Source: Brucella haematophila (GTDB taxonomy: Bacteria > Pseudomonadota > Alphaproteobacteria > Rhizobiales > Rhizobiaceae). Taken from it: DNA of 64,000 nucleotides. The translations under genes were made by a program, and so were the position numbers. The stretch is taken from contig NZ_VCPE01000002.1 in assembly GCF_005938105.1 (NCBI RefSeq), positions 310,001-374,000 on the forward strand, read 5' to 3'. Position 1 is the stretch's first letter. Each line of letters opens with the position of its first letter. Under the pieces are notes generated by a model. That model was given only the letters and a program-made list of their open reading frames with translations. It was not told the DNA's origin and did no database searches. Shown in pieces: positions 1 to 64,000 of this stretch.

Positions 1-669
1 CATGCGCAGCGCAAAGCCGAGGCAGAACGGGTTTTCCCCATTCTGATCGAGAATGATCTTGACCGGCGTTTCGCCTTCGCCCTTGGCGGCGGCAGGCAGC
101 GTGTTCTTCAGCGTGCCGAGACCGGCGGCTGCCAGATCGCGGGCAATGCCGTGAATACCGGTGCAATCGGCGCGGTTTGGCGTGAGGCCGATTTCGATGA
201 TCGGATCATCAAGGCCCATATAGGCCGCAAAGCTGGTGCCCACCGGTGCATTTTCCGGCAGATCGATGATGCCGTTGTGCTCGTCGGACAGTTCCAGCTC
301 GCGCTCGGAACACATCATGCCGAAGCTCTCGACGCCGCGAATCTTGCCGACCGACAGCGTGACATCAAGACCCGGAACATAGTCGCCCGGACGGCCCAGA
401 ACACCGACCAGCCCGGCGCGGGCGTTCGGCGCACCGCAAACAACCTGTACCGGCTTGCCATCGCCCGTATCGACGGAGAGCACGCGCAGCTTGTCAGCAT
501 CGGGATGCTGGGTGGCGCTCACCACCTTGGCGATCTTGAAAGCCTTGAAGGCAGCCCGGTCATCGACCGATTCCACTTCAAGACCGATATCGGTCAGTTT
601 CTCGACGATCTGGTCGAGCGTCGCGTCGGTTTCAAGGTGATCCTTGAGCCAGGAAAGCGTGAATTTCAT
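1..669 (-). CDS. pheT: Phenylalanine--tRNA ligase beta subunit, N-terminal part (cut by window edge)
   Basis: Beta subunit of the heterotetrameric phenylalanyl-tRNA synthetase, which charges tRNA-Phe in the cytoplasm together with PheS. The first 223 residues are present, starting [15 protein letters not shown]. Residues about 40-150 form the tRNA-binding (EMAP/OB-like) domain typical of bacterial PheT, including the stretch [16 protein letters not shown]. The gene runs off the left edge, so the B3/B4, B5 and anticodon-binding domains are not visible. It follows pheS by 21 bases on the same strand, with an AGGAAAGGG ribosome site before the ATG, so the two are co-transcribed. Confidence 0.97.
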
Positions 670-690
670 TTGTGTATCCCTTTCCTGTCC

Positions 691-1800
691 TTACGCGCTC
701 AGACCACCGAACAGCGTCGGCAGATCGAGCGGACGGAAACCGTAATGGTTGATCCAGCGCACATCGGCGTCGAAGAAGGCACGCAGATCCGGCATGCCGT
801 ATTTCAGCATGGCGATGCGGTCGATGCCCATGCCCCAGGCAAAGCCCTGATAGATGTCCGGATCATAACCGGAAGCGCGCAGCACATTCGGATGCACCAT
901 GCCGCAGCCCAGAATTTCGAGCCAGTCATTGCCTTCGCCGAACTTCACATGCGGGCCGGAACGGTCGCACTGGATATCCACTTCGACAGACGGTTCCGTG
1001 AACGGGAAGAAGCTCGGACGCATGCGCATCGTCACCGAAGGCACTTCGAAGAACGCCTTGCAGAACTCTTCCAGCACCCATTTCATGTTGGCGACATTGG
1101 CCGACTTGTCCACGACCAGACCTTCGACCTGATGGAACATCGGCGAATGGGTGGCGTCGGAATCCATACGATAGGTCTTGCCCGGGATCACGATGCGGAT
1201 CGGCTCGTCGCGGCCTTCCTTGTCACGGATCGCTGCGAACTTCTCCATCGTGTGCACCTGCACCGGCGAGGTGTGCGTGCGCAGAAGCTTGCGCTCGCCC
1301 TTCTCGTCCGGATTGAAGAAGAACGTGTCGTGCATTTCGCGCGCCGGGTGCCCTTCCGGGAAATTCAGCGCTGTGAAATTGTAGTAATCGGTTTCGATAT
1401 CCGGGCCTTCGGCAATCGAGAACCCCATATCGGCGAAGATCGCGGTGATTTCGTCCACCACCTGGGAAATCGGATGAATGCGACCGCGCGAAGCAGCACT
1501 TTCACGGACCGGCAGCGTCACATCGACCTTTTCGCGCTCAAGGCGGGCGGCAACCGCAGCCTTGCGCAGCGCAGTCTTGCGCTCGGTCAGCGCATCGGTG
1601 ACGCGGTTCTTCAAACCGTTGATCGCCGGTCCCTGAACCTGGCGCTCTTCTGGCGTCATGGTGCCAAGCAGCTTCAGCTTCTCGGAAACCGTGCCCTTCT
1701 TGCCCAGTGCCGCGACGCGGACCGCTTCAATCGCCTGCTCGTCGCTGGCGGCGGCGATTTCGCCCATGATCGTTTGTTCGAGTTGTTCAAGATCGCTCAT
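691..1800 (-). CDS. pheS: Phenylalanine--tRNA ligase alpha subunit
   Basis: Catalytic alpha subunit of phenylalanyl-tRNA synthetase. It is 369 residues long, close to the usual 330-370. The N-terminal 90 residues are a charged coiled coil. The class II core follows: motif 1 around [12 protein letters not shown], motif 2 around [14 protein letters not shown], and motif 3 around [18 protein letters not shown]. The THTSPVQVH segment contributes to the aminoacyl-adenylate pocket. The ATG is preceded by a GACAGGGACG ribosome site that is itself part of a repeated leader unit, described separately. It lies between rplT and pheT in the conserved infC-rpmI-rplT-pheST order. Confidence 0.98.
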
Positions 1801-1805
1801 TTGTT

Positions 1806-1927
1806 ACGTCCCTGTCGCGTCTTAGACGCTCCACGCCTCTTGGTTAGCTTCCCACTCGTGTCTAAAGACACTCGTCGCCTCTTGGTTTACGTCCCTGTCG
1901 CGCCTGCAACGTCCACGCCTCTTCATC
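1806..1927 (-). promoter_or_regulatory. Three tandem ~41-bp hairpin units in the pheS leader
   Basis: Between rplT and pheS a ~41-bp unit occurs three times in tandem, at about 1806-1846, 1847-1888 and 1889-1927. Each ends, on the plus strand, in a form of CGCCTCTT. Unit A has stem GCGTC/GACGC with loop TTA (1817-1829). Unit B has GTGTC/GACAC with loop TAAA (1858-1871). Unit C has only a degenerate stem. A fourth copy lies upstream of rpmI. Changing stem bases with preserved pairing suggest a structured RNA. In the pheS sense strand, unit A also carries the pheS ribosome-binding site. The function is unknown. Confidence 0.55.
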
Positions 1928-1961
1928 GGCGATATTTGCGGTGGGCACCAGATAAGAAAGA

Positions 1962-1995
1962 AAAACCCGCGCCAGCCGAGCCAGCGCGGGTTCCC
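1962..1995 (-). terminator. Rho-independent terminator after rplT
   Basis: On the minus strand, AACCCGCGC pairs with GCGCGGGTT around an 11-base loop and is followed by a T-rich run (TTTTTCTTTCTT). It lies 30-65 bases after the rplT stop codon and before the pheS leader. Confidence 0.8.
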
Positions 1996-2027
1996 CAAAT
2001 TCACAATATCACTTGGGAAGGGCTGGC

Positions 2028-2432
2028 TTAGCGGACAGCGCCTTCAAAAGCGTTCGGCGTTTCGGTGTTCTTGAGGTATTCAAGAGCCTTCTTCGCCGAT
2101 GCAACCAGCGCACCGAATGCATCCGGTTCGTGGATTGCGATGTCAGACAGGACCTTGCGGTCAACTTCGATACCAGCCTTGGCCAGACCGTCGATGAAAC
2201 GGCCATAGGTCAGGCCCTGCTCACGGACAGCAGCATTGATGCGCTGGATCCAGAGAGCGCGGAAGGTACGCTTGCGATTCTTGCGGTCGCGGTAAGCATA
2301 CTGCTTCGAACGATCAACTGCAGCCTTAGCGGTGCGGATGGTGTTCTTGCGACGACCGCGGAAACCGGCAGCCTGATCGAGAACTTTTTTGTGCTTGGCG
2401 TGTGAAGTAACGCCGCGTTTTACGCGTGCCAT
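2028..2432 (-). CDS. rplT: 50S ribosomal protein L20
   Basis: Large-subunit ribosomal protein L20, needed for early 50S assembly and, in some bacteria, for autoregulation of its own operon. It is 134 residues long, slightly above the ~118 of E. coli because of a C-terminal extension. The start [18 protein letters not shown] and the basic N-terminal helix through [19 protein letters not shown] are diagnostic. It lies 27 bases after rpmI on the same strand and is followed by a strong terminator. Confidence 0.98.
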
Positions 2433-2459
2433 ATTATGATCTCCTTAAAGGACAGCGGC

Positions 2460-2660
2460 TTAGAGGCCGTTAGGCAGGAACTGTTTTACGATCTTCGCAT
2501 CTGCATCGGCGAGCACCATGGTGCCGCGAGCATCGCGAATGAACTTGTTCGAGCGCTTGATCATGCCATGGCGCTTACCAGCGGCGGCAGCTTTAATCTT
2601 GCCAGTGCCGGTGATTTTGAACCGCTTCTTGGCGGCCGATTTGGTCTTCATCTTGGGCAT
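2460..2660 (-). CDS. rpmI: 50S ribosomal protein L35
   Basis: Small basic large-subunit ribosomal protein of 66 residues, starting [20 protein letters not shown] and ending KQFLPNGL, both typical of L35. The ATG at 2660 was chosen over a longer in-frame reading because it gives the family length and has AAGGAG seven to eight bases upstream. It sits directly upstream of rplT in the usual infC-rpmI-rplT order, although here infC is separated from it by another gene. Confidence 0.98.
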
Positions 2661-2679
2661 TTTGCTACTCCTTCTTTGC

Positions 2680-2719
2680 GATCCCCGTCGTGCCTGCGGC
2701 ACTCCACGCCTCTTGTTAT
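2680..2719 (-). promoter_or_regulatory. Fourth copy of the covarying hairpin unit, in the rpmI leader
   Basis: This segment is the same unit as in the pheS leader: stem GTGCC (2690-2694), loop TGC, stem GGCAC (2698-2702), followed on the plus strand by TCCACGCCTCTTG. Both stem halves differ from the pheS copies while base pairing is kept. It lies 20-60 bases upstream of the rpmI start. Confidence 0.5.
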
Positions 2720-2884
2720 GGAGGACGCCCGCGCCAGAAACCGACCGAAATCTGTTTTTACTTTCAGGCAGACCGAGCCTGAAAAGCATACGAAACCGCC
2801 ACGGCATGCCCTGCCGGGCGGTTCGAACGCGGCCTTATAGGCTTAAAGCCCATAAAACGCAATGGCTGAATCGACTGAAATGAC

Positions 2885-3499
2885 TCAATAAAGCCGCAGC
2901 AAAACCGGCAGAGCATGAATGTCCTGCAGGTACTCGATAAATTCGAAGAACGGATAGGCCACGAAGAACACCAGACCGTCCGTAAAGGTGCGATACAGGC
3001 GGTCCGGCTTCACCGTCACCGTCGCATCGTCATTGTAGATCGAGAAGTTCGGAAAGAAGCGGGGAACGTCGCGGCAATAAGCGCGATACGGTTCGCCGAA
3101 ATTCTGTTCCAGAAACTTTTCCTCCGTGCGGATGACTATGGAAAAGGCGACATAGCAAAGAATGCCGAAGCCGACGGCCACGATGATGCTGCCCGTTTGT
3201 CCGCCAATGCCCATGGCGCCGAGCGTGCTGAACACATAAAGCGGGTTGCGCGTCATCGAATAAGGGCCGCTGCGCACAATCTCGGCGCTCTTGCGCCCAC
3301 CGATATACAGCGTGCACCACATGCGCCCGAGAATCGCGGCAACGATGAAGCTGAGGCCGATGGACTCGATATATTCATGCACCCGTCCAACCCAGGACGA
3401 GCGGACGAAAAGCAGTGCGATCACCAGAAGCGCAATCACAACGCCAATCGCCAGACGGCGGCGCTGCTGATACTTCCCCAATTCACCTATTGTCTTCAT
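2885..3499 (-). CDS. Isoprenylcysteine carboxyl methyltransferase family membrane protein
   Basis: Predicted integral-membrane methyltransferase of 204 residues. Hydrophobic segments lie at about residues 17-32, 45-60 and 100-122. The signature GPYSMTRNPLYVFSTL (about 82-97) followed by EEKFLEQNFGEPYRAYCRDVPRF is the conserved C-terminal S-adenosylmethionine-binding part of the ICMT/phospholipid methyltransferase fold. The substrate is unknown; bacterial members are rarely characterised. It interrupts the usual infC-rpmI adjacency. A UUCG-loop terminator separates it from infC, so it probably has its own promoter. Confidence 0.85.
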   Translation of the reverse strand: MKTIGELGKYQQRRRLAIGVVIALLVIALLFVRSSWVGRVHEYIESIGLSFIVAAILGRMWCTLYIGGRKSAEIVRSGPYSMTRNPLYVFSTLGAMGIGGQTGSIIVAVGFGILCYVAFSIVIRTEEKFLEQNFGEPYRAYCRDVPRFFPNFSIYNDDATVTVKPDRLYRTFTDGLVFFVAYPFFEFIEYLQDIHALPVLLRLY

Positions 3500-3548
3500 G
3501 ATCGTTCCACGGTTGCCATATTCATTGCGGCCCAGTTGCTTACTTGCA

Positions 3549-3575
3549 AAGAAAAACCGCCCGAAGGCGGCTTTT
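3549..3575 (-). terminator. Rho-independent terminator after infC
   Basis: On the minus strand GCCGCC-TTCG-GGCGGT is followed by TTTTTCTTTG: a short GC stem with a stable UUCG tetraloop. It is 20 bases after the infC stop. Confidence 0.85.
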
Positions 3576-3595
3576 CAACGACTATACTGAAAAAA

Positions 3596-4132
3596 TCAGC
3601 GCGGTGCGAGCACCATCATCATCTGACGGCCTTCGAGCTTTGGCTCGGACTCGACCTTCGCGATTTCGACGGTGTCTTCCTTGACGCGCTGCAGAAGCTT
3701 CATACCCAGCTCCTGGTGCGCCATTTCACGGCCGCGGAAACGCAAGGTAACCTTGACCTTGTCGCCTTCCTCAAAGAAACGCACAGCAGCCTTCATCTTC
3801 ACCTCATAATCATGGGTGTCGATGTTCGGTCGCATCTTGATTTCCTTGATTTCAACCGTTTTCTGCTTCTTGCGTGCCTCGGCGGCCTTTTTCTGGTTCT
3901 GATACTTCAGCTTACCAAGGTCTACGATCTTGCAAACCGGAGGCTCTGCGTTCGGCACGATCTCAACGAGATCGAGGCCCGCTTCCTCTGCCATGGCGAT
4001 AGCTTCCTGAATGGAAACATCACCGTGGTTCTGGCCTTCGGCATCGATAAGCTGGACCCGGGGAACCCGGATGTCACGGTTGGAGCGCGGTCCGTCTTTC
4101 TGGACCGGCGTCGCTCTGAACGGTCGGCGAAT
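3596..4132 (-). CDS. infC: Translation initiation factor IF-3 (ATT start codon)
   Basis: IF-3 binds the 30S subunit, blocks premature 50S joining and proofreads start codons. The N-domain ([20 protein letters not shown]) and C-domain ([35 protein letters not shown]) are both complete. I place the start at the ATT at 4132-4130: AGGAG lies eight bases upstream, and an AUU start is the hallmark of infC autoregulation in many bacteria. This gives 178 residues. An in-frame ATG lies 30 bases further upstream, but AGGAG would then be inside the coding region. A UUCG-loop terminator follows. Confidence 0.95.
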
Positions 4133-4417
4133 GGTCGTTATCTCCTGATTGTTAACGTTCATACGGCAAGAACTTTTGTCGCTTACACGACATATCCCCG
4201 ATCAAACCGCAGTTGAACGCGGAAATGTCGTCAAGCAAGCGGCGAAGTCAATAGCATCTTTGACAGGAAAAATCACCCCCACGTGATAAAGAGCTAAATC
4301 GGGGGCGAAAAGCGACATATCGGTCACATTTCCTTCAATTTCAAGGTGCGTCAATCGCGCGGGTTTCCACGCTCCACAAGACATGGCAAAAGACATCCCA
4401 ATTATCGGGAGACTCAA

Positions 4418-5236
4418 ATGAGCAATGCGGGGCCAGACGTGGAGCAGGAATTGCTGCCGGAATTTCTTGACGTGGACGGCGCGAAGATCGCTGTTCGCCA
4501 CAGAGAGGGCAAAAATCAGCCCGGCGTCGTCTGGCCCGGAGTTGTTTGGTTGGGTGGCTATCGCTCCGACATGCTTGGCACCAAGGCTGTGGTTCTCGAC
4601 CAATGGGCCGAACAGACTGGCCACAGCGCGCTGAGGCTCGATTATTCCGGTCATGGCGAATCCGGCGGCGACTTCAACGAAGGCACGATCTCGCGCTGGC
4701 TCAACGAAAGCCTTGCCGTCTACCGTCATTATGCAAAGGGCCCGCAGATTCTCGTCGGCTCATCCATGGGCGGCTGGATCGCGCTGCGCATGGCGCAGGA
4801 ACTGATGAAGCAAGGCAAGTCGCCTGCCGGCATCGTGCTGATTGCTCCCGCTCCCGATTTCACGGCGGCACTTGTCGAGCCAAGCCTTTCCGACGCGCAG
4901 AAGCGCGACTTGCAGGAAAAGGGGTATTTCGAAGAGCCCTCTGATTATTCGCCCAATCCTTATGTCTACACGCGCGCTTTGATCGAAGACGGTCGCAAGA
5001 ACGTCGTGCTCAAGGGCATTATCGAAACGGGTTGCCCCGTCCATATTCTGCAAGGCATGCAGGACCCGGACGTGCCATACAAGCATGCGCTGACGCTGGT
5101 AGAGCATCTGCCGGTTGACGATGTGACGCTGACGCTTGTGCGTGACGGTGACCACCGGCTGTCGCGGCCGCAGGATCTCGATCTTCTCATCCGCACGGTT
5201 TCCGGTCTGGCAGAACGCGTATCCGAAACACAATAA
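4418..5236 (+). CDS. Alpha/beta hydrolase (ABHD10-like)
   Basis: Soluble serine hydrolase of 272 residues. The nucleophile elbow GSSMGG puts the serine at 116. An acid (around QDPDVPY) and a histidine (GDHRLSRP) complete a plausible triad. The LDYSGHGESGGDF stretch and overall length resemble ABHD10-type acyl-protein thioesterases, but the substrate cannot be read from sequence. The ATG at 4418 has GGGAG seven bases upstream; an earlier in-frame start lacks one. Residues 35-44 are an exact five-residue tandem repeat, PGVVWPGVVW, encoded by synonymous but different codons. Confidence 0.88.
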   Translation: MSNAGPDVEQELLPEFLDVDGAKIAVRHREGKNQPGVVWPGVVWLGGYRSDMLGTKAVVLDQWAEQTGHSALRLDYSGHGESGGDFNEGTISRWLNESLAVYRHYAKGPQILVGSSMGGWIALRMAQELMKQGKSPAGIVLIAPAPDFTAALVEPSLSDAQKRDLQEKGYFEEPSDYSPNPYVYTRALIEDGRKNVVLKGIIETGCPVHILQGMQDPDVPYKHALTLVEHLPVDDVTLTLVRDGDHRLSRPQDLDLLIRTVSGLAERVSETQ

Positions 5237-5263
5237 CGGATAACAGCATAACGGGGCATCATC

Positions 5264-6415
5264 ATGCGCTTTTCGGTCATCGCGTCATCGGCGGTTGCTG
5301 CCATTGTCGGCTTCGGCGGCACGCTGGCGCTGATCATCGCCGCCGCACAGGTTCTAGGTGCAACCCAGGCTCAAACGGCCAGTTGGGTCACGGCCATCTG
5401 CCTTTCGATTGCTGCCTCTTCCGCCTGGCTCAGCACGCGCTATCGGATGCCCATCATCGCGGCATGGTCGACACCCGGACTGGCGTTGATCGGTGCGAGC
5501 GCCGGTTTCACCATGGCCGAAGCGGTCGGCGCCTTCATCGTGACGGCGCTGGCGCTGATTGCCACCGGACTGATCCGCCAGCTTTCGGTGCTGGTCTCGC
5601 GCATACCGGCATCGGTTGCCTCCGGCATGCTTGCGGGCGTGCTGCTGAGCTTCGTCATCGCCGCTGCAAAGACCGTCCCCTTCGATCCCGTTTTCGTCCT
5701 GCCGCTGGTGGCGCTGTTCTTCCTGATCCGCCTCTTCAACCCGTCGCTGGCGGTCATCGCCGTTCTGGTGGTCGGCATGATCTTCGCGCTTGTTTCTGGT
5801 CGCTCGCCAACCTTGCCCGCCCCGGAAATCTCAACGCTCACCCTCGTCTGGCCGGAATTCCATCTGGGCGCGATGATCGGCCTCGCCTTGCCGCTCTATC
5901 TCGTGACCATGGCTTCGCAGAACCTGCCCGGTTTCGCAGTGCTGCGCGCATCCGGCTATGAGCCGCCAACCAGCGCCTGCCTGCGCGTGACGGGTCTGTT
6001 CTCGATCCTGTCCGCGCCCTTCGGCGCATCCACCACCAATCTGGCAGCAATTTCGGCAGCGCTCTGTACCAATCCCGACGCGCATCCAGATCCGACCAAG
6101 CGCTGGCTGACCGGCCCCGTCTACGCGGCAATCTATGTGGTGTTCGCTTTGTTCGGCGCGTCGCTGGTCGCGATCTTCGCCGTCCTGCCAACAACGCTGA
6201 TCGCGCTGGTCGCCGGTCTTGCCCTGACCGGCCCGTTCATCAACGCCATGTCACTGGCCCTGAAAGACGAACCGGAGCGCCTTGCAGCCACGATTACCTT
6301 CGCTGTCACCGCCTCCGGCATGGCATTTTTCGGGGTCGGCTCCGCCTTCTGGGCCTTGATTGCCGGGCTTGCCGTTACTTTTCTTGAACATTTTCGCAAA
6401 AAAATTTCGAGATAA
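5264..6415 (+). CDS. benE: BenE family benzoate/H+ symporter-like permease
   Basis: Integral-membrane transporter of 383 residues, very hydrophobic throughout, with roughly 10-12 predicted membrane segments. The N-terminal part (GFGGTLALIIAAAQVLGATQ, and WSTPGLALIGASAGFTMAEA) and the later FGASTTNLAAISAALCTNPDAH are typical of the BenE branch of the nucleobase/ascorbate transporter fold. The family includes benzoate:H+ symporters, but no aromatic-catabolism genes are nearby, so the substrate is open. It starts 27 bases after the hydrolase and may share its transcript. Confidence 0.85.
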   Translation: MRFSVIASSAVAAIVGFGGTLALIIAAAQVLGATQAQTASWVTAICLSIAASSAWLSTRYRMPIIAAWSTPGLALIGASAGFTMAEAVGAFIVTALALIATGLIRQLSVLVSRIPASVASGMLAGVLLSFVIAAAKTVPFDPVFVLPLVALFFLIRLFNPSLAVIAVLVVGMIFALVSGRSPTLPAPEISTLTLVWPEFHLGAMIGLALPLYLVTMASQNLPGFAVLRASGYEPPTSACLRVTGLFSILSAPFGASTTNLAAISAALCTNPDAHPDPTKRWLTGPVYAAIYVVFALFGASLVAIFAVLPTTLIALVAGLALTGPFINAMSLALKDEPERLAATITFAVTASGMAFFGVGSAFWALIAGLAVTFLEHFRKKISR

Positions 6416-6572
6416 TCACATTAGTTAGCTTGGACCCTGCCTGAAACGAAGCGGAATCGGATTGCGACATTCTTGAAATGCCGCAATCTCTTCACCAATT
6501 CGAAATCAAGCCGCCAGACACGAATGTCCGCATAATGTGGACTTGGCAGGCCTGATTATTATGGAGCAGACC

Positions 6573-7019
6573 ATGACCAATTCCGCATTGATCCGACCGG
6601 CATGGACGCCAGCCACGATTGCGCTGATGGTGCTCGGCTTCTTTCTCTTCTGGCCGCTTGGCCTTGCCATGCTCGCCTATATTCTTTGGGGCGACCGCCT
6701 CGAAGGGTTCAAGCGCGGCGTCAACGAGAAGACCGATTCCATGTTCGGTTCTTTCCGCAACTGCCGCAAGAGCGAGAGCTTCAACTTTGGCAGCGCCACC
6801 GGCAACGCAGCCTTCGACGACTGGCGTCGCGAAGAACTGGACCGCCTTGCCGAAGAGCGCCGCAAGCTTGACGAAGCCCGCGCCGAATTCGAATCCTATG
6901 CCGCAGAGCTTCGCCGCGCACGCGACAAGGAAGAGTTCGATCGCTTCATGGCCGAGCGTCGCGCTGCCGCCAAGAAGACGCCAGCCAAGGGTGGCAAGAA
7001 CGACATCACCGATCTTTGA
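6573..7019 (+). CDS. DUF2852 domain protein with one membrane helix and a charged coiled coil
   Basis: Protein of 148 residues of unknown function, matching the DUF2852 pattern of alphaproteobacteria. A single hydrophobic helix (about residues 10-35, ending LAMLAYILWGDRL) is followed by a long charged helix rich in Arg and Glu (DDWRREELDRLAEERRKLDEA) and a basic C-terminus. It is probably inner-membrane anchored with a cytoplasmic coiled coil. The ATG at 6573 is preferred because GGAG lies six bases upstream; in-frame starts at 6561 (ATG) and 6537 (GTG) would add 4 or 12 residues. A strong terminator follows. Confidence 0.82.
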   Translation: MTNSALIRPAWTPATIALMVLGFFLFWPLGLAMLAYILWGDRLEGFKRGVNEKTDSMFGSFRNCRKSESFNFGSATGNAAFDDWRREELDRLAEERRKLDEARAEFESYAAELRRARDKEEFDRFMAERRAAAKKTPAKGGKNDITDL

Positions 7020-7047
7020 TAGGGTATAACACCCTGAAATCTCTTGA

Positions 7048-7077
7048 AACGGCGCGGTAAAACCGCGCCGTTTTGCT
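7048..7077 (+). terminator. Rho-independent terminator after the DUF2852 gene
   Basis: AACGGCGCGG pairs with CCGCGCCGTT around a short A-rich loop and is followed by TTTTGCTT. It is 29 bases after the stop codon. Confidence 0.85.
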
Positions 7078-7128
7078 TAAAAAGGCTTTTTTGTCTGGCT
7101 TTTCCCGCGAATCGCTTATTCTTAAGCG

Positions 7129-7890
7129 ATGGGCTTATCCTTCCTTCGGCAAAACAGCGGCAACAGGGCATCAGCCAATACGGCGACGGTCCGGAGCGAA
7201 CGCATCCATGCGGTGGCGGGTCGCGAGCTGCCGTTGCGTGTGTTCGAAAACCCGCGCGCCAAGCGTCTGACATTGCGCATCGAAGCTGGCGGAAAAGGAC
7301 TGCGCATCACTGTCCCGCCCGGCCTGCCTGAGCGCGAGGTACAGAGCTTTCTCAAGCGCCATCAGGGATGGATCGAAAGCCGCATCACCAAACTGCCGGA
7401 TCAGCCCGCCGTGCGTCCCGGCGTGAAAATTCCCATTCGCGGCGTGCCGCACCTCATCATGCATCAGCCCGGACGCGGCACAGTCGACCTTCTTGAAGGC
7501 AATGTGCTGCTGGTTCATGGCGATCCCAGTCATTTGCCGCGCCGTCTGGCCGATTATCTCAAAGGTCAGGTGAAGCGGGATATCGAAACGCTGGTCGCGC
7601 GCCACACGGCGACTGTCGGGCGCAAGGACAAGGCTGTCCGCTTCAAGGACACCAAGAGCCGCTGGGGCTCATGCACCTCGGATGGCGTTCTTTCCTTTTC
7701 ATGGCGTATCGGCATGGCACCCCCGGCCGTCATCAACTATCTCGTTGCGCATGAAGTCGCGCATCTGATCGAGATGAATCATGGGCCGCAATTCTGGAAA
7801 CTCTGTCAGGAGCTTTGCCCCGATACGGAACGCTGCAAGGCGTGGCTGAAGCGAAATGGCAGCGCATTACAGGCTATAGACTTTACATGA
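7129..7890 (+). CDS. YgjP-like (DUF45/M48-type) zinc metallopeptidase
   Basis: Predicted metal-dependent peptidase of 253 residues in the YgjP/DUF45 family. The zinc-binding HEVAH is at about residue 208, followed by EMNHGPQFWKL, which supplies the third ligand. Upstream, RFKDTKSRWGSCTSDGVLSFSWRI is the other family signature. The usual family length is 220-250. The C-terminal ATGA overlaps the start of the next gene by four bases, so the two are translationally coupled. The cellular role is unknown; no signal peptide is visible, which suggests a cytoplasmic protein. Confidence 0.88.
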   Translation: MGLSFLRQNSGNRASANTATVRSERIHAVAGRELPLRVFENPRAKRLTLRIEAGGKGLRITVPPGLPEREVQSFLKRHQGWIESRITKLPDQPAVRPGVKIPIRGVPHLIMHQPGRGTVDLLEGNVLLVHGDPSHLPRRLADYLKGQVKRDIETLVARHTATVGRKDKAVRFKDTKSRWGSCTSDGVLSFSWRIGMAPPAVINYLVAHEVAHLIEMNHGPQFWKLCQELCPDTERCKAWLKRNGSALQAIDFT

Positions 7891-8525
7891 ACCCATCAAT
7901 ACTGACCGCCGCCAAGGTGCTGTGGGACTACCACTGCATTTACGATCCCATTCCGGCATCCGATGTCATCATCGGGCTCGGCAGCTACGATCTGCGCGTG
8001 GCGGAGCGCGCCGCCGATCTCTATCTCGAAGGCATGGCCCCGCTGGTGATCTTCACCGGCAAAAGCGGTCACTGGACCGAAAATCTTTATCCTGCCAGTG
8101 AAGCGGAAGCCTTTGCCGAAGTGGCAATACGGCGCGGTGTGCCCGAAGAGGCAATAACCATCGAGCCGAACGCCACCAATATTGGCGAAAACATCCGTTT
8201 CTCGCTCGAAAAAATGCTGCCCGGCGTGATCAGCCCGATTTTCGTCACCAAGCCGCAGACGCAGCGCCGCGTGCACGCCACCGTCGCGCGGCAATGGCCG
8301 GAAGCAAAGGCCAGTGTGACTGCACCGCTCCTTTCCTTCGAAGAACAGCCGACACCCGCCTATCCGGTGGAGATGCTCATCAACGAGATGACCGGCGATC
8401 TGGAGCGTATTCTGGACTATCCGGCCAAAGGCTACCAGATTGCGCAGGCTGTTCCCATGGAGGTCATGGAAGCGTATGATTTCCTGATCGCACGAGGTTT
8501 TGACGGACATACCGTCAGAGATTAG
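7887..8525 (+). CDS. YdcF-like (DUF218) family protein
   Basis: Protein of 212 residues with the ElyC/SanA/YdcF (DUF218) fold. DVIIGLGSYDLRVAERAADLYLEGMAPLVIFTGKSG carries the early acidic and glycine motifs, EPNATNIGENIRFS is the central NTxEN-like motif, and FVTKPQTQRRVHATVARQWP is the late basic motif. E. coli YdcF binds S-adenosylmethionine; other members act in envelope physiology. No signal or membrane segment is seen, so this one is probably cytoplasmic. The start ATG overlaps the previous stop in ATGA, which fixes it over a longer upstream reading. Confidence 0.85.
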   Translation: MNPSILTAAKVLWDYHCIYDPIPASDVIIGLGSYDLRVAERAADLYLEGMAPLVIFTGKSGHWTENLYPASEAEAFAEVAIRRGVPEEAITIEPNATNIGENIRFSLEKMLPGVISPIFVTKPQTQRRVHATVARQWPEAKASVTAPLLSFEEQPTPAYPVEMLINEMTGDLERILDYPAKGYQIAQAVPMEVMEAYDFLIARGFDGHTVRD

Positions 8526-8581
8526 TTGCGAATAGGTGCTAACGGCTTGAGAAGCGCCTCGTTTTGTGCGACGGGAAACCC

Positions 8582-10505
<1,924 letters not shown>

Positions 10506-10512
10506 GGACAGA

Positions 10513-10983
10513 ATGGGCAAAGACGCTGCCGAGCTTTCCACCTACAGACCGCGCGCCGCATGGTTCGACGGCCTGACGGAATGCGGCCCGGCGACGATCA
10601 AGCTCAACATCATTGAAGCGGACCCTTCCAATCCGCTTGCCGAAGCTGCGGTGGGCATCGCCCGCAGGCAGATCGCAAATGCTGCGGCAAGGCTTGAAGC
10701 CCTGCCGCATCAGGACGCCGGTTTCGCCATTCTCCATCAGGGTGAGGAAAGCCTGTGGCTTCTGCTGCACTGGTGGCTGGAAGGCGGCATCGCAACGGAA
10801 ATGCTGTGGCAGTCCGAACTCGGCGACGAGATCGAATTCATGCCCGCACAGCCCTTGCTGATGGCCTGCGTCTGGGAACTCGGAATTATTGACTTTGAAC
10901 GGCGCGCTTGGATGGAGACGGCCATGTCCGGCAAACCCATCGCCGATTATCTTGCGCGCACTTTGCCACGGGGCACGGTATGA
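10513..10983 (+). CDS. Conserved uncharacterised protein between trpB and trpA
   Basis: Protein of 156 residues that I cannot assign. It begins [20 protein letters not shown] and is soluble and Trp-rich, for example [20 protein letters not shown]. No catalytic motif or signal peptide is seen. GAGG lies eight bases before the ATG. The start is seven bases after the trpB stop and the stop overlaps the trpA start in ATGA, so it is certainly translated with the trp genes. The context suggests a role linked to tryptophan synthesis or simply a passenger gene. From memory, related genera have a similar gene here, which I could not check. Confidence 0.8.
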
Positions 10984-11819
10984 CCACTCGCATCGACACC
11001 AAATTCGCCGCATTGAAGACCGAGGGCCGTCCGGCACTGGTCACCTATTTCATGGGTGGCGATCCCGACCTCGAAACCTCGCTCAAGGTCATGAAGGCGC
11101 TGCCGAAGGCCGGTGCGGATGTGATCGAGCTGGGCATGGCCTTTTCCGATCCGATGGCGGACGGCCCGGCCATCGAGGCTGCTGGTCTGCGCGCCCTGAA
11201 AGCCGGACAGTCGCTGACCAAGACGCTCTACATGGCCGCCGAATTCCGCAAGGAAGACGACACGACCCCGATCGTGCTGATGGGCTATTACAACCCGATC
11301 TATATCTATGGCGTCGAGCGCTTTCTCACTGACGCCAAGGCTTCCGGCGTCGATGGACTGATCATTGTCGATCTGCCGTCGGAGATGGACGCTGAGCTTT
11401 GCGTCCCGGCCATGAAAGCTGGCATCAACTTCATTCGCCTGACGACGCCGACCACCGACGACAACCGTCTGCCGAAGGTTCTGCATAATGCATCGGGCTT
11501 CGTCTATTACGTCTCGATGAACGGCATCACCGGCTCGGCCATCGCCGATACGGCGCGCGTCGGCAACGCGGTACGTCACATCAAGAAGAGCACAGATCTG
11601 CCGATCTGCGTCGGCTTCGGCGTCAAGACGCCGGAACAGGCTGCCGCCATTGCCGCCCATGCGGATGGCGTCGTTGTCGGCACGGCAATCGTCAATGCGG
11701 TGGCCGGTGAATTGACGCCGGAAGGCGCCCTTAAGGGCGATCCTGTGGCCGCCGTGAGCAAACTTGTCGGTGCACTGGCGCAAAGCGTTCGCACGACACG
11801 CCTTGAAGCCGCCCAATAA
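10980..11819 (+). CDS. trpA: Tryptophan synthase alpha chain
   Basis: Cleaves indole-3-glycerol phosphate to indole and glyceraldehyde 3-phosphate, passing indole to TrpB. It is 279 residues long. The catalytic acids are Glu50 ([12 protein letters not shown]) and Asp61 (MADGP), matching Glu49 and Asp60 of E. coli. [12 protein letters not shown] and [13 protein letters not shown] are conserved barrel segments. The ATG is in a four-base ATGA overlap with the upstream gene, which fixes the start. Confidence 0.98.
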
Positions 11820-11931
11820 ATCGTCCATTTAAGCGGGTAGAATTGCTTTTCCGCATAAGCGGGCGCAAAGACGCCTGCACTTTCTGTCGGAAATGCTAGC
11901 CGTCGAAGAACAAGAAACGGAACCAAACGTC

Positions 11932-12837
11932 ATGAACTGGATCACCAACTACGTTCGTCCGAAGATCAACTCGATGCTTGGTCGTCGCGAAATGCCGGAA
12001 AACCTCTGGATCAAGGATCCGTCGACCGGCGAGATGGTGTTCCACAAGGATCTGGAGAGCAACCAGTTCGTGATCCCGTCTTCGGGCCATCACATGCGCA
12101 TCAAGGCGAAAGACCGCCTGCGCTTCTTCTTCGACAATGGCGAATATACCACGCTCGACGCGCCGAAGGTTCCGGTTGATCCGCTGAAATTCCGCGACGA
12201 GAAGAAATATATCGACCGTCTCAAGGATTACCGCACCCGCACCGGCATGGACGATGCCATCGTCAACGGCCTCGGCACCATCGAAGGTCTGCCGATTGTC
12301 GCCACCGTGCAGGATTTCGGTTTCATGGGCGGCTCGCTCGGCATGGGCGCTGGTGAGGCGATCATTCAGGGCTTCGAAAAGGCCATCGAGCTGAAGCGTC
12401 CGCTGGTTCTGTTCGCTGCATCGGGCGGCGCGCGCATGCAGGAAGGTATTCTCTCGCTGATGCAGCTTCCGCGCACCACCGTTGCCGTGGAAATGTTGAA
12501 AGAGGCAGGCCTGCCTTACATCGTCGTGCTCACCAACCCGACCACGGGCGGCGTGACGGCTTCCTACGCCATGCTGGGCGACATTCACATTGCCGAGCCG
12601 GGTGCACTGATCGGCTTTGCTGGTCCGCGCGTGATCGAACAGACCATCCGCGAAAAGCTGCCGGAAGGCTTCCAGAGCGCTGAATATCTGATGGAGCACG
12701 GCATGGTGGACATGGTTGTGCCACGCACCGAGCTGAAGGAAACGATTGCACGTCTCCTGAAAATCATGACCAAGCAGCCGGCCAACACCGACAGCCCGGT
12801 ATCGCCAAAGCCGGATACCGATAGCAAGGCGGCCTGA
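11932..12837 (+). CDS. accD: Acetyl-CoA carboxylase carboxyltransferase subunit beta (no zinc finger cysteines)
   Basis: Beta half of the carboxyltransferase that makes malonyl-CoA for fatty-acid synthesis, in complex with AccA. It is 301 residues long. The crotonase-like core is complete ([51 protein letters not shown]). The N-terminal region that carries the C4 zinc finger in E. coli reads KDPSTGEMV and VIPSSGHHM here, with Asp, Thr, Ile and Ser at the four cysteine positions. folC starts one base after the stop. Confidence 0.97.
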
Positions 12838-12838
12838 T

Positions 12839-14182
12839 ATGGGCAGCCAGATCGTGGCAGGCAAGGCGGCTGCCGCTATCGAGCGGCTGATGCAACTGCA
12901 TCCGAAAGGATTTGACCTCTCTCTGGACCGCATTCGCGGTCTATTGGAGAAACTCGGCAATCCGCATCTCAAACTACCGCCTGTGATCCATATTGCCGGG
13001 ACCAACGGCAAAGGATCGGCTACCGCCTTCTGCCGCGCCATTCTTGAGGCGGGCGGTTTTGACGTCCACGTTCACACCTCGCCGCATCTGGTCAACTGGC
13101 ACGAGCGTTATCGCCTGGCTGCGCCCGGCGGCGGCAAGCTGGTCGAAGACGATGTTCTGGCCGATGCAATCGAGCGCGTTGCGGCGGCCAATGGCGGCCA
13201 GCACATTACGGTCTTTGAAATTCTCACCGCCGTAGCTTTCGTGCTGTTTGCCGAGCATCCCGCCGATGTCGTCATCATGGAAGTCGGCCTTGGCGGTCGT
13301 TTTGACGCGACCAATGTCATTCCCGAACCTGCTGTATCGCTGATCATGCCGGTCTCTATCGATCATCAGGCTTTTCTCGGCGACCGCGTGGAGCTTATTG
13401 CCGCCGAAAAGGCCGGGATCATCAAGAAGGATTGCCCGGTTGTTGTCGGCTTTCAGCCTTTCGATGCGGCGCGGGAAGTGCTCGTTTCCACGGCGGACCG
13501 TCTCGGCTGCCCGGTTTCGGTCTATGGACAGGATTTCCTGGCCTTTGAAGAACATGGCCGCATGGTCTTCCAGAACGAAGACGGGCTGATCGATCTGCCG
13601 CTTCCGCGCCTACCCGGCCGTCACCAGATTGCCAATGCTGCCGCCGCCATCGAAACGGTGCAGCTTGCGGGTTTCAACATCCCCGACAAGGCCGTCGAAA
13701 AGGCCCTAATGGTTGTAGATTGGCCCGCGCGCATGCAGCGGCTGACGCACGGCACGCTGGTCGATCTTGCACCGGCGACGTCGGAAATCTGGCTCGACGG
13801 GGGGCACAATCCGGGCGCAGGTGCGGTGATCGCGGAAGCTTTCGGCGATCTCGAAGAACGCAATGCGCGCCCGTTGTTCCTGATTACCGGCATGATCAAC
13901 ACCAAGGACCCTGTCGGCTATTTTGAGGCCTTTGCGGGCATGGCGCGCCATGTCTTCACCGTGCCGATCCCATCCAGCGATGCGGGCATACCGAACGATG
14001 CGCTGGCTGTATCGGCCCAAAAAGCCGGCTTGTCAGCCGAACCGGTCCACTCGGTCGCCAATGCGCTGAAGCTCCTGCACGATACATGGCCTGCCGATGA
14101 AATTCCGCCGCGCATCCTGATTGGCGGCTCGCTCTATCTTGCGGGCGAAGTATTGGAAGAGAACAATACACCACCGACCTAA
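12839..14182 (+). CDS. folC: Bifunctional dihydrofolate synthase/folylpolyglutamate synthase
   Basis: Adds glutamate to dihydropteroate and then to tetrahydrofolate, in the cytoplasm. It is a Mur-ligase-fold enzyme of 447 residues. The ATP loop is IAGTNGKGSATAF (about 56-68). HTSPHLVNWHERYRL and the metal-binding LGGRFDATNV follow. The C-terminal domain contains WLDGGHNPGA. The start is one base after the accD stop, the conserved accD-folC coupling. An AT-rich gap follows, ending the trp-accD-folC cluster. Confidence 0.96.
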   Translation: MGSQIVAGKAAAAIERLMQLHPKGFDLSLDRIRGLLEKLGNPHLKLPPVIHIAGTNGKGSATAFCRAILEAGGFDVHVHTSPHLVNWHERYRLAAPGGGKLVEDDVLADAIERVAAANGGQHITVFEILTAVAFVLFAEHPADVVIMEVGLGGRFDATNVIPEPAVSLIMPVSIDHQAFLGDRVELIAAEKAGIIKKDCPVVVGFQPFDAAREVLVSTADRLGCPVSVYGQDFLAFEEHGRMVFQNEDGLIDLPLPRLPGRHQIANAAAAIETVQLAGFNIPDKAVEKALMVVDWPARMQRLTHGTLVDLAPATSEIWLDGGHNPGAGAVIAEAFGDLEERNARPLFLITGMINTKDPVGYFEAFAGMARHVFTVPIPSSDAGIPNDALAVSAQKAGLSAEPVHSVANALKLLHDTWPADEIPPRILIGGSLYLAGEVLEENNTPPT

Positions 14183-14277
14183 TTAAATTAGAATATTATG
14201 AGATAATAAGTAATCACTCTTTCGCCTTTATTTACACCCATTAATTACTGATTGTAATTTTAATGATGGATATTTAA

Positions 14278-14514
14278 ATGCGTAATACGATTATTATTTC
14301 AACAATTCTGTTTGTGAGCTTTTCGGTTACATCTTCTTTTGCTGCGAGTCCCACAAACGGAGCCTACACAAAGGGAACTGGCATCAAGGTAATGCCATTT
14401 TGCGCTATCGGTACCAAACCATCTGCCGATGGCAAATACTATATTCTTGGCACGCACAACGAATGCAAGCCGATCAATACCAGCGACACCGACACCAAGA
14501 AGAAGCCGAAGTAA
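14278..14514 (+). CDS. Small predicted exported protein
   Basis: Protein of 78 residues of unknown function. Residues 1-22 are a typical signal peptide (MRNTIIISTILFVSFSVTSSFA), with a probable cut after AFA-type residues. The mature part is about 55 residues with two cysteines (MPFCAIG, HNECKP) that could form a disulfide in the periplasm, and a Lys-rich tail. The upstream 95 bases and the first codons are strikingly AT-rich against the GC-rich neighbours. Its ribosome site is weak (GATGGA). A bidirectional terminator follows. Origin by transfer is possible but unproved. Confidence 0.65.
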   Translation: MRNTIIISTILFVSFSVTSSFAASPTNGAYTKGTGIKVMPFCAIGTKPSADGKYYILGTHNECKPINTSDTDTKKKPK

Positions 14515-14540
14515 GCGCACGCGGGCTTCTTCGAGCAATA

Positions 14541-14569
14541 AAAAACCCGGCACCAAGGCCGGGTTTTTT
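14541..14569. terminator. Bidirectional Rho-independent terminator between the small exported gene and trxA
   Basis: AAAACCCGGC and GCCGGGTTTT pair around a six-base loop, with A-runs on one side and T-runs on the other. It serves the rightward gene and probably the leftward trxA. Confidence 0.85.
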
Positions 14570-14598
14570 ATTGGAATGCTGCTACACCGTTTTAACAC

Positions 14599-14637
14599 GC
14601 ATCTTATCCGAAAACTGTTACACACTTTTCGGGATGC
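14599..14637. repeat. Short palindromic repeat (CCGAAAA family) downstream of trxA
   Basis: GCATC...GATGC outer arms enclose CCGAAAA...CTTTTCGG inner arms. The same architecture occurs inside addB at 20797-20840 and upstream of bvrS at 32715-32757. It is a mobile-type dispersed palindrome of unknown origin. Confidence 0.65.
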
Positions 14638-14644
14638 GCTTGGA

Positions 14645-14968
14645 TCAAGCAGCGGAAGCCTTGATCCAGTCGGCAAGGCGGCTCTTCGGAGCAGCGCCAA
14701 CCATATTGGCGGCGAGTTCGCCGTCCTTGAACATCAGGAGCGTCGGGATCGAGCGCACACCGAACTGGGCTGCGAGTTCCGGATTTTCATCAATGTTGAC
14801 CTTGGCGATCTTGACCTGACCGGCCATTTCCGCAGCGATTTCGTCAAGCGCCGGAGCGATCATCTTGCATGGACCGCACCATTCTGCCCAGAAATCCACC
14901 ACGACCGGCTCGTTCGACTGAAGAACGTCCGACTGAAAATTGCTGTTATCGACCTTAACGGTTGCCAT
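14645..14968 (-). CDS. trxA: Thioredoxin 1
   Basis: Cytoplasmic disulfide reductase of 107 residues. The active site WCGPC sits in [20 protein letters not shown] at about residues 30-36. The cis-proline motif [10 protein letters not shown] is present, as expected for thioredoxin. The ATG at 14968 ([11 protein letters not shown]) gives the standard family length; an earlier in-frame start would add a non-conserved extension. It lies 109 bases after addA on the same strand. Confidence 0.98.
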
Positions 14969-15077
14969 AGGGCTATCCTCTATATGGTTAAGAACGGCAG
15001 ACATCTTCACAGACTCACACGCAATCCGCTCTTTCTTCGCTATATCATGTGGCGTGTCCGCTGCCATCCGTCAAGTT

Positions 15078-18000
15078 CTAGTTACTCACCTTTCCTTGAG
15101 AGTCTCTCAGCGCCTGCATGGCTTCATCAAGAACAGCATCGGACAACGGCAAAAGGAACGGTCCCTCTGTGAAGAGCAGTGCTGTTTCCACGACCCGCCC
15201 CGGATAGAGCGGCTCCAGCAGCGCCTTATAAAGTGCAAGCTGCGCGCGATAGGCGAAAGGAACTGCCTCGACGGTCTTTGGCGGCGGCCTGTTGGTCTTG
15301 TAGTCGACAACGAGCACGCTGGTCTCGTCAACGCTGATGCGGTCAACCTGACCGGACACCGCATGATCGCGCCCGCCAAGATTGATCGTGCCCATGATTG
15401 CGACTTCGCCCCGCGAACCAGAAGCGAAAACCGGCGCAAATCGCTGATCCCCCAGAATGGCCTTCACGCTTAGAGCGGCATTGTGGCGCTCGGCCTCCGG
15501 CCAGTCGCCTGCGATCCGAGCGAGATAATCTTCCGCCAGCTTTTCCCGCTCGCCCTCCGGAACTTCCGGCAGATATTGCAGCAGCATGTGGATCGCCGTG
15601 CCGCGTCGCAAGGCAAAGCCGGGCGCACCCTCACCGACGATATCGCCGAGCACCGGCGAGCTGATATCAAGTGGCGGCTCTTCATCCGCCTCGATCAACG
15701 CTGACGCACCAGAAGGTGCCAGAGGGCGCGGGAGACCCGCTTCTGGCTTGACCGGCAGCAGATATTCCGGCGGCAAGGCGGGCAATGGCGCCGCGTCTGC
15801 CTGATCCGGCTCGATAATTTCCGTCAATCCGCGTGGCGTGTTGCGGTAGCGCCGTGCGGCAACACCTTGCACGGGATGCACATAGGTCTCCGATTTGACG
15901 GCAAGCGCATCCTCGGCCAGCCTGTGCCAAGTCTCGCCGCTCTCGCGCGTGCCGCGATAGCCGCAGATGATGAGGCGGTCTTCGGCGCGCGTCATGCCGA
16001 CATAAAGCAAACGGCGATATTCTTCCTCAGCACGGGCTTTCAGATCTTCGACACGTGAAGCGGTAAAGCCGGTCTGCCACCCGCCATTCGGCTGCCAGAG
16101 ATAGCCTTTCACCGGCGCACCATCATGCGGTAGATCATAAGGGATCAGCTTGGGCGCACGGCTTCCGGTCCAGACGGCGCTACCGGGATCGACCAGAAAC
16201 ACAACCGCACCCTCAAGACCCTTGGCCGCGTGGACGGTCATGAGGCGCACTTCGTTGCGACCCTGATCCAGCTCACGTTTGATTTCCGGCGAGGCTGCAT
16301 CCAGCGTTTCCAGGAAAGCCTGCAAGCCCGGCAGACCAGCGCGCTCGGCAGAGAGCGCATAGTTCTGAAACTCGTCGATAATGTCGCCCGCTTCCGGCCC
16401 AAGCCGCGCCAGAAGCTTTCGGCGTGCGCCGTCGGCGCTGAGAATGCGCGCATAAAATTCGAAAACCGGCATCGTGTCGGCCATGCCGCGCCAACGGCTC
16501 AAGATCTTGTGGATCGCACCAAGCGCCTCATCATCGCGCGAGACGCGATAGAGATGCTCGAACAGCGTCGAGCCGGACCCACGCGGATAAGCGAGCGCAA
16601 ACAGCCTGTCATCATCCCAGCCGAAGAGCGGACTTTTGAGAAGCGAAGCTAGCGAAAGATCATCCGAGGGCTGCAAAACGAAACGTCCGAGTGCCATCAG
16701 ATCCTGAATGGCGATATGGCTGGTGAGGCGCAGACGGTCCGCACCGGCCACAGGAACACCAAGGTTCTTCAGCGCCCGTGACAAGGCAGGCATGAACTGA
16801 TCACGCTTGCGCACCAGCACCATGATATCACGCGGCGCGATGCGTCGGTTCTGACCCGGTATGGGTTCGCCCCTATCCAGCCAGTAGCGAATGGTGGCGG
16901 CGATCTGTTCGGCCAGTCGCACGGCGGGCGCGGCAAGATGATCGACAGGCACGCGCCAGTCATCCGGCTCTTCCACCGCTTCCGGCGTCAGCATGTCCCA
17001 GATTTCCACCTCGCCCGGCGCATCGGCGCGAATGGCATCGTGAACCGTGGCACCCGCAAGCCCGCGATTGGCTTCCGGTCTTGCAAACACTTCATCCACC
17101 GCCTGCAACACATCGGGAGCCGAACGGAACGAGAAGTTGAGACTGACACGCTCGAATTTCAGATCGGCATCACCTGCGCGAAGACTGACCGAGCGGCCCT
17201 GCGCGGCAAAATCTTCCGGCACGGCCCCCTGAAACGAATAGATCGACTGCTTCTCGTCACCGACGGCAAACAGCGTGCGTTGCAGGTTGCGCTGGCCGAG
17301 ACCGGCAAAAAACTCTTCCGACAACATGCGGATGACCTGCCACTGGTCGGGGCTGGTATCCTGCGCTTCATCGACGAGAATATGATCAATGCCGCGATCA
17401 AGCTTGTACTGCACCCACTGCCCTGCCCCATCGCGGGCGAGCAGCGCCACGGTCCGCGTGATCAGATCTTCAAAGTCGAGCAGACCGCGCTTGCGCTTGA
17501 GATCATGATAGCGTTGCAGAAGATCGTCGATCAGCGTCAGCGCGGCCAGATTGAGCCGCACGAGGCGCAATTCCTTCAGCCGGTCGAGCCCCATTTCAAC
17601 ACGGGAAGCAGCGCCATCAAACGCTTCCTCGAATTCCGGCAGCAGTTTCTTCACCGCCGCCGAACCGACATAGGCGCCTGATTTCGGCTCTCCGGTGCTT
17701 TTCAGAAACGCAGCGCGCAACACCGCCTCGCGGTCACGGGTGGTGCTCACCTTGTCGTAGCGCTTCAATTGCAGCGCAAAATCATGCGCACGCGCAGCAC
17801 CCTTCTGGATCGAAAGAATGAGATCGAGCGTGTCATCGGAAAATTCGGGAACCGGCCAGAGCTCAGCCAGAATATCGCTTTCGCGCTCATCCGGTTCGAA
17901 ACCGAAGGCGCGATGCAGGGTCTCGACACGCGTTTCGGCAATGCCCAATTCTGCAATATAGCGCTGCAAGCCGTTACGCCGGTTCACAGCCTCATCCAGC

Positions 18001-18593
18001 AGCGATTGCAGCCCCATTTCGCCCGATGCCTGCAAAACATCGGCAAAGGCCGCTGCAATATCCGTATCGCCGCCGCCATGCGCGGTTTCGAGCAGCTGAC
18101 GCCGTGCTTCGCCCACGAGTGCTGCCTGCATCAGGTCGTCCATCATCTCGAAATGGCCGGCGATATTCGCCTCAAGTGGAAACTGATGCAGGATGGCTTC
18201 GCAAAACGCATGGATGGTCTGGATTTTCAGGCCGCCCGGCGTTTCCAGTGCGCGGGCGAAAAGCCGCCGCGCAACCGCGAGGCGAGGCGCGCCCGGCCTG
18301 CGACCTTCAAGCGATTTCAACCGCTCGGCCAGTTCGCTATCCGGCAGCACAGCCCATTCAGACAGACGCGCAAAAACACGGTTCTGCATCACCGCCGCCG
18401 CCGCCTTCGTATAGGTGAGGCAGAGGATTTTCGAAGGATCTGTCCCTTCGAGCAACAGACGGATAACGCGCTCGGTCAGAACATGTGTCTTGCCCGACCC
18501 GGCATTGGCCGACACCCAGACCGACGCGGCGGGATTGGCAGCTGCACTTTGCGCGCGCAACGTTTCGGGTGGAATAATAGGTGCTTTCTTCAT
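15078..18593 (-). CDS. addA: Double-strand break repair helicase-nuclease subunit AddA
   Basis: AddA is the helicase/nuclease subunit of the AddAB complex, which resects double-strand DNA ends to load RecA (the RecBCD counterpart in alphaproteobacteria). It is 1171 residues long. The UvrD-type Walker A is SANAGSGKTHVLTERV near residue 30, and motif II is ILVDEAQDTSPDQW. VMTVHAAKGLEG-like LMTVHAAKGLEGAVVFLVDP marks motif V. The C-terminal RecB-family nuclease motif is VLVVDYKTNRPP. The ATG at 18593 overlaps the addB stop in ATGA, which fixes the start over a longer reading. Confidence 0.96.
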   Translation of the reverse strand: MKKAPIIPPETLRAQSAAANPAASVWVSANAGSGKTHVLTERVIRLLLEGTDPSKILCLTYTKAAAAVMQNRVFARLSEWAVLPDSELAERLKSLEGRRPGAPRLAVARRLFARALETPGGLKIQTIHAFCEAILHQFPLEANIAGHFEMMDDLMQAALVGEARRQLLETAHGGGDTDIAAAFADVLQASGEMGLQSLLDEAVNRRNGLQRYIAELGIAETRVETLHRAFGFEPDERESDILAELWPVPEFSDDTLDLILSIQKGAARAHDFALQLKRYDKVSTTRDREAVLRAAFLKSTGEPKSGAYVGSAAVKKLLPEFEEAFDGAASRVEMGLDRLKELRLVRLNLAALTLIDDLLQRYHDLKRKRGLLDFEDLITRTVALLARDGAGQWVQYKLDRGIDHILVDEAQDTSPDQWQVIRMLSEEFFAGLGQRNLQRTLFAVGDEKQSIYSFQGAVPEDFAAQGRSVSLRAGDADLKFERVSLNFSFRSAPDVLQAVDEVFARPEANRGLAGATVHDAIRADAPGEVEIWDMLTPEAVEEPDDWRVPVDHLAAPAVRLAEQIAATIRYWLDRGEPIPGQNRRIAPRDIMVLVRKRDQFMPALSRALKNLGVPVAGADRLRLTSHIAIQDLMALGRFVLQPSDDLSLASLLKSPLFGWDDDRLFALAYPRGSGSTLFEHLYRVSRDDEALGAIHKILSRWRGMADTMPVFEFYARILSADGARRKLLARLGPEAGDIIDEFQNYALSAERAGLPGLQAFLETLDAASPEIKRELDQGRNEVRLMTVHAAKGLEGAVVFLVDPGSAVWTGSRAPKLIPYDLPHDGAPVKGYLWQPNGGWQTGFTASRVEDLKARAEEEYRRLLYVGMTRAEDRLIICGYRGTRESGETWHRLAEDALAVKSETYVHPVQGVAARRYRNTPRGLTEIIEPDQADAAPLPALPPEYLLPVKPEAGLPRPLAPSGASALIEADEEPPLDISSPVLGDIVGEGAPGFALRRGTAIHMLLQYLPEVPEGEREKLAEDYLARIAGDWPEAERHNAALSVKAILGDQRFAPVFASGSRGEVAIMGTINLGGRDHAVSGQVDRISVDETSVLVVDYKTNRPPPKTVEAVPFAYRAQLALYKALLEPLYPGRVVETALLFTEGPFLLPLSDAVLDEAMQALRDSQGKVSN

Positions 18594-21500
18594 TCGCCGC
18601 CCTCCCCACCGGCATCGCCGCCAGCGGACCACTCCAGCACACGTGCAAGATGATCATAGTCACCCGTCAGGTCTGTTTCGCGGAACGGCAGCGCGCGCGA
18701 AAGATAACCCTTATCCGGCTTCTGATACTCAGCCAGCAACTGCGCAAGGCGCTGCCATGCTTCCTCACCCAAAGCGGGTGCGGTTTTTTCCGATGGCGGC
18801 CTGCTGATCTTCAAAATGGATTCCGGTTTCACCTCGCCCCCGGCCCGAAGCCGCACATAGGTGAGATCGGACGCCCGAACGGAGCCGACCTCGCGGAATG
18901 CGCCCCGCACCAGAAGAGCAGCCTCCAGCGCCAGCTGCGGTGATAGCAAAACATGCGCCTGACGCGGCGACGGCGTGGAGCCGGTTTTATAGTCGATGAT
19001 ATCCGCAGTGCCGTCCCGCATCAGATCGATACGGTCAGCACGCCCTGAAAGGGTAATACCAAGGTTTTCGATCTCCCGTTTGTCCGAGGCGATTTCTGCA
19101 AACCGTGTCTGCATATTATAAGCGCGCTCCCGCTCCCATTCGAGAAACTGCGGGATCAGCGCCGTGAAGCGCGGCCACCAGACGGCTTCGATCTCGGTCG
19201 GCAAATCCATATCGGCAAACAGGATGCGCCCCAGTTCCATCAAGCGCTCGGCGGCGTCAGGAGACAACGGGTCGATATTTTCCTGCGTGAAATGTCCAAG
19301 AATGTCATGGAAAAGCGTGCCACGTTCAGCCGCTGCCGGGTCGCGGATCAGTGGCTCCAGCGGACGCAGCTTGAGAATTTTCTTGGCGAAGATCGCGTAA
19401 GGATCGCGACGCAGCGTTTCCACTTCCGTGACAGAGAAATGCCTGGGCCGCGCTGCAACCGGCGGCGCAGGCTCAGGCCTTTTGACGAAAGGCACATCCG
19501 GTGCACGATCAATCTCCCGCGACCAGTGCAGGAAACGCTGACCACGCTGGCGCATCTCTTTGGTCACATCCGCACCCAGCACGGTTTCCAGCCGCTGCAA
19601 CCAGCGCGATGTCACCGTTGGTGCGTTGTCGGAACGCTGGGAGCGAGACAGCACCACATGGTCCATGCCAAGCGCCATTTGAAAATCATGCGCGGCAAGG
19701 CCCGTGCGCCGCTCCGGCGGATCAAGCGCGATCATCGCTTTCATCGGGCGCGACATAAAGGGATCGTTGCGGGTCTTGGCAGGCCAGCTGCCTTCATTCA
19801 GACCGCCGATCACCACCGTATCGACCGTCTGTAGACGCGCTTCGAGCGCACCCCAGACGAAGACGCGCGGATGTCCGCCCGGATGCGGCTTGACCGTTTC
19901 GCCCGCCATCAGCGCATCCAGAATTGCAGGCCATTCGCTGGCTTCGAAATCCAGTTCCGACCCGCTGGAAACCAGACCGCGCAGGAAGGAGGCAACCTTT
20001 TCGCCGCGCTCGCCGGAATAGAAGGCCGCGACACTGCCGTTTTCATCGCGCGCCATATTTTCAATGGCTTCCGCCGTAGCGCGCGCAATCTCGGCAATAT
20101 TGGTTCGTCGGCTTGTTGTCGCGAAAGGCGCCAGCGGTGCCACGGCCTGGGACAGGTTTTCGCAAAGACCGCGCGCAGCGGCGATCATCTCTGGCGTGAT
20201 ACTGTCATGCCATGCCGGACGCCAGGACTGGTTGGCGCTTTCTTCCAGTCGTCGATCGAAAAAAGCTGGCAGGTCAGTGACGGAAGCGCGGCCGGTGCCG
20301 CCGCGAAAGGCAACAAGCTCCAGCGTTTCGCCAGCGAGACGCCGGTCGATGCGCGGTGTTTCCAGGCGCAGCAAAGGATGCTTCACCAGCGCCAGCAAGG
20401 CCACCGGATCGCCGGGATTGAACACCGTTTCGACGGTCAGGCGCAGAAGCGTCGAAGTCTCGACATCGCGCAAATGCCGCCCGCCGGAATCATCGGCATC
20501 AATGCCGAAACGCGCCAGTTCTCCAACCACGCGCCGCGCCAGATTGCGGTCCGCCGTCACCAGCGCCGCAATCTTGCCCTCTTCATGGATGGCATCACGC
20601 AGCGCCAGCGCCACCGACAAAGCTTCCTCGCGTTCGTTTGCCGCTTCAATGAGATCGATTTTGTGCGCCGAAGCCAGAAGAACATCCGGCTGCATATCCG
20701 GGTGCTGGCTGAGCGCACCCCACGCATCTGTCGTTTCCGCCGGGCGCAGCGCTTCACTCACAACGCGTTCCAGAACACGCTTCGATTTTTTCTTGCGCAT
20801 GATCTCATCCGAAAAGTCTGTCAACTTTTCGGGATCATGCGTCGGCATATCCTCAATATGCTCGACATCTTCGCGGAGCGTCCCAATGGCGCGCAGCAGC
20901 TTGTGCAGGCCATATTGCGGATGCCCGAAAGTCGAAGGATTGTCTTCGGCCTCGCCCAGCATTTTCCACGCATCATCGTCCAGATCACGATCAAGCCCCG
21001 GCAAAACGACTGCGCCATTCGGCAGATGGGCGATAACGGAAACCAGTTCGGCTGTGGCCGGAATGGAGCCCGTTGAACCGGCGGCGATGACCGGCCCCGG
21101 AGGTGGGCTATCGCGCAGGCGTGCCACCTCACCCCAGATCAGCTCGTTGCGGTGTGCTGCCGGGTTGGACAGCTTGCGCTCGGCCAGAATATCGGGCCAC
21201 AGCTTGGTAACGATATCGAGGAAACCGAGCGTTACCCGCCACCAGTCGGCAAGATCGTCGGGCGCGATCATGGCAAGTTCACTCCATTTCGCGCCATCGG
21301 TTTCCACCTGATCCATCAGCCCGGCCAGATCGCGGGCCAGCCAGATGGCATCGGCAGTTGTGGCCGGGACCGACACATCGTCAACGCCGAACAGCGCGCG
21401 CACATGGGCGGGCAGGGATTCACGCCATGGACGGATCAGACGCGCCAGCAGCAGAAGCCGCTCTGCCTTTGCAATTGGCGGATTGAGATCGAACACGCCC

Positions 21501-21787
21501 GCCGCCCCGGCATTGAAAAAAGCTGCGTCCTCATCCACATCGCCCAGCGGTCGTATCGCTGGCAAAATGGCACTCTTAGCCGGATTCATATCGACGATAA
21601 CAGATCGCAAGGCACGTGCGGCGCGACGCGTCGGCACGTAAATCGTTGCGCTGGCCAGCGCCAGAGGATCTGCGGGATTGCCGGGAAAACCTTCGATCAG
21701 CCTTCCCTCAAGCAGGGCCTTGGCAAAGGCCGGCAGGAAGGGCGTTCCGGAAGGAATGGAAAACAGCCTTGGCTTTGTTTTGCTCAT
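18590..21787 (-). CDS. addB: Double-strand break repair nuclease subunit AddB
   Basis: Second subunit of AddAB, with an inactivated helicase fold and a C-terminal nuclease that processes the other strand. It is 1065 residues long. Recognisable parts are YVPTRRAARALRSV near the N-terminus, GGLNEGSWPAKTRNDPFMSRPM in the middle and the nuclease motif DIIDYKTGSTPSPRQA near the C-terminus. The ATG at 21787 has GGAGAG upstream. A 44-bp palindrome lies in frame within the gene (20797-20840) and adds about 15 residues, PEKLTDFSDEIM, in a region that is probably a surface loop. Confidence 0.94.
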   Translation of the reverse strand: MSKTKPRLFSIPSGTPFLPAFAKALLEGRLIEGFPGNPADPLALASATIYVPTRRAARALRSVIVDMNPAKSAILPAIRPLGDVDEDAAFFNAGAAGVFDLNPPIAKAERLLLLARLIRPWRESLPAHVRALFGVDDVSVPATTADAIWLARDLAGLMDQVETDGAKWSELAMIAPDDLADWWRVTLGFLDIVTKLWPDILAERKLSNPAAHRNELIWGEVARLRDSPPPGPVIAAGSTGSIPATAELVSVIAHLPNGAVVLPGLDRDLDDDAWKMLGEAEDNPSTFGHPQYGLHKLLRAIGTLREDVEHIEDMPTHDPEKLTDFSDEIMRKKKSKRVLERVVSEALRPAETTDAWGALSQHPDMQPDVLLASAHKIDLIEAANEREEALSVALALRDAIHEEGKIAALVTADRNLARRVVGELARFGIDADDSGGRHLRDVETSTLLRLTVETVFNPGDPVALLALVKHPLLRLETPRIDRRLAGETLELVAFRGGTGRASVTDLPAFFDRRLEESANQSWRPAWHDSITPEMIAAARGLCENLSQAVAPLAPFATTSRRTNIAEIARATAEAIENMARDENGSVAAFYSGERGEKVASFLRGLVSSGSELDFEASEWPAILDALMAGETVKPHPGGHPRVFVWGALEARLQTVDTVVIGGLNEGSWPAKTRNDPFMSRPMKAMIALDPPERRTGLAAHDFQMALGMDHVVLSRSQRSDNAPTVTSRWLQRLETVLGADVTKEMRQRGQRFLHWSREIDRAPDVPFVKRPEPAPPVAARPRHFSVTEVETLRRDPYAIFAKKILKLRPLEPLIRDPAAAERGTLFHDILGHFTQENIDPLSPDAAERLMELGRILFADMDLPTEIEAVWWPRFTALIPQFLEWERERAYNMQTRFAEIASDKREIENLGITLSGRADRIDLMRDGTADIIDYKTGSTPSPRQAHVLLSPQLALEAALLVRGAFREVGSVRASDLTYVRLRAGGEVKPESILKISRPPSEKTAPALGEEAWQRLAQLLAEYQKPDKGYLSRALPFRETDLTGDYDHLARVLEWSAGGDAGGEGGE
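20797..20840. repeat. In-frame palindromic element inside addB
   Basis: Outer arms GCATGATC (20797-20804) and GATCATGC (20833-20840) and inner arms CCGAAAAGT and ACTTTTCGG form a near-perfect 44-bp palindrome. Its inner sequence matches the intergenic elements at 14599 and 32715. On the coding strand it reads HDPEKLTDFSDEIM in the AddB frame with no stop. Confidence 0.8.
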
Positions 21788-21818
21788 GCTGTTTCTCTCC
21801 TTCATCAATTACTTCGGC

Positions 21819-22538
21819 TCAAACCAGTGCGGAAAGTGCGGCCTCCGCTTGCGCTATGGCCTCTGGCGTTCCGACCGTCAGCCAATGCCCGACCATGGGC
21901 ATACCATAAAGACGGCCTTCAGCGATGGCCTTATCGAAATATCGATTGAGCGACGCCACTTCAGGCTTTGCACCTGCAAAAATGCGCGGGTGAATGATAC
22001 CTGCCCCGGCATAGATCAGTGGCGTTCCCGCCACATCGCGGGCACGGCGCAAACGGCCTGCATCATCAGCGACGAAATCGCCCTTGCCTTCGAAACCGGT
22101 GGCTTGGTCGAGCCCCGCCGTCATCAGCAGGATATCCATACAGGTATCGTCCCAGGCTTCGCTCAGGGCTTCGAGATTGGGCTTCGTCGTGTCGCCTACC
22201 CAGAACGTATCGGCGTTCAGAAGATAGAACGGTGCCGTTCCCAATAGCGGCAACGCCTTGACGATGCCGCCTGCGGAATCGAGCAACAGATCGCGCTCGT
22301 CTGAAATGACGATATGTGGCTCCGCCCGGTCAGCGAGATAATCATCCAGTTGGTCGGCTAAATAATGGACATTTACCACTGCGTTGGGCACACCAACTGC
22401 TTCAAGCGCGTCCAGACCCCAGTCGATCAGCGGCTTTCCCGCGACTTGGACCAGCGGCTTTGGAATTGTCTCGGTGATGGGGCGCATACGCTTTCCAAGC
22501 CCCGCCGCCAGAACCATGGCCGTCTCAGGCATTTTCAT
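21819..22538 (-). CDS. murU: Nucleotidyltransferase, probable N-acetylmuramate-1-phosphate uridylyltransferase
   Basis: Sugar-1-phosphate nucleotidyltransferase of 239 residues. The N-terminal signature is MVLAAGLGKRMRPITETIPK, followed by KPLVQVAGKPLIDWGL. LLNADTFWV holds the metal-binding Asp. With the adjoining AmgK-like kinase it resembles the AmgK-MurU pair that recycles N-acetylmuramate into UDP-MurNAc, bypassing de novo synthesis. That assignment rests on context; a mannose-1-phosphate guanylyltransferase is the alternative. Its start overlaps the end of the kinase gene by 14 bases. Confidence 0.85.
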   Translation of the reverse strand: MKMPETAMVLAAGLGKRMRPITETIPKPLVQVAGKPLIDWGLDALEAVGVPNAVVNVHYLADQLDDYLADRAEPHIVISDERDLLLDSAGGIVKALPLLGTAPFYLLNADTFWVGDTTKPNLEALSEAWDDTCMDILLMTAGLDQATGFEGKGDFVADDAGRLRRARDVAGTPLIYAGAGIIHPRIFAGAKPEVASLNRYFDKAIAEGRLYGMPMVGHWLTVGTPEAIAQAEAALSALV

Positions 22539-24054
22539 TGCGCACTAGCCCTTCCTGCATCAACCCCAATTCGCGGAACCACGCCGCCACAGGCGCCATG
22601 ACCGGATGAACAAGCACACGCCCGAGATAATCATGGATGCGCGGCAGATGGTTGAGATAAGCCGGTTTGCCGTCGCGCTCATCAAGCCGCACAAAGAGAC
22701 CGAGCAGCTTGGCATTGCGTTGCGCGCCCATGGCCGCATAGGCCTTGCGGAACAGAGCTTCGTCGAAAGCATGGCCCAAGCTGCGGCGCTCGTCGCAATA
22801 AGCGGCAACGACCGCCTGCTCCAGTTCGACTGAGATGGTCACGCGCGCGTCGAGCGCCAGCGAGGCCACGTCATAGGCAGCAGGGCCGATCATCGCGTCC
22901 TGAAAATCGATGGTCCCGATCCTGTCCTTGCCTTCCGCTTCCGGAAACCAGAATAGGTTCGGCGAATGATAATCGCGCAGCAAAAGGCTCTGTTCGACAT
23001 CGGCAATATCGGCAATCACCTTGTCCCACGCAGCTTCGTAAGACTGCTTTTCAGCATCGGTCAGTTGCCGCCCCATCATACGCGGCGCATACCACTGCCC
23101 GACAAGGCTCACCTCAATCATCATGGCATCGCGGTCGAAGGGCGCAATGAGATGATCGGGGTAGCCATTAAGCGGCACGCGGCTTGGCCAGTTCACGCCA
23201 TGCACATGCGCGAGAAAGCGCCCTGCCGCCTCATAGCGTTCCGCCACCGGCTCACCGGATTCAGCACGCACGCCCTCAACGCCCAGATTTTCCAGAACCA
23301 GAAAACCTGCGTCCAGATCAGCGGCCCGCATTTCGGGCACGCGAAAACCATGCGCGGCCAAAAGCCCGTCAATGGCTGCGAAAGCCAGAATATTTTCGGC
23401 AAGATGCGCTATCTGCCGATAGGTCTTGCCGTCACGCAATGGCGGATCATAGGGCATCTGCGGCGCATTCATGAGAATTTCGACGCCATGCGCAGTGCGG
23501 ATCGTTTCATATTTGCGCGGAGATGCATCGCCTTGCAGATAACGCCGCTCGGCACCCTGTCGGTCGTGACGGTCAAGGAAAGCGCGAATGGCCAGCGAAC
23601 GCTCCAGACGGCTGATCGCCGCCTGCGGCCCGTTAATGGCGATGCGCCGCCCTGCCCCTTCATGCGAAAGCGTGACCGAGAAATTTGCTTCGGGCAAAAA
23701 GCCCTCGCCGCGCTCCGGCCATTCGGAAAGCACAACGCCATCATCCAGAAATTCGACCAGTCCCAGCTCGTCGAGTTCTTCGCCGGAAGACAGGCGATAA
23801 AGATCGGCATGAGCGACCGGTAGACGAAGCGCATCGTAGCTCTGCACCAGTGTGAATGTCGGGCTTGGCACTTCCAGCCCCGGATCGTCAGCAATAGCGC
23901 GGATTATTGCGCGCGCCAGCGATGACTTCCCCGCCCCCAGATCACCGGAAAGCGTAACCAGATCGCCCTTTTGCAGAGCGAGAGCGAAGTCCTCGCCAAA
24001 CCGGAGTGTGGCGGCTTCATCGGGCAGGTAGGATTCGAGAATTTGGGTACTCAT
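22525..24054 (-). CDS. TsaE/aminoglycoside-type phosphotransferase fusion (TsaE-AmgK)
   Basis: Two-domain protein of 509 residues. Residues 1-150 are TsaE, the ATPase needed for the t6A37 modification of ANN-decoding tRNAs: Walker A SGDLGAGKSSLARAI, then VPSPTFTLVQSY and HADLYRLSS. From about residue 165 a phosphotransferase (APH) domain follows, with LLLRDYHSPNLFWFP as the catalytic loop and IGTIDFQDAMIGP as the metal-binding site. This half resembles AmgK, the anomeric kinase for MurNAc/GlcNAc, fitting the overlapping murU. The fusion thus joins a tRNA-modification ATPase to a cell-wall recycling kinase. Confidence 0.9.
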   Translation of the reverse strand: MSTQILESYLPDEAATLRFGEDFALALQKGDLVTLSGDLGAGKSSLARAIIRAIADDPGLEVPSPTFTLVQSYDALRLPVAHADLYRLSSGEELDELGLVEFLDDGVVLSEWPERGEGFLPEANFSVTLSHEGAGRRIAINGPQAAISRLERSLAIRAFLDRHDRQGAERRYLQGDASPRKYETIRTAHGVEILMNAPQMPYDPPLRDGKTYRQIAHLAENILAFAAIDGLLAAHGFRVPEMRAADLDAGFLVLENLGVEGVRAESGEPVAERYEAAGRFLAHVHGVNWPSRVPLNGYPDHLIAPFDRDAMMIEVSLVGQWYAPRMMGRQLTDAEKQSYEAAWDKVIADIADVEQSLLLRDYHSPNLFWFPEAEGKDRIGTIDFQDAMIGPAAYDVASLALDARVTISVELEQAVVAAYCDERRSLGHAFDEALFRKAYAAMGAQRNAKLLGLFVRLDERDGKPAYLNHLPRIHDYLGRVLVHPVMAPVAAWFRELGLMQEGLVRNENA

Positions 24055-24068
24055 AGGTACCGTTTACC

Positions 24069-26633
24069 TTATTCGGCAGCAACACGGAAGCTGCGTGTCT
24101 CCGACGGGAAGCGGCAAATCACGGTCGTTCCCCTGCCCGCACCGGTCTCGATATCGACCTTGCCGCCATGCAGCTCTACGAAGCTTTTCACGATGGCGAG
24201 GCCAAGCCCCGCACCACGCTTGCGCCCGCCATTCGGATAGGACTGGAAGCGCTTGAAAACGGTATCCAGCACTTCCGGCGGCATGCCATGCCCGTCATCA
24301 TGAACAGAGAACACCACTTCGGACCCTTCACGGGCAACCTGCAAGGTGACAGTCGAGCCTTCCGGCGCGTAATTGGTCGCGTTGGACAGAAGGTTGAAAA
24401 GCACCTGCCGCACGCGATTGGCATCCGCCTTGAAGACATCGACATCGTCGGCGATATCGACATCAAGGCCGATATCATGGTCGCGCAGACGTTCGCTTAC
24501 CCGCGAGGCAGCAGCCGAAATCGCTTCCACCACCGAAACGTCGCCGATCTCCAGCTCCATGATGCCAGCATCAACGGTCGCAAGATCAAGAATATCGTTC
24601 ACAATGGTCAGCAATACCGAGGAAGACGTGCTGATATGCTCCAGATATTCGACCTGACGCTCGTTGAGCGAGCCGAAAGACGGGGTCTGCAACAGTTCGG
24701 TAAAGCCGATAATGTTGGTTAGCGGCGAACGCAGCTCGTAGGAGACGTGTTGCACGAAATCGTTCTTGATCTGGTCCGCCAGTTCCAGCGCTTCGTTCTT
24801 TTCCTTCAGGGCGCGCTCAACGCGCACCGTATCGGTCACATCGATGAAGGTGAGCATGGTCTGCCCCTTGGGCAGCGGCACCACGGCGAAGGACAGGATC
24901 ACACCGTCATCCAGCTCCACCTGCCCCATGCGACCGTCACGCTGGTCGAGGAAGCCGGTCACCGAGGACACGAAATCGTCCCAGAGACCACTTCCGCCGC
25001 GTTCGCGGCAAAGCTTTGAAATCGTGGAGATATGCGTGCCCACCACGACCATGGCGGCAGGCAATGACCACAAATCCGCAAAGGACGGATTGGACAGGCG
25101 CATGCGGCCATCGGAGCCGAACACCGCCACGGCTTCGGCCAGATGATCGAGCGTCTCGCCCTGAACCTTGATCAGCGTATTGTAGCGACCTTCGAGTTCG
25201 AACTTTTCCGTCATATTCTCGAAGAACCAGGTCACACCGCCTTGCGGATGCGGATTTGCCACCACGCGCATCGTGCGCGTATCCGGCAGATGCCACATGT
25301 GCTCCTGCGGCTCGACGGCGCGATAGGCGGACAGCATGCCGTCCTTCCATTTGCGCCATTCCGGCTGTTCCGGCAGCTTGCCTTCGGACCGCAAGCGGTC
25401 GAAGAGCAAGGTGTTGCTTGGCTGGGTTTCCAGCCAGGCCGTATCGAGCGACCAGAGCTTCGCAAAAGCCTGATTGAAGAACTGAAGCTTCATTTCGGGA
25501 TCGAAAATCGCCACCGCCGTGGAGAGTTGATCCAGTGTTTCAGCGTGGCTCTTCAGCGTGCGGCTCAGTTCTTCGCGCACCTGCTCGACTTCGCTCAGAT
25601 CGAAGCCTAGACCGGCGGAACCGCCCTCGGCGCTCACATCGGTCACATCGAAAATTCGGCGATCGCCGCGCACAACTGTCGGTAGTTGCTCATGCAGATT
25701 CGGCTCGGCAAAACGATCGCGCTCCAGCCGGATCCGCGCCTGCGCGCCGAAAAGCTCACGGCCTTCTGCAATCGCCTGGCTGGTATCGGGCATATCCACA
25801 GCGCGCGCATAGGCCTGATTGACCCATTCGATGCGGCCATTGCCATCGCGAACCCAGACTGGTTGCTCAATGCGTTCCAACAGGCGACGCAGGAGTTCAA
25901 CCCGTTCCGACAACTCGCGGTTCTGCGCCTGAAGTGCGGCACGTTCCGCCTGAACGCCTTGCAGGCTGAAGAAGCGGGCGACGGCCAGACCGCCGGACGT
26001 GCGGCCATACACATCAAGCAGCGTGCCGTTGTTGGTTTCGACCGTCAGATCGAAGGTGCGCGCATGTTCGCGCAGCGACGCAACAGCACGTTCCAGTGCC
26101 GTCACCGACTGCGGACGCAGCCAGCGACCGAAAGCCAGAAATGCCGAGCGATCCTGCGGCGCACCGCTATCATCCGGCAATTGCCCTACCACATCAGCCC
26201 GCATCGTATGACCGTCCCAGACGACGATCCGCTGATCCTTGAGATTGAGAAGCGCTTCATTGCGCTGCGCAGTGAGACTCAGATCGGAGAGTTTTGAGCG
26301 CAACTCCTTGTTTTCATTGGCAGCGCGCGAACGCTCGCGAATGAGCCAGCCAGCAGAAAGCAGCGCCGCGCCCATGGCGCCGACAAACATGGAAAACTGG
26401 ATAACTTCGAAAGCGCCGACGCTGCCGCCGCCAAAAGGCAGCTCGATGCGCGCGCCATCAGCGCCCTGCGCGAAAGCAGGCATTGCGGCAAGAACGGCGG
26501 AAACTGACACGGTCGCCTTCAAAACGACCTGCCGAAGCGGCTTTGCAATACAAGCGAGGGCAACCGTCAGGCTTCTGCCTTTTCCGATTGTGGAGTTGCC
26601 CCGGGCCTGATCCGGTAAGCCGACTTCTGGCAT
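24069..26633 (-). CDS. divL: DivL-like PAS sensor kinase with Tyr in place of the phospho-His
   Basis: Membrane-anchored sensor of 854 residues. A signal-anchor near residue 25-55 and a second hydrophobic segment (FSMFVGAMGAALLSAGWLI) are followed by a coiled coil and several PAS-like modules. The dimerisation domain reads HVSYELRSPLTNIIGF: the usual phospho-accepting His is Tyr632. The ATP-binding N box (NLLSNATNYAP), G1 (DDGHGMP) and G2 (GAGLGLAIVKS) are intact. A Tyr here is the hallmark of Caulobacter DivL, which controls the CckA-CtrA cell-cycle pathway. The start at 26633 follows AAGGGAAAC. Confidence 0.9.
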   Translation of the reverse strand: MPEVGLPDQARGNSTIGKGRSLTVALACIAKPLRQVVLKATVSVSAVLAAMPAFAQGADGARIELPFGGGSVGAFEVIQFSMFVGAMGAALLSAGWLIRERSRAANENKELRSKLSDLSLTAQRNEALLNLKDQRIVVWDGHTMRADVVGQLPDDSGAPQDRSAFLAFGRWLRPQSVTALERAVASLREHARTFDLTVETNNGTLLDVYGRTSGGLAVARFFSLQGVQAERAALQAQNRELSERVELLRRLLERIEQPVWVRDGNGRIEWVNQAYARAVDMPDTSQAIAEGRELFGAQARIRLERDRFAEPNLHEQLPTVVRGDRRIFDVTDVSAEGGSAGLGFDLSEVEQVREELSRTLKSHAETLDQLSTAVAIFDPEMKLQFFNQAFAKLWSLDTAWLETQPSNTLLFDRLRSEGKLPEQPEWRKWKDGMLSAYRAVEPQEHMWHLPDTRTMRVVANPHPQGGVTWFFENMTEKFELEGRYNTLIKVQGETLDHLAEAVAVFGSDGRMRLSNPSFADLWSLPAAMVVVGTHISTISKLCRERGGSGLWDDFVSSVTGFLDQRDGRMGQVELDDGVILSFAVVPLPKGQTMLTFIDVTDTVRVERALKEKNEALELADQIKNDFVQHVSYELRSPLTNIIGFTELLQTPSFGSLNERQVEYLEHISTSSSVLLTIVNDILDLATVDAGIMELEIGDVSVVEAISAAASRVSERLRDHDIGLDVDIADDVDVFKADANRVRQVLFNLLSNATNYAPEGSTVTLQVAREGSEVVFSVHDDGHGMPPEVLDTVFKRFQSYPNGGRKRGAGLGLAIVKSFVELHGGKVDIETGAGRGTTVICRFPSETRSFRVAAE

Positions 26634-26842
26634 GTTTCCCTTTTCTCCGCCACCCGACTGCACAATCCGTAAAAAACGGACGCGCACCCGCATTTCAAAC
26701 ACTTCAACGTCTCGACTGGCCATCGCGCACCGCCACAGTGCCCAATAGCCAAACGCGTTTCAGGGACGAAGCGACCAGTCGCTTCCCGCCGAAACCGGCA
26801 AAAAACGCACTACGCGAACACCCGCCAAAACACATTGTTTCC

Positions 26843-26893
26843 TCGCATGCCCGGACGCCAAAACCGCAATACACTTTTGCCGGGAATGCTTTT
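26843..26893. repeat. Dispersed palindromic element upstream of divL
   Basis: CGCATGCCCGGACGCCAAAA, then CCGCAATACACTTTTGCCGG and GAATGC, form imperfect arms CCGG...GCCAAAA / TTTTGCCGG. It matches the layout of the ~53-bp units after pckA. Confidence 0.6.
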
Positions 26894-26949
26894 GATTCGT
26901 CTTCACAATACCCTTCCGACGAATCCACGTGAAGCGTGTCGCGCGCAAA

Positions 26950-26990
26950 AAGAAAGATCGGACAGCCTGTCAACTGCCCGATCTCAACAT
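26950..26990 (-). terminator. Probable terminator after ahcY
   Basis: On the minus strand GAGATCGGG pairs with CCGATCTTTC across a loop that holds an inner GACAG/CTGTC hairpin, followed by TTTCTTTTTG. It lies 25-65 bases after the ahcY stop. Confidence 0.65.
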
Positions 26991-27013
26991 GTAGTAGAAT
27001 GCTTAACCTATGG

Positions 27014-28414
27014 TTAATATCTGTAGTGTTCCGACTTGAACGGGCCCTGTGGAGTGACGCCGATATAGGCAGCCTGTTCCTCAGAAAGCACAGTCAGCTT
27101 CGCACCCAGCTTGTCGAGATGCAGGCGTGCGACCTTCTCGTCGAGATGCTTCGGCAGAACATAGACTTCGTTCTTGTAGGCTTCCGGACGCGTGTAAAGC
27201 TCGATCTGGGCCAGCACCTGGTTGGTAAAGGAAGCCGACATCACGAAGCTCGGATGGCCGGTCGCGTTGCCGAGATTGAGCAGGCGGCCTTCCGAGAGAA
27301 GGATCAGGCGCTTGCCATCCGGGAACTCGATCAGATCGACCTGCGGCTTGACGTTGGTCCATTTCAGGTTGCGCAGAGCGGCAATCTGAATTTCGTTGTC
27401 GAAGTGGCCGATATTGCCGACGATGCACATGTCTTTCATCTTGCGCATGTCGTCCAGCGTGATGACGTCCTTGTTGCCGGTCGTGGTGATCACGATATCG
27501 GCGGTCGGAGCAGCATCGCTGAGCGTCACGACTTCAAAGCCGTCCATGGCGGCCTGAAGGGCGCAGATCGGATCGACTTCCGTCACCTTGACGCGTGCGC
27601 CAGCGCCAGCCAGCGACTGGGCGGAGCCTTTGCCGACATCGCCGTAACCGCAGACGACGGCGACCTTGCCTGCCATCATCACGTCGGTGCCGCGACGAAT
27701 ACCGTCGACCAGCGATTCCTTGCAGCCATACTTGTTGTCGAACTTCGACTTGGTCACGCTGTCATTGACGTTGATAGCCGGGAAGGGCAGGAGACCCTTC
27801 TTCTGCAGCTGGTACAGACGATTGACGCCCGTGGTGGTTTCTTCGGTCACGCCCTTGATGGCATCGCGCTGCTTGGTGAAGAAGCCTGGCGTCGCAGCCA
27901 TGCGCTTCTTGATCTGCGCGAAGAGAACTTCCTCTTCTTCCGAACCCGGGTTCGACAGAACGTCTTCACCAGCTTCAGCGCGCGCGCCGATGAGGATGTA
28001 CATGGTGGCGTCGCCGCCATCGTCGAGGATCATGTTGGACGGCTGGCCATCCGGCCACTGGAAGATCTGGTCGGTATAGGTCCAGTATTCTTCAAGGGTT
28101 TCGCCCTTGATGGCGAAAACCGGGGTGCCGGTTGCAGCAATCGCAGCGGCGGCATGGTCCTGCGTCGAGAAGATGTTGCACGAAGCCCAGCGCACATCGG
28201 CGCCAAGGGCCTTGAGCGTCTCGATCAGAACGGCCGTCTGAATGGTCATGTGCAGCGAACCGGAAATGCGTGCGCCCTTCAGCGGCTGCGACTTGCCGAA
28301 TTCCGCGCGCGCGGCCATCAGGCCCGGCATTTCGGTTTCAGCAATGTCGAGTTCCTTGCGGCCCCAGTCGGCCAGGCTCAGATCCTTGACGACGAAATCT
28401 TGGCTTGCGGTCAT
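27014..28414 (-). CDS. ahcY: Adenosylhomocysteinase (SAH hydrolase)
   Basis: Cleaves S-adenosylhomocysteine to adenosine and homocysteine, recycling the by-product of methyl transfer. It is 466 residues long, the length usual for proteobacteria with the extra insertion. The NAD-binding loop is [16 protein letters not shown], with substrate residues in [17 protein letters not shown] and the C-terminal KSEHYRY. The ATG at 28414 (MTASQDFVV) is preferred to an in-frame ATG 12 bases upstream by family length. The 5-prime leader holds two hairpins, one terminator-like. Confidence 0.98.
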
Positions 28415-28435
28415 CGCGTGCTCCAATCAAAAACA

Positions 28436-28518
28436 ATTCCGACACGGCAATGAACCCGGTTCGGAATGGCGTTGTAGACATGGTTCTGGAGCGGAATATC
28501 GTCGATAAAAGCCGCTCC
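28436..28518 (-). promoter_or_regulatory. Two-hairpin leader of ahcY with a terminator-like element
   Basis: In the sense (minus) strand, GGAGCGG pairs with CCGCTCC (28518-28488, 17-base loop), followed by ATTCCGA pairing with TCGGAAT (28467-28436) with an inner CGG/CCG. The second is followed two bases later by TTTTT and lies about 20 bases before the start codon. It could act as an attenuator. I do not recognise a known SAH or SAM riboswitch consensus. Confidence 0.4.
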
Positions 28519-28597
28519 GGCTGCCGCTTTGACTAGCAGATCGCGGGCCGAAGCACAACTTCATATAAACAAATCTTTATACGTGCATATCGAACAA

Positions 28598-29410
28598 TTA
28601 GCCGATTGCCGGTTCCACCACGGTCAAATCGAGATTGATCCCAAGAATTTCCAGCATTCTGCGGAATTCCGACGCCGGATAGGCCGTGCTTTCGGTCACC
28701 AGCGCTATGGTCTGCCCGGAACCTTCATGCGAGGAGGGAAGAGCCGACACGACGCTATCCGCCGGGTCGAGAAACAGCCAATCGGGACGCGCTTTCTCGA
28801 AGAACGGTCGCAGCCAGGGCAGATGCGTGCTCGACAAAGTCAGAACATCGACATGCGGATGCTCCGCCACAATAGCGTCGCAGAAGCGGGCAACGTCCGC
28901 GGCTGTTTTTGCCGGGTCTGACAGAAACAACCCGCTTTCCACAAGCTCGACCATGGGAGAGGCATTGATGAGACTAACCTCGGCCGATCCAGTCGCTTGG
29001 GTACGCACAAAAGCGCTGAGTTCAGCGCTTTCAATCATCGAACGCACGCCCATGACCGCAACATGGCCACTGCAGCTGGCTGCAATCGCCTCCCGAACGG
29101 GTGGCGCAACCCCATAGACCGGAACAGCAAACCGATCTTTCAATTCGTCCAGCACCATGATCGACGGCGCGTTGGACGCCAGAACGACGCTCTCCGCACC
29201 GAGAGCGATCAGATAGTCGATTGTGCTGCGCATGATGGACAGCAGCTCGTTTCGCGTTTTCCCGCCATAGGGAAAACGCGCCCGATCTGCAAAATAGATG
29301 ATGTCACGCTGGGGCTGTCGGCGTCTGATCAGCTCAACCAGCGCATAGCTTCCAATGCCTGCGTCAAAAACCGCGACAGGCGCGGCAAGGCTGTCCAATG
29401 AGGTCAGCAT
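28598..29410 (-). CDS. Asp/Glu racemase family protein lacking both catalytic cysteines
   Basis: Protein of 270 residues with the fold and motifs of glutamate racemase (MurI): VFDAGIG at residues 14-20, FPYGGKTRNEL near 46-56. The two cysteines that deprotonate glutamate in MurI are both serine: ASNAPS has Ser79 where ACNTAS is usual, and SSTHLP has Ser194 where GCTHYP is usual. Racemase activity of the normal kind is therefore unlikely. The stop overlaps nothing, but the start overlaps the HPr gene by seven bases, so it belongs to the PTS operon. It may be a regulator or a different enzyme. Confidence 0.85.
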   Translation of the reverse strand: MLTSLDSLAAPVAVFDAGIGSYALVELIRRRQPQRDIIYFADRARFPYGGKTRNELLSIMRSTIDYLIALGAESVVLASNAPSIMVLDELKDRFAVPVYGVAPPVREAIAASCSGHVAVMGVRSMIESAELSAFVRTQATGSAEVSLINASPMVELVESGLFLSDPAKTAADVARFCDAIVAEHPHVDVLTLSSTHLPWLRPFFEKARPDWLFLDPADSVVSALPSSHEGSGQTIALVTESTAYPASEFRRMLEILGINLDLTVVEPAIG

Positions 29411-29718
29411 TCCTCGCCGAACTTGTCGGCAATCAGTACCTGCAAGGCGTTGAGCACGGTTTCGGCTTGTTCGCCGGACGCGCTGACCTCGATGCAGCAG
29501 CCGGGCGAGGCGGCCAGCATCATCAACCCCATGATGGAGGTGCCACCAACGGTCATGCCGTCCTTGGACACGCGGACATGCGCATCATAGCCATCGACGA
29601 GCTGGACGAACTTGGCGGAGGCGCGGGCGTGCAGCCCGCGCTTGTTCACGATCTCAAGCGACCGGGAAATGGCAGTTTCGGGATCATATTCGCCAGTAAG
29701 GGTGACGCTGGACGGCAT
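29404..29718 (-). CDS. ptsH: Phosphocarrier protein HPr
   Basis: Phosphorelay protein of 104 residues, longer than the usual 85-90 through an N-terminal extension of about 15. The phosphorylated His30 lies in NKRGLHARASAKFV. Ser61 in GGTSIMGLMMLAAS is the regulatory site for HprK. It accepts phosphate from enzyme I and passes it to EIIA. No sugar permease (EIIC) is adjacent, so this is the regulatory PTS typical of alphaproteobacteria. The adjoining EIIA and HprK genes support that. Confidence 0.96.
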   Translation of the reverse strand: MPSSVTLTGEYDPETAISRSLEIVNKRGLHARASAKFVQLVDGYDAHVRVSKDGMTVGGTSIMGLMMLAASPGCCIEVSASGEQAETVLNALQVLIADKFGEEC

Positions 29719-29721
29719 ATA

Positions 29722-30123
29722 TTACTTTCCTGTCAGAACCTGACTTGCGACGTTGATATATTTGCGCCCCGCATCCTGCGCCTCGCGAAGCGCAGTCTTG
29801 ATATCCCCCCCGACCCGCACACTGGAAAGCTTGATCAGCATCGGCAGATTGACGCCTGCGATGACTTCAATCTTGCCTTCCTGCATGACCGAAATGGCCA
29901 GATTGGATGGAGTTCCACCGAACATGTCGGTCAGGATGATGACGCCGCTGCCATTTTCGGCGCGTTCGACGGCTTCGACGATATCCCGCCGACGCTGCTC
30001 CATGTCATCTTCCGCACCGATGCATACGGTTTCGAAATTATCCTGCGGGCCTACCACATGCTCAACGGCATGAAGAAACTCTTCGGCCAGCCTTCCGTGC
30101 GTAACAAGCACGAGTCCGATCAT
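29722..30123 (-). CDS. PTS EIIA domain protein, mannose type
   Basis: EIIA-Man type phosphocarrier of 133 residues, starting MIGLVLVTHGRLAEEF with the phosphorylated His9. VIILTDMFGGTPSNLAISVM is the dimer and active-site region typical of the family. The ATG at 30123 puts the His in the canonical position; a longer in-frame reading adds a non-conserved stretch. It ends three bases before HPr. Without EIIB/EIIC it probably acts as a regulator that senses PEP and pyruvate status via HPr. Confidence 0.94.
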   Translation of the reverse strand: MIGLVLVTHGRLAEEFLHAVEHVVGPQDNFETVCIGAEDDMEQRRRDIVEAVERAENGSGVIILTDMFGGTPSNLAISVMQEGKIEVIAGVNLPMLIKLSSVRVGGDIKTALREAQDAGRKYINVASQVLTGK

Positions 30124-30193
30124 ACTATAAAAGCTCCCGTCGCGCGCCCGCCGCATCACCCCGCCAGATGATCAGATGGCACCTGCTTTGTTC

Positions 30194-30240
30194 CAGTACG
30201 ATCATTCCAAAAAACCTGTGCCGTTTTAAGGATCGTACTG
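30194..30240. repeat. Inverted repeat between EIIA and hprK
   Basis: Perfect 10-bp arms CAGTACGATC (30194-30203) and GATCGTACTG (30231-30240) around 27 bases. It lies in the 255-bp gap between hprK and the EIIA gene, both leftward; no T-run follows. It may be a dispersed palindrome or an operator. Nothing else is seen in this gap. Confidence 0.55.
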
Positions 30241-30378
30241 CAGCCGGAACCATGCCGGCGAGTTGTGCATCTTGGCAGGGCAAATCCTGATAGCAAGTGA
30301 AAAATATCTACCCCGCCTTGAAAAAAGCAAAATGCCGCAGCGGTGTGAAATCTTCATCGAATCGAAACCATCATCGGC

Positions 30379-30861
30379 TCAGCGATTCTCCGGCGACCAT
30401 GGTTCGTAGAATAAAGTCGCCTCAATCGCCCGCGATAGCGCGTTGGAATCGCCATTTGACGACAGGGATGGCAGAAGCAACCGTGGCAGATCGATAGCTT
30501 CAAAGCTCCAGCTTCCACCGCCGGGATAGCGTTCCGCCTCTTCGCGAGCCACGAGCCAGATCACCAGATCAAGCGTGGCGCTGGCGACAAAAGGCACCCT
30601 GAACAGACCCGCACCGCGAATCTCCACACCACCCGCCAGGGAGGCGGGTGCGCTGGCGATGAGACGATTGTCGTCAGCACGCAGCATCGTGCGATCATCG
30701 CTGACGAGAAAAGCCTGTTCGCCGCGAAGGGAAGCGCGCTCGACAAGCGTCAGCGCGAGTTCAGTCTTGCCAGCGCCCGAGCGGCCCATGATCATCACGC
30801 CCTTTCCGCGCAATTGCACGGTGGTGGCATGCAGGCCGCTCCTGGCTTCTTCCGGGGTCAT
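30379..30861 (-). CDS. hprK: HPr kinase/phosphorylase, short alphaproteobacterial form
   Basis: Phosphorylates and dephosphorylates a serine of HPr. It is 160 residues long, about half the Firmicutes enzyme, because the N-terminal domain is absent, as in other alphaproteobacteria. The P-loop is MGRSGAGKTELALTL at about residues 24-39, with SDDRTML and EIRGAGLFRVPF as the other conserved parts. The ATG overlaps the bvrS stop in ATGA, coupling it to the two-component system and linking PTS state to BvrRS signalling. Confidence 0.94.
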   Translation of the reverse strand: MTPEEARSGLHATTVQLRGKGVMIMGRSGAGKTELALTLVERASLRGEQAFLVSDDRTMLRADDNRLIASAPASLAGGVEIRGAGLFRVPFVASATLDLVIWLVAREEAERYPGGGSWSFEAIDLPRLLLPSLSSNGDSNALSRAIEATLFYEPWSPENR

Positions 30862-32690
30862 GCGCTGGCCGGAAGATCGACGATGAAACGGGCGCCCCTG
30901 AATTCATCCGGCTTGGCCGGATCGACAATGTTCTCGGCCGTCAGCGTACCGCCATGCGCTTCGATGATCTGACGGCTGATCGACAGACCGAGGCCGGAAT
31001 TCTGGCCGAAAGCTTCCGAAGCCGGGCGATCCGTGTAGAAACGCTCGAAAATTCGCTCGATATTCTCGATGGGGATGCCCGGTCCATTATCCTCGACCAG
31101 AACACGCAGACGGCTGCCTTCGCCCTGCAACGTCACGACGATACGTCCGGTATCGTCCGGCACGAAGGAGCGCGCATTTTCAATCAGATTACTCACCACC
31201 TGACCGAGCCGCAGATCATGGCCGGCGACATAGAATGCCTTTTTGCCTGCGGGCAGCTTGCCGGTGTTGAAAATGATTTCCGTACCGATCTTGTTGCGAC
31301 GCACTTCGCGCGCAGCAGTCACAAGATTGGTGAGCAGCGTCTTCATATCCACTCGGTCGATATGTTCGCGCGCCAGTTCGGCATCAAGACGGGAAGCATC
31401 CGAAATATCGGTGATCAAGCGATCCAGACGGCGCACATCATGCTGGATGATATCGAGCAGGCGCTTGCGCGATTCTTCGGACTTGGCGAGCGGCAAGGTC
31501 TCCACCGCGCTGCGGAGCGAGGTGAGGGGGTTCTTCAGCTCGTGACTGACATCGGCGGCAAAGCTCTCAATGGCTTCAATGCGCGTATAGAGCGAATCCG
31601 TCATCTCGCGGATGGACGTGGAGAGGTGACCCACCTCGTCCTGACGTTCCGAGAAATCGGGAATTTCGACACGGTTCTTGACACCATGGCGGACACGATC
31701 CACTGCGGCTGACAATTTGCGCAGCGGGCTTGCAATGGTCGATGCGAGAAAGAGCGACAGGATCACCATGACCAGCGCAACGACGCCGAACACGCGGAAG
31801 ACCGCCATGCGCTCGCCCTGCACGATCTTGTCGATATCATCACCCTCGGTCGACAGCAGCAGCACACCCAGAATGGCGCGCGACCGCTGGACGGGAACCG
31901 CGACCGAAACCACGAGTTCGCCCTTCTCGTTACGCCGCTGCGCTGTTTGCGGAGAACCCGTCAGTGCCTTGACGATCTCGGGGAAGGCAAGACCGTTACC
32001 GCCCGGTTGTTCCTGATAGACAGGCAAGCCGCCGCCAAAGAAGAAACCGGTGAACCATTGGCTGAAACGCTCCCAGAGGCCCGGGGTCTCACCATCGATC
32101 GGCGGTAGGGGATAACTCAGCACCGGGCTGGAGGATGGAAAGCTCGGCGAATAAAGCGCGCGCGAATCGAGCAACATATTGGCGTAGCGATCATAGATAC
32201 GCGCACGCGTGCTGGTCGGCGAAATCAACCGGCGCAACAGCGGGGAAACCTTTTCAGGATTGATCGGGAATTCCCAATTGTCGGGAGAATCGGGCGAGGG
32301 GGTCAGGCTTTGCCCGGCTTGCAGCTCCAGAAGTTTTTCCGGATCGACCATCAGCGAGTTGGTATCGATCGTTGCCGAGGCTGAAATCGCCGCAGCGATG
32401 ATCTTGCCCTGGGTTAGAAGGCTTTCCACCTTCGCGTCGATCAGTCCCTCGCGGAACTGGTTCATATAGAGAATGCCGGAGACCAGAACGCCAAGCGCCG
32501 CAAGGTTGAGAAACAGGATGCGGCGCGTCAGGCTCGAAAAGAGATATTGGCCGAGGAACTTGCGAAAGGGCGCAAACAAGCGACGCCAGAACACCGAGCG
32601 CTGCCGCCGTGCTCTGCGCTCGCGCAGGTTCGCTTGCAAATTTGCCTGCAAACTCGCCTTCGGGCTTTCGTTCCGGGTCTCTGCGACCAT
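30858..32690 (-). CDS. bvrS: Two-component sensor histidine kinase BvrS (ChvG/ExoS family)
   Basis: Inner-membrane sensor of 610 residues that phosphorylates BvrR. A basic Arg-rich N-terminus precedes a first membrane helix (ILFLNLAALGVLVSGILYM), a periplasmic domain of about 220 residues, and a second helix (VFGVVALVMVILSLFLAS) with HAMP. The phospho-His lies in FAADVSHELKNPLTSL. ATP-binding motifs are NLIENARSFVP, VEDNGPGIP and GLGLSISRQII. In Brucella it is required for virulence and envelope remodelling. The ATG at 32690 was chosen because the sequence further upstream is a dispersed palindrome. Confidence 0.94.
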   Translation of the reverse strand: MVAETRNESPKASLQANLQANLRERRARRQRSVFWRRLFAPFRKFLGQYLFSSLTRRILFLNLAALGVLVSGILYMNQFREGLIDAKVESLLTQGKIIAAAISASATIDTNSLMVDPEKLLELQAGQSLTPSPDSPDNWEFPINPEKVSPLLRRLISPTSTRARIYDRYANMLLDSRALYSPSFPSSSPVLSYPLPPIDGETPGLWERFSQWFTGFFFGGGLPVYQEQPGGNGLAFPEIVKALTGSPQTAQRRNEKGELVVSVAVPVQRSRAILGVLLLSTEGDDIDKIVQGERMAVFRVFGVVALVMVILSLFLASTIASPLRKLSAAVDRVRHGVKNRVEIPDFSERQDEVGHLSTSIREMTDSLYTRIEAIESFAADVSHELKNPLTSLRSAVETLPLAKSEESRKRLLDIIQHDVRRLDRLITDISDASRLDAELAREHIDRVDMKTLLTNLVTAAREVRRNKIGTEIIFNTGKLPAGKKAFYVAGHDLRLGQVVSNLIENARSFVPDDTGRIVVTLQGEGSRLRVLVEDNGPGIPIENIERIFERFYTDRPASEAFGQNSGLGLSISRQIIEAHGGTLTAENIVDPAKPDEFRGARFIVDLPASA

Positions 32691-32714
32691 CTCGCTTTGG
32701 TTACTCGTGCTAGA

Positions 32715-32757
32715 GCACATCCCGAAAAGTGTGAAACGGTTTTCGGACAGGATGTGC
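32715..32757. repeat. Palindromic repeat (CCGAAAA family) between bvrR and bvrS
   Basis: Outer arms GCACATCC and GGATGTGC enclose CCGAAAA and TTTTCGG. It is the same architecture as the elements at 14599 and 20797. It lies in the short bvrR-bvrS gap, just upstream of the bvrS start, and could fold in the transcript. Confidence 0.7.
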
Positions 32758-32815
32758 GTCAAATATTCCAGATCAATGCCGGGATATCGCACCCGGCACT
32801 GGCAATTTTAACCTA

Positions 32816-33535
32816 TCAGGCTTCGCGGAAGCGATAGCCGACGCCATAGAGCGTTTCGATCATCTCGAAGTCGTCGTCAACCACCTTGAACTTCTTGCGA
32901 AGGCGCTTGATGTGGCTGTCGATGGTGCGATCATCGACATAGACCTGCTCATCATAGGCCGCATCCATCAAGGCGTCACGGCTTTTCACGACGCCGGGGC
33001 GCTGTGCCAGCGAGTGCAGGATCAGGAATTCGGTGACCGTCAGCGTGACGGGCTCGCCCTTCCAGGTGCAGGTATGGCGTTCCTGATCCATGACCAGCTG
33101 ACCGCGTTCCAGCGACTTGGATGGCTGACCCGCAGGCTTGGCCGTACCGTCGCGGGCAGCGACGCGGCGCAGAACAGCCTTCACACGCTCCACCAGCAGA
33201 CGCTGCGAGAACGGCTTGGTGATGAAATCGTCCGCGCCCATCTTGAGACCGAAGAGTTCGTCGATCTCGTCGTCCTTCGAGGTCAGGAAGATCACCGGGA
33301 GATCGGACTTCTGGCGCAGGCGGCGCAGAAGCTCCATGCCATCCATACGCGGCATCTTGATATCGAAGATCGCGAGATTTGGCGGACGCGCCATCAGACC
33401 ATCAAGAGCGGAAGCGCCGTCGGTATAGGTTTCAACCCGATAGCCTTCCGACTCCAGCGCAATGGAAACGGAGGTCAGAATGTTACGGTCATCGTCGACC
33501 AGCGCAATTGTCTGCGTTGCCGAGGCTTCCTTCAT
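32816..33535 (-). CDS. bvrR: Two-component response regulator BvrR (ChvI family)
   Basis: OmpR-class DNA-binding regulator of 239 residues. The receiver domain (1-120) has the acidic pocket VDDD, the phosphorylated Asp58 in [12 protein letters not shown], and the conserved Thr/Lys (FLTSKDD, TKPFSQ). The C-terminal winged helix ends [25 protein letters not shown]. It is followed by bvrS 125 bases later, in the order bvrR-bvrS-hprK-EIIA-HPr. In Brucella it controls outer-membrane and carbon metabolism genes. Confidence 0.96.
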
Positions 33536-33957
33536 GCGGACCCTTCTCCTTCATGTTTTGCCAGGGCATGCATCCCATTGGAGCATTGACCATCTGGCAT
33601 TCCACCCGGCGCAACCGGCTGGAGGGCGGTTCGAAAATCGAGCGCCTGATTTGCACATCGATACTATTATAGTGATGCAGCTTGTGCAGTACAAATTAGG
33701 TACAAAATGTGGCGGCTCTGTAAGAAGCCGTGAAACAGGCTTTGGCGAATCATTCTTTGGTTAATGCTCGTCCAGATTGTATTCCACAAATAATACACGC
33801 GAAAACGCAATAATTAAACGATTTAAAAAAAATTCAAAATTTTTAAACCGATTAAATATTTGAATTGCCGCAATTAATCTGTTTCTGACTCCCCACTCCT
33901 CCGAGAACGGAAAAACGGAGGCCAGATTTATTTGTCAAACCAAATGGCGGAGACACC
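33536..33957. promoter_or_regulatory. Divergent regulatory region between bvrR and pckA
   Basis: This 422-bp gap separates divergent bvrR and pckA. Its pckA-proximal half (33780-33880) is very AT-rich, with A- and T-tracts such as TTTAAAAAAAATTC that would bend DNA. The pckA ribosome site is GGCGGAGAC. I cannot assign exact promoter elements or a BvrR site. It contains no supportable gene. Confidence 0.45.
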
Positions 33958-35568
33958 ATGAGAGAGACCGGCATTCACAATACGGCCGCTTCCATTGCCA
34001 CTTCGGGACTGAAGGAACTCTCCGCAGTCTTTTATAACCTCGGGCCTGCTCGGCTTTATGAGGAAACCATCCGCCGTGGCGAAGCCGAACTGACCGCACA
34101 GGGCGCGCTTGTCGCCCGCACCGGCCAGCACACCGGTCGTTCGCCGAAGGACAAGTTTGTGGTCCGCGACGCCAATACCGAAGATCAGGTCTGGTGGGAC
34201 AACAACAAGCCGATCACCCCGGAAGCCTTCGAGCTTCTCTATGCCGATTTCATCGAGCATGCGAAGGGCAAGGAGCTTTTCGTTCAGGATCTCATCGGCG
34301 GCGCAGATGCCGACAACAAGATCAACGCCCGCATCGTGACCGAATATGCCTGGCATTCGCTGTTCATCCGCAACCTGCTGATCCGCCCGGCCCAGGAAGA
34401 GCTTGCTTCCTATGTGCCGGAAATGACGATCATCGATCTGCCGTCCTTCAAGGCCGATCCGGAACGTTATGGCGTGCGCACCGAAACGGTGATCGCGGTC
34501 GATCTGACCCGCAAGATTGTGCTGATCGGCGGCACCTCTTATGCTGGTGAAATGAAGAAGTCGGTATTCACCGCGCTCAACTATCTCCTGCCTGCCAAGG
34601 GCGTGATGCCGATGCATTGCTCGGCCAATGAAGGTCCGAACGGCGACACCGCCGTCTTCTTCGGCCTGTCCGGCACGGGCAAGACCACGCTTTCCGCCGA
34701 CCCGACGCGCACGCTGATCGGCGACGACGAGCACGGCTGGGGCGAGCATGGCATCTTCAACTTCGAAGGCGGCTGCTATGCCAAGACCATCCGTCTTTCC
34801 GCCGAAGCAGAGCCGGAAATCTATGCCACGACGCAGCGTTTCGGCACGGTGCTGGAAAATGTCGTTCTCGACGCCAACCGCCAGCCGGATTTTGACGATG
34901 GTTCGCTGACCGAAAACACCCGTTGCGCCTATCCGCTCGATTTCATCCCGAATGCATCGAAAACGGGCAAGGGCGGCCAGCCGAAGAACATCATCATGCT
35001 CACCGCCGATGCTTTCGGTGTGATGCCTCCAATCGCCAAGCTGACCCCGGCGCAGGCCATGTACCACTTCCTGTCCGGTTACACGGCAAAGGTTGCTGGC
35101 ACCGAAAAGGGCGTCACCGAACCGGAAGCAACCTTCTCGACCTGCTTTGGCGCACCGTTCATGCCGCGTCACCCGTCGGAATACGGCAATCTGCTGCGCC
35201 AGCTGATCGCCGAACACAAGGTCGATTGCTGGCTGGTCAATACCGGCTGGACCGGCGGCGCCTATGGCACCGGCAAGCGCATGCCGATCAAGGCAACCCG
35301 CGCGCTTCTGGCTGCGGCTCTTGACGGTTCGCTGAACAATGCGGAATTCCGCGTCGATCCGAATTTCGGTTTTGCCGTTCCGGTTGAAGTGCCGGGTGTG
35401 GATACGTCCATTCTCGACCCGCGTTCGACCTGGGCCGACAAGGCTGCCTATGACGCACAGGCCAAGAAGCTGGTCGACATGTTCGTCACGAACTTCGAAA
35501 AGTTCGAACGCCACGTCGATCACGAGGTCAAGGACGCAGCACCGGCAATCCGCGTCGCTGCTGAATAA
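33958..35568 (+). CDS. pckA: Phosphoenolpyruvate carboxykinase (ATP)
   Basis: First step of gluconeogenesis: decarboxylates oxaloacetate to PEP using ATP. It is 536 residues long, the family norm, with no frameshift. The kinase loop is [18 protein letters not shown] (about 240-257), the metal site is [17 protein letters not shown], and the substrate Arg lies in [14 protein letters not shown]. Some Brucella strains are reported to carry a defective pckA; here the frame is open to the end. It diverges from bvrR, whose regulon may include it. Confidence 0.97.
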
Positions 35569-35670
35569 AATCGCTCAGAGATACTGAGGCCAGAATACTG
35601 AGGAGGGAGAGAGCCCGGCCAGCGCGCCGGGTTTTCTTTTGCACTCAATTCCACCTCCCACATTGGCGCG

Positions 35671-35940
35671 CATGGTTTTCTCCGCATGCCCTTGCTCCAA
35701 AACCGCTTCGCACTTTGGGGGGCATAACTTTCTCCGCATGCCCTGATCCCAAAACCGCTTCACACTTTGGGGGCATGACTTTTTCCGCATGCCCTGATCC
35801 CAAAACCGCTTCGCACTTTTGGGGGGCATAACTTTCTCCGCATGCCCTGACCCCAAAACCGCTTCGCACTTTTGGGGGGCATAACTTTCTCCGCATGCCC
35901 TGACCCCAAAACCGCTTCGCACTTTTGGGGGGCATGCGTG
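35671..35940. repeat. Five tandem ~53-bp hairpin repeats downstream of pckA
   Basis: Five units begin TCCGCATGCCC at 35681, 35733, 35784, 35837 and 35890, so spacings are 52, 51, 53 and 53. Each has CCAAAACCGCTTCGCACTTT followed by a run of five or six G. The last three contain CCCAAAA...TTTTGGG arms that would form a hairpin. Units 4 and 5 are identical. The spacing is not a multiple of three, so the long minus-strand open frame over it is unlikely to be coding. It lies in a 420-bp gap between pckA and arfB that otherwise holds nothing. Confidence 0.9.
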
Positions 35941-35990
35941 CGCCGGGTTTTCTTTTGTCCAAAAGTGACGAAGCGTGTATGCGTTCTCTC

Positions 35991-36428
35991 ATGGAAGAGA
36001 ACCGGAACATCATCCGCATCACCAATCGCCTGACGATCCGCGAGGACGATCTGGAGGAAAGCTTCATTCGCGCCTCTGGTCCCGGCGGACAGAACGTCAA
36101 CAAGGTTTCAACGGCGGTGCAGCTACGCTTTCATGCGGCGCAATCGGGATTGCCGGAAGATATTCTCACGCGCCTCTTCAAGCTGGCCGGTCAGAAAGGC
36201 ACCAAGGACGGTGACATTCTCATCGAAGCCAATCGCTTCCGCACGCAGGAGCGCAACCGCGAAGACGCCCGCGAACGGCTGATTGCCCTGATCGCCAAGG
36301 CCGCCGAACCGCCACCGCCGCCACGCAAGAAGACAAGGCCCACCAAAGGCTCCGTCGAGCGACGCCTGAAAGCAAAATCAGGCCGCGCGGATATCAAAAA
36401 AGGACGCGGCAAGGTTTCCTTCGACTGA
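35991..36428 (+). CDS. arfB: Alternative ribosome-rescue factor ArfB (peptidyl-tRNA hydrolase YaeJ)
   Basis: Releases stalled ribosomes on non-stop mRNA by hydrolysing peptidyl-tRNA. It is 145 residues long, near E. coli ArfB (140). The GGQ catalytic motif is ASGPGGQNVNKVSTAVQLRF at about residues 25-44. The C-terminal tail is strongly basic (RKKTRPTKGSVERRLKAKSG), as needed to enter the mRNA channel. No ribosome site is clear; an in-frame ATG at 35979 would add four residues. It follows the tandem repeats. Confidence 0.92.
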   Translation: MEENRNIIRITNRLTIREDDLEESFIRASGPGGQNVNKVSTAVQLRFHAAQSGLPEDILTRLFKLAGQKGTKDGDILIEANRFRTQERNREDARERLIALIAKAAEPPPPPRKKTRPTKGSVERRLKAKSGRADIKKGRGKVSFD

Positions 36429-36487
36429 AGCACTGCCTCCGGACCTGAATTCCAATCCTGAAAAGACCGCAAGAGCAGGGGAAACGC

Positions 36488-37303
36488 ATGACCACGAAAC
36501 TCTACCACCTCGAAACCAGCCATGGCAAAATTGCGGTGCGCGAAAGCGCGGGCGAAGGCGCGCCCCTGCTGATGATCCATGGCAATTCGAGCGCGAGCGC
36601 GATTTTCCAGAACTAGCTCGAAGGTGAGATCGGCAAGAAGTGGCGCGTGATTGCGCCCGATCTGCCCGGCCACGGCCAGTCAGGCGACGCCATCGATCCT
36701 GACCGCAGCTATTCCATGGAAGGCTATGCCGATGCCATGACCGAAGTGCTGCAAAAGCTTGGCATTTCCGATGCAGTGGTGTTCGGCTGGTCGCTCGGCG
36801 GCCATATCGGCCTTGAGATGATTTCGCGCTACCCCGGCATGCGCGGGCTGATGATCACCGGCACGCCGCCGGTCGCCCGCGAGGAAGTGGGGCAAGGCTT
36901 CAAAAGCGGCCCAGACATGGCGCTGGCCGGGCAGGAAGTATTTTCCGCACGCGATGTCGAATCCTATGCCCGCAGCACTTGCGGCGAACCGTTTGAACCC
37001 TCGCTGCTCGATATCGTCGCCCGCACCGACGGTCGCGCACGCCGCATCATGTTTGAGAAATTTGCTGCCGGAACTGGTGGCAATCAGCGCGACATCGCTG
37101 CCGAAGCAAAGCTTCCCATCGCCGTGGTCAACGGGCGCGATGAACCTTTCGTTGAACTCGACTTCGTCTCGAAAGTCCGTTTCGGCAATCTCTGGGAAGG
37201 CAAAACCCACGTCATCGACAATGCGGGTCACGCACCTTTTCGTGAAACACCAGCGGTTTTCGATGCCTATCTGGCGCGTTTCATCACCGATTGCACGGCA
37301 TAA
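36488..37303 (+). pseudogene. Alpha/beta hydrolase interrupted by an in-frame TAG
   Basis: The reading frame starts MTTKLYHLETSHGKIAVRES with a good hydrolase N-terminus (LLMIHGNSSASAIFQN) and stops at codon 43, a TAG at 36614-36616. The same frame then continues without further stops to 37303 with the remaining core: RVIAPDLPGHGQS, the nucleophile elbow GWSLGGHIGLEM, an acid (NGRDEP) and His (NAGHAPF). The expected residue is Gln (CAG to TAG). A shorter product from GTG 36647 would lack the oxyanion hole. It is probably a recent nonsense mutation, if not a sequencing error. Confidence 0.85.
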
Positions 37304-37426
37304 AGCCCGTTTTCAACGCACGCGATGCATTCTTTCGGCGGCGCTGCGCGGCGCCGTCGAAATTACTGCTACCATCTCCTCATTGGTGCTCTACTTTGAA
37401 GACGGGAGTTTCAATGAGGTGATATT

Positions 37427-39151
37427 ATGAGCATGACTGTTGCAGACCTTTTGGCCGAAACCCTCGCTCAGGCCGGAGTCCGGCGCATATGGGGTGTGAC
37501 CGGCGATAGTCTGAACGGGCTGAATGACAGCCTGCGCCGCCTTGGCAAGATTGACTGGATGCATGTCCGTCACGAAGAAACCGCCGCTTTCGCCGCTGGT
37601 GCGGAAGCAGCCGTTACAGGTCAGCTGGCCGTCTGTGCCGGCAGTTGCGGCCCCGGGAACCTTCACCTCATCAACGGTCTTTTCGACTGCCAGCGCAATC
37701 GCACGCCCGTTCTGGCAATCGCCGCCCATATCCCGTCATCGGAAATCGGCCTCGACTATTTTCAGGAAACGCATCCGCAGGAACTGTTCCGCGAATGCAG
37801 CCATTTCGTTGAACTCGTTTCCAATCCTGCTCAGATGCCGGAAGTGCTGCACCGCGCCATGCGCGCAGCAGTGGGGCAGCAGGGTGTGGCCGTGATCGTC
37901 CTGCCGGGCGATGTTGCGCTGAAACAGATTGACGAACCGGCAGCGAAAGCCTGGGTCCAAGTCGCGCAGCCGCGGATCATCCCGTCCGATGATGATATCG
38001 GGCAGCTTGCCGATCTTCTGAACAGCTCCGAAAAAATCACAATCCTCGCGGGTAGCGGCTGCGCTGGCGCGCATGATGCCGTGGTGGCGCTTGCCGACCG
38101 TCTGGCTGCGCCCGTGGTGCATGCGCTGCGCGGCAAGGAGCATATCGAGTGGGACAATCCCAACGATGTCGGCATGACCGGTCTGATCGGATTTTCATCC
38201 GGCTACCACGCGATGCTGAACTGCGACACGCTCCTGATGCTGGGCACCAGTTTTCCGTATCGGAATTTCTATCCCGAGAAGGCGAAAGTGGTTCAGATCG
38301 ATCACGACCCGTCCCAGCTTGGCCGTCGCGCGCTGATCACGCTTGGCGTCGTCAGTGATGTGAAAGAAGCTGCCAACGCCCTGTTGCCCAAACTGAAATC
38401 GAACCGCAGCGCCACGTTCCTGAATTCCGCCAAGGCGCATTATGTCAAAGCACGCAAGGATCTGGACGATCTCGCCCAGCCCTCAAAGGCAGGCCAGCCA
38501 ATCCATCCGCAATATCTCACACGTTTGATCGATCAGACTGCGAAAGCTGATGCCATTTTCACCGCCGATGTCGGAACGCCCACCGTCTGGGCGGCGCGCT
38601 ATCTCAAGATGAATGGCAAGCGCCGTCTGCTCGGCTCGTTCAATCACGGCTCCATGGCCAATGCCATGTTACAAGCACTGGGCGCGCAGGCCGCAGCACC
38701 GGACAGGCAAGTCATTTCCCTGTCCGGAGATGGCGGCTTCACTATGATGATGGGCGATTTTCTATCCCTGACTCAGCTGAAACTGCCGGTGAAAATGATC
38801 GTCTATAATAATGGCTCGCTCGGCTTCGTCGCGATGGAAATGAAAGCGGGCGGCTATCTCAGCACTGGCACCGATCTGGACAATCCGAACTTTGCCGCCA
38901 TGGCGGAAGCCATAGGCATCAAGGGTATCCGGGTGGAGGAATCCGCAGACCTGCCGGGCGCGCTGCAACAGGCTTTCGATCACAAGGGACCGGTTCTGGT
39001 CGATGTGGTCACGGCCAAGCAGGAGCTTGTCATGCCGCCGAAGATCAAAGCCGAGCAGGCGAAGGGGTTCAGCCTCTATATGCTGAAAGCCATCATCAAC
39101 GGGCGCGGCGATGAAATCGTCGAACTCGCCCGCACCAATCTCGGGCGCTGA
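37427..39151 (+). CDS. poxB: Pyruvate dehydrogenase (quinone), PoxB family
   Basis: Thiamine-diphosphate flavoenzyme of 574 residues that oxidises pyruvate to acetate and CO2, giving electrons to quinone at the membrane. The TPP-binding signature is [20 protein letters not shown], with the catalytic Glu in [16 protein letters not shown]-domain residues are around [14 protein letters not shown]. The ATG at 37427 has GAGGTG upstream. E. coli PoxB is 572 residues, so it is full length. A strong terminator follows after a dispersed palindrome. Confidence 0.94.
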
Positions 39152-39165
39152 TCTATTTGTTTTCA

Positions 39166-39260
39166 CGCATTATCCGACGCATCGAAGCGGGATCAGAAAT
39201 CAGTCCAGTGGACTGATTTCCCCGCGTAGGCGCTTCGCACCTTTGCTGGAAATGCTCTAG
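39166..39260. repeat. Dispersed ~95-bp palindromic repeat (copy 1)
   Basis: Centre 39197-39219: arms AAATCAGTCCA and TGGACTGATTT around one base. It is flanked by CGCATTATCC...GAAGCGGGATCAG on one side and CGCGTAGGCGCTTCGCAC...TGGAAATGCTCTAG on the other. It is almost identical to 59770-59873. Confidence 0.9.
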
Positions 39261-39262
39261 CA

Positions 39263-39291
39263 AAGAGGCCGGGTTTCCCCGGCCTCTTTTC
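39263..39291. terminator. Terminator between poxB and coaA
   Basis: AAGAGGCCGG and CCGGCCTCTT pair around a short loop and are followed by TTCAT. It serves poxB and, being symmetrical, may also serve the convergent coaA, whose stop codon it nearly touches. Confidence 0.8.
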
Positions 39292-40258
39292 ATATCTTCC
39301 TGAGTGCGACCTCTTCGATCAGATGGTCGCTACCCTTGCGCAGGATCAGGTCCGCGCGCGGTCGGGTCGGGAGGATATTCTCATTGAGATTGCGCAGATT
39401 GATATTCTGCCACAGACCTTCGCCGATGGAGCGCGCCGCGTCTTCCGAAAGCTGCGAATAGCGATGGAAGAAGGATTGTGGATCGCGGAAGGCCGTTTCG
39501 CGCAGGCGCATGAAACGGTCGATATACCATTTGTGGATCAGTTCCGGATCGGCATCGATATAGATCGAGAAGTCGAAGAAGTCCGACACGAAGGGCACCA
39601 TTTTGCCGTCTTCCGGCAGATCGCGCACCTGAAGGACATTGATGCCCTCGAAAATTAGAATGTCCGGCTTGTCGACCACCTGATAGTCGTTCGGCAGCAC
39701 GTCATAGCTCAGATGCGAATAAAGCGGCGCGCGCACATGGCTCATGCCCGCCTTGATCGCCGACAAGAAGCGCAGAACAGCGCCAATATCGTAGCTTTCC
39801 GGAAAGCCCTTGCGCTCCATCATGTTCTGCTCGCGCAGAACGGCATTGGGATAGAGAAAACCATCCGTCGTCACCAGATCGACCTTCGGGCTGGAAGGCC
39901 AGCGGGCGAGCAGTTCTTTCAGAATACGCGCTGTCGTGGACTTGCCCACGGCCACCGAACCGGCAACGCCGATGATGAAGGGCGTCTTGAAGGATTCCTC
40001 CATATTGAGGAATTGCTGGCGCTGGCGAAACAAAAGCTGGCTTGCCTCGACATGCGCATAAAGCAGCCGCGACAGCGACAGATAGATGCGACGGACCTCA
40101 TCAAGATCGATGGGATCGCCGAGCGAACGCAACCGCTTGACCTCTTCATAGGTCAGGGTGAGGGGAGTATCCGCGCGAAAGCCTGCCCATTCCTCTGCCG
40201 AGAAAAAGCGGTAGGGCGAATATCTGGAAGGGGTGAGCTGATCCACTTTTTCCCACAT
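39290..40258 (-). CDS. coaA: Pantothenate kinase (type I)
   Basis: First and rate-setting step of coenzyme A synthesis, phosphorylating pantothenate. It is 322 residues long. The P-loop is [17 protein letters not shown] at about residues 97-113, with [10 protein letters not shown] and [12 protein letters not shown] as other conserved segments. [18 protein letters not shown] is the typical start, and the ATG at 40258 gives the family length. It is the last gene of the leftward his cluster, 47 bases after hisE. Confidence 0.96.
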
Positions 40259-40305
40259 GAACTGTCGTCTCTCTGGCCTTCTATTCAGCGCGATCCTTTG
40301 CAGGA

Positions 40306-40629
40306 TCACGCCTTCGGGCGAGCGGCCTTTTCTTCAAGGCCGGTCTGGCCCGTGCGGCGGTCGAGTTCCTGGAGAACCTCTTCGAGCGGCACACCGGCAA
40401 TTTTCCAGACCACCATCAGGTGATAAAGCAGATCGGCGCTTTCGGAAACCACGCCTGCGCGGTCGCCGGAAACAGCAGCAATCACCGTTTCCACGGCTTC
40501 TTCGCCCAGTTTCTGCGAAGCCTTGTTCGGGCCTCTGGCAACAAGGCTTGCCGTATAGGACGATCCGTCAGTCACGCTGGCGCGTTCCGCCACGATGCGT
40601 TCAAGATCTGTGAGCGTAAACTGGCTCAT
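40306..40629 (-). CDS. hisE: Phosphoribosyl-ATP pyrophosphatase
   Basis: Second step of histidine synthesis, hydrolysing PR-ATP to PR-AMP and pyrophosphate. It is 107 residues long. The MazG-like metal-binding motif is [13 protein letters not shown], followed by [12 protein letters not shown]. The ATG at 40629 ([12 protein letters not shown]) gives the family length. It is 31 bases after hisF, on the same strand. Confidence 0.95.
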
Positions 40630-40660
40630 CGGGGTTCCTCCCGTCATTTATATTCTTTGT

Positions 40661-41446
40661 TCAGCGAACCGGATCGAGCCGCATCGGAATGCCGGCTTCG
40701 GCCATATAGCGCTTGGCTTCGCCGATCGAATAGGTGCCGAAGTGGAAGATCGAAGCAGCCAGCACAGCCGTTGCGTGGCCGTCGCGGATACCGGCCACCA
40801 TGTGATCCAGATTGCCGACGCCACCCGAAGCGATCACCGGCACGCGCACGCTGTCAGCCACAGCACGGGTCAGCGCCACATCGTAACCGGCCTTGGTGCC
40901 ATCGCGATCCATCGAGGTGAGCAGGATTTCGCCTGCACCCAGATCGACCACCTTGCGGGCGAACTCCACCGCATCGATGCCGGTCGTCTGGCGACCGCCA
41001 TGGGTGAAGATTTCCCAACGATCCGCTTCGCCTTCGCCCGAAACCTTCTTGGCGTCGATGGCGACGACGATGCACTGATTGCCGAACTTGTCTGCCGCCT
41101 CAGCAACGAATTCCGGGTTCTTCACCGCTGCCGTGTTGATCGACACCTTGTCGGCACCGGCCAGAAGCAGTTTGCGGATATCCGCAACCTGACGCACACC
41201 GCCACCGACGGTTAGCGGCATGAAGCACTGTTCTGCAGTCCGGGCCACTACATCGAAAATTGTCTCGCGATTGTCCGAGGACGCCGTGATGTCGAGGAAG
41301 CACAATTCGTCCGCTCCCGCCGCATCATAAGCGCGGGCAGCTTCCACCGGATCGCCCGCATCGATCAGATCGACAAAGTTGACGCCCTTGACGACGCGGC
41401 CATCCTTCACATCGAGACAGGGAATTACGCGTGCTTTCAAAGTCAT
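40661..41446 (-). CDS. hisF: Imidazole glycerol phosphate synthase, cyclase subunit
   Basis: TIM-barrel cyclase that, with HisH, forms imidazole glycerol phosphate and AICAR. It is 261 residues long. The two catalytic aspartates are Asp11 ([12 protein letters not shown]) and the one in VVAIDAKKV near residue 130. [15 protein letters not shown] and [12 protein letters not shown] are the phosphate-binding loops. Its ATG overlaps the hisA stop by four bases (ATGA). Confidence 0.98.
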
Positions 41447-42174
41447 GCTGTGGCCCTCAGCAATGAAAGTGCTTCAGCCGGATCGATGCGACCGTCATAA
41501 AGCGCACGGCCCGAAATCGCGCCTTCGAGTTTGCGCGCATCCGGTGCGGCCAGACGCTTGATATCGTCCATCGAAGCAAGACCGCCCGATGCGATCACCG
41601 GAATGGAAACCGCCTCGGCGAGCGCCAGCGTCGATTCCCAGTTGATGCCGGCCAGTACGCCGTCGCGGTCGATATCCGTATAGATGATGGCGGCGACGCC
41701 AGCGCCTTCAAACTTCTTCGCAAGTTCAATCACGCCAAGCTGGGAGGCTTCGGCCCAGCCTTCAACGGCGACCTTGCCGCCCTTGGCGTCGATGCCGACA
41801 GCGACCTGTCCCGGAAACGCCTTGCAGGCTTCGATCACCAGCGCCGGGTCGCGCACGGCAACCGTACCGAGAATGACGCGACGCAGCCCCTTGGAAAGCC
41901 AGCTTTCAATGTGCTGTAGCGTGCGAATGCCACCACCCAGTTGCACCGGATTTTTGGTGGCTTTCAGGATTGCTTCGACCGCAGCGCCGTTGACGCTCTC
42001 GCCCGCAAAAGCGCCGTTAAGATCGACCACATGCAGCCATTCAAAGCCCTGATCTTCAAAGGCCTTGGCCTGCGCGGCGGGATCGGTGTTGTAGACGGTG
42101 GCCTGATCCATGTCGCCGAGCTTCAGGCGCACGCATTGACCGTCTTTCAAATCGATGGCGGGAAAAAGGATCAT
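41443..42174 (-). CDS. hisA: Phosphoribosylformimino-5-aminoimidazole carboxamide ribotide isomerase
   Basis: Amadori isomerase of histidine synthesis, a TIM barrel of 243 residues. The catalytic Asp8 is in [13 protein letters not shown] and the second acid in [25 protein letters not shown] is a conserved phosphate-binding loop. It follows hisH by four bases and overlaps hisF by four. Confidence 0.98.
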
Positions 42175-42178
42175 GTCT

Positions 42179-42838
42179 TCAAGGCTTCCATTTCAGGAAA
42201 TTGGCAATGAGCGAAAGGCCGAGCAGCTGGCTCTTTTCCGGGTGGAACTGGGTTCCCACCATATTGTCGCGACCGACAGCAGCGGTAACATCGCCACCGT
42301 AATCCGTCACGGCCAGAACCTCGTCCGCCTTCTTCGCGTCGAACATATAGGAATGGACGAAATAGGCGTGCAAGCCGTTCTCGCCGGTCTCGATTCCATC
42401 GAAAATCGGATGCGCCTGATGCGATTGTTTCACGTGAATCCGATTCCAGCCGATTTGCGGAATCTTCAGTGTCGGGTCAGACGGCGTCATTTCGCGCACA
42501 TCGCCCGCGATCCAGCCGAGGCCTTCGGTCACGGTCTTTTCCAATCCGCGCTCGGACATGAGCTGCATGCCGACGCAAATGCCGAGAAACGGATGGCCCT
42601 TCTTGATGACAACTTCATCAAGCGCTTCAACCATGCCCGACACGGCATGAAGACCGGCACGGCAATCGGCATAAGCGCCAACGCCCGGCAACACCACGCG
42701 GTCGGCAGAGGCCACCCGCGCGGCATCTGCCGTCAGTTCGATTTCGGCATTTATGCCGCTTTCACGGGCGGCACGCTCAAAGGCCTTGGTGGCCGAGCGA
42801 AGATTGCCGGAACCATAGTCGATTATCGCAACACGCAT
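42179..42838 (-). CDS. hisH: Imidazole glycerol phosphate synthase, glutamine amidotransferase subunit
   Basis: Glutaminase subunit that feeds ammonia to HisF. It is 219 residues long. The class I amidotransferase triad is visible: Cys in [13 protein letters not shown], and His and Glu in [10 protein letters not shown]. The start [15 protein letters not shown] at 42838 matches the family; a longer in-frame reading adds a non-conserved stretch that overlaps the DUF2628 gene. It carries a 14/16 parS-like sequence within its coding region (42426-42441). Confidence 0.97.
42426..42441. other. Degenerate parS-like site inside hisH
   Basis: TGTTTCACGTGAATCC matches the parS consensus TGTTTCACGTGAAACA at 14 of 16 bases. 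It is the same 16-mer as in hemJ. It lies about 14 kb left of the putative origin, and its coding constraint is IHVKQ in HisH. ParB binding is uncertain. Confidence 0.35.
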
Positions 42839-42840
42839 TT

Positions 42841-43368
42841 TCAGTTTTCTCCGCGATGACCCACGAATCCGATCGTGGAGCCAGTAGAGGAATAAGTGGG
42901 ACGCGGGGACGCCTTGTCCCATCGATTGGCCGTGACCGTATCCAATGCAGGGGCAGGCTTTTCCGCGATAGTGGTGTCAGACGCTGTGCGCCCGAAGAAA
43001 TAACGGATTTCCGCCTCGTCGAGATCGCTGGCGTCGATTGCCGCCCGTTCGATATAGCCCTGACGCTTCAGTTTCGCGATTTTCCAGTTCGAGCCTTCAA
43101 AGGCCACGAACAGCGAAACGATCAGTGTCAGCAGGGAAACCGCATCGGCAACGCCGAAGTAACTCCCGGCAAAGCCGAGCAAAAACGTGACGCCGAGAAC
43201 GGCAAAGGCCTCGAACCAGAGGCGCTGCATCGCAAGCCAGACAAACGGCAGAACCAGCGCCATTACATGGAATCCGTCGCGCACGAACACGGAATGTTCA
43301 ACGCTCGACCCGCTGCGCTTCTTTTTGGAAGACGCTTCGGTTGGTTCCAGAACGACGAACTGGGTCAT
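42841..43368 (-). CDS. DUF2628 membrane protein within the his cluster
   Basis: Protein of 175 residues of unknown function in the DUF2628 family. A short N-terminal tail is followed by two or three membrane helices ([51 protein letters not shown]) and then a hydrophilic tail of about 75 residues. It is two bases upstream of the hisH start and three bases after hisB, so it is certainly co-transcribed with histidine genes. Nothing in the sequence suggests a role in histidine synthesis. Confidence 0.85.
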
Positions 43369-43371
43369 GAA

Positions 43372-43980
43372 TTATCCCTTCAGCGACCCCTTGGTGGAGG
43401 GGATTGCATCCTTCTGGCGCGGATCGGTTTCCAGCGCCGTGCGCAGAACCCGGGCCACCGCCTTGAAGATCGACTCGGCGATATGGTGGTTATTGGCGCC
43501 ATAATGGTTGTTGATATGCAGCGTAATGCCTGCATTCATCGCAAAGGCCTGGAAGAACTCACGCACAAGCTCGGTATCGAAGGTGCCGATCTTGGCTGCC
43601 GGGAAATTGACGTTCCACACCAGATAAGCGCGGCCGGATACGTCGACCGCCGCTCCGGTCAGTGTGTCGTCCATGGCGAGATCAAGCGAAGCATAGCGCA
43701 CGATGCCGCGGCGTTCGCCCAAGGCTTTGGCGAGAGCCTGACCGAGTGCAATGCCAGTATCTTCAACCGTGTGGTGATCATCGATATGCAGGTCGCCCTT
43801 GGCCATGACGCGCATATCGATGAGCGAATGTCGCGAAAGCTGCTCGAGCATGTGATCGAAGAAGCCGACACCGGTTGTGATGTCGAACTTGCCGACGCCA
43901 TCCACATCAACAGAAACGGCAATGCTCGTCTCTTTCGTGGAGCGTTCGATACTTGCCTTGCGGGTGCTTTCAGCAGTCAT
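43372..43980 (-). CDS. hisB: Imidazoleglycerol-phosphate dehydratase
   Basis: Sixth step of histidine synthesis, a manganese enzyme of 202 residues. The two metal-binding repeats are [17 protein letters not shown] and [17 protein letters not shown]. It is the monofunctional form, without the phosphatase domain fused in enterics. It is the first gene of the leftward hisB-DUF2628-hisH-hisA-hisF-hisE-coaA cluster. The upstream gap holds three GCAATTC iterons. Confidence 0.97.
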
Positions 43981-44061
43981 AAGCGATCCTCATTGGGGTA
44001 CTGGAGGCGTTCTAGAACAGCTTGCCCGCTTTGCCAAATGCTTTTGCCAATCCGACAAGCA

Positions 44062-44096
44062 GCAATTCGGCATTTGCAATTCAGTATTTGCAATTC
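44062..44096. promoter_or_regulatory. Three GCAATTC iterons, 14-bp period, between hisB and hslV
   Basis: GCAATTC occurs at 44062, 44076 and 44090, exactly 14 bp apart, in units of the form GCAATTC-N2-(C/T)ATTT or similar. The last two copies are 13-base identical (ATTTGCAATTCAG). They lie in the 250-bp divergent gap between hisB and hslV and may be an operator. The regulator is unknown. Confidence 0.45.
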
Positions 44097-44230
44097 AGGG
44101 GGCTGTTCTTAAATATCCACATTGAAACGCGATTCATCCGGCAAGACGACCGGCTGAAGTGGTTCACCCTCAGATGAAGGGGCTTGTGGGATCGCCGTCC
44201 GGGATTGCATGAGCCGCCAAAGGAGCATCC

Positions 44231-44785
44231 ATGATCGAACACAATCCCACAACGATTTACGGTACGACCATCGTGACCGTCCGCAAGAACGGCAAGGTCG
44301 TGATTGCAGGCGACGGCCAGGTCTCGCTCGGCAATACCGTCATGAAGGGCAATGCGCGCAAGGTTCGCCGCATCGGCAAGGGCAATGTCATTGCCGGTTT
44401 CGCCGGCGCGACCGCCGACGCCTTCACCCTTCTGGAGCGCCTCGAAGCCAAGCTGGAGCAATATCCCGACCAGCTCATGCGCGCTTCGGTCGAACTCGCC
44501 AAGGACTGGCGCACCGACCGTTATCTGCGCAAGCTCGAAGCCATGATGCTTGTGGCCGACAGCAAGGTGACGCTGGCGCTTACCGGCACCGGCGACGTGC
44601 TTGAGCCGGAACATGGCGTTATGGCCATCGGTTCGGGCGGCAATTATGCGCTGGCTGCGGCCCGTGCGCTGATCGACACCGACAAGTCTGCAGAAGAGAT
44701 CGCCCGCAAGGCGATGGAGATCGCAGCCGATATCTGCATCTACACCAACCACAATATCCTCGTGGAAAGCCTGGACGCAGAATGA
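44231..44785 (+). CDS. hslV: ATP-dependent protease proteolytic subunit HslV (ClpQ)
   Basis: Proteasome-related threonine peptidase of 184 residues, working with HslU ATPase in the cytoplasm. The short propeptide [11 protein letters not shown] is cut to expose Thr12 ([20 protein letters not shown]). The [14 protein letters not shown] segment is the other signature. Heat-shock control is expected but I see no convincing sigma-32 promoter. The next gene overlaps the stop by four bases. Confidence 0.97.
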
Positions 44786-45372
44786 GCTCGCTTGCGCAGG
44801 TCACCAAACCGAGTGGACAACGCTGGGGCCTGGGCGTCCTGATCGTGATTGCCATCATCGCGGTGCAAGCCACCTGGCTGCACCTCGACGGGCGGATCGC
44901 CATGTGTGAATGCGGCACCATAAAACTATGGTCGGGTTCTCTGAAATCGGAGAATTCGCAGCATATAGCCGACTGGTACACGCTGTCGCATATCATCCAT
45001 GGCTTTCTGTTCTACTGGCTGTTCACGGTCATCGCGCCCAAAGCCCCGCTCGGCTTGAGACTTGCGGCTGCGGTCGGCATCGAAGCGGTCTGGGAGCTGG
45101 TCGAAAACTCGAACTTCATCATTGAACGCTATCGCGCCAATACGTCCTCGGTGGACTATTTCGGCGACAGCATCGTCAATTCGGTTTCCGATACGCTCGC
45201 CGCCGCGCTCGGCTTTCTGATCGCCGCAAAGCTGCCAACCAAAATCACCGTCGCCATCGCGCTCTTTTTTGAAATTCTGGCGCTGATCGTCATTCGCGAC
45301 AATCTTACGCTCAACGTGATCATGCTGCTGCATCCGTTCGAGTTCATCAAGCAGTGGCAAAGTGGGTTGTAA
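44782..45372 (+). CDS. DUF2585 (UPF0314) membrane protein between hslV and hslU
   Basis: Membrane protein of 196 residues, of unknown function, matching the UPF0314/DUF2585 family of alphaproteobacteria. Four or so hydrophobic segments are seen ([64 protein letters not shown]). The conserved core is [16 protein letters not shown] and [15 protein letters not shown]. It starts in an ATGA overlap with hslV and ends one base before hslU, so it is co-translated with the protease. The context suggests a role linked to protein quality control, unproved. Confidence 0.87.
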
Positions 45373-45373
45373 A

Positions 45374-46678
45374 ATGAGTAACTTCTCTCCCCGTGAAATC
45401 GTTTCGGAACTTGACCGGTTCATCATCGGCCAGAACGACGCCAAGCGCGCCGTGGCCATCGCCTTGCGCAATCGCTGGCGCCGCCAGCAGCTCGAAGGGC
45501 AGATGCGCGAAGAGGTCATGCCGAAGAACATTCTGATGATCGGACCGACCGGCGTCGGCAAGACGGAAATCTCGCGCCGCCTCGCCAAGCTTGCAGGCGC
45601 GCCTTTCGTCAAGGTCGAAGCCACCAAGTTCACCGAAGTGGGCTATGTCGGCCGCGACGTGGAACAGATCATCCGTGACCTCGTTGAAGTCGCCATTGCG
45701 CTCGTGCGTGAAAAGCGCCGCGACGACGTGAAGGCCAAGGCGCATCTCAATGCCGAGGAACGCGTTCTCGAAGCTTTGGTCGGCAAGACGGCAAGCCCTG
45801 CCACGCGCGACAGTTTCCGCAAGAAGCTGCGCAACGGCGAGCTGGACGACAAGGAAATCGAGGTCGAGGTCGCCGATACCGGATCGAACTCGAATTTCGA
45901 AATCCCCGGCATGCCGGGCGCGAACATCGGCGTGCTCAACCTGTCGGACATGCTGGGCAAGGCCATGGGCGGGCGCACCAAGACGCGCAAGACCACGGTG
46001 AAGGATTCCTATGCAATCCTCGTCAATGATGAATCCGACAAGCTGCTCGATCAGGACCAGATTGTGCAGGAAGCGCTGCGCGTCACCGAAGACGAAGGCA
46101 TTGTGTTCATCGACGAGATCGACAAGATCGCCTCTCGCGAAGGCGGCGGCGGTGCTGGCGTTTCACGCGAAGGCGTGCAGCGCGATCTGTTGCCGCTCGT
46201 CGAAGGCACCACGGTTGCGACCAAATACGGACCGGTGAAGACGGATCATATCCTCTTCATCACCTCCGGCGCATTCCATGTGTCGAAGCCGTCCGATCTT
46301 CTGCCGGAATTGCAGGGCCGTCTGCCGATCCGCGTCGAGCTTTCCGCTCTGACGCGCGAAGACTTCCGCCGTATCCTCACGGAAACGGAGGCAAGCCTGA
46401 TCAAGCAGTATATTTCCCTGATGCAGACGGAAGAGGTGACGCTTTCCTTCACCGACGACGCCATTGACGCTCTTGCCGATATTGCAGTCGATCTGAATGC
46501 GACCGTCGAAAACATCGGCGCGCGCCGCTTGCAGACGGTGATGGAAAAGGTTCTGGACGAGATTTCGTTCACTGCCCCGGATAAAACCGGCGCGACCTTC
46601 ACCGTCGACGCGAACTATGTGAAGGAAAAGGTGGGTGCTCTGTCCAAGAACACCGACCTGTCGCGCTTCATTCTGTAA
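45374..46678 (+). CDS. hslU: ATP-dependent protease ATPase subunit HslU (ClpY)
   Basis: AAA+ unfoldase of 434 residues that feeds substrates to HslV. Walker A is [16 protein letters not shown], Walker B is [12 protein letters not shown], and the sensor II region is [12 protein letters not shown]. The intermediate I-domain lies between. The C-terminus LSRFIL inserts into HslV and is typical. The ATG at 45374 follows the previous stop after one base; a longer reading would overlap it. A strong terminator lies 170 bases on. Confidence 0.97.
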
Positions 46679-46851
46679 ACCGCGACAACTGACACTACAG
46701 TTGCAAATTCGTCAGGCCGTGGCGAAACGAGTGATTTTCGAGCACCGGCGCGCAAGAAATTGCTCGTTGCAGACCGGCATCACGAAGAAAGCAACTGTAG
46801 CGCTAAGTGACCCGAAAGCCACGGCCGCTGTCGCTTTCATGCCTCGATAAA

Positions 46852-46882
46852 GAAACCCCTCGACTTGCGTCGGGGGGTTTTC
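46852..46882 (+). terminator. Terminator downstream of hslU
   Basis: AACCCCTCGAC pairs with GTCGGGGGGTT around TTGC and is followed by TTCTATTTT. It is about 175 bases after the hslU stop. The intervening bases have no supportable gene. Confidence 0.8.
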
Positions 46883-46936
46883 TATTTTGCCCACAATTTC
46901 ACGATCCATTTACCATATCAGGGCCGCTTCCGTACA

Positions 46937-47947
46937 ATGATGAGCAACAGTACACTGAACCGCATTGCTGGCTTTTGTTTCCGCGCCATTTCCAATGCAA
47001 AACCGGTTTCCACTGTTGCTGGTGTTACCCTGGCCTTCATGCTCGCCAGCCAGAGCGCCTATGCCGTGACGGTCGTGCCGCCCGGCAACCGCAATGCGGA
47101 ACAGCCGCCGATTCCCGGCGCTTCCGCCAAGCGCACGCGCGAACTGAGCACCACCTATGAGAAGAAGTACCAGAAGATCTATAATCTTCTGAAGAAGGAT
47201 GCCTCGCTGCGCTCGAAGATTCGTTCGACCGCCGCCGCCTATGGCATCGACCCCATTCATATTGTCGGCGCGATTGTCGGTGAGCACACCTATAATGTCG
47301 ACGTCTATGACCGGCTTCAGACCTATTATGTGAAAGCCATGTCCTATGTGAATCAGGGCGTGAACTTCGGCTATAATGGCGAAAGCATCGGGCAGTTCAT
47401 CAAGCGCCCGGAATTCGCCGACTGCCTGAAATTCAAGGACAGCTATTCGCTGTGGTCATGCCGTGAAACGGTCTGGAACAAGACGTTCCGGGGCAAGTCG
47501 GTGGGCGGCAATTCCTATCCGAACAACCGCTTCAGTGCCGTTTTCTTCCAGCCTTTCTATGGTGGGCAGACATTTGGCCTCGGCCAGATCAATCCGCTGA
47601 CCGCGTTGCAGATGACCGACATGGTGAACCGCGTTTCCGGTCTGCCGAAGCTTGATGCGGAAGACGGCAGCGCCGTCTACAAGACCATCATGGACCCGGA
47701 TCTGACGCTGCCTTACATCGCAGCGACCCTGAAACAGTCAATCAACTCCTATCGCCAGATTGCCGGTTTCGATATTTCCAAAAATCCGGGCCTGACCGCC
47801 ACGCTCTATAATACCGGCGGTGCCGATGCCCGCGCCCGTGCGCTCGCAAACGAGAATGCAGGGCGTTCCGACCCGCAAATGCCGCAGGAAAATTACTACG
47901 GCTGGCTGGTCAACTCCAAGCTGGACGAGCTGAAGGCGCTGTTCTGA
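46937..47947 (+). CDS. DUF1402 family exported protein
   Basis: Protein of 336 residues of unknown function, in the DUF1402 family of Hyphomicrobiales. A signal peptide is visible (SNAKPVSTVAGVTLAFMLAS, then QSAYAVT). The mature part begins with a proline-rich linker and then an alpha-helical region with GIDPIHIVGAIVGEHTYNVD and GGQTFGLGQINPLTAL, which recalls lysozyme-like transglycosylase folds (Glu in GEHTYN, QINP). I infer a periplasmic cell-wall role. The start is ATG 46937 (or 46940); the ribosome site is weak. Confidence 0.8.
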   Translation: MMSNSTLNRIAGFCFRAISNAKPVSTVAGVTLAFMLASQSAYAVTVVPPGNRNAEQPPIPGASAKRTRELSTTYEKKYQKIYNLLKKDASLRSKIRSTAAAYGIDPIHIVGAIVGEHTYNVDVYDRLQTYYVKAMSYVNQGVNFGYNGESIGQFIKRPEFADCLKFKDSYSLWSCRETVWNKTFRGKSVGGNSYPNNRFSAVFFQPFYGGQTFGLGQINPLTALQMTDMVNRVSGLPKLDAEDGSAVYKTIMDPDLTLPYIAATLKQSINSYRQIAGFDISKNPGLTATLYNTGGADARARALANENAGRSDPQMPQENYYGWLVNSKLDELKALF

Positions 47948-47950
47948 TCA

Positions 47951-48035
47951 GGAAAGCATTTCCAGCAAAAGTACGCAGCGCCTACGCTGGGAAAACAGTC
48001 CACTGGACTGTTTTCTGATCCCGCTTCGATGCGCA
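47951..48035. repeat. Dispersed palindromic repeat (copy 3, inverted)
   Basis: Centre 47992-48014: arms AAAACAGTCCA and TGGACTGTTTT around one base. Flanks match copies 1 and 2 in inverted orientation (TTTCCAGCAAAAGT..., GATCCCGCTTCGATGCG). The stem bases differ from the other copies but pair, as compensatory changes would. Confidence 0.85.
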
Positions 48036-48044
48036 GGAACCAAT

Positions 48045-48431
48045 TCAGCTTTTCGGAATGATCCCGCGACGGCGCTTTCGCGCCGTCTCGATATCATCGC
48101 TGAGGCGCTTGATCGTTTCCTTGTCGATGATGCGGATATTACGCGCCAGAAGATTGGCAAGTTCCGTCGCCTGTGGCGACAGGCCTGACGTATCGATCAC
48201 CACACGCGGATGTGAAACAGCCGCAAGGCTTTGCAGCTCTTCCGCCTCATCCCAGATGATATTGAAATAGGTGATGATGCGCTGAAGCAGATCCCAGGTC
48301 GGCTGTCCGCGCCGGCCATGTTCCAGCGCCGACAGATAAGCAGGCGAAACGCGCAGCGCCGCCGCCATATCCTTTTGCGTCACGCCGCGCTCTTCCCGCA
48401 GTTCTCGCAATCGCTTACCGAACGGGGTCAT
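48045..48431 (-). CDS. XRE-family helix-turn-helix regulator
   Basis: DNA-binding protein of 128 residues. Residues 1-60 form an HTH of the Cro/C1 type (RELREERGVTQKDMAAALRVSPAYLSALEHGRRG), close to a canonical HTH_3. The C-terminal half is a helical domain without known motif, ending in a basic stretch (ARKRRRGIIPKS). Its ATG overlaps the stop of the smr gene by four bases. The target is unknown, possibly its own operon. Confidence 0.9.
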   Translation of the reverse strand: MTPFGKRLRELREERGVTQKDMAAALRVSPAYLSALEHGRRGQPTWDLLQRIITYFNIIWDEAEELQSLAAVSHPRVVIDTSGLSPQATELANLLARNIRIIDKETIKRLSDDIETARKRRRGIIPKS

Positions 48432-49048
48432 CGTTGCTGCCTGCCTCCGCCCAGACCCCCGCCAAGCAGGTTCTGCTGGGTCTGGCGGCGCAGCCGGACA
48501 TAAAGCGCGCCGTGACCGCCATGATGGCGTGCGGCATCTTCAAAAGCGCTTACCAGAAGCCGGAACAGCGGTGTGGAAAACCAGTGCGGCACGGCCTGGC
48601 GCAAGATGCCTTCGCTGCCGAAAGAACGCCCTTTTCCAGTGATCACCATCACATGACGCAGGCCGCGTGCATGAGCGCTGACCAGAAAACTATAGAGAAG
48701 GCCATGAGCCTCATTCTGCGTGAGACCGTGAAGATCGATCCGCGCCTCAATATCAACCCTGCCTTTGGCGATCTTGCGATGGGTCGGCTTATCCAGCGAC
48801 TTGATCTGCATTTCACTGAGCGAAGCCAAGCCTTTCTTCGGCTTGGCGCCTTCATCACTCGAAGCCTGCGGCATTTTCAAAGCGGGACGCTTTTCTTCTT
48901 CCGCCATCAAGGTCTTGAAGTCAGGCAACTCTTCCGAGACCGGCTTTTGTCGCGTTAAGGGCTTTGCAGTCTTGGCGACCGTTTCCCAGAGAATACGGTC
49001 TTCCGGGCGCAGATAATCCTTGCCGGATTTATCGGTGTCGCGCGCCAT
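48428..49048 (-). CDS. Smr domain protein
   Basis: Protein of 206 residues. The C-terminal Smr domain (about 105-190) has IDLHGLTQNEAHGLLYSFL, VITGKGRSFGSEGILRQAV and HHGGHGALYVRLRR. Smr domains act as nicking nucleases or ribosome-collision factors. The N-terminal region is charged and probably disordered. ATG 49048 is preferred because GGTGG lies about ten bases upstream; a GTG at 49054 would give two more residues and overlaps the mltA stop as GTGA. The gene is coupled with mltA and xre. Confidence 0.9.
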   Translation of the reverse strand: MARDTDKSGKDYLRPEDRILWETVAKTAKPLTRQKPVSEELPDFKTLMAEEEKRPALKMPQASSDEGAKPKKGLASLSEMQIKSLDKPTHRKIAKGRVDIEARIDLHGLTQNEAHGLLYSFLVSAHARGLRHVMVITGKGRSFGSEGILRQAVPHWFSTPLFRLLVSAFEDAARHHGGHGALYVRLRRQTQQNLLGGGLGGGRQQR

Positions 49049-49050
49049 GG

Positions 49051-50148
49051 TCACGCCCCCACCAGATGACGCGGTACAAGCGCATAGAAATCCGCAGCGC
49101 TCTTGATACCACCGGCAATCTCGCCAGCCGCATCGCCGGACCCGGCAAACAGATCGCCGCGTGCTGGGCCGACAATGGCCGTGCCAGTATCCTGTGCGAT
49201 CATCAGCCGAGCGAAAGGCGCGCCATCGAAAACAGTCACAGTCGGCGCATCGACATAAAATGGCGTGCCGAATGTGTGCAGCAGCCGGTCAACGGCCAGC
49301 GACCGGCCCGCCGTCAGCGGAACCTTGGCAGCGGCAATCGGACCTGCATCAACATCATCCACCGGCGCTTCCCGAAAGAAGATATAGGACCGGTTCTGCC
49401 AGATCAGCGTATCCGCCTCGTCGGGGTGGTCCTTCAGCCAGCGCCGGATCGTCTGCATGGAAATATCCGCTGCGGGAATTTCTCCATTGGCGACGAGAAT
49501 GCGTCCAATGCCTGTGAAGGGATGGCCGGCCTTGGCAGCATAGGTAATGCGCATCATGCCGCCATCGGTGAGCTTCAGTCTGGCTGCACCCTGAACATGA
49601 GCAAAAAACGCATCCACACGGTCTGCAACGAAGGCAATCTCCAACCCGCGCCCGGAAAGGCTGCCCAGTTCGATCTGGCGGCGGTCGTCATATTCAACAA
49701 GCCCGGCTTCCGTCTGGCCAGCGAACGCATAGGACGGATCAAAACCGGCGGGGCGGTTCTCATCGGTCACCTTGACGAGATCGTCCGGCTTTCTCAGAAA
49801 CGGCACGGTAAATCTGTCATCCGCGATAAGGGATGCTTCGATCTCCGGCTCGTAAAAGCCGGTCACAAAGCCCTGTTCCTGTTCCGGAACGATGCGGCAC
49901 GGAACGAAATGCTGTTCGAAAAAGGCGCGGGCGGTAATCGTATCGGGATTATCGAGATGCCGTGCCGCGGCAAAGGCCGCTTGCAAAGCCTCGAAGCTGA
50001 TGCCAAGGCTGCCGCTATGATAGGTCTGATGCGCCGCATAATCGGCGGAACGGCGAAAAGCAGCAAATGCGGGAGCCTGATCGTCCCGGTCCCAACCGGG
50101 GCAATCGGAAAAACCCACCGGGCGGAAAATCCTCGCCAAGTCGCTCAC
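49051..50148 (-). CDS. mltA: Murein transglycosylase A (MltA)
   Basis: Lytic transglycosylase of 365 residues that cleaves peptidoglycan. The MltA domain runs from about residue 95 (FVTGFYEPEIEAS) to 230 (AGHPFTGIGRILVANGEIP), and the 3D domain follows with the catalytic Asp in VFDGAPFARLMIAQDTGTAIVG. No signal peptide or lipobox is visible from this ATG; the sequence upstream is a dispersed palindrome. A leaderless form is also known from related alphaproteobacteria. It is followed by smr. Confidence 0.9.
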   Translation of the reverse strand: MSDLARIFRPVGFSDCPGWDRDDQAPAFAAFRRSADYAAHQTYHSGSLGISFEALQAAFAAARHLDNPDTITARAFFEQHFVPCRIVPEQEQGFVTGFYEPEIEASLIADDRFTVPFLRKPDDLVKVTDENRPAGFDPSYAFAGQTEAGLVEYDDRRQIELGSLSGRGLEIAFVADRVDAFFAHVQGAARLKLTDGGMMRITYAAKAGHPFTGIGRILVANGEIPAADISMQTIRRWLKDHPDEADTLIWQNRSYIFFREAPVDDVDAGPIAAAKVPLTAGRSLAVDRLLHTFGTPFYVDAPTVTVFDGAPFARLMIAQDTGTAIVGPARGDLFAGSGDAAGEIAGGIKSAADFYALVPRHLVGA

Positions 50149-50162
50149 AGCCGCATCCGTCT

Positions 50163-50270
50163 AGAGCATTTCCAGCAAAAGTGTGAAACGGTTTTGCAAA
50201 GGAAATGCGGTGAAAACAAATTGATAGAGCAGTTCCAACGTTTCCGCTTTTAAAAAGGAACGGCTCTATC
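50163..50270. repeat. Two adjacent palindromic elements upstream of mltA
   Basis: First: arms GCATTTCC (50166-50173) and GGAAATGC (50201-50208), a short form of the family at 39166 and 59770. Second: arms GATAGAGC-A-GTTCC (50223-50236) and GGAAC-G-GCTCTATC (50257-50270). Confidence 0.8.
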
Positions 50271-50276
50271 CAGTAC

Positions 50277-50304
50277 AAACAAAAAGGCCGCTGAAATCAG
50301 CGGC
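50277..50304 (-). terminator. Terminator after timA
   Basis: On the minus strand GGCCGCTGA pairs with TCAGCGGCC around a two-base loop and is followed by TTTTTGTTTG. It is 20 bases after the timA stop. Confidence 0.85.
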
Positions 50305-50323
50305 CCGATTCTTAAGCCTTCTC

Positions 50324-51022
50324 TTAATCTTCCGCTTCGGTCGCGACAAGCTTCCAATTGGGATCACGCGAGCGCGTATCGCGGGCGAAAGTCCACAAAT
50401 CCTTGATCTCGACCACGTTTTCCAGGTCGCCGTCGATCAGCTTGCCTTCCTTGTCGAGCGTCGCCGAAATCATCTGGCTCACAATGTTCAGCGTCACATG
50501 CGCTTCCGATCCCTTCATTTCGGCAGCTGCAATCTCCGCCTTCTCGATACCCACGAAGGAAGAGCGCACGCTTTCGCCGCGCTGCTCGCGTTCCTCGATG
50601 GCCGAAACGAAGCCTTCATAGACTTCCTTGGACAGAAGATTCTTCAAAACTTTGCGATCGCCATCGGCAAAGGACATCACAATCATTTCATAGGCGATCT
50701 TCACACCGTCCACGAAACGGGCGGGTTCGAAGGTCGGATCAGCGGCATAAATGGCCCGCAAACCGTCATTGATCGGTGTTCCGGTCGCAGCAATCTTGTC
50801 GATTGCCGTGAAGTCTTTTTCACCGGCGCGGCGTGGCAGAGCCACGACATTGTCGCTATCCGGCCCGGCAGGCGCGCCATTGTCGGCGCTTTTGGCCGAT
50901 GTATAGGGATCGAAGGGCGGCTTTTCATTTCCAGTACGGCGGCCAAGAACATTCCTCAGCTGGAGAAAAATGATCACCGCTGCGATGAAGAAGAAGATTG
51001 TGCCGAAGTCGAAAAATTCCAT
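50324..51022 (-). CDS. timA: Tim44/TimA family membrane-anchored protein
   Basis: Protein of 232 residues. An N-terminal membrane anchor (MEFFDFGTIFFFIAAVIIFL) precedes a low-complexity linker and a Tim44-like domain with FVDGVKIAYEMIVMSFADGD and VYEGFVSAIEERE. Bacterial TimA proteins are related to the Tim44 domain of mitochondrial import but act in the cell envelope. It diverges from fxsA and heads the group with mltA, smr and xre, separated from mltA by a terminator. Confidence 0.87.
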   Translation of the reverse strand: MEFFDFGTIFFFIAAVIIFLQLRNVLGRRTGNEKPPFDPYTSAKSADNGAPAGPDSDNVVALPRRAGEKDFTAIDKIAATGTPINDGLRAIYAADPTFEPARFVDGVKIAYEMIVMSFADGDRKVLKNLLSKEVYEGFVSAIEEREQRGESVRSSFVGIEKAEIAAAEMKGSEAHVTLNIVSQMISATLDKEGKLIDGDLENVVEIKDLWTFARDTRSRDPNWKLVATEAED

Positions 51023-51241
51023 ACCGCCTGCCGTTGATTGAAGGAGAGGGCGTCAAATCCCTTCCAATCGTGAATTTCTGTTTCATACATATAGATCGGC
51101 AGGCGCAATCATTCAAATCCCGATCACGCGTACCTATTTGATATTTCATGTTAACAGTTTCATTTTCGTTCCGAACCTGAAAAAGCTACATTTGTCACTA
51201 TGTTCGGAACATCAACCAAACAACAAAAGGTCCTGACTCAC

Positions 51242-51754
51242 GTGTCGTCTTCTTTCGCCCCTCTCGTCATGCTGGCAATGCCATTTATCGAGATCGCCGG
51301 TTTTGTGATCGTCGGCAGCCATATCGGCGTCTTCGCGACACTGGGTCTGGTGATCCTGAGCGCCATGCTGGGCTTTTTCCTGCTGCGCGTGCAGGGCATC
51401 GGCCTTCTTCAGCGCATCCGCACGGAAACGGCGGCAGGCCGCGTCCCGGATCGTGAAATGGTGCATGGCGCGATGCTGGTTCTGGCCGCGATCATGCTGA
51501 TCGTGCCCGGCTTTGTGACCAGCACCGTCGGCATTCTGCTCTTCATCCCGTTCATTCGCGATATTGTCTGGGAAAAATTCGTGCGCGGCCGCATGGTTGT
51601 CGCCACATCGGCCCGTTATTCGGAGGGCTACAGCCAGTATCAGCAGTCCAGTCCAAACCGGCGCGAAGATCGTGTCATCGATCTCGACCCGGAAGACTAT
51701 ACGACCAAGCCGAATGACAATTCGCCATGGAAAGGCGAGCGCAAAGACGGCTAA
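51242..51754 (+). CDS. fxsA: FxsA family membrane protein
   Basis: Membrane protein of 170 residues from a GTG at 51242 (MSSSFAPLVMLAMPF). The first hydrophobic segments (LVMLAMPFIEIAGFVIVGSHIG and LGLVILSAMLGFFLLRVQG) are followed by DREMVHGAMLVLAAIMLIVPG, the FxsA signature. The E. coli homologue confers phage exclusion resistance. A longer in-frame start at 51200 is possible but lacks a ribosome site; AAAGG is 11 bases before the GTG. It diverges from timA. Confidence 0.88.
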   Translation: MSSSFAPLVMLAMPFIEIAGFVIVGSHIGVFATLGLVILSAMLGFFLLRVQGIGLLQRIRTETAAGRVPDREMVHGAMLVLAAIMLIVPGFVTSTVGILLFIPFIRDIVWEKFVRGRMVVATSARYSEGYSQYQQSSPNRREDRVIDLDPEDYTTKPNDNSPWKGERKDG

Positions 51755-51821
51755 CAGCAGCAATAGCTAACGTTGAAAGCCTTTCTTGCCTCATGCTCGC
51801 TCGCATGCTAGCCAAGCACAC

Positions 51822-51986
51822 CAGTGGAGTTAATTTGACGTTTGAACGCCGTTCGACATAGGCGCAGCTTCAAACGTCGAATTTGAAAACTCCACTGAAG
51901 ATTTAAAGTTGCTGGTGGTCTTTTAATTCCGACATTTGCCCAGCGGCTGTAGCACGGAAAGCAAATGTCGGAATCAGACCACCAGC
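51822..51986. repeat. Two long nested palindromes upstream of secB
   Basis: Palindrome 1 (51822-51897) has outer arms CAGTGGAGTT/AACTCCACTG and inner GACGTTTGAA/TTCAAACGTC. Palindrome 2 (51911-51986) has outer GCTGGTGGTC/GACCACCAGC and inner ATTCCGACATTTGC/GCAAATGTCGGAAT. They occupy most of the 280-bp gap before secB and would fold into two large hairpins. The remaining bases hold the secB ribosome site. Confidence 0.9.
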
Positions 51987-52032
51987 CTTTTGGGGCAACG
52001 AGTTTAATTACCGAAAAGAAGGCATACCGATA

Positions 52033-52524
52033 ATGAGCGATAAGGCTGCGGGCGAAGTAAAGAATGGCAACGGCGCGACCGCCGAGCCGTCCCTCAACAT
52101 TCTGGCGCAATATGTGAAGGATCTGTCCTTTGAAAGCCCGGGCGCGCCGCTGTCGCTGCGCCCGCGTGAGAAGGCGCCTTCGATCAACATCAATGTGAAC
52201 GTGAACGCCAATCCGCTTTCCGAAACGGATTTCGACGTTGTGCTGACGCTGGAAGCCAAGGCTGTGGACGGCAAGGACGTTCTGTTCAACACGGAACTGG
52301 TCTATGGCGGCGTTTTCCGCATTTCGGGCATCCCGCAGGAGCATATGCTGCCGCTGCTGTTCATCGAATGCCCGCGTCTGCTGTTCCCGTTCGCGCGCCA
52401 GATCATTGCTGACGCAACGCGCAATGGCGGCTACCCGCCGCTGATGATCGACCCGATCGATTTCGCGCAGATGTTCCAGCAGCGCATGGCTGAAGAACAG
52501 GCCAAGGCTGCCGTCAAGAGCTAA
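52033..52524 (+). CDS. secB: Protein-export chaperone SecB
   Basis: Tetrameric chaperone of 163 residues that keeps preproteins unfolded for Sec[19 protein letters not shown] and [34 protein letters not shown] are the diagnostic parts, and [18 protein letters not shown] the C-terminal one. AGAAGG lies ten bases upstream of the ATG. It lies between fxsA and the convergent dnaQ, with a shared bidirectional terminator. Confidence 0.97.
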
Positions 52525-52545
52525 GCTTTATAGCTTTCCAATACG

Positions 52546-52577
52546 AAAAAGCCCGGCTACAAAGCCGGGCTTTTTCG
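52546..52577. terminator. Bidirectional terminator between secB and dnaQ
   Basis: AAAAAGCCCGGCT and AGCCGGGCTTTTT pair around a short loop. T-runs on both strands serve secB and the convergent dnaQ. Confidence 0.9.
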
Positions 52578-52595
52578 TTTCGTACTATCAGGTTC

Positions 52596-53297
52596 TCAGG
52601 CCGAGTATTTTTTCCAGATCGCCTTGTCGCCCATGCCGTCCACAAGCGCCGTGTGGGCTGCGCGTTCCGTTTCGCTGATGCGGGGCTTAAGCGGGGCGGG
52701 GCGCGCCGCCAGCACAATCGCTGCACCACCGTCCGATGCACCACTGCTGTTCGGGCCGCCATCCATGCTTAGACCAAGCGCCGTCTGCTTGCCGCCGATC
52801 AGCTCGATATAGACTTCCGCCAGAATTTCCGAGTCGAGCAAAGCCCCGTGCAGCGTGCGGTGCGAGTTGTCGATGCCGTAGCGTTTGCATAATGCATCGA
52901 GCGAATTTGGACCCATCGGATGTTTGCGGCGCGCCAGCGCCAGCGTATCCACAATGCGTTCCACAGCGATTTCCGGCTTTCCAAGCCGTTCAAGCTCGGC
53001 GTTCATGAAGCCAAGGTCGAACATGGCGTTGTGGGCCACCAGTTTGGCGCCATCGAAAAATTCGAGAAACTCGTCCAGAATTTCCGCAAAAGTTGGCTTG
53101 TCCAGCAATTGCTCATTGCTGATGCCGTGCACGGCCAGCGCCTCGGGATGCACCTGGCGTCCCTGCGGATTGATGAACTTGTGGAATGTGCGGCCTGTGG
53201 GAAACTTGTTGATCAGTTCCACGCCGCCAATTTCGATCACGCGATCCTCCAGTCTTTCAAGACCGGTGGTTTCGGTATCGAAAACGATCTCGCGCAT
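52596..53297 (-). CDS. dnaQ: DNA polymerase III epsilon subunit (3'-5' exonuclease)
   Basis: Proofreading exonuclease of the replicase, 233 residues. The Exo I motif VFDTETTGLE gives the catalytic acids, Exo II is HNAMFDLGFMNAEL, and Exo III HGALLDSEILAEVY. It lacks a C-terminal extension beyond the alpha-binding tail. The ATG at 53297 (MREIVFDTE) was preferred to a longer reading. It is 51 bases after coaE in a leftward run of genes pointing away from the putative origin. Confidence 0.95.
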   Translation of the reverse strand: MREIVFDTETTGLERLEDRVIEIGGVELINKFPTGRTFHKFINPQGRQVHPEALAVHGISNEQLLDKPTFAEILDEFLEFFDGAKLVAHNAMFDLGFMNAELERLGKPEIAVERIVDTLALARRKHPMGPNSLDALCKRYGIDNSHRTLHGALLDSEILAEVYIELIGGKQTALGLSMDGGPNSSGASDGGAAIVLAARPAPLKPRISETERAAHTALVDGMGDKAIWKKYSA

Positions 53298-53348
53298 TGA
53301 AGAACCTCTCAGAAAATTATCTAAAACCATATAGCACGACCAATACGG

Positions 53349-53951
53349 CTATTCGGTCGCGACAGCCGGCTTTCCACTCAATTTCTGGATAACCGCCGTT
53401 ATCTGCTGACGCAAATTGTCAAAACTTCCGCTGGTATCGAGCACGAAATCGGCGCGGGCGCGCTTTTCCGCATCCGGTGTCTGCCGGGCGAGAATGGCAT
53501 CAAGCTTTTCTGCCGTCATGCCGGGCCGCGCCAGAACGCGCGCGCGCTGTATATCGGCGGGAGCAGACACAACCACAATCCTGTCCACACGCTTCTCACC
53601 GCCGGTTTCGAACAACAGCGGAATATCGACCAGAGCGATAGCCGAGCCTTGCGCTTCCGCCTCGCGCAGAAACGCTTCTTCTTCCTCGCGTACAAGCGGA
53701 TGCACGATGCTCTCGAGCTTCTTCAGGGCATCCGGCTTGCCGATGACCTCAGCCGAGAGTTTTTCACGGTCCACAGTGCCATTTGCCACCGTTCCGGGAA
53801 ATGCCGCCTCAATCAGCGGCGCGGCGCGGCCTGAATAGAGCCGATGGACGGCGTCGTCGGCGCTGTAAACAGGCACACCCGCCTCGGCGAACATATTGGA
53901 CGCCGTGGTTTTTCCCATGCCGATGGAGCCTGTCAGTCCGAGAATGATCAT
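53349..53951 (-). CDS. coaE: Dephospho-CoA kinase
   Basis: Last step of coenzyme A synthesis, 200 residues. The P-loop is [19 protein letters not shown] at the very N-terminus. [13 protein letters not shown] and [20 protein letters not shown] follow, the typical CoaE parts. The ATG overlaps the aroE stop in ATGA. coaA, the first CoA step, lies 13 kb away on the same strand. Confidence 0.97.
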
Positions 53952-54817
53952 AGAGCGCCAGCCTTTGCCATATCCGCTAGAATATGCTCGCGAAGCGCCG
54001 CCGTCACCTCTGGCTTTTGGCCAAACCAGCGTTCGAAACCCGGAACCGCCTGATGCAGCAACATACCAAGCCCGTCGACGGTCCTGAGACCAGCTTCTTC
54101 CGCACCTTTGAGAAAAGGCGTTTTGAGAGGAACATAGACAATATCTGTCGCTATGGCGCCTTTTGAAGCGACACGCAGATCGAGTGGAAAACCGCCTTCG
54201 TCGTCATGTCCGCTCATGCCGAGCGACGTCGTGTTGATGATCAATCCGGCATCGGCAACGCGCTCCTGCGCGCCCTCCCAGCCGGATGCCGAAACGGCAG
54301 CACCGAAATGCGTCGCCAGTTCTTCAGCCCGGCTGGCTGTGCGATTGACAACTGTTATCTTTGAAAAGCCGCGCGACAAAAGCGCGTGAATAACGGCGCG
54401 GCTGGCGCCGCCCGCGCCCAGAACAAGCGCCGTATCGGCATTGTCCCAGCCCGGCGCATAATCATCAAGATTGGCTGCGAAACCATAGGCATCCGTATTG
54501 CCGCCGCGAAGCTTGCCGTTTTCAAACCACAGCGTGTTGACTGCGCCGATGGCCGTTGCAGCCGCATCCAGACTATCGGCTGCCGCGTGAGCAGCTTCCT
54601 TATGCGGGATCGTCACATTGCCGCCCGCAAAACCATTTTCGGCTAACGACGCGGCGAAAGCGGCAAAATCTTCCGGTTTCACTTCAATCGGATCATAAGA
54701 GCCGTCAATGCCAAGCGCGTTCAGCCAGAATCCATGGATCAGCGGCGACCGCGAATGTTTGATCGGAAAGCCGGTGACAAAAGCTTTCGGCCCCGTCACG
54801 GATATCGTGTCAGCCAT
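53948..54817 (-). CDS. aroE: Shikimate dehydrogenase
   Basis: NADPH-dependent fourth step of the shikimate pathway, 289 residues. [14 protein letters not shown] and [15 protein letters not shown] supply the shikimate-binding residues and catalytic Lys; [11 protein letters not shown] the catalytic Asp. [16 protein letters not shown] is the NADP-binding loop. The ATG at 54817 ([13 protein letters not shown]) is preferred over a longer reading that overlaps maf further. It overlaps maf by eight bases. Confidence 0.97.
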
Positions 54818-55409
54818 CGATGAGATGTTCCTTGCGCAGTTCGGCAAGCAGCGGCAGCAGCGGCAGGCCGACAATCGTAAAATAATCGCCTTCGATCTTC
54901 TCGAAAAGCTGGATGCCCGGACCTTCCACCTGGTAAGCGCCGACGCTGGAAAGCGCGCTGTCGCCAACCCGGCCGAGATAGCGCCCGACAAAAGCCGGAT
55001 CGAGCTTGCGCATGGTCATGCGCGCAACCGAAACATGACGCCACAGGGTCTCGCCGTCTTTCACCAGAACCACCGCGCTGTTGAGCTGGTGCGTCTTGCC
55101 GGAAAACTGCAAAAGCTGACGCCCCGCCGCTTCCATATTGGCAGGCTTATGGAAAATCTCGTCACCAAGCGACAAGGTCTGGTCGCAACCAATCACCACA
55201 GCACCCGGATTTTTTTCGCTCACATCGAGCGCCTTGGCTTCAGCCAGAACCTGGGCCACTTCTTCCGGCGTTGCGCCCGATTCATAAAGCGGCGCTTCGA
55301 CGGCGCGCTCATCAATATCGGCGCTTTCGCCCGAAAACTCGATTCCGGCATTTTTCAACAGCGCCGAGCGGAAAGGGCTCTTGGAAGCAAGAATGAGCCT
55401 GGTCGTCAT
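54810..55409 (-). CDS. maf: Maf-family nucleotide pyrophosphatase
   Basis: House-cleaning NTP pyrophosphatase of 199 residues. The N-terminal [15 protein letters not shown] and [15 protein letters not shown] are the family signatures; [25 protein letters not shown] is the C-terminal one. Which nucleotide it hydrolyses (dTTP/UTP or 7-methyl-GTP type) cannot be told with certainty. The ATG overlaps the ppsR stop in ATGA. Confidence 0.94.
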
Positions 55410-56245
55410 GATTGAAATCCTTCGTTCTTCCCGGTGCGCAAAAGTGCCAATATGGCGGCAGCCGTTTCCTCGATGGAACGGCGCGACACATCGATGATCG
55501 GCCAGCCATGTCTGTTGCAGATGTTGCGCGCAAAGGCCAGTTCTTCGGAAATGGACACCCGGTCTGTGTAAAGTCCCGTATCGAGTGATGGTACACTGCC
55601 GAGCGGTCTGTTCTGACGGATTTGCGAGATTCGCTCCGCAGTCGCAACCAGCCCGACAATCAGCGGACGCTTGGCCGTGAACAGAACTTCTGGAACGGGA
55701 ATGCCCAAAACGATTGGAACATTGGTCGCCTTCACGCCGCGATTGGCAAGATAAATGCTGGTTGGCGTCTTGGATGTACGCGAAATGCCGACCAGAATGA
55801 CGTCCGCCTCCTCGATATCGAGCGGCAATTGTCCGTCATCATGCTCCATCGTGAAATTCAGCGCGTCGATCCGGCGGAAATAATCGGCATTGAGCACATG
55901 CTGCGCGCTTGCGCGGCGATGTGCCGGCGCACCCAGATAAGACTGGAACGTGTTCAGCACCGGTTCCAGCACCGAAACGCTGGGAACGCCCATTTCCGCA
56001 CAGGCCTCATCGATGATCGCGGCCAGTTTCTGATCGACAATCGTATAGAGAACGATGCCCGGTTCGGCATCGATCCCTTCCAGAACCTTGCGCAGCTGTT
56101 TCTCGGTACGGATCAGTGGATAAATATGCTCAATGGCCCGCGCATTGGCATATTGCGCCGCTGCCGCGCGTCCGGCTGCGAGGAGAGTCTCTCCGGTCGC
56201 ATCAGAAATCAGATGGAGATGAAAGTAGGAAAGCGTTCTGGTCAC
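55406..56245 (-). CDS. Pyruvate, phosphate dikinase regulatory protein (DUF299; GTG start)
   Basis: ADP-dependent kinase/pyrophosphorylase (DUF299) that inactivates or reactivates PPDK or PEP synthase by Thr phosphorylation. It is 279 residues long. The P-loop is [17 protein letters not shown] in [13 protein letters not shown]. The start is a GTG at 56245 ([18 protein letters not shown]) with a strong AGGAGGGC eight bases upstream. It is the first leftward gene beside the putative origin and heads the ppsR-maf-aroE-coaE-dnaQ run. Confidence 0.92.
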
Positions 56246-56700
56246 AGTTTTGTTGCCCTCCTGTTGACGGCTGTGCGTAAGGCCGAGGCTTCTTCCACAA
56301 GCCATGGCAGGCCGTGGAAAAATTGGCAAGTCATCCACAGCGGGCGAACATGTGCGAAGCAGCCATCAACATGTGTGGACAAGACTCGCAATTTCGGGAA
56401 ACCTCTCAATTATTCCCAGCTTTTCCACAAAAGCGCATGAACTGCGTCAATTGGTAACCCTTTATATTAAAAGAGGGAATTGAGTTTTTTGCGTTTTCCG
56501 TCAGACTGGCGGCGAAAAATTGCACAAGGTAAGTTGGCAATTTCGGAACTGTGGGGAAAACCGGGACAGACCTTAATCCCCGATTCCAACAGACTCTAAG
56601 AATCAAAAGATTCCTGAATCATCCTTTCTTTATGAGAACCGGACTGGATAACTTCAGACCAAAACCGGATCAGGCAACCAACAAGGCGGATAAAAATCAG
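56246..56700. other. Putative chromosome replication origin
   Basis: A 455-bp gap with no gene. DnaA-box-like 9-mers on either strand: TCATCCACA (56331), TGTGGACAA (56375) and TTTTCCACA (56421), each 8/9 to TTATCCACA, and weaker 7/9 ones at 56291, 56313 and 56550. An AT-rich stretch lies at 56458-56500. Five GANTC sites lie at 56582-56620, plus one at 56384. Genes diverge from it (ppsR left, hemE right). Caulobacter's origin also adjoins hemE. Confidence 0.7.
56582..56620. promoter_or_regulatory. Cluster of five GANTC (CcrM) sites before hemE
   Basis: GATTC 56582, GACTC 56592, GAATC 56600, GATTC 56609 and GAATC 56616: five sites in 39 bp where one per 256 bp is expected at random. GANTC is methylated by CcrM in alphaproteobacteria. 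A role in origin or hemE control is inferred. Confidence 0.7.
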
Positions 56701-57726
56701 ATGAAACGCAAAGTCTTGAGAGTGATCGACGGTGAAGCGGTCTTTCCACCTCCCATCTGGATGATGCGTCAGGCCGGTCGCTACCTTCCCGAATACCGAG
56801 AGACACGGAAGAAGGCAGGGAGCTTTCTCGATCTGTGTTATTCGCCAGATCTGGCTGTCGAAGTGACGCTTCAGCCAATCCGCCGTTTTGGCTTTGATGC
56901 AGCCATTCTCTTTTCCGACATTCTGGTCATCCCTCACGCCCTTGGGCGCGACCTTCGCTTTGAAGAGGGCAAGGGACCTTTGATGACCCCAATCGACGCC
57001 GACGAGATTTTCTGGCTTGAGACGGAAGGTGTCGCCAAACGGCTGGAGCCGGTCTACGAGACGGTTCGGCTGCTGCGCGAGCAGTTGCCCGACGAAACGA
57101 CACTGCTCGGCTTCTGTGGCGCTCCCTGGACCGTTGCGACCTATATGATCGCCGGTCATGGCACGCCGGATCAGGCACCTGCCCGTCTTTTCGCCTATCG
57201 CTTCCCGGAAGCCTTCGAAAAGCTTTTGAATGATTTAGCTGATGTGTCTGCCGAATATCTCATCGAACAGCTGGATGCTGGCGCAGACGCCGTACAGATT
57301 TTCGATTCATGGTCCGGTGTTCTGGATGAAGATTGCTTTGAGCGGTTCTGCATCCAGCCGGTGGCGCGGATTGTTCAGAAAGTTCGCGCTGTCTATCCCG
57401 AAGCGCGCATCATCGGTTTCCCGAAAGGGGCAGGGATGCTTTATGCGGGCTACCGCGAAAAGACGGGCGTTGATGTGCTCGGCCTTGACTGGTCTGTGCC
57501 GCTCAATTTCGCAGCAGCCTTGCAGGAAGATGGCGCCATTCAGGGCAATCTCGATCCTTTGCGTGTTGTTGCGGGCGGTTCCGCACTTGATGAAGGTGTG
57601 GATGCAATCCTCGAACGTCTGGGGAAAGGCCCACTGATCTTCAATCTCGGACATGGCATTACACCTCAAGCGCCGGTCGAGAATGTCCAGCGCATGATCG
57701 ATCGTATTCGTGGAGAAAAATCGTGA
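56701..57726 (+). CDS. hemE: Uroporphyrinogen decarboxylase
   Basis: Heme pathway enzyme of 341 residues that decarboxylates uroporphyrinogen III to coproporphyrinogen III. The N-terminal signature is [19 protein letters not shown], and [18 protein letters not shown] and [16 protein letters not shown] are the other conserved parts. The ATG at 56701 gives the family length; a longer upstream reading would run into the putative origin. Its last codon overlaps the hemJ start as GTGA. Confidence 0.97.
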
Positions 57727-58259
57727 GCCAGCCAGTGTCGAAGAGCAGCACCAAGGCTGCCTATATCCGCATGATCGCAGCGCTCGTGATTGTGGTGCTT
57801 GGCGTCTGGGCATTGTTTCACGTGAATCCAACCGACGCCTATCTCTGGGTGAAGGCGGTTCACGTGATCGCGGTCATCGCCTGGATGGCCGGAATGCTCT
57901 ATCTGCCACGGCTGTTCGTCTATCACACAGCGACCAAGCCCGGTTCTGAAGCTTCCGAGACTTTCAAGGTGATGGAAAAGCGACTGCTGCACTTCATCAT
58001 CAACCCGGCCATGGCCGTGACCTGGATTGCCGGTCTGTGGATGGCTTGGGAAATCTTCCGCTTTCAAGGCGGCTGGCTGCACGCCAAGCTGCTGCTGGTT
58101 GTGCTGATGTCCGGCATGCATGGCTATCTCTCGAAAGCGACGCGCCTTTTTGCGGAAGACAAAAACACGAAATCGGCAAAGCATTGGCGAATCGTTAACG
58201 AAGTGCCAACCATTCTGATGGTCCTAATCGTCATTCTGGTGATCGTAAAACCATTTTAA
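57723..58259 (+). CDS. hemJ: Protoporphyrinogen oxidase HemJ (GTG start)
   Basis: Membrane enzyme of 178 residues that oxidises protoporphyrinogen IX, the HemJ/UPF0093 type. Four or so membrane helices with conserved His: [26 protein letters not shown], then [24 protein letters not shown], and [21 protein letters not shown] at 57723 overlaps the hemE stop by four bases (GTGA), coupling successive heme steps. A degenerate parS-like 16-mer lies in its coding region at 57814-57829. Confidence 0.95.
57814..57829. other. Degenerate parS-like site inside hemJ
   Basis: TGTTTCACGTGAATCC matches parS at 14 of 16 and is identical to the 16-mer in hisH. It is 1.1 kb right of the putative origin. ParB binding is uncertain. 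Confidence 0.45.
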
Positions 58260-58489
58260 TTGTAGTTTTGTGAGAAAAAGAAGCCCGCTTTGTCGGGTTT
58301 CTGCCATTTTCCCGTTGCAGAATTTATCTGCGGTCACTACATGTGACTTGCTCTTCATATCGCAAATCGGTATGAAGAAAGCCTCTTCCCTTCCTGATCG
58401 CAGGCCTTCGATGCCGGTCCAGCCATCCAGCTGACCAACTTTCCGAACAACTGCATTTTCTCCTTATATTTCAAAAGAGTTCCTCATCC

Positions 58490-59755
58490 ATGCAGGAAAT
58501 GAAACTACAAGAACTAAAAAATAAAACACCGGTTGAGCTGCTTGCTTTTGCCGAAACCCTTGAAGTCGAAAATGCGAGCGCGATGCGCAAGCAGGAACTG
58601 ATGTTCGCGATTCTCAAGAAGCTGGCTTCGCAGGATGTCGAGATCATCGGTGAAGGCGTTGTCGAAGTGCTGCAGGACGGTTTTGGCTTCCTGCGCTCCG
58701 CTGATGCCAATTATCTGCCAGGCCCCGACGATATTTATATTTCTCCTTCGCAGCTGCGCCGCTTCTCGCTGAAGACTGGCGATACGGTTGAAGGCCCGAT
58801 CCGTGGCCCCAAAGAAGGCGAGCGCTATTTTGCGCTTCTCAAGGTCAATTCGATCAATTTTGAAGACCCGGAAAAGATTCGCCACAAGGTTCACTTCGAC
58901 AATCTGACGCCGCTCTATCCGAATGAGCGCTTCAAGATGGAACTGGAAGTTCCGACCTCCAAGGATCTGTCGCCGCGCGTCATCGATCTGGTTGCACCGC
59001 TCGGCAAGGGCCAGCGTGGTCTGATCGTCGCTCCGCCACGTACCGGTAAGACTGTTCTGCTGCAGAACATTGCACACTCGATCACCGCCAATCATCCAGA
59101 ATGCTATCTGATCGTTCTTCTGATCGACGAACGTCCGGAAGAAGTGACCGACATGCAGCGTTCGGTAAAGGGTGAAGTCATTTCGTCAACTTTCGACGAA
59201 CCGGCAGCGCGTCACGTGCAGGTTGCTGAAATGGTCATCGAAAAGGCCAAGCGTCTGGTTGAACATGGTCGCGACGTTGTGATCCTGCTCGACTCGATCA
59301 CCCGCCTTGGCCGCGCTTACAACACTGTTGTTCCGTCATCCGGTAAGGTTTTGACCGGTGGTGTGGATGCCAATGCACTCCAGCGTCCGAAGCGTTTCTT
59401 CGGTGCTGCGCGTAACATCGAAGAAGGTGGTTCGCTCACCATCATCGCGACCGCGCTGATCGATACGGGCAGCCGTATGGACGAAGTGATCTTTGAAGAA
59501 TTCAAAGGCACGGGTAACTCGGAAATCGTTCTCGACCGCAAGGTTGCAGACAAGCGCATCTTCCCGGCCATGGACATTCTCAAGTCCGGTACCCGTAAGG
59601 AAGATCTGCTCGTTCCGCGCGCCGATCTGCAGAAGATCTTTGTTCTGCGCCGTATCCTCGCGCCGATGGGCACGACCGATGCGATCGAATTCCTCATCGA
59701 CAAGCTCAAGCAGACCAAGAGCAATGGTGAGTTCTTCGATTCGATGAACACCTAA
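58490..59755 (+). CDS. rho: Transcription termination factor Rho
   Basis: Hexameric RNA helicase that ends transcription, 421 residues. The N-terminal domain has [28 protein letters not shown] (RNA binding). Walker A is [16 protein letters not shown], and [15 protein letters not shown] is the Walker B region. [20 protein letters not shown] contains the Q-loop. An alternative ATG at 58499 would shorten it by three. The 230-bp leader shows no gene; Rho leaders are usually autoregulated, but I see no clear element. Confidence 0.97.
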
Positions 59756-59769
59756 GCTCTTTGCAGCTT

Positions 59770-59873
59770 TTTGTTTTCGCGCATTATCCTACGCATCGAA
59801 GCGGGATCAGAAATCAGTCCAGTGGACTGATTTCCCCGCGTAGGCGCTTCGCACTTTTGCTGGAAATGCTCTA
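59770..59873. repeat. Dispersed ~100-bp palindromic repeat (copy 2)
   Basis: Centre 59811-59833: arms AAATCAGTCCA and TGGACTGATTT. It differs from copy 1 at 39166-39260 by only a few bases and lies in the same setting: after a rightward gene and before its terminator. Confidence 0.9.
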
Positions 59874-59876
59874 ATC

Positions 59877-59910
59877 AAAAGCCACGCTGGAAAATCAGCG
59901 TGGCTTTTTT
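59877..59910. terminator. Bidirectional terminator between rho and the YyaL-like gene
   Basis: AAAAGCCACGCTG and CAGCGTGGCTTTT pair around a six-base loop with T-runs on both sides. It serves rho and the convergent YyaL-like gene. Confidence 0.9.
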
Positions 59911-59915
59911 GTCCG

Positions 59916-61928
59916 TCACGCTCCGCTCGTCAGAAGAATGCGCAATGCGTCGTCATTCTCTACCGGCGGCAGACAGACCTGTCCTTTGCAGAACCATGCC
60001 GATGGCTTCTCTGCCCGGGCAGTACCGCCTGTCGGCAGTTCAATCACCGCATCCGGCGTGAAACTGACAATTTTGTCGAGACGACGCGGATCCGGATTTC
60101 GATTCGCTATCGAAACAAGCTCATCTTGATGAGACTGCGCGGCGATGACAAGCGATAGCGGTTCGGCAGCCATGCGGGCTGCATTCAATATGCCGATCTG
60201 ACCATATTGCTGTGCGAGTGCGCGGCCTAACGCTTCCTCGATCAACGTCTCATTGCTTCGGTAAAGCGTCATGTCACCGGTTGCGAGGAAAAGCCGCGTC
60301 AGCGCTTCGATAATCTGGCTGGTCGCGCTGGGGATAGCCTCGTCATAATCACCATAGGCGTGAAGAATGACATCGTCGGCATCCAGCGCAGATAGACGGT
60401 AATTATCGGAAGCATCCCGGTGGTGGTCATCCAACGCCTGTTTGAGCTTCCGGGCGTCATCAATGTAGCTCCGGTCGGAACTTGCTTCATAGAGTGCCAG
60501 TGCGGCATTGATTATACCGGCATAGTCCGTCGACAGGGCAGGGTAGACCAGCCGATCCTGCATACGGCAATGCGCCATTTTCCCCGCGCGGAATGGCATC
60601 ATGATCGCCTGATAGGCTTCGACCGCCAAAGTCACCCATTCCGGTTTGGCGAAGCTTCGTCCGGCCTCTGCAAGCGCACGGATCGCAAGTGCATTCCAGT
60701 CGGTCAGCGCCTTGTCATCGCGTCCCGGACGAATGCGTGTTTCACGCTGTGCGAATAGCTTTGCCTTGGCGCCCCGTATCGACGGCGTCGCCGCTGCATC
60801 AGCATTCACGTTATGCAAGCGGTTCAGAATAGTATGGCCTTCCCAGTTTCCTCCTGGGGAAACACCATAGAACGTCTTGAACGCCTTGCTATCCTCTCCC
60901 AAAACGCTGTCTATCTCCGCCTCGCTCCAGACGTAGAATTTTCCTTCTTCGCCTTCGCTATCGGCGTCGAGGCTAGACGCGAAACTACCGTCCGGCAGTC
61001 GCATTTCACGGACCAACCAATCAATGGTTTCTTCGATTCGTATGCGGAACAAATCATCTTTCGTTTCCGCAAAGGCATAATTGGCGTGTCGGATCAGCTG
61101 CGCATTGTCATAGAGCATTTTCTCAAAATGCGGCGCGAGCCACTCGGCATCCGTGCTGTAGCGGCACAGACCACCGCCGAGATGATCATAGATGCCGCCT
61201 TGCAGCATGGTCTTCAACGAGCGGATAAACTTGTCCCGGTTATCGCTGTCGTGATTATAGAGCCAGGATAGCCACAGCGCGTCCATGAATGGAGCATTGG
61301 GAAATTTAGGAGCGCCTTCGATGCCACCGCGTACCGGATCAATAAGACCACTGATCCGTTGCGTTACATCATCAAAGCGCGCAATTTCATTCGGAGTGGC
61401 GGCATTTTGCGCGGCGAGCCGACCTTCCAGATGATTGAACACCGCCTCGGCATTATGGTTAATTTTTTCTTTATCTCCTTGCCAGAGATTGTTCACGGCC
61501 TTTAATACATCGACAAAACCCGGCATGTTGTGGCGTGCGTGGGGCGGAAAATACGTGCCGCCCCAGAAGGGCTTTCCGTCAGGTCGCAAGAACATGGTCA
61601 AGGGCCAGCCACCTTGCTGTCCCATCGCGCCAAGCGCGGCCATATAGATCTGGTCTATGTCCGGTCGTTCCTCGCGATCGACCTTCACATTCACGAACAG
61701 GTCGTTCATCACTGCAGCGACATCAGCATCTTCGAACGATTCATGGGCCATGACATGGCACCAGTGACAGGCAGCATAACCAATCGAAAGCAGGATAGGG
61801 CGGTTTAACTCACGTGCTGTGTCGAGGGCTTCTTTTCCCCAGGGCTGCCAATGAACAGGGTTATCCGCATGTTGGCGCAGATAGGCACTGGGTTCCGCAG
61901 ACAGCCTGTTTCTGCTGATATCCGTCAT
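59916..61928 (-). CDS. YyaL/SPATA20-like thioredoxin-domain protein (DUF255)
   Basis: Protein of 670 residues. Residues 1-165 form a thioredoxin-like DUF255 domain with the redox motif [14 protein letters not shown] (CHWC, about residues 53-56) and [16 protein letters not shown]. The rest is an alpha/alpha-barrel, resembling N-acylglucosamine 2-epimerase or glycosidase folds ([34 protein letters not shown]). The family includes mammalian SPATA20 and B. subtilis YyaL; no confirmed substrate. It points against its rightward neighbours. Confidence 0.92.
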
Positions 61929-62014
61929 GAGGCTTCCCTTTCAGCGTTTGAATGAATATGCACTGAGCTTAATTTCAATCCTCTTGGCAAGATTGATATA
62001 GGTCAGGAAACGCA

Positions 62015-63343
62015 ATGAACGACACCGCTGTGCATCACGATACGATTTTTGCCTTGTCCAGCGGGCGGCTTCCGTCTGGTGTTGCTGTGGTGCGAGCATC
62101 TGGCCCTAAAGTTCGATTCATCATTGAAACGATTCTCGGCTCCGGCATTGAACCACGATATGCAGCCTATAAGACATTCCGCTCCCGAAATGGAGACGCG
62201 ATTGATCGTGGATTAGCACTCTTCTTCCCCGGACCGCATAGTTTTACAGGCGAAGACTGTGTCGAATTTCATCTGCACGGTGGAATAGCTGTTGTTGAAA
62301 AACTGCTAGTGGAACTGGGCGAGATAGCAGGCTGCCGTATTGCAGAGGCAGGTGAATTCACCCGACGTGCTTTCACCAATGGTAAAATGGATCTGACAAT
62401 TGCAGAAGGTCTGGCAGATCTCATCGCGGCTGAGACCGAAGGGCAGCGACGTCTTGCCTTGCAAGTAGCTTCAGGCGCGCAACGCCAACTCTATACGGAT
62501 TGGCGGCAGAGGCTTGTTCGTGCGCGGGCGTTTATTGAAGCTGAACTCGACTTTGCAGATGAGAGCGATGTCCCAGGCTCGGTTTCTGATCAGGTATGGC
62601 GATCCTTGAAAGAGCTACAAAAGGAAATCGAGCTGCATATTGCCAGCGGCAAGCGCGCAGCCATGCTTCGTGATGGTTTGCATGTAGTGATTGCCGGTGC
62701 GCCGAATGCGGGCAAATCGAGCTTGCTTAACTTTCTCGCTGGACGGGAAGTGGCGATCATATCGGATGAGGCGGGAACGACACGCGATCTTCTGGAAGTC
62801 AAACTCGACCTCAATGGCATCCCGGTTTACGTCACTGATACGGCTGGTCTGCGCGAGACCGAAAGCGCTGTTGAAAAGATTGGCATCGAGAGAGCCCGCG
62901 AAAGAGCATCGGAAGCCGACCTCATTCTTCTGTTGGAAGACATGAGTGATCCAATTGATGTGACACTTAACGAGGCTGATGTCGAAATTTGGCGCATTGG
63001 AACCAAGGCCGATCTAACGGGAGGCCTTTCTGAACGATGGACTTTCCATATTTCAATCAAGAGTGGCTCTGGGTTAGACGAACTTTTAGCCGCTCTTCAA
63101 TCTTTCGCTGAAGAACGGATTGGCCAGATCAACGATGCCGTCCCTACAAGGCAGCGCCATATCAATTTGCTCCACTCTACGCTTACTGAGATTGAAACCG
63201 CCGCACGCCGTGATGATCTCCCACTAGAATTGCGAGCGGAGAACATGCGCAGGGCGTCCCAATACCTCGGTCGCATCACCGGTGACGTGGATGTTGAGGA
63301 AATCCTCGATGTGATCTTCTCGCAGTTTTGCATTGGCAAGTGA
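62015..63343 (+). CDS. mnmE: tRNA modification GTPase MnmE
   Basis: With MnmG, makes the 5-carboxymethylaminomethyl modification of U34 in tRNA. It is 442 residues long. The folate-binding N-terminal domain runs to about 120. The G domain has GAPNAGKSSLLNFLAG (G1), DTAGL (G3) and GTKADL (G4). The C-terminus ends FCIGK, with the conserved Cys. CAGGAA lies before the ATG. Its TGA is part of a 15/16 parS-like palindrome. Confidence 0.97.
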   Translation: MNDTAVHHDTIFALSSGRLPSGVAVVRASGPKVRFIIETILGSGIEPRYAAYKTFRSRNGDAIDRGLALFFPGPHSFTGEDCVEFHLHGGIAVVEKLLVELGEIAGCRIAEAGEFTRRAFTNGKMDLTIAEGLADLIAAETEGQRRLALQVASGAQRQLYTDWRQRLVRARAFIEAELDFADESDVPGSVSDQVWRSLKELQKEIELHIASGKRAAMLRDGLHVVIAGAPNAGKSSLLNFLAGREVAIISDEAGTTRDLLEVKLDLNGIPVYVTDTAGLRETESAVEKIGIERARERASEADLILLLEDMSDPIDVTLNEADVEIWRIGTKADLTGGLSERWTFHISIKSGSGLDELLAALQSFAEERIGQINDAVPTRQRHINLLHSTLTEIETAARRDDLPLELRAENMRRASQYLGRITGDVDVEEILDVIFSQFCIGK

Positions 63344-63356
63344 TTCACGTGAAACA
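63341..63356. other. parS-like site overlapping the mnmE stop codon
   Basis: TGATTCACGTGAAACA matches the parS consensus TGTTTCACGTGAAACA at 15 of 16 bases; the mismatch is the third base, fixed by the TGA stop. It is 33 bases upstream of a perfect parS. Confidence 0.8.
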
Positions 63357-63388
63357 TTGGCCTGTTGGGGCAGAGATGATTCTTGGAA

Positions 63389-63404
63389 TGTTTCACGTGA
63401 AACA
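63389..63404. other. Perfect parS centromere site
   Basis: TGTTTCACGTGAAACA is an exact match to the bacterial parS consensus and a perfect palindrome, in the mnmE-mnmG intergenic gap. ParB nucleates here for chromosome segregation. parA/parB usually follow mnmG-rsmG, beyond the right edge. Confidence 0.93.
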
Positions 63405-63555
63405 TCTGTGGAATCCAGTGATGCCAGTTGACTCTACCTGTTCTTCGTGAGTCAGCGACCCTGAACGCTTTTAATTGATCGCCTGTCACGCTTTTATCCT
63501 TCCGTTTCAAACGCATTCATGGCAAAAGCTGTCTCCTAATCCAAGGATGCGAGAA

Positions 63556-64000
63556 ATGAGTTCGGCTGAGTCTACAGTCTTCGATGTTATTGTTGTCGGT
63601 GGCGGTCATGCGGGCTGCGAAGCCGCGTCGGCTGCTGCGCGTGCAGGTGCACGCACTGCATTGGTCACTCATCGCTTCGATACGATTGGCGTTATGTCTT
63701 GTAATCCGGCCATCGGTGGCCTGGGGAAGGGCCATCTCGTCCGTGAGATTGACGCACTCGACGGTTTGATGGGTCGCGTTGCCGATAAGGCAGGCATCCA
63801 GTTCCGTCTTTTGAACCGCCGTAAAGGCCCAGCCGTTCGTGGCCCGCGCACGCAGGCCGATCGTAAGCTCTATCGGCTTGCGATGCAGGAAATGATTGGT
63901 GCGCAGGAGAACCTCACAGTTGTTGAGGGCGGCGCGTTTGATATCAAGACCGAAGAAGGTATTGTCACTGGTGTGGTTTTATCGGATGGTCGGCTGTTGA
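63556..64000 (+). CDS. mnmG: tRNA uridine-5-carboxymethylaminomethyl modification enzyme MnmG, N-terminal part (cut by edge)
   Basis: FAD-binding partner of MnmE. The first 148 residues are present. The dinucleotide-binding loop is [21 protein letters not shown], and [23 protein letters not shown] and [16 protein letters not shown] are family signatures. The ATG at 63556 has AAGG nine bases upstream; an in-frame ATG at 63547 has none. The gene runs off the right edge with the frame open. The gap to mnmE holds the two parS sites. Confidence 0.96.

What the first reader, a model, noticed from the sequence alone, without database searches (positions are those of the whole stretch)
56246..56700. 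Chromosome replication origin candidate between ppsR and hemE
Several independent signals coincide in one gene-free 455-bp gap: three 8/9 DnaA-box-like 9-mers and more 7/9 ones, an AT-rich stretch (56458-56500), a GANTC cluster, and divergent gene orientation on both sides. Caulobacter's origin also adjoins hemE, and here the parS sites and mnmE/mnmG lie a few kb to the right.
Basis: partly seen in the sequence, partly recalled or inferred. Interest (0 to 1): 0.7.

Follow-up and report, generated by a model that had tools for sequence, protein, structure and literature searches.

The report
Chromosome origin with unusual opening site
The gap is very probably where this bacterium starts copying its main chromosome, as expected next to hemE, and it holds a short element that steps in threes, shared by most of its family, which may be where the DNA is first pulled open and which differs from the known opening motif.

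Summary
DnaA-like boxes are far above chance, skews turn in this region, and the gap lies between hemE and a COG1806/PF03618 gene, the pair that flanks Caulobacter's origin. The same gap, median 408 bp, recurs across the family and in Sinorhizobium meliloti. That part is ordinary.

In 98 of 108 hemE-upstream loci (107 family genomes) a degenerate DnaA box runs into ACMGASTCWWAGAAWYARAA and then AT-rich DNA. Conservation goes in steps of three, which fits a ladder for DnaA on single-stranded DNA, like DnaA-trios; but the published trio rule is not met there. Many alphaproteobacteria outside the family hold other three-step arrays near the same place. The family's DnaA differs where B. subtilis DnaA captures trio bases: Trp for Asn187 and Ala for Ile190, 27 of 27; I190A destroys single-strand binding in B. 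subtilis.

Origin: about 0.95. Ladder as opening site: about 0.6, by inference only.

The parts
56246..56700 (.). Origin region (oriC) of the main chromosome, between ppsR and hemE
   Evidence: Box enrichment, skews, gap of constant length in the family
56272..56280 (-). DnaA-like box TTACGCACA (1 mismatch to TTATNCACA)
   Evidence: lies in a family-wide minus-strand box cluster
56331..56339 (+). DnaA-like box TCATCCACA (8/9)
   Evidence: in a family-wide plus-strand cluster
56374..56382 (-). DnaA-like box TTGTCCACA (8/9)
   Evidence: in a family-wide minus-strand cluster
56410..56418 (+). DnaA-like box TTATTCCCA (1 mismatch to TTATNCACA)
   Evidence: in a family-wide plus-strand cluster
56421..56429 (+). 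DnaA-like box TTTTCCACA (8/9)
   Evidence: in a family-wide plus-strand cluster
56458..56500 (.). Central AT-rich stretch, alternative candidate for the opening site
   Evidence: AT 0.65; a raised AT bin of 0.61-0.62 at -130 to -101 before the ladder in the family
56575..56581 (+). AATCCCC, conserved flank left of the ladder
   Evidence: AATYCY in the last 180 nt in 73 of 106 family loci against 19.4 shuffled
56583..56591 (+). Degenerate DnaA box (5/9 here) running into the ladder
   Evidence: In 97 family rows TTATNCACA fits best at exactly this offset: 30 of 97 with at most 2 mismatches, 7 with at most 1
56588..56609 (+). Family-conserved three-step ladder; candidate DnaA single-strand (opening) element
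   Evidence: Found in 98 of 108 family loci; phase information 0.90/1.57/1.97 bits
56582..56620 (.). Five GANTC (CcrM-type) sites within and beside the ladder
   Evidence: in the family 55.2 per kb in the ladder window against 4.9 per kb in the rest of the gap
56598..56638 (.). AT-rich DNA right of the ladder start
   Evidence: AT 0.71; 0.69-0.80 in the family bins +10 to +49
55406..56245 (-). ppsR, Kinase-PPPase (PF03618), left border of the origin
56701..57726 (+). hemE, uroporphyrinogen decarboxylase (PF01208), right border of the origin
63341..63404 (.). Two parS sites (one with 1 mismatch, one perfect) 6.6 kb right of the gap

Best explanation
The gap is the DnaA-dependent origin of the main chromosome. 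DnaA binds the boxes in the ppsR-side two thirds, whose places are conserved (sequence shown, binding inferred). From these, and from a degenerate plus-strand box at 56583-56591, DnaA loads as a filament taking three bases per subunit onto one strand of the ladder at 56588-56609, and the duplex opens there and into the AT-rich DNA beside it (inferred from three-step conservation, from the order box - ladder - AT, and from other three-step arrays near the same place in many relatives). Helicases then enter and two forks leave; the skew turn says forks have long left from this region. In this family the ladder differs from DnaA-trios, and DnaA has changed at residues that read trio bases in B. 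subtilis, so initiator and origin probably changed together (correlation only). Which strand is held is not settled. The GANTC sites lie in the ladder and would be methylated by CcrM, but need not control firing.
For: Boxes 11 against 1.22 expected, 0 of 2000 shuffles. Skew negative left (9 of 11 stretches, 7 of 7 window pieces), positive right (9 of 9); same-genus replicon with two arms, 9 of 9 and 10 of 11 stretches of the expected sign; A-T and combined skew extremes at 56821 and 56813. Gap with divergent ppsR in 83 of 108 family loci, median 408 bp. Ladder in 98 of 108 loci. It stays with ppsR in one genome where hemE moved, and before hemE in 10 genomes where no ppsR was found. Three-step conservation: 49 of 100000 column permutations reach the observed spread. 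CTA/CCA/CAA x3 in 14 of 29 loci of other orders (0.78 expected), CAACAACAA in 4 of 28 of the same order (0.00 expected). DnaA Trp187 and Ala190 in 27 of 27 family members; Trp187 in 0 of 33 others, Ala190 in 3 of 33. Same two borders as Caulobacter's origin (PMC1914354, passages).
Against: G-C minimum is 5 kb to the right. No CtrA site with fewer than 2 mismatches. The published trio rule is not met at the ladder; it is met by three minus-strand boxes elsewhere in the gap (56374, 56643, 56685), and in the family it is met 55-150 nt before hemE in 7 of 106 loci, 3.5 expected. The ladder adenines are on the hemE-sense strand, against the published trio geometry if the boxes lie to the left. Ten of 108 loci lack a scoring ladder. 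DnaA differs at 16 fixed positions of residues 110-290, not only where it reads bases. Skew in G113, where hemE moved, is near zero and gives no support. Rows share ancestry (68 distinct 22-mers of 97).
Confidence: 0.93

Rival explanations
1. The gap is the origin, but the conserved ladder is a double-strand site of a regulator, or the promoter or leader of hemE-hemJ with GANTC sites read by CcrM/GcrA; opening happens in the central AT stretch.
For: The ladder begins a median of 74 nt before hemE and in G113, where hemE has gone, still 121 nt before hemJ. GANTC is found at the first ladder site in 95 of 97 rows and is 55.2 per kb there against 4.9 in the rest of the gap. A central AT-rich stretch exists. 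Cells overexpressing CcrM are said to gain chromosome copies in Caulobacter (cited in PMC3973325, section 15).
Against: Steps of three in conservation and a box in fixed register before it are not expected of a promoter. 29 of 97 ladder windows have one GANTC and one has none. CcrM depletion gave no clear change at A. tumefaciens ori1 (PMC11514494, passages), and C. crescentus without CcrM controls initiation normally (PMC3973325, section 15). The S. meliloti oriC region gave no transcription signal (PMC2245857, passages).
Confidence: 0.3
2. The origin is not in this gap but 5-7 kb to the right, near the G-C minimum and the parS sites; the gap is only a box-rich promoter region.
For: Cumulative G-C minimum at 61785; parS at 63341 and 63389.
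Against: No other part of the window is as rich in 1-mismatch boxes. A 2-kb minus-strand gene (59916-61928) can pull the G-C minimum (inference), while A-T and combined skews turn just right of the gap. Gap length and boxes are conserved in the family. The borders are those of Caulobacter's origin (PMC1914354, passages).
Confidence: 0.04

Closest known systems
Caulobacter crescentus chromosome origin (Cori), between hemE and COG1806
   Same: Both border genes; length (404 bp in PMC1914354, passages); DnaA boxes; AT-rich stretch; GANTC sites reported in it (PMC3973325, section 15)
   Different: No good CtrA sites here, where Cori has five; only a 1-mismatch IHF site; the family ladder has not been compared with Cori itself (no named Caulobacter record was fetched)
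Sinorhizobium meliloti chromosome origin
   Same: S. meliloti 4H41 holds an exact match to the 47-bp family form of the ladder, 42 nt before hemE and 327 nt from divergent ppsR. Experimental mapping next to hemE (Sibley et al. 2006) is recalled; not held
   Different: The Rhizobium/Sinorhizobium form of the ladder keeps one GANTC where the window has four within the ladder span and its edges
Basal unwinding system with DnaA-trios (B. subtilis; PMC8287927, PMC6669920, PMC10721633, passages and one section)
   Same: DnaA box, then an array in steps of three, then AT-rich DNA
   Different: Box degenerate (5/9), array not 3'-GAT-5', adenines on the other strand, and DnaA has Trp and Ala where B. 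subtilis has Asn187 and Ile190
E. coli oriC opening repeats with Dam (GATC) sites (recalled)
   Same: Methylation sites inside opening repeats beside DnaA boxes; a T-rich strand running the same way
   Different: GANTC/CcrM in place of GATC/Dam; no sign of sequestration; not compared by any search

Membership tests
hemE-linked alphaproteobacterial oriC (Cori type) | Borders hemE and COG1806 (PF03618) | tested here: met
   Pfam matches to both neighbours
hemE-linked alphaproteobacterial oriC (Cori type) | Cluster of DnaA boxes beyond chance | tested here: met
   11 against 1.22, 0 of 2000 shuffles
hemE-linked alphaproteobacterial oriC (Cori type) | AT content above the genome | tested here: met
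   Gap AT 0.53, window 0.42; the whole genome was not measured
hemE-linked alphaproteobacterial oriC (Cori type) | Shift of GC skew | tested here: met
   the exact G-C minimum is 5 kb off
hemE-linked alphaproteobacterial oriC (Cori type) | CtrA sites TTAA-N7-TTAA | tested here: not met
   Best match has 2 mismatches; PMC1914354 (passages) finds some related predicted origins without them, so I do not treat it as required
hemE-linked alphaproteobacterial oriC (Cori type) | IHF site | tested here: inconclusive
   One match with 1 mismatch at 56601, no chance control made
hemE-linked alphaproteobacterial oriC (Cori type) | Autonomous replication and DnaA binding | not testable with these tools
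   Needs a plasmid assay and footprinting
DnaA-trio basal unwinding system | DnaA box with at most 2 mismatches and, within 0-16 nt, at least 3 NAN triplets on the trio strand, at the ladder | tested here: not met
   No hit at the ladder; three minus-strand hits elsewhere in the gap at 56374, 56643, 56685, for which no chance control was made in the window
DnaA-trio basal unwinding system | Conservation in steps of three next to a box | tested here: met
DnaA-trio basal unwinding system | Opening of the duplex by DnaA at the array | not testable with these tools
   Needs a strand-separation assay

The most novel reading that the evidence does not exclude
In this family the DnaA-trio type opening array of the chromosome origin has been replaced by a strictly conserved, different three-step ladder (GAS TCW WAG AAW YAR AAR), read by a DnaA whose base-capture site was rebuilt (Trp and Ala at the places of B. 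subtilis Asn187 and Ile190): a natural change of code between an initiator and its origin. A bolder extension, to which I give about 0.1: the first ladder adenine (56593) is the one CcrM would methylate, on the N6 amine that DnaA reads in B. subtilis, so methylation could act directly on opening.
Probability: 0.5. Interest if true: 0.72.

Novelty: new variant of a known kind. Interest (0 to 1): 0.5.

Why it matters
The origin itself is where precedent puts it. What matters is the ladder. PMC8287927 (passages) did not find DnaA-trios in 15% of the genomes it examined and suspects deviant trios. Here is a candidate deviant array, present in 98 of 108 hemE-upstream loci of one family, with matching changes in DnaA, in a lineage that includes Sinorhizobium and Rhizobium. 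It turns the question how DnaA and the opening motif change together into a swap experiment, and it offers a plainer reason for the GANTC cluster than methylation control. I found no paper on it in the held library: the one paper with both 'DnaA-trio' and 'alphaproteobacteria' is about epsilonproteobacterial origins (listing only), and the listings of the origin and GANTC searches show none by title. Most subscription papers are not held, and listed papers were not all opened.

Tried and rejected
Considered and dropped. (1) Small ORF over the ladder: the two frames whose variable columns would be third codon positions hold stops in 56 and 61 of 97 rows; the one frame free of stops has its variable columns at second positions. 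(2) RNA element: no Rfam match up to E = 1 in 55000-58500. (3) CtrA-controlled origin: best site has 2 mismatches. (4) Canonical trios: not met at the ladder. My first impression that other alphaproteobacteria carry canonical 3'-GAT-5' trios was too strong: by the strict rule 3 of 29 do (0.8 expected); what they share is C[TAC]A repeats, 14 of 29. (5) GANTC methylation as the main function: see PMC11514494 and PMC3973325. (6) Skew around ppsR and around the moved hemE in G113: near zero on both contigs, says nothing. (7) Class-wide pattern search with up to 3 mismatches: 2 of 289 genomes, one being the window's own; the other (G202, 3 mismatches) may be chance, since the reversed control pattern also hit one genome. 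(8) The DNA search of the family (41 of 151 genomes) pointed to the ladder by short hits but under-counts it; the hemE-anchored count is the fair one. Rows left out: one locus (L175, ladder 195 nt from hemE) was kept out of the 97 aligned rows; L133 and L208 were kept out of the 106 family loci. Of the class matches outside the own genome 29 of 87 were examined, of the order matches outside the family 28 of 38, in both cases the best by E-value. The 60 DnaA genomes were picked by hand. The box/array picker is greedy and several of its rows are not arrays; counts come. Shuffles keep single-base content only.

Full report
What was checked. The window is 310001-374000 of a 538-kb contig in a 5.5-Mb draft genome of 55 contigs. 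The gap 56246-56700 lies between ppsR (PF03618), leaving to the left, and hemE (PF01208), leaving to the right. DnaA-like 9-mers: three with one mismatch to TTATCCACA and eleven with two or fewer, against 0.09 and 1.22 in dinucleotide-preserving shuffles; 0 of 2000 shuffles reach either. No other part of the window has as many one-mismatch boxes; with two mismatches to TTATNCACA allowed, a place near 35.4-36.1 kb is as rich. The AT-rich stretch, the GANTC cluster and the parS sites are real.

Is it an origin? On the own contig the GC skew of sampled 10-kb stretches is negative left of the gap in 9 of 11 (and in 7 of 7 window pieces of 8 kb) and positive right of it in 9 of 9. In a same-genus genome with a 2.83-Mb replicon (G034, gap 90% identical), 9 of 9 stretches on one arm are negative and 10 of 11 on the other positive; one turn is at the homologous gap (2.69 Mb), the other between 1.29 and 1.42 Mb. 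In the window the cumulative A-T maximum is at 56821 and the (G+T)-(A+C) minimum at 56813; the G-C minimum alone is at 61785, perhaps pulled by a 2-kb minus-strand gene (the cause is inference). dnaA is 145 kb to the left on the same contig.

Precedent. Caulobacter's origin lies between hemE and COG1806 and is 404 bp long; the same pair flanks the predicted Rickettsia origins (PMC1914354, passages). The S. meliloti origin next to hemE (Sibley et al. 2006) is recalled; the paper was not held. PMC2245857 (passages) used the S. meliloti oriC intergenic region as an untranscribed control.

Family comparison. The gap DNA was found in 35 of 35 genomes of the genus. hemE was sought in 111 genomes of the family: 107 had it, giving 108 rows. 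All 108 upstream regions were examined (loci; counts). In 83 a divergent ppsR is the neighbour, at a median of 408 bp (quartiles 402 and 415, range 269-519). In the 78 of these with a scoring ladder, one-mismatch boxes (TTATNCACA) average 3.32 per gap against 0.32 after shuffling, none has zero, and they gather in position clusters. The five such boxes of the window each fall in one of these clusters.

The ladder. The best conserved part of the gap is not a box but 56588-56609 with its left flank. A 19-column matrix finds it on the plus strand at a score of 15 or more in 98 of 108 loci. The ten misses are G113's moved hemE, the second hemE of G066, loci of three small genomes (G040, G077, G126) and five others (L177, L180, L186, L190, L197); four of these five show an altered form at the same place by eye. 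The best background score in forty 10-kb stretches was 12.2 against a member median of 29.0; four of the misses score between 8.1 and 12.4, a range that proves nothing. In 97 aligned rows, columns +5, +11, +14 and +17 are adenine in all and +20 in 99%, with C at +2 (all) and +8 (98%) (column 0 = 56588). Mean information by phase is 0.90, 1.57 and 1.97 bits, and 49 of 100000 permutations of columns give as large a spread. Rows share ancestry (68 distinct 22-mers among 97), so this describes and does not prove. On the left stand AATCCCC and a degenerate DnaA box that fits best at exactly one offset (30 of 97 with at most 2 mismatches). On the right AT is 0.69-0.80.

Natural experiments. In G113 hemE lies on another contig without a ladder, while ladder and ppsR stay together beside hemJ. 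In ten other genomes ppsR was sought and not found, and the ladder is still before hemE, with maf-like sequence beyond (the neighbour is judged by eye). For the further loci without a divergent ppsR no ppsR search was made. Named records: an exact 47-bp form of the Rhizobium/Sinorhizobium type gives 63 stretches, each with one match, all titled Rhizobium, Sinorhizobium, Ensifer or Rhizobiales bacterium; 61 of 63 lie directly before hemE (in the other two the fetched stretch ends first) and 62 have divergent ppsR. The pattern was chosen from that clade, so its limits say nothing about the rest of the family.

Outside the family. Of 29 loci from other orders, 14 hold three successive CTA/CCA/CAA triplets in the last 180 nt before hemE (0.78 expected), several directly after a good plus-strand box. 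Of 28 loci from other families of the same order, 4 hold CAACAACAA (0.00 expected) and 6 four successive [ACT]AA triplets (0.28 expected); the two sets may overlap. None of these 57 holds the family ladder by pattern, though one order locus (L277) reaches 18.0 by the matrix. So in many lineages the place holds a three-step array whose letters differ by lineage; in the rest none was recognised.

DnaA. From 60 genomes picked by hand (27 family, 17 same order, 16 outside), aligned with B. subtilis DnaA (8btg): position 187 is Trp in 27 of 27 family members and in 0 of 33 others; position 190 is Ala in 27 of 27, 3 of 17 and 0 of 16; one residue is missing shortly before the conserved EF of the TQEEF motif in 27, 17 and 0. 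In B. subtilis Asn187 contacts the N6 amine of the trio adenine, and I190A is the change used to abolish single-strand binding (PMC10721633, PMC8287927, PMC6669920, passages). Sixteen positions of residues 110-290 differ in a fixed way between family and outside, spread beyond this site, so the match suggests and does not show co-change.

Reading. The simplest account is an ordinary DnaA origin whose opening module has a lineage-specific alphabet. It would work like a basal unwinding system but does not meet that system's published rule at this place, so I do not file it as a member. The strand is open: the adenines are on the hemE-sense strand, while published geometry would put DnaA on the other one, which here reads as a thymine ladder. 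GANTC sites number 225 in the 97 ladder windows (55.2 per kb) against 4.9 per kb in the rest of the gap, yet 29 of 97 windows have only one and one has none. CcrM depletion gave no clear change at A. tumefaciens ori1 (PMC11514494, passages), and C. crescentus without CcrM controls initiation normally, although CcrM overexpression is cited there as adding chromosome copies (PMC3973325, section 15). I think the cluster is mostly a by-product of the ladder.

Noticed in passing
window 42426-42441 and 57814-57829: Two further parS-like 16-mers with 2 mismatches (both TGTTTCACGTGAATCC); the second lies inside hemJ.
   Followed up: no
window about 35441-36115: A second place with as many weak DnaA-like 9-mers (2 mismatches to TTATNCACA) as the gap; not examined.
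   Followed up: no
L038 (G113): hemE has left the origin while hemJ, ppsR and the ladder stayed; its hemE lies on another contig.
   Followed up: partly
G046, G048, G053, G074, G075, G081, G085, G091, G128, G135: No ppsR match in these ten genomes although the origin gap with ladder remains before hemE.
   Followed up: partly
DnaA alignment: DnaA of the order, family included, scores lower on the general DnaA model (398-508 bits) than the 16 outside proteins (533-578 bits) and lacks one residue before the TQEEF motif.
   Followed up: partly
G011:C1: This genome has two full-scoring copies of the gap on one contig, at 44178 and 2461760; it may be an uncut circular end or a real duplication.
   Followed up: no
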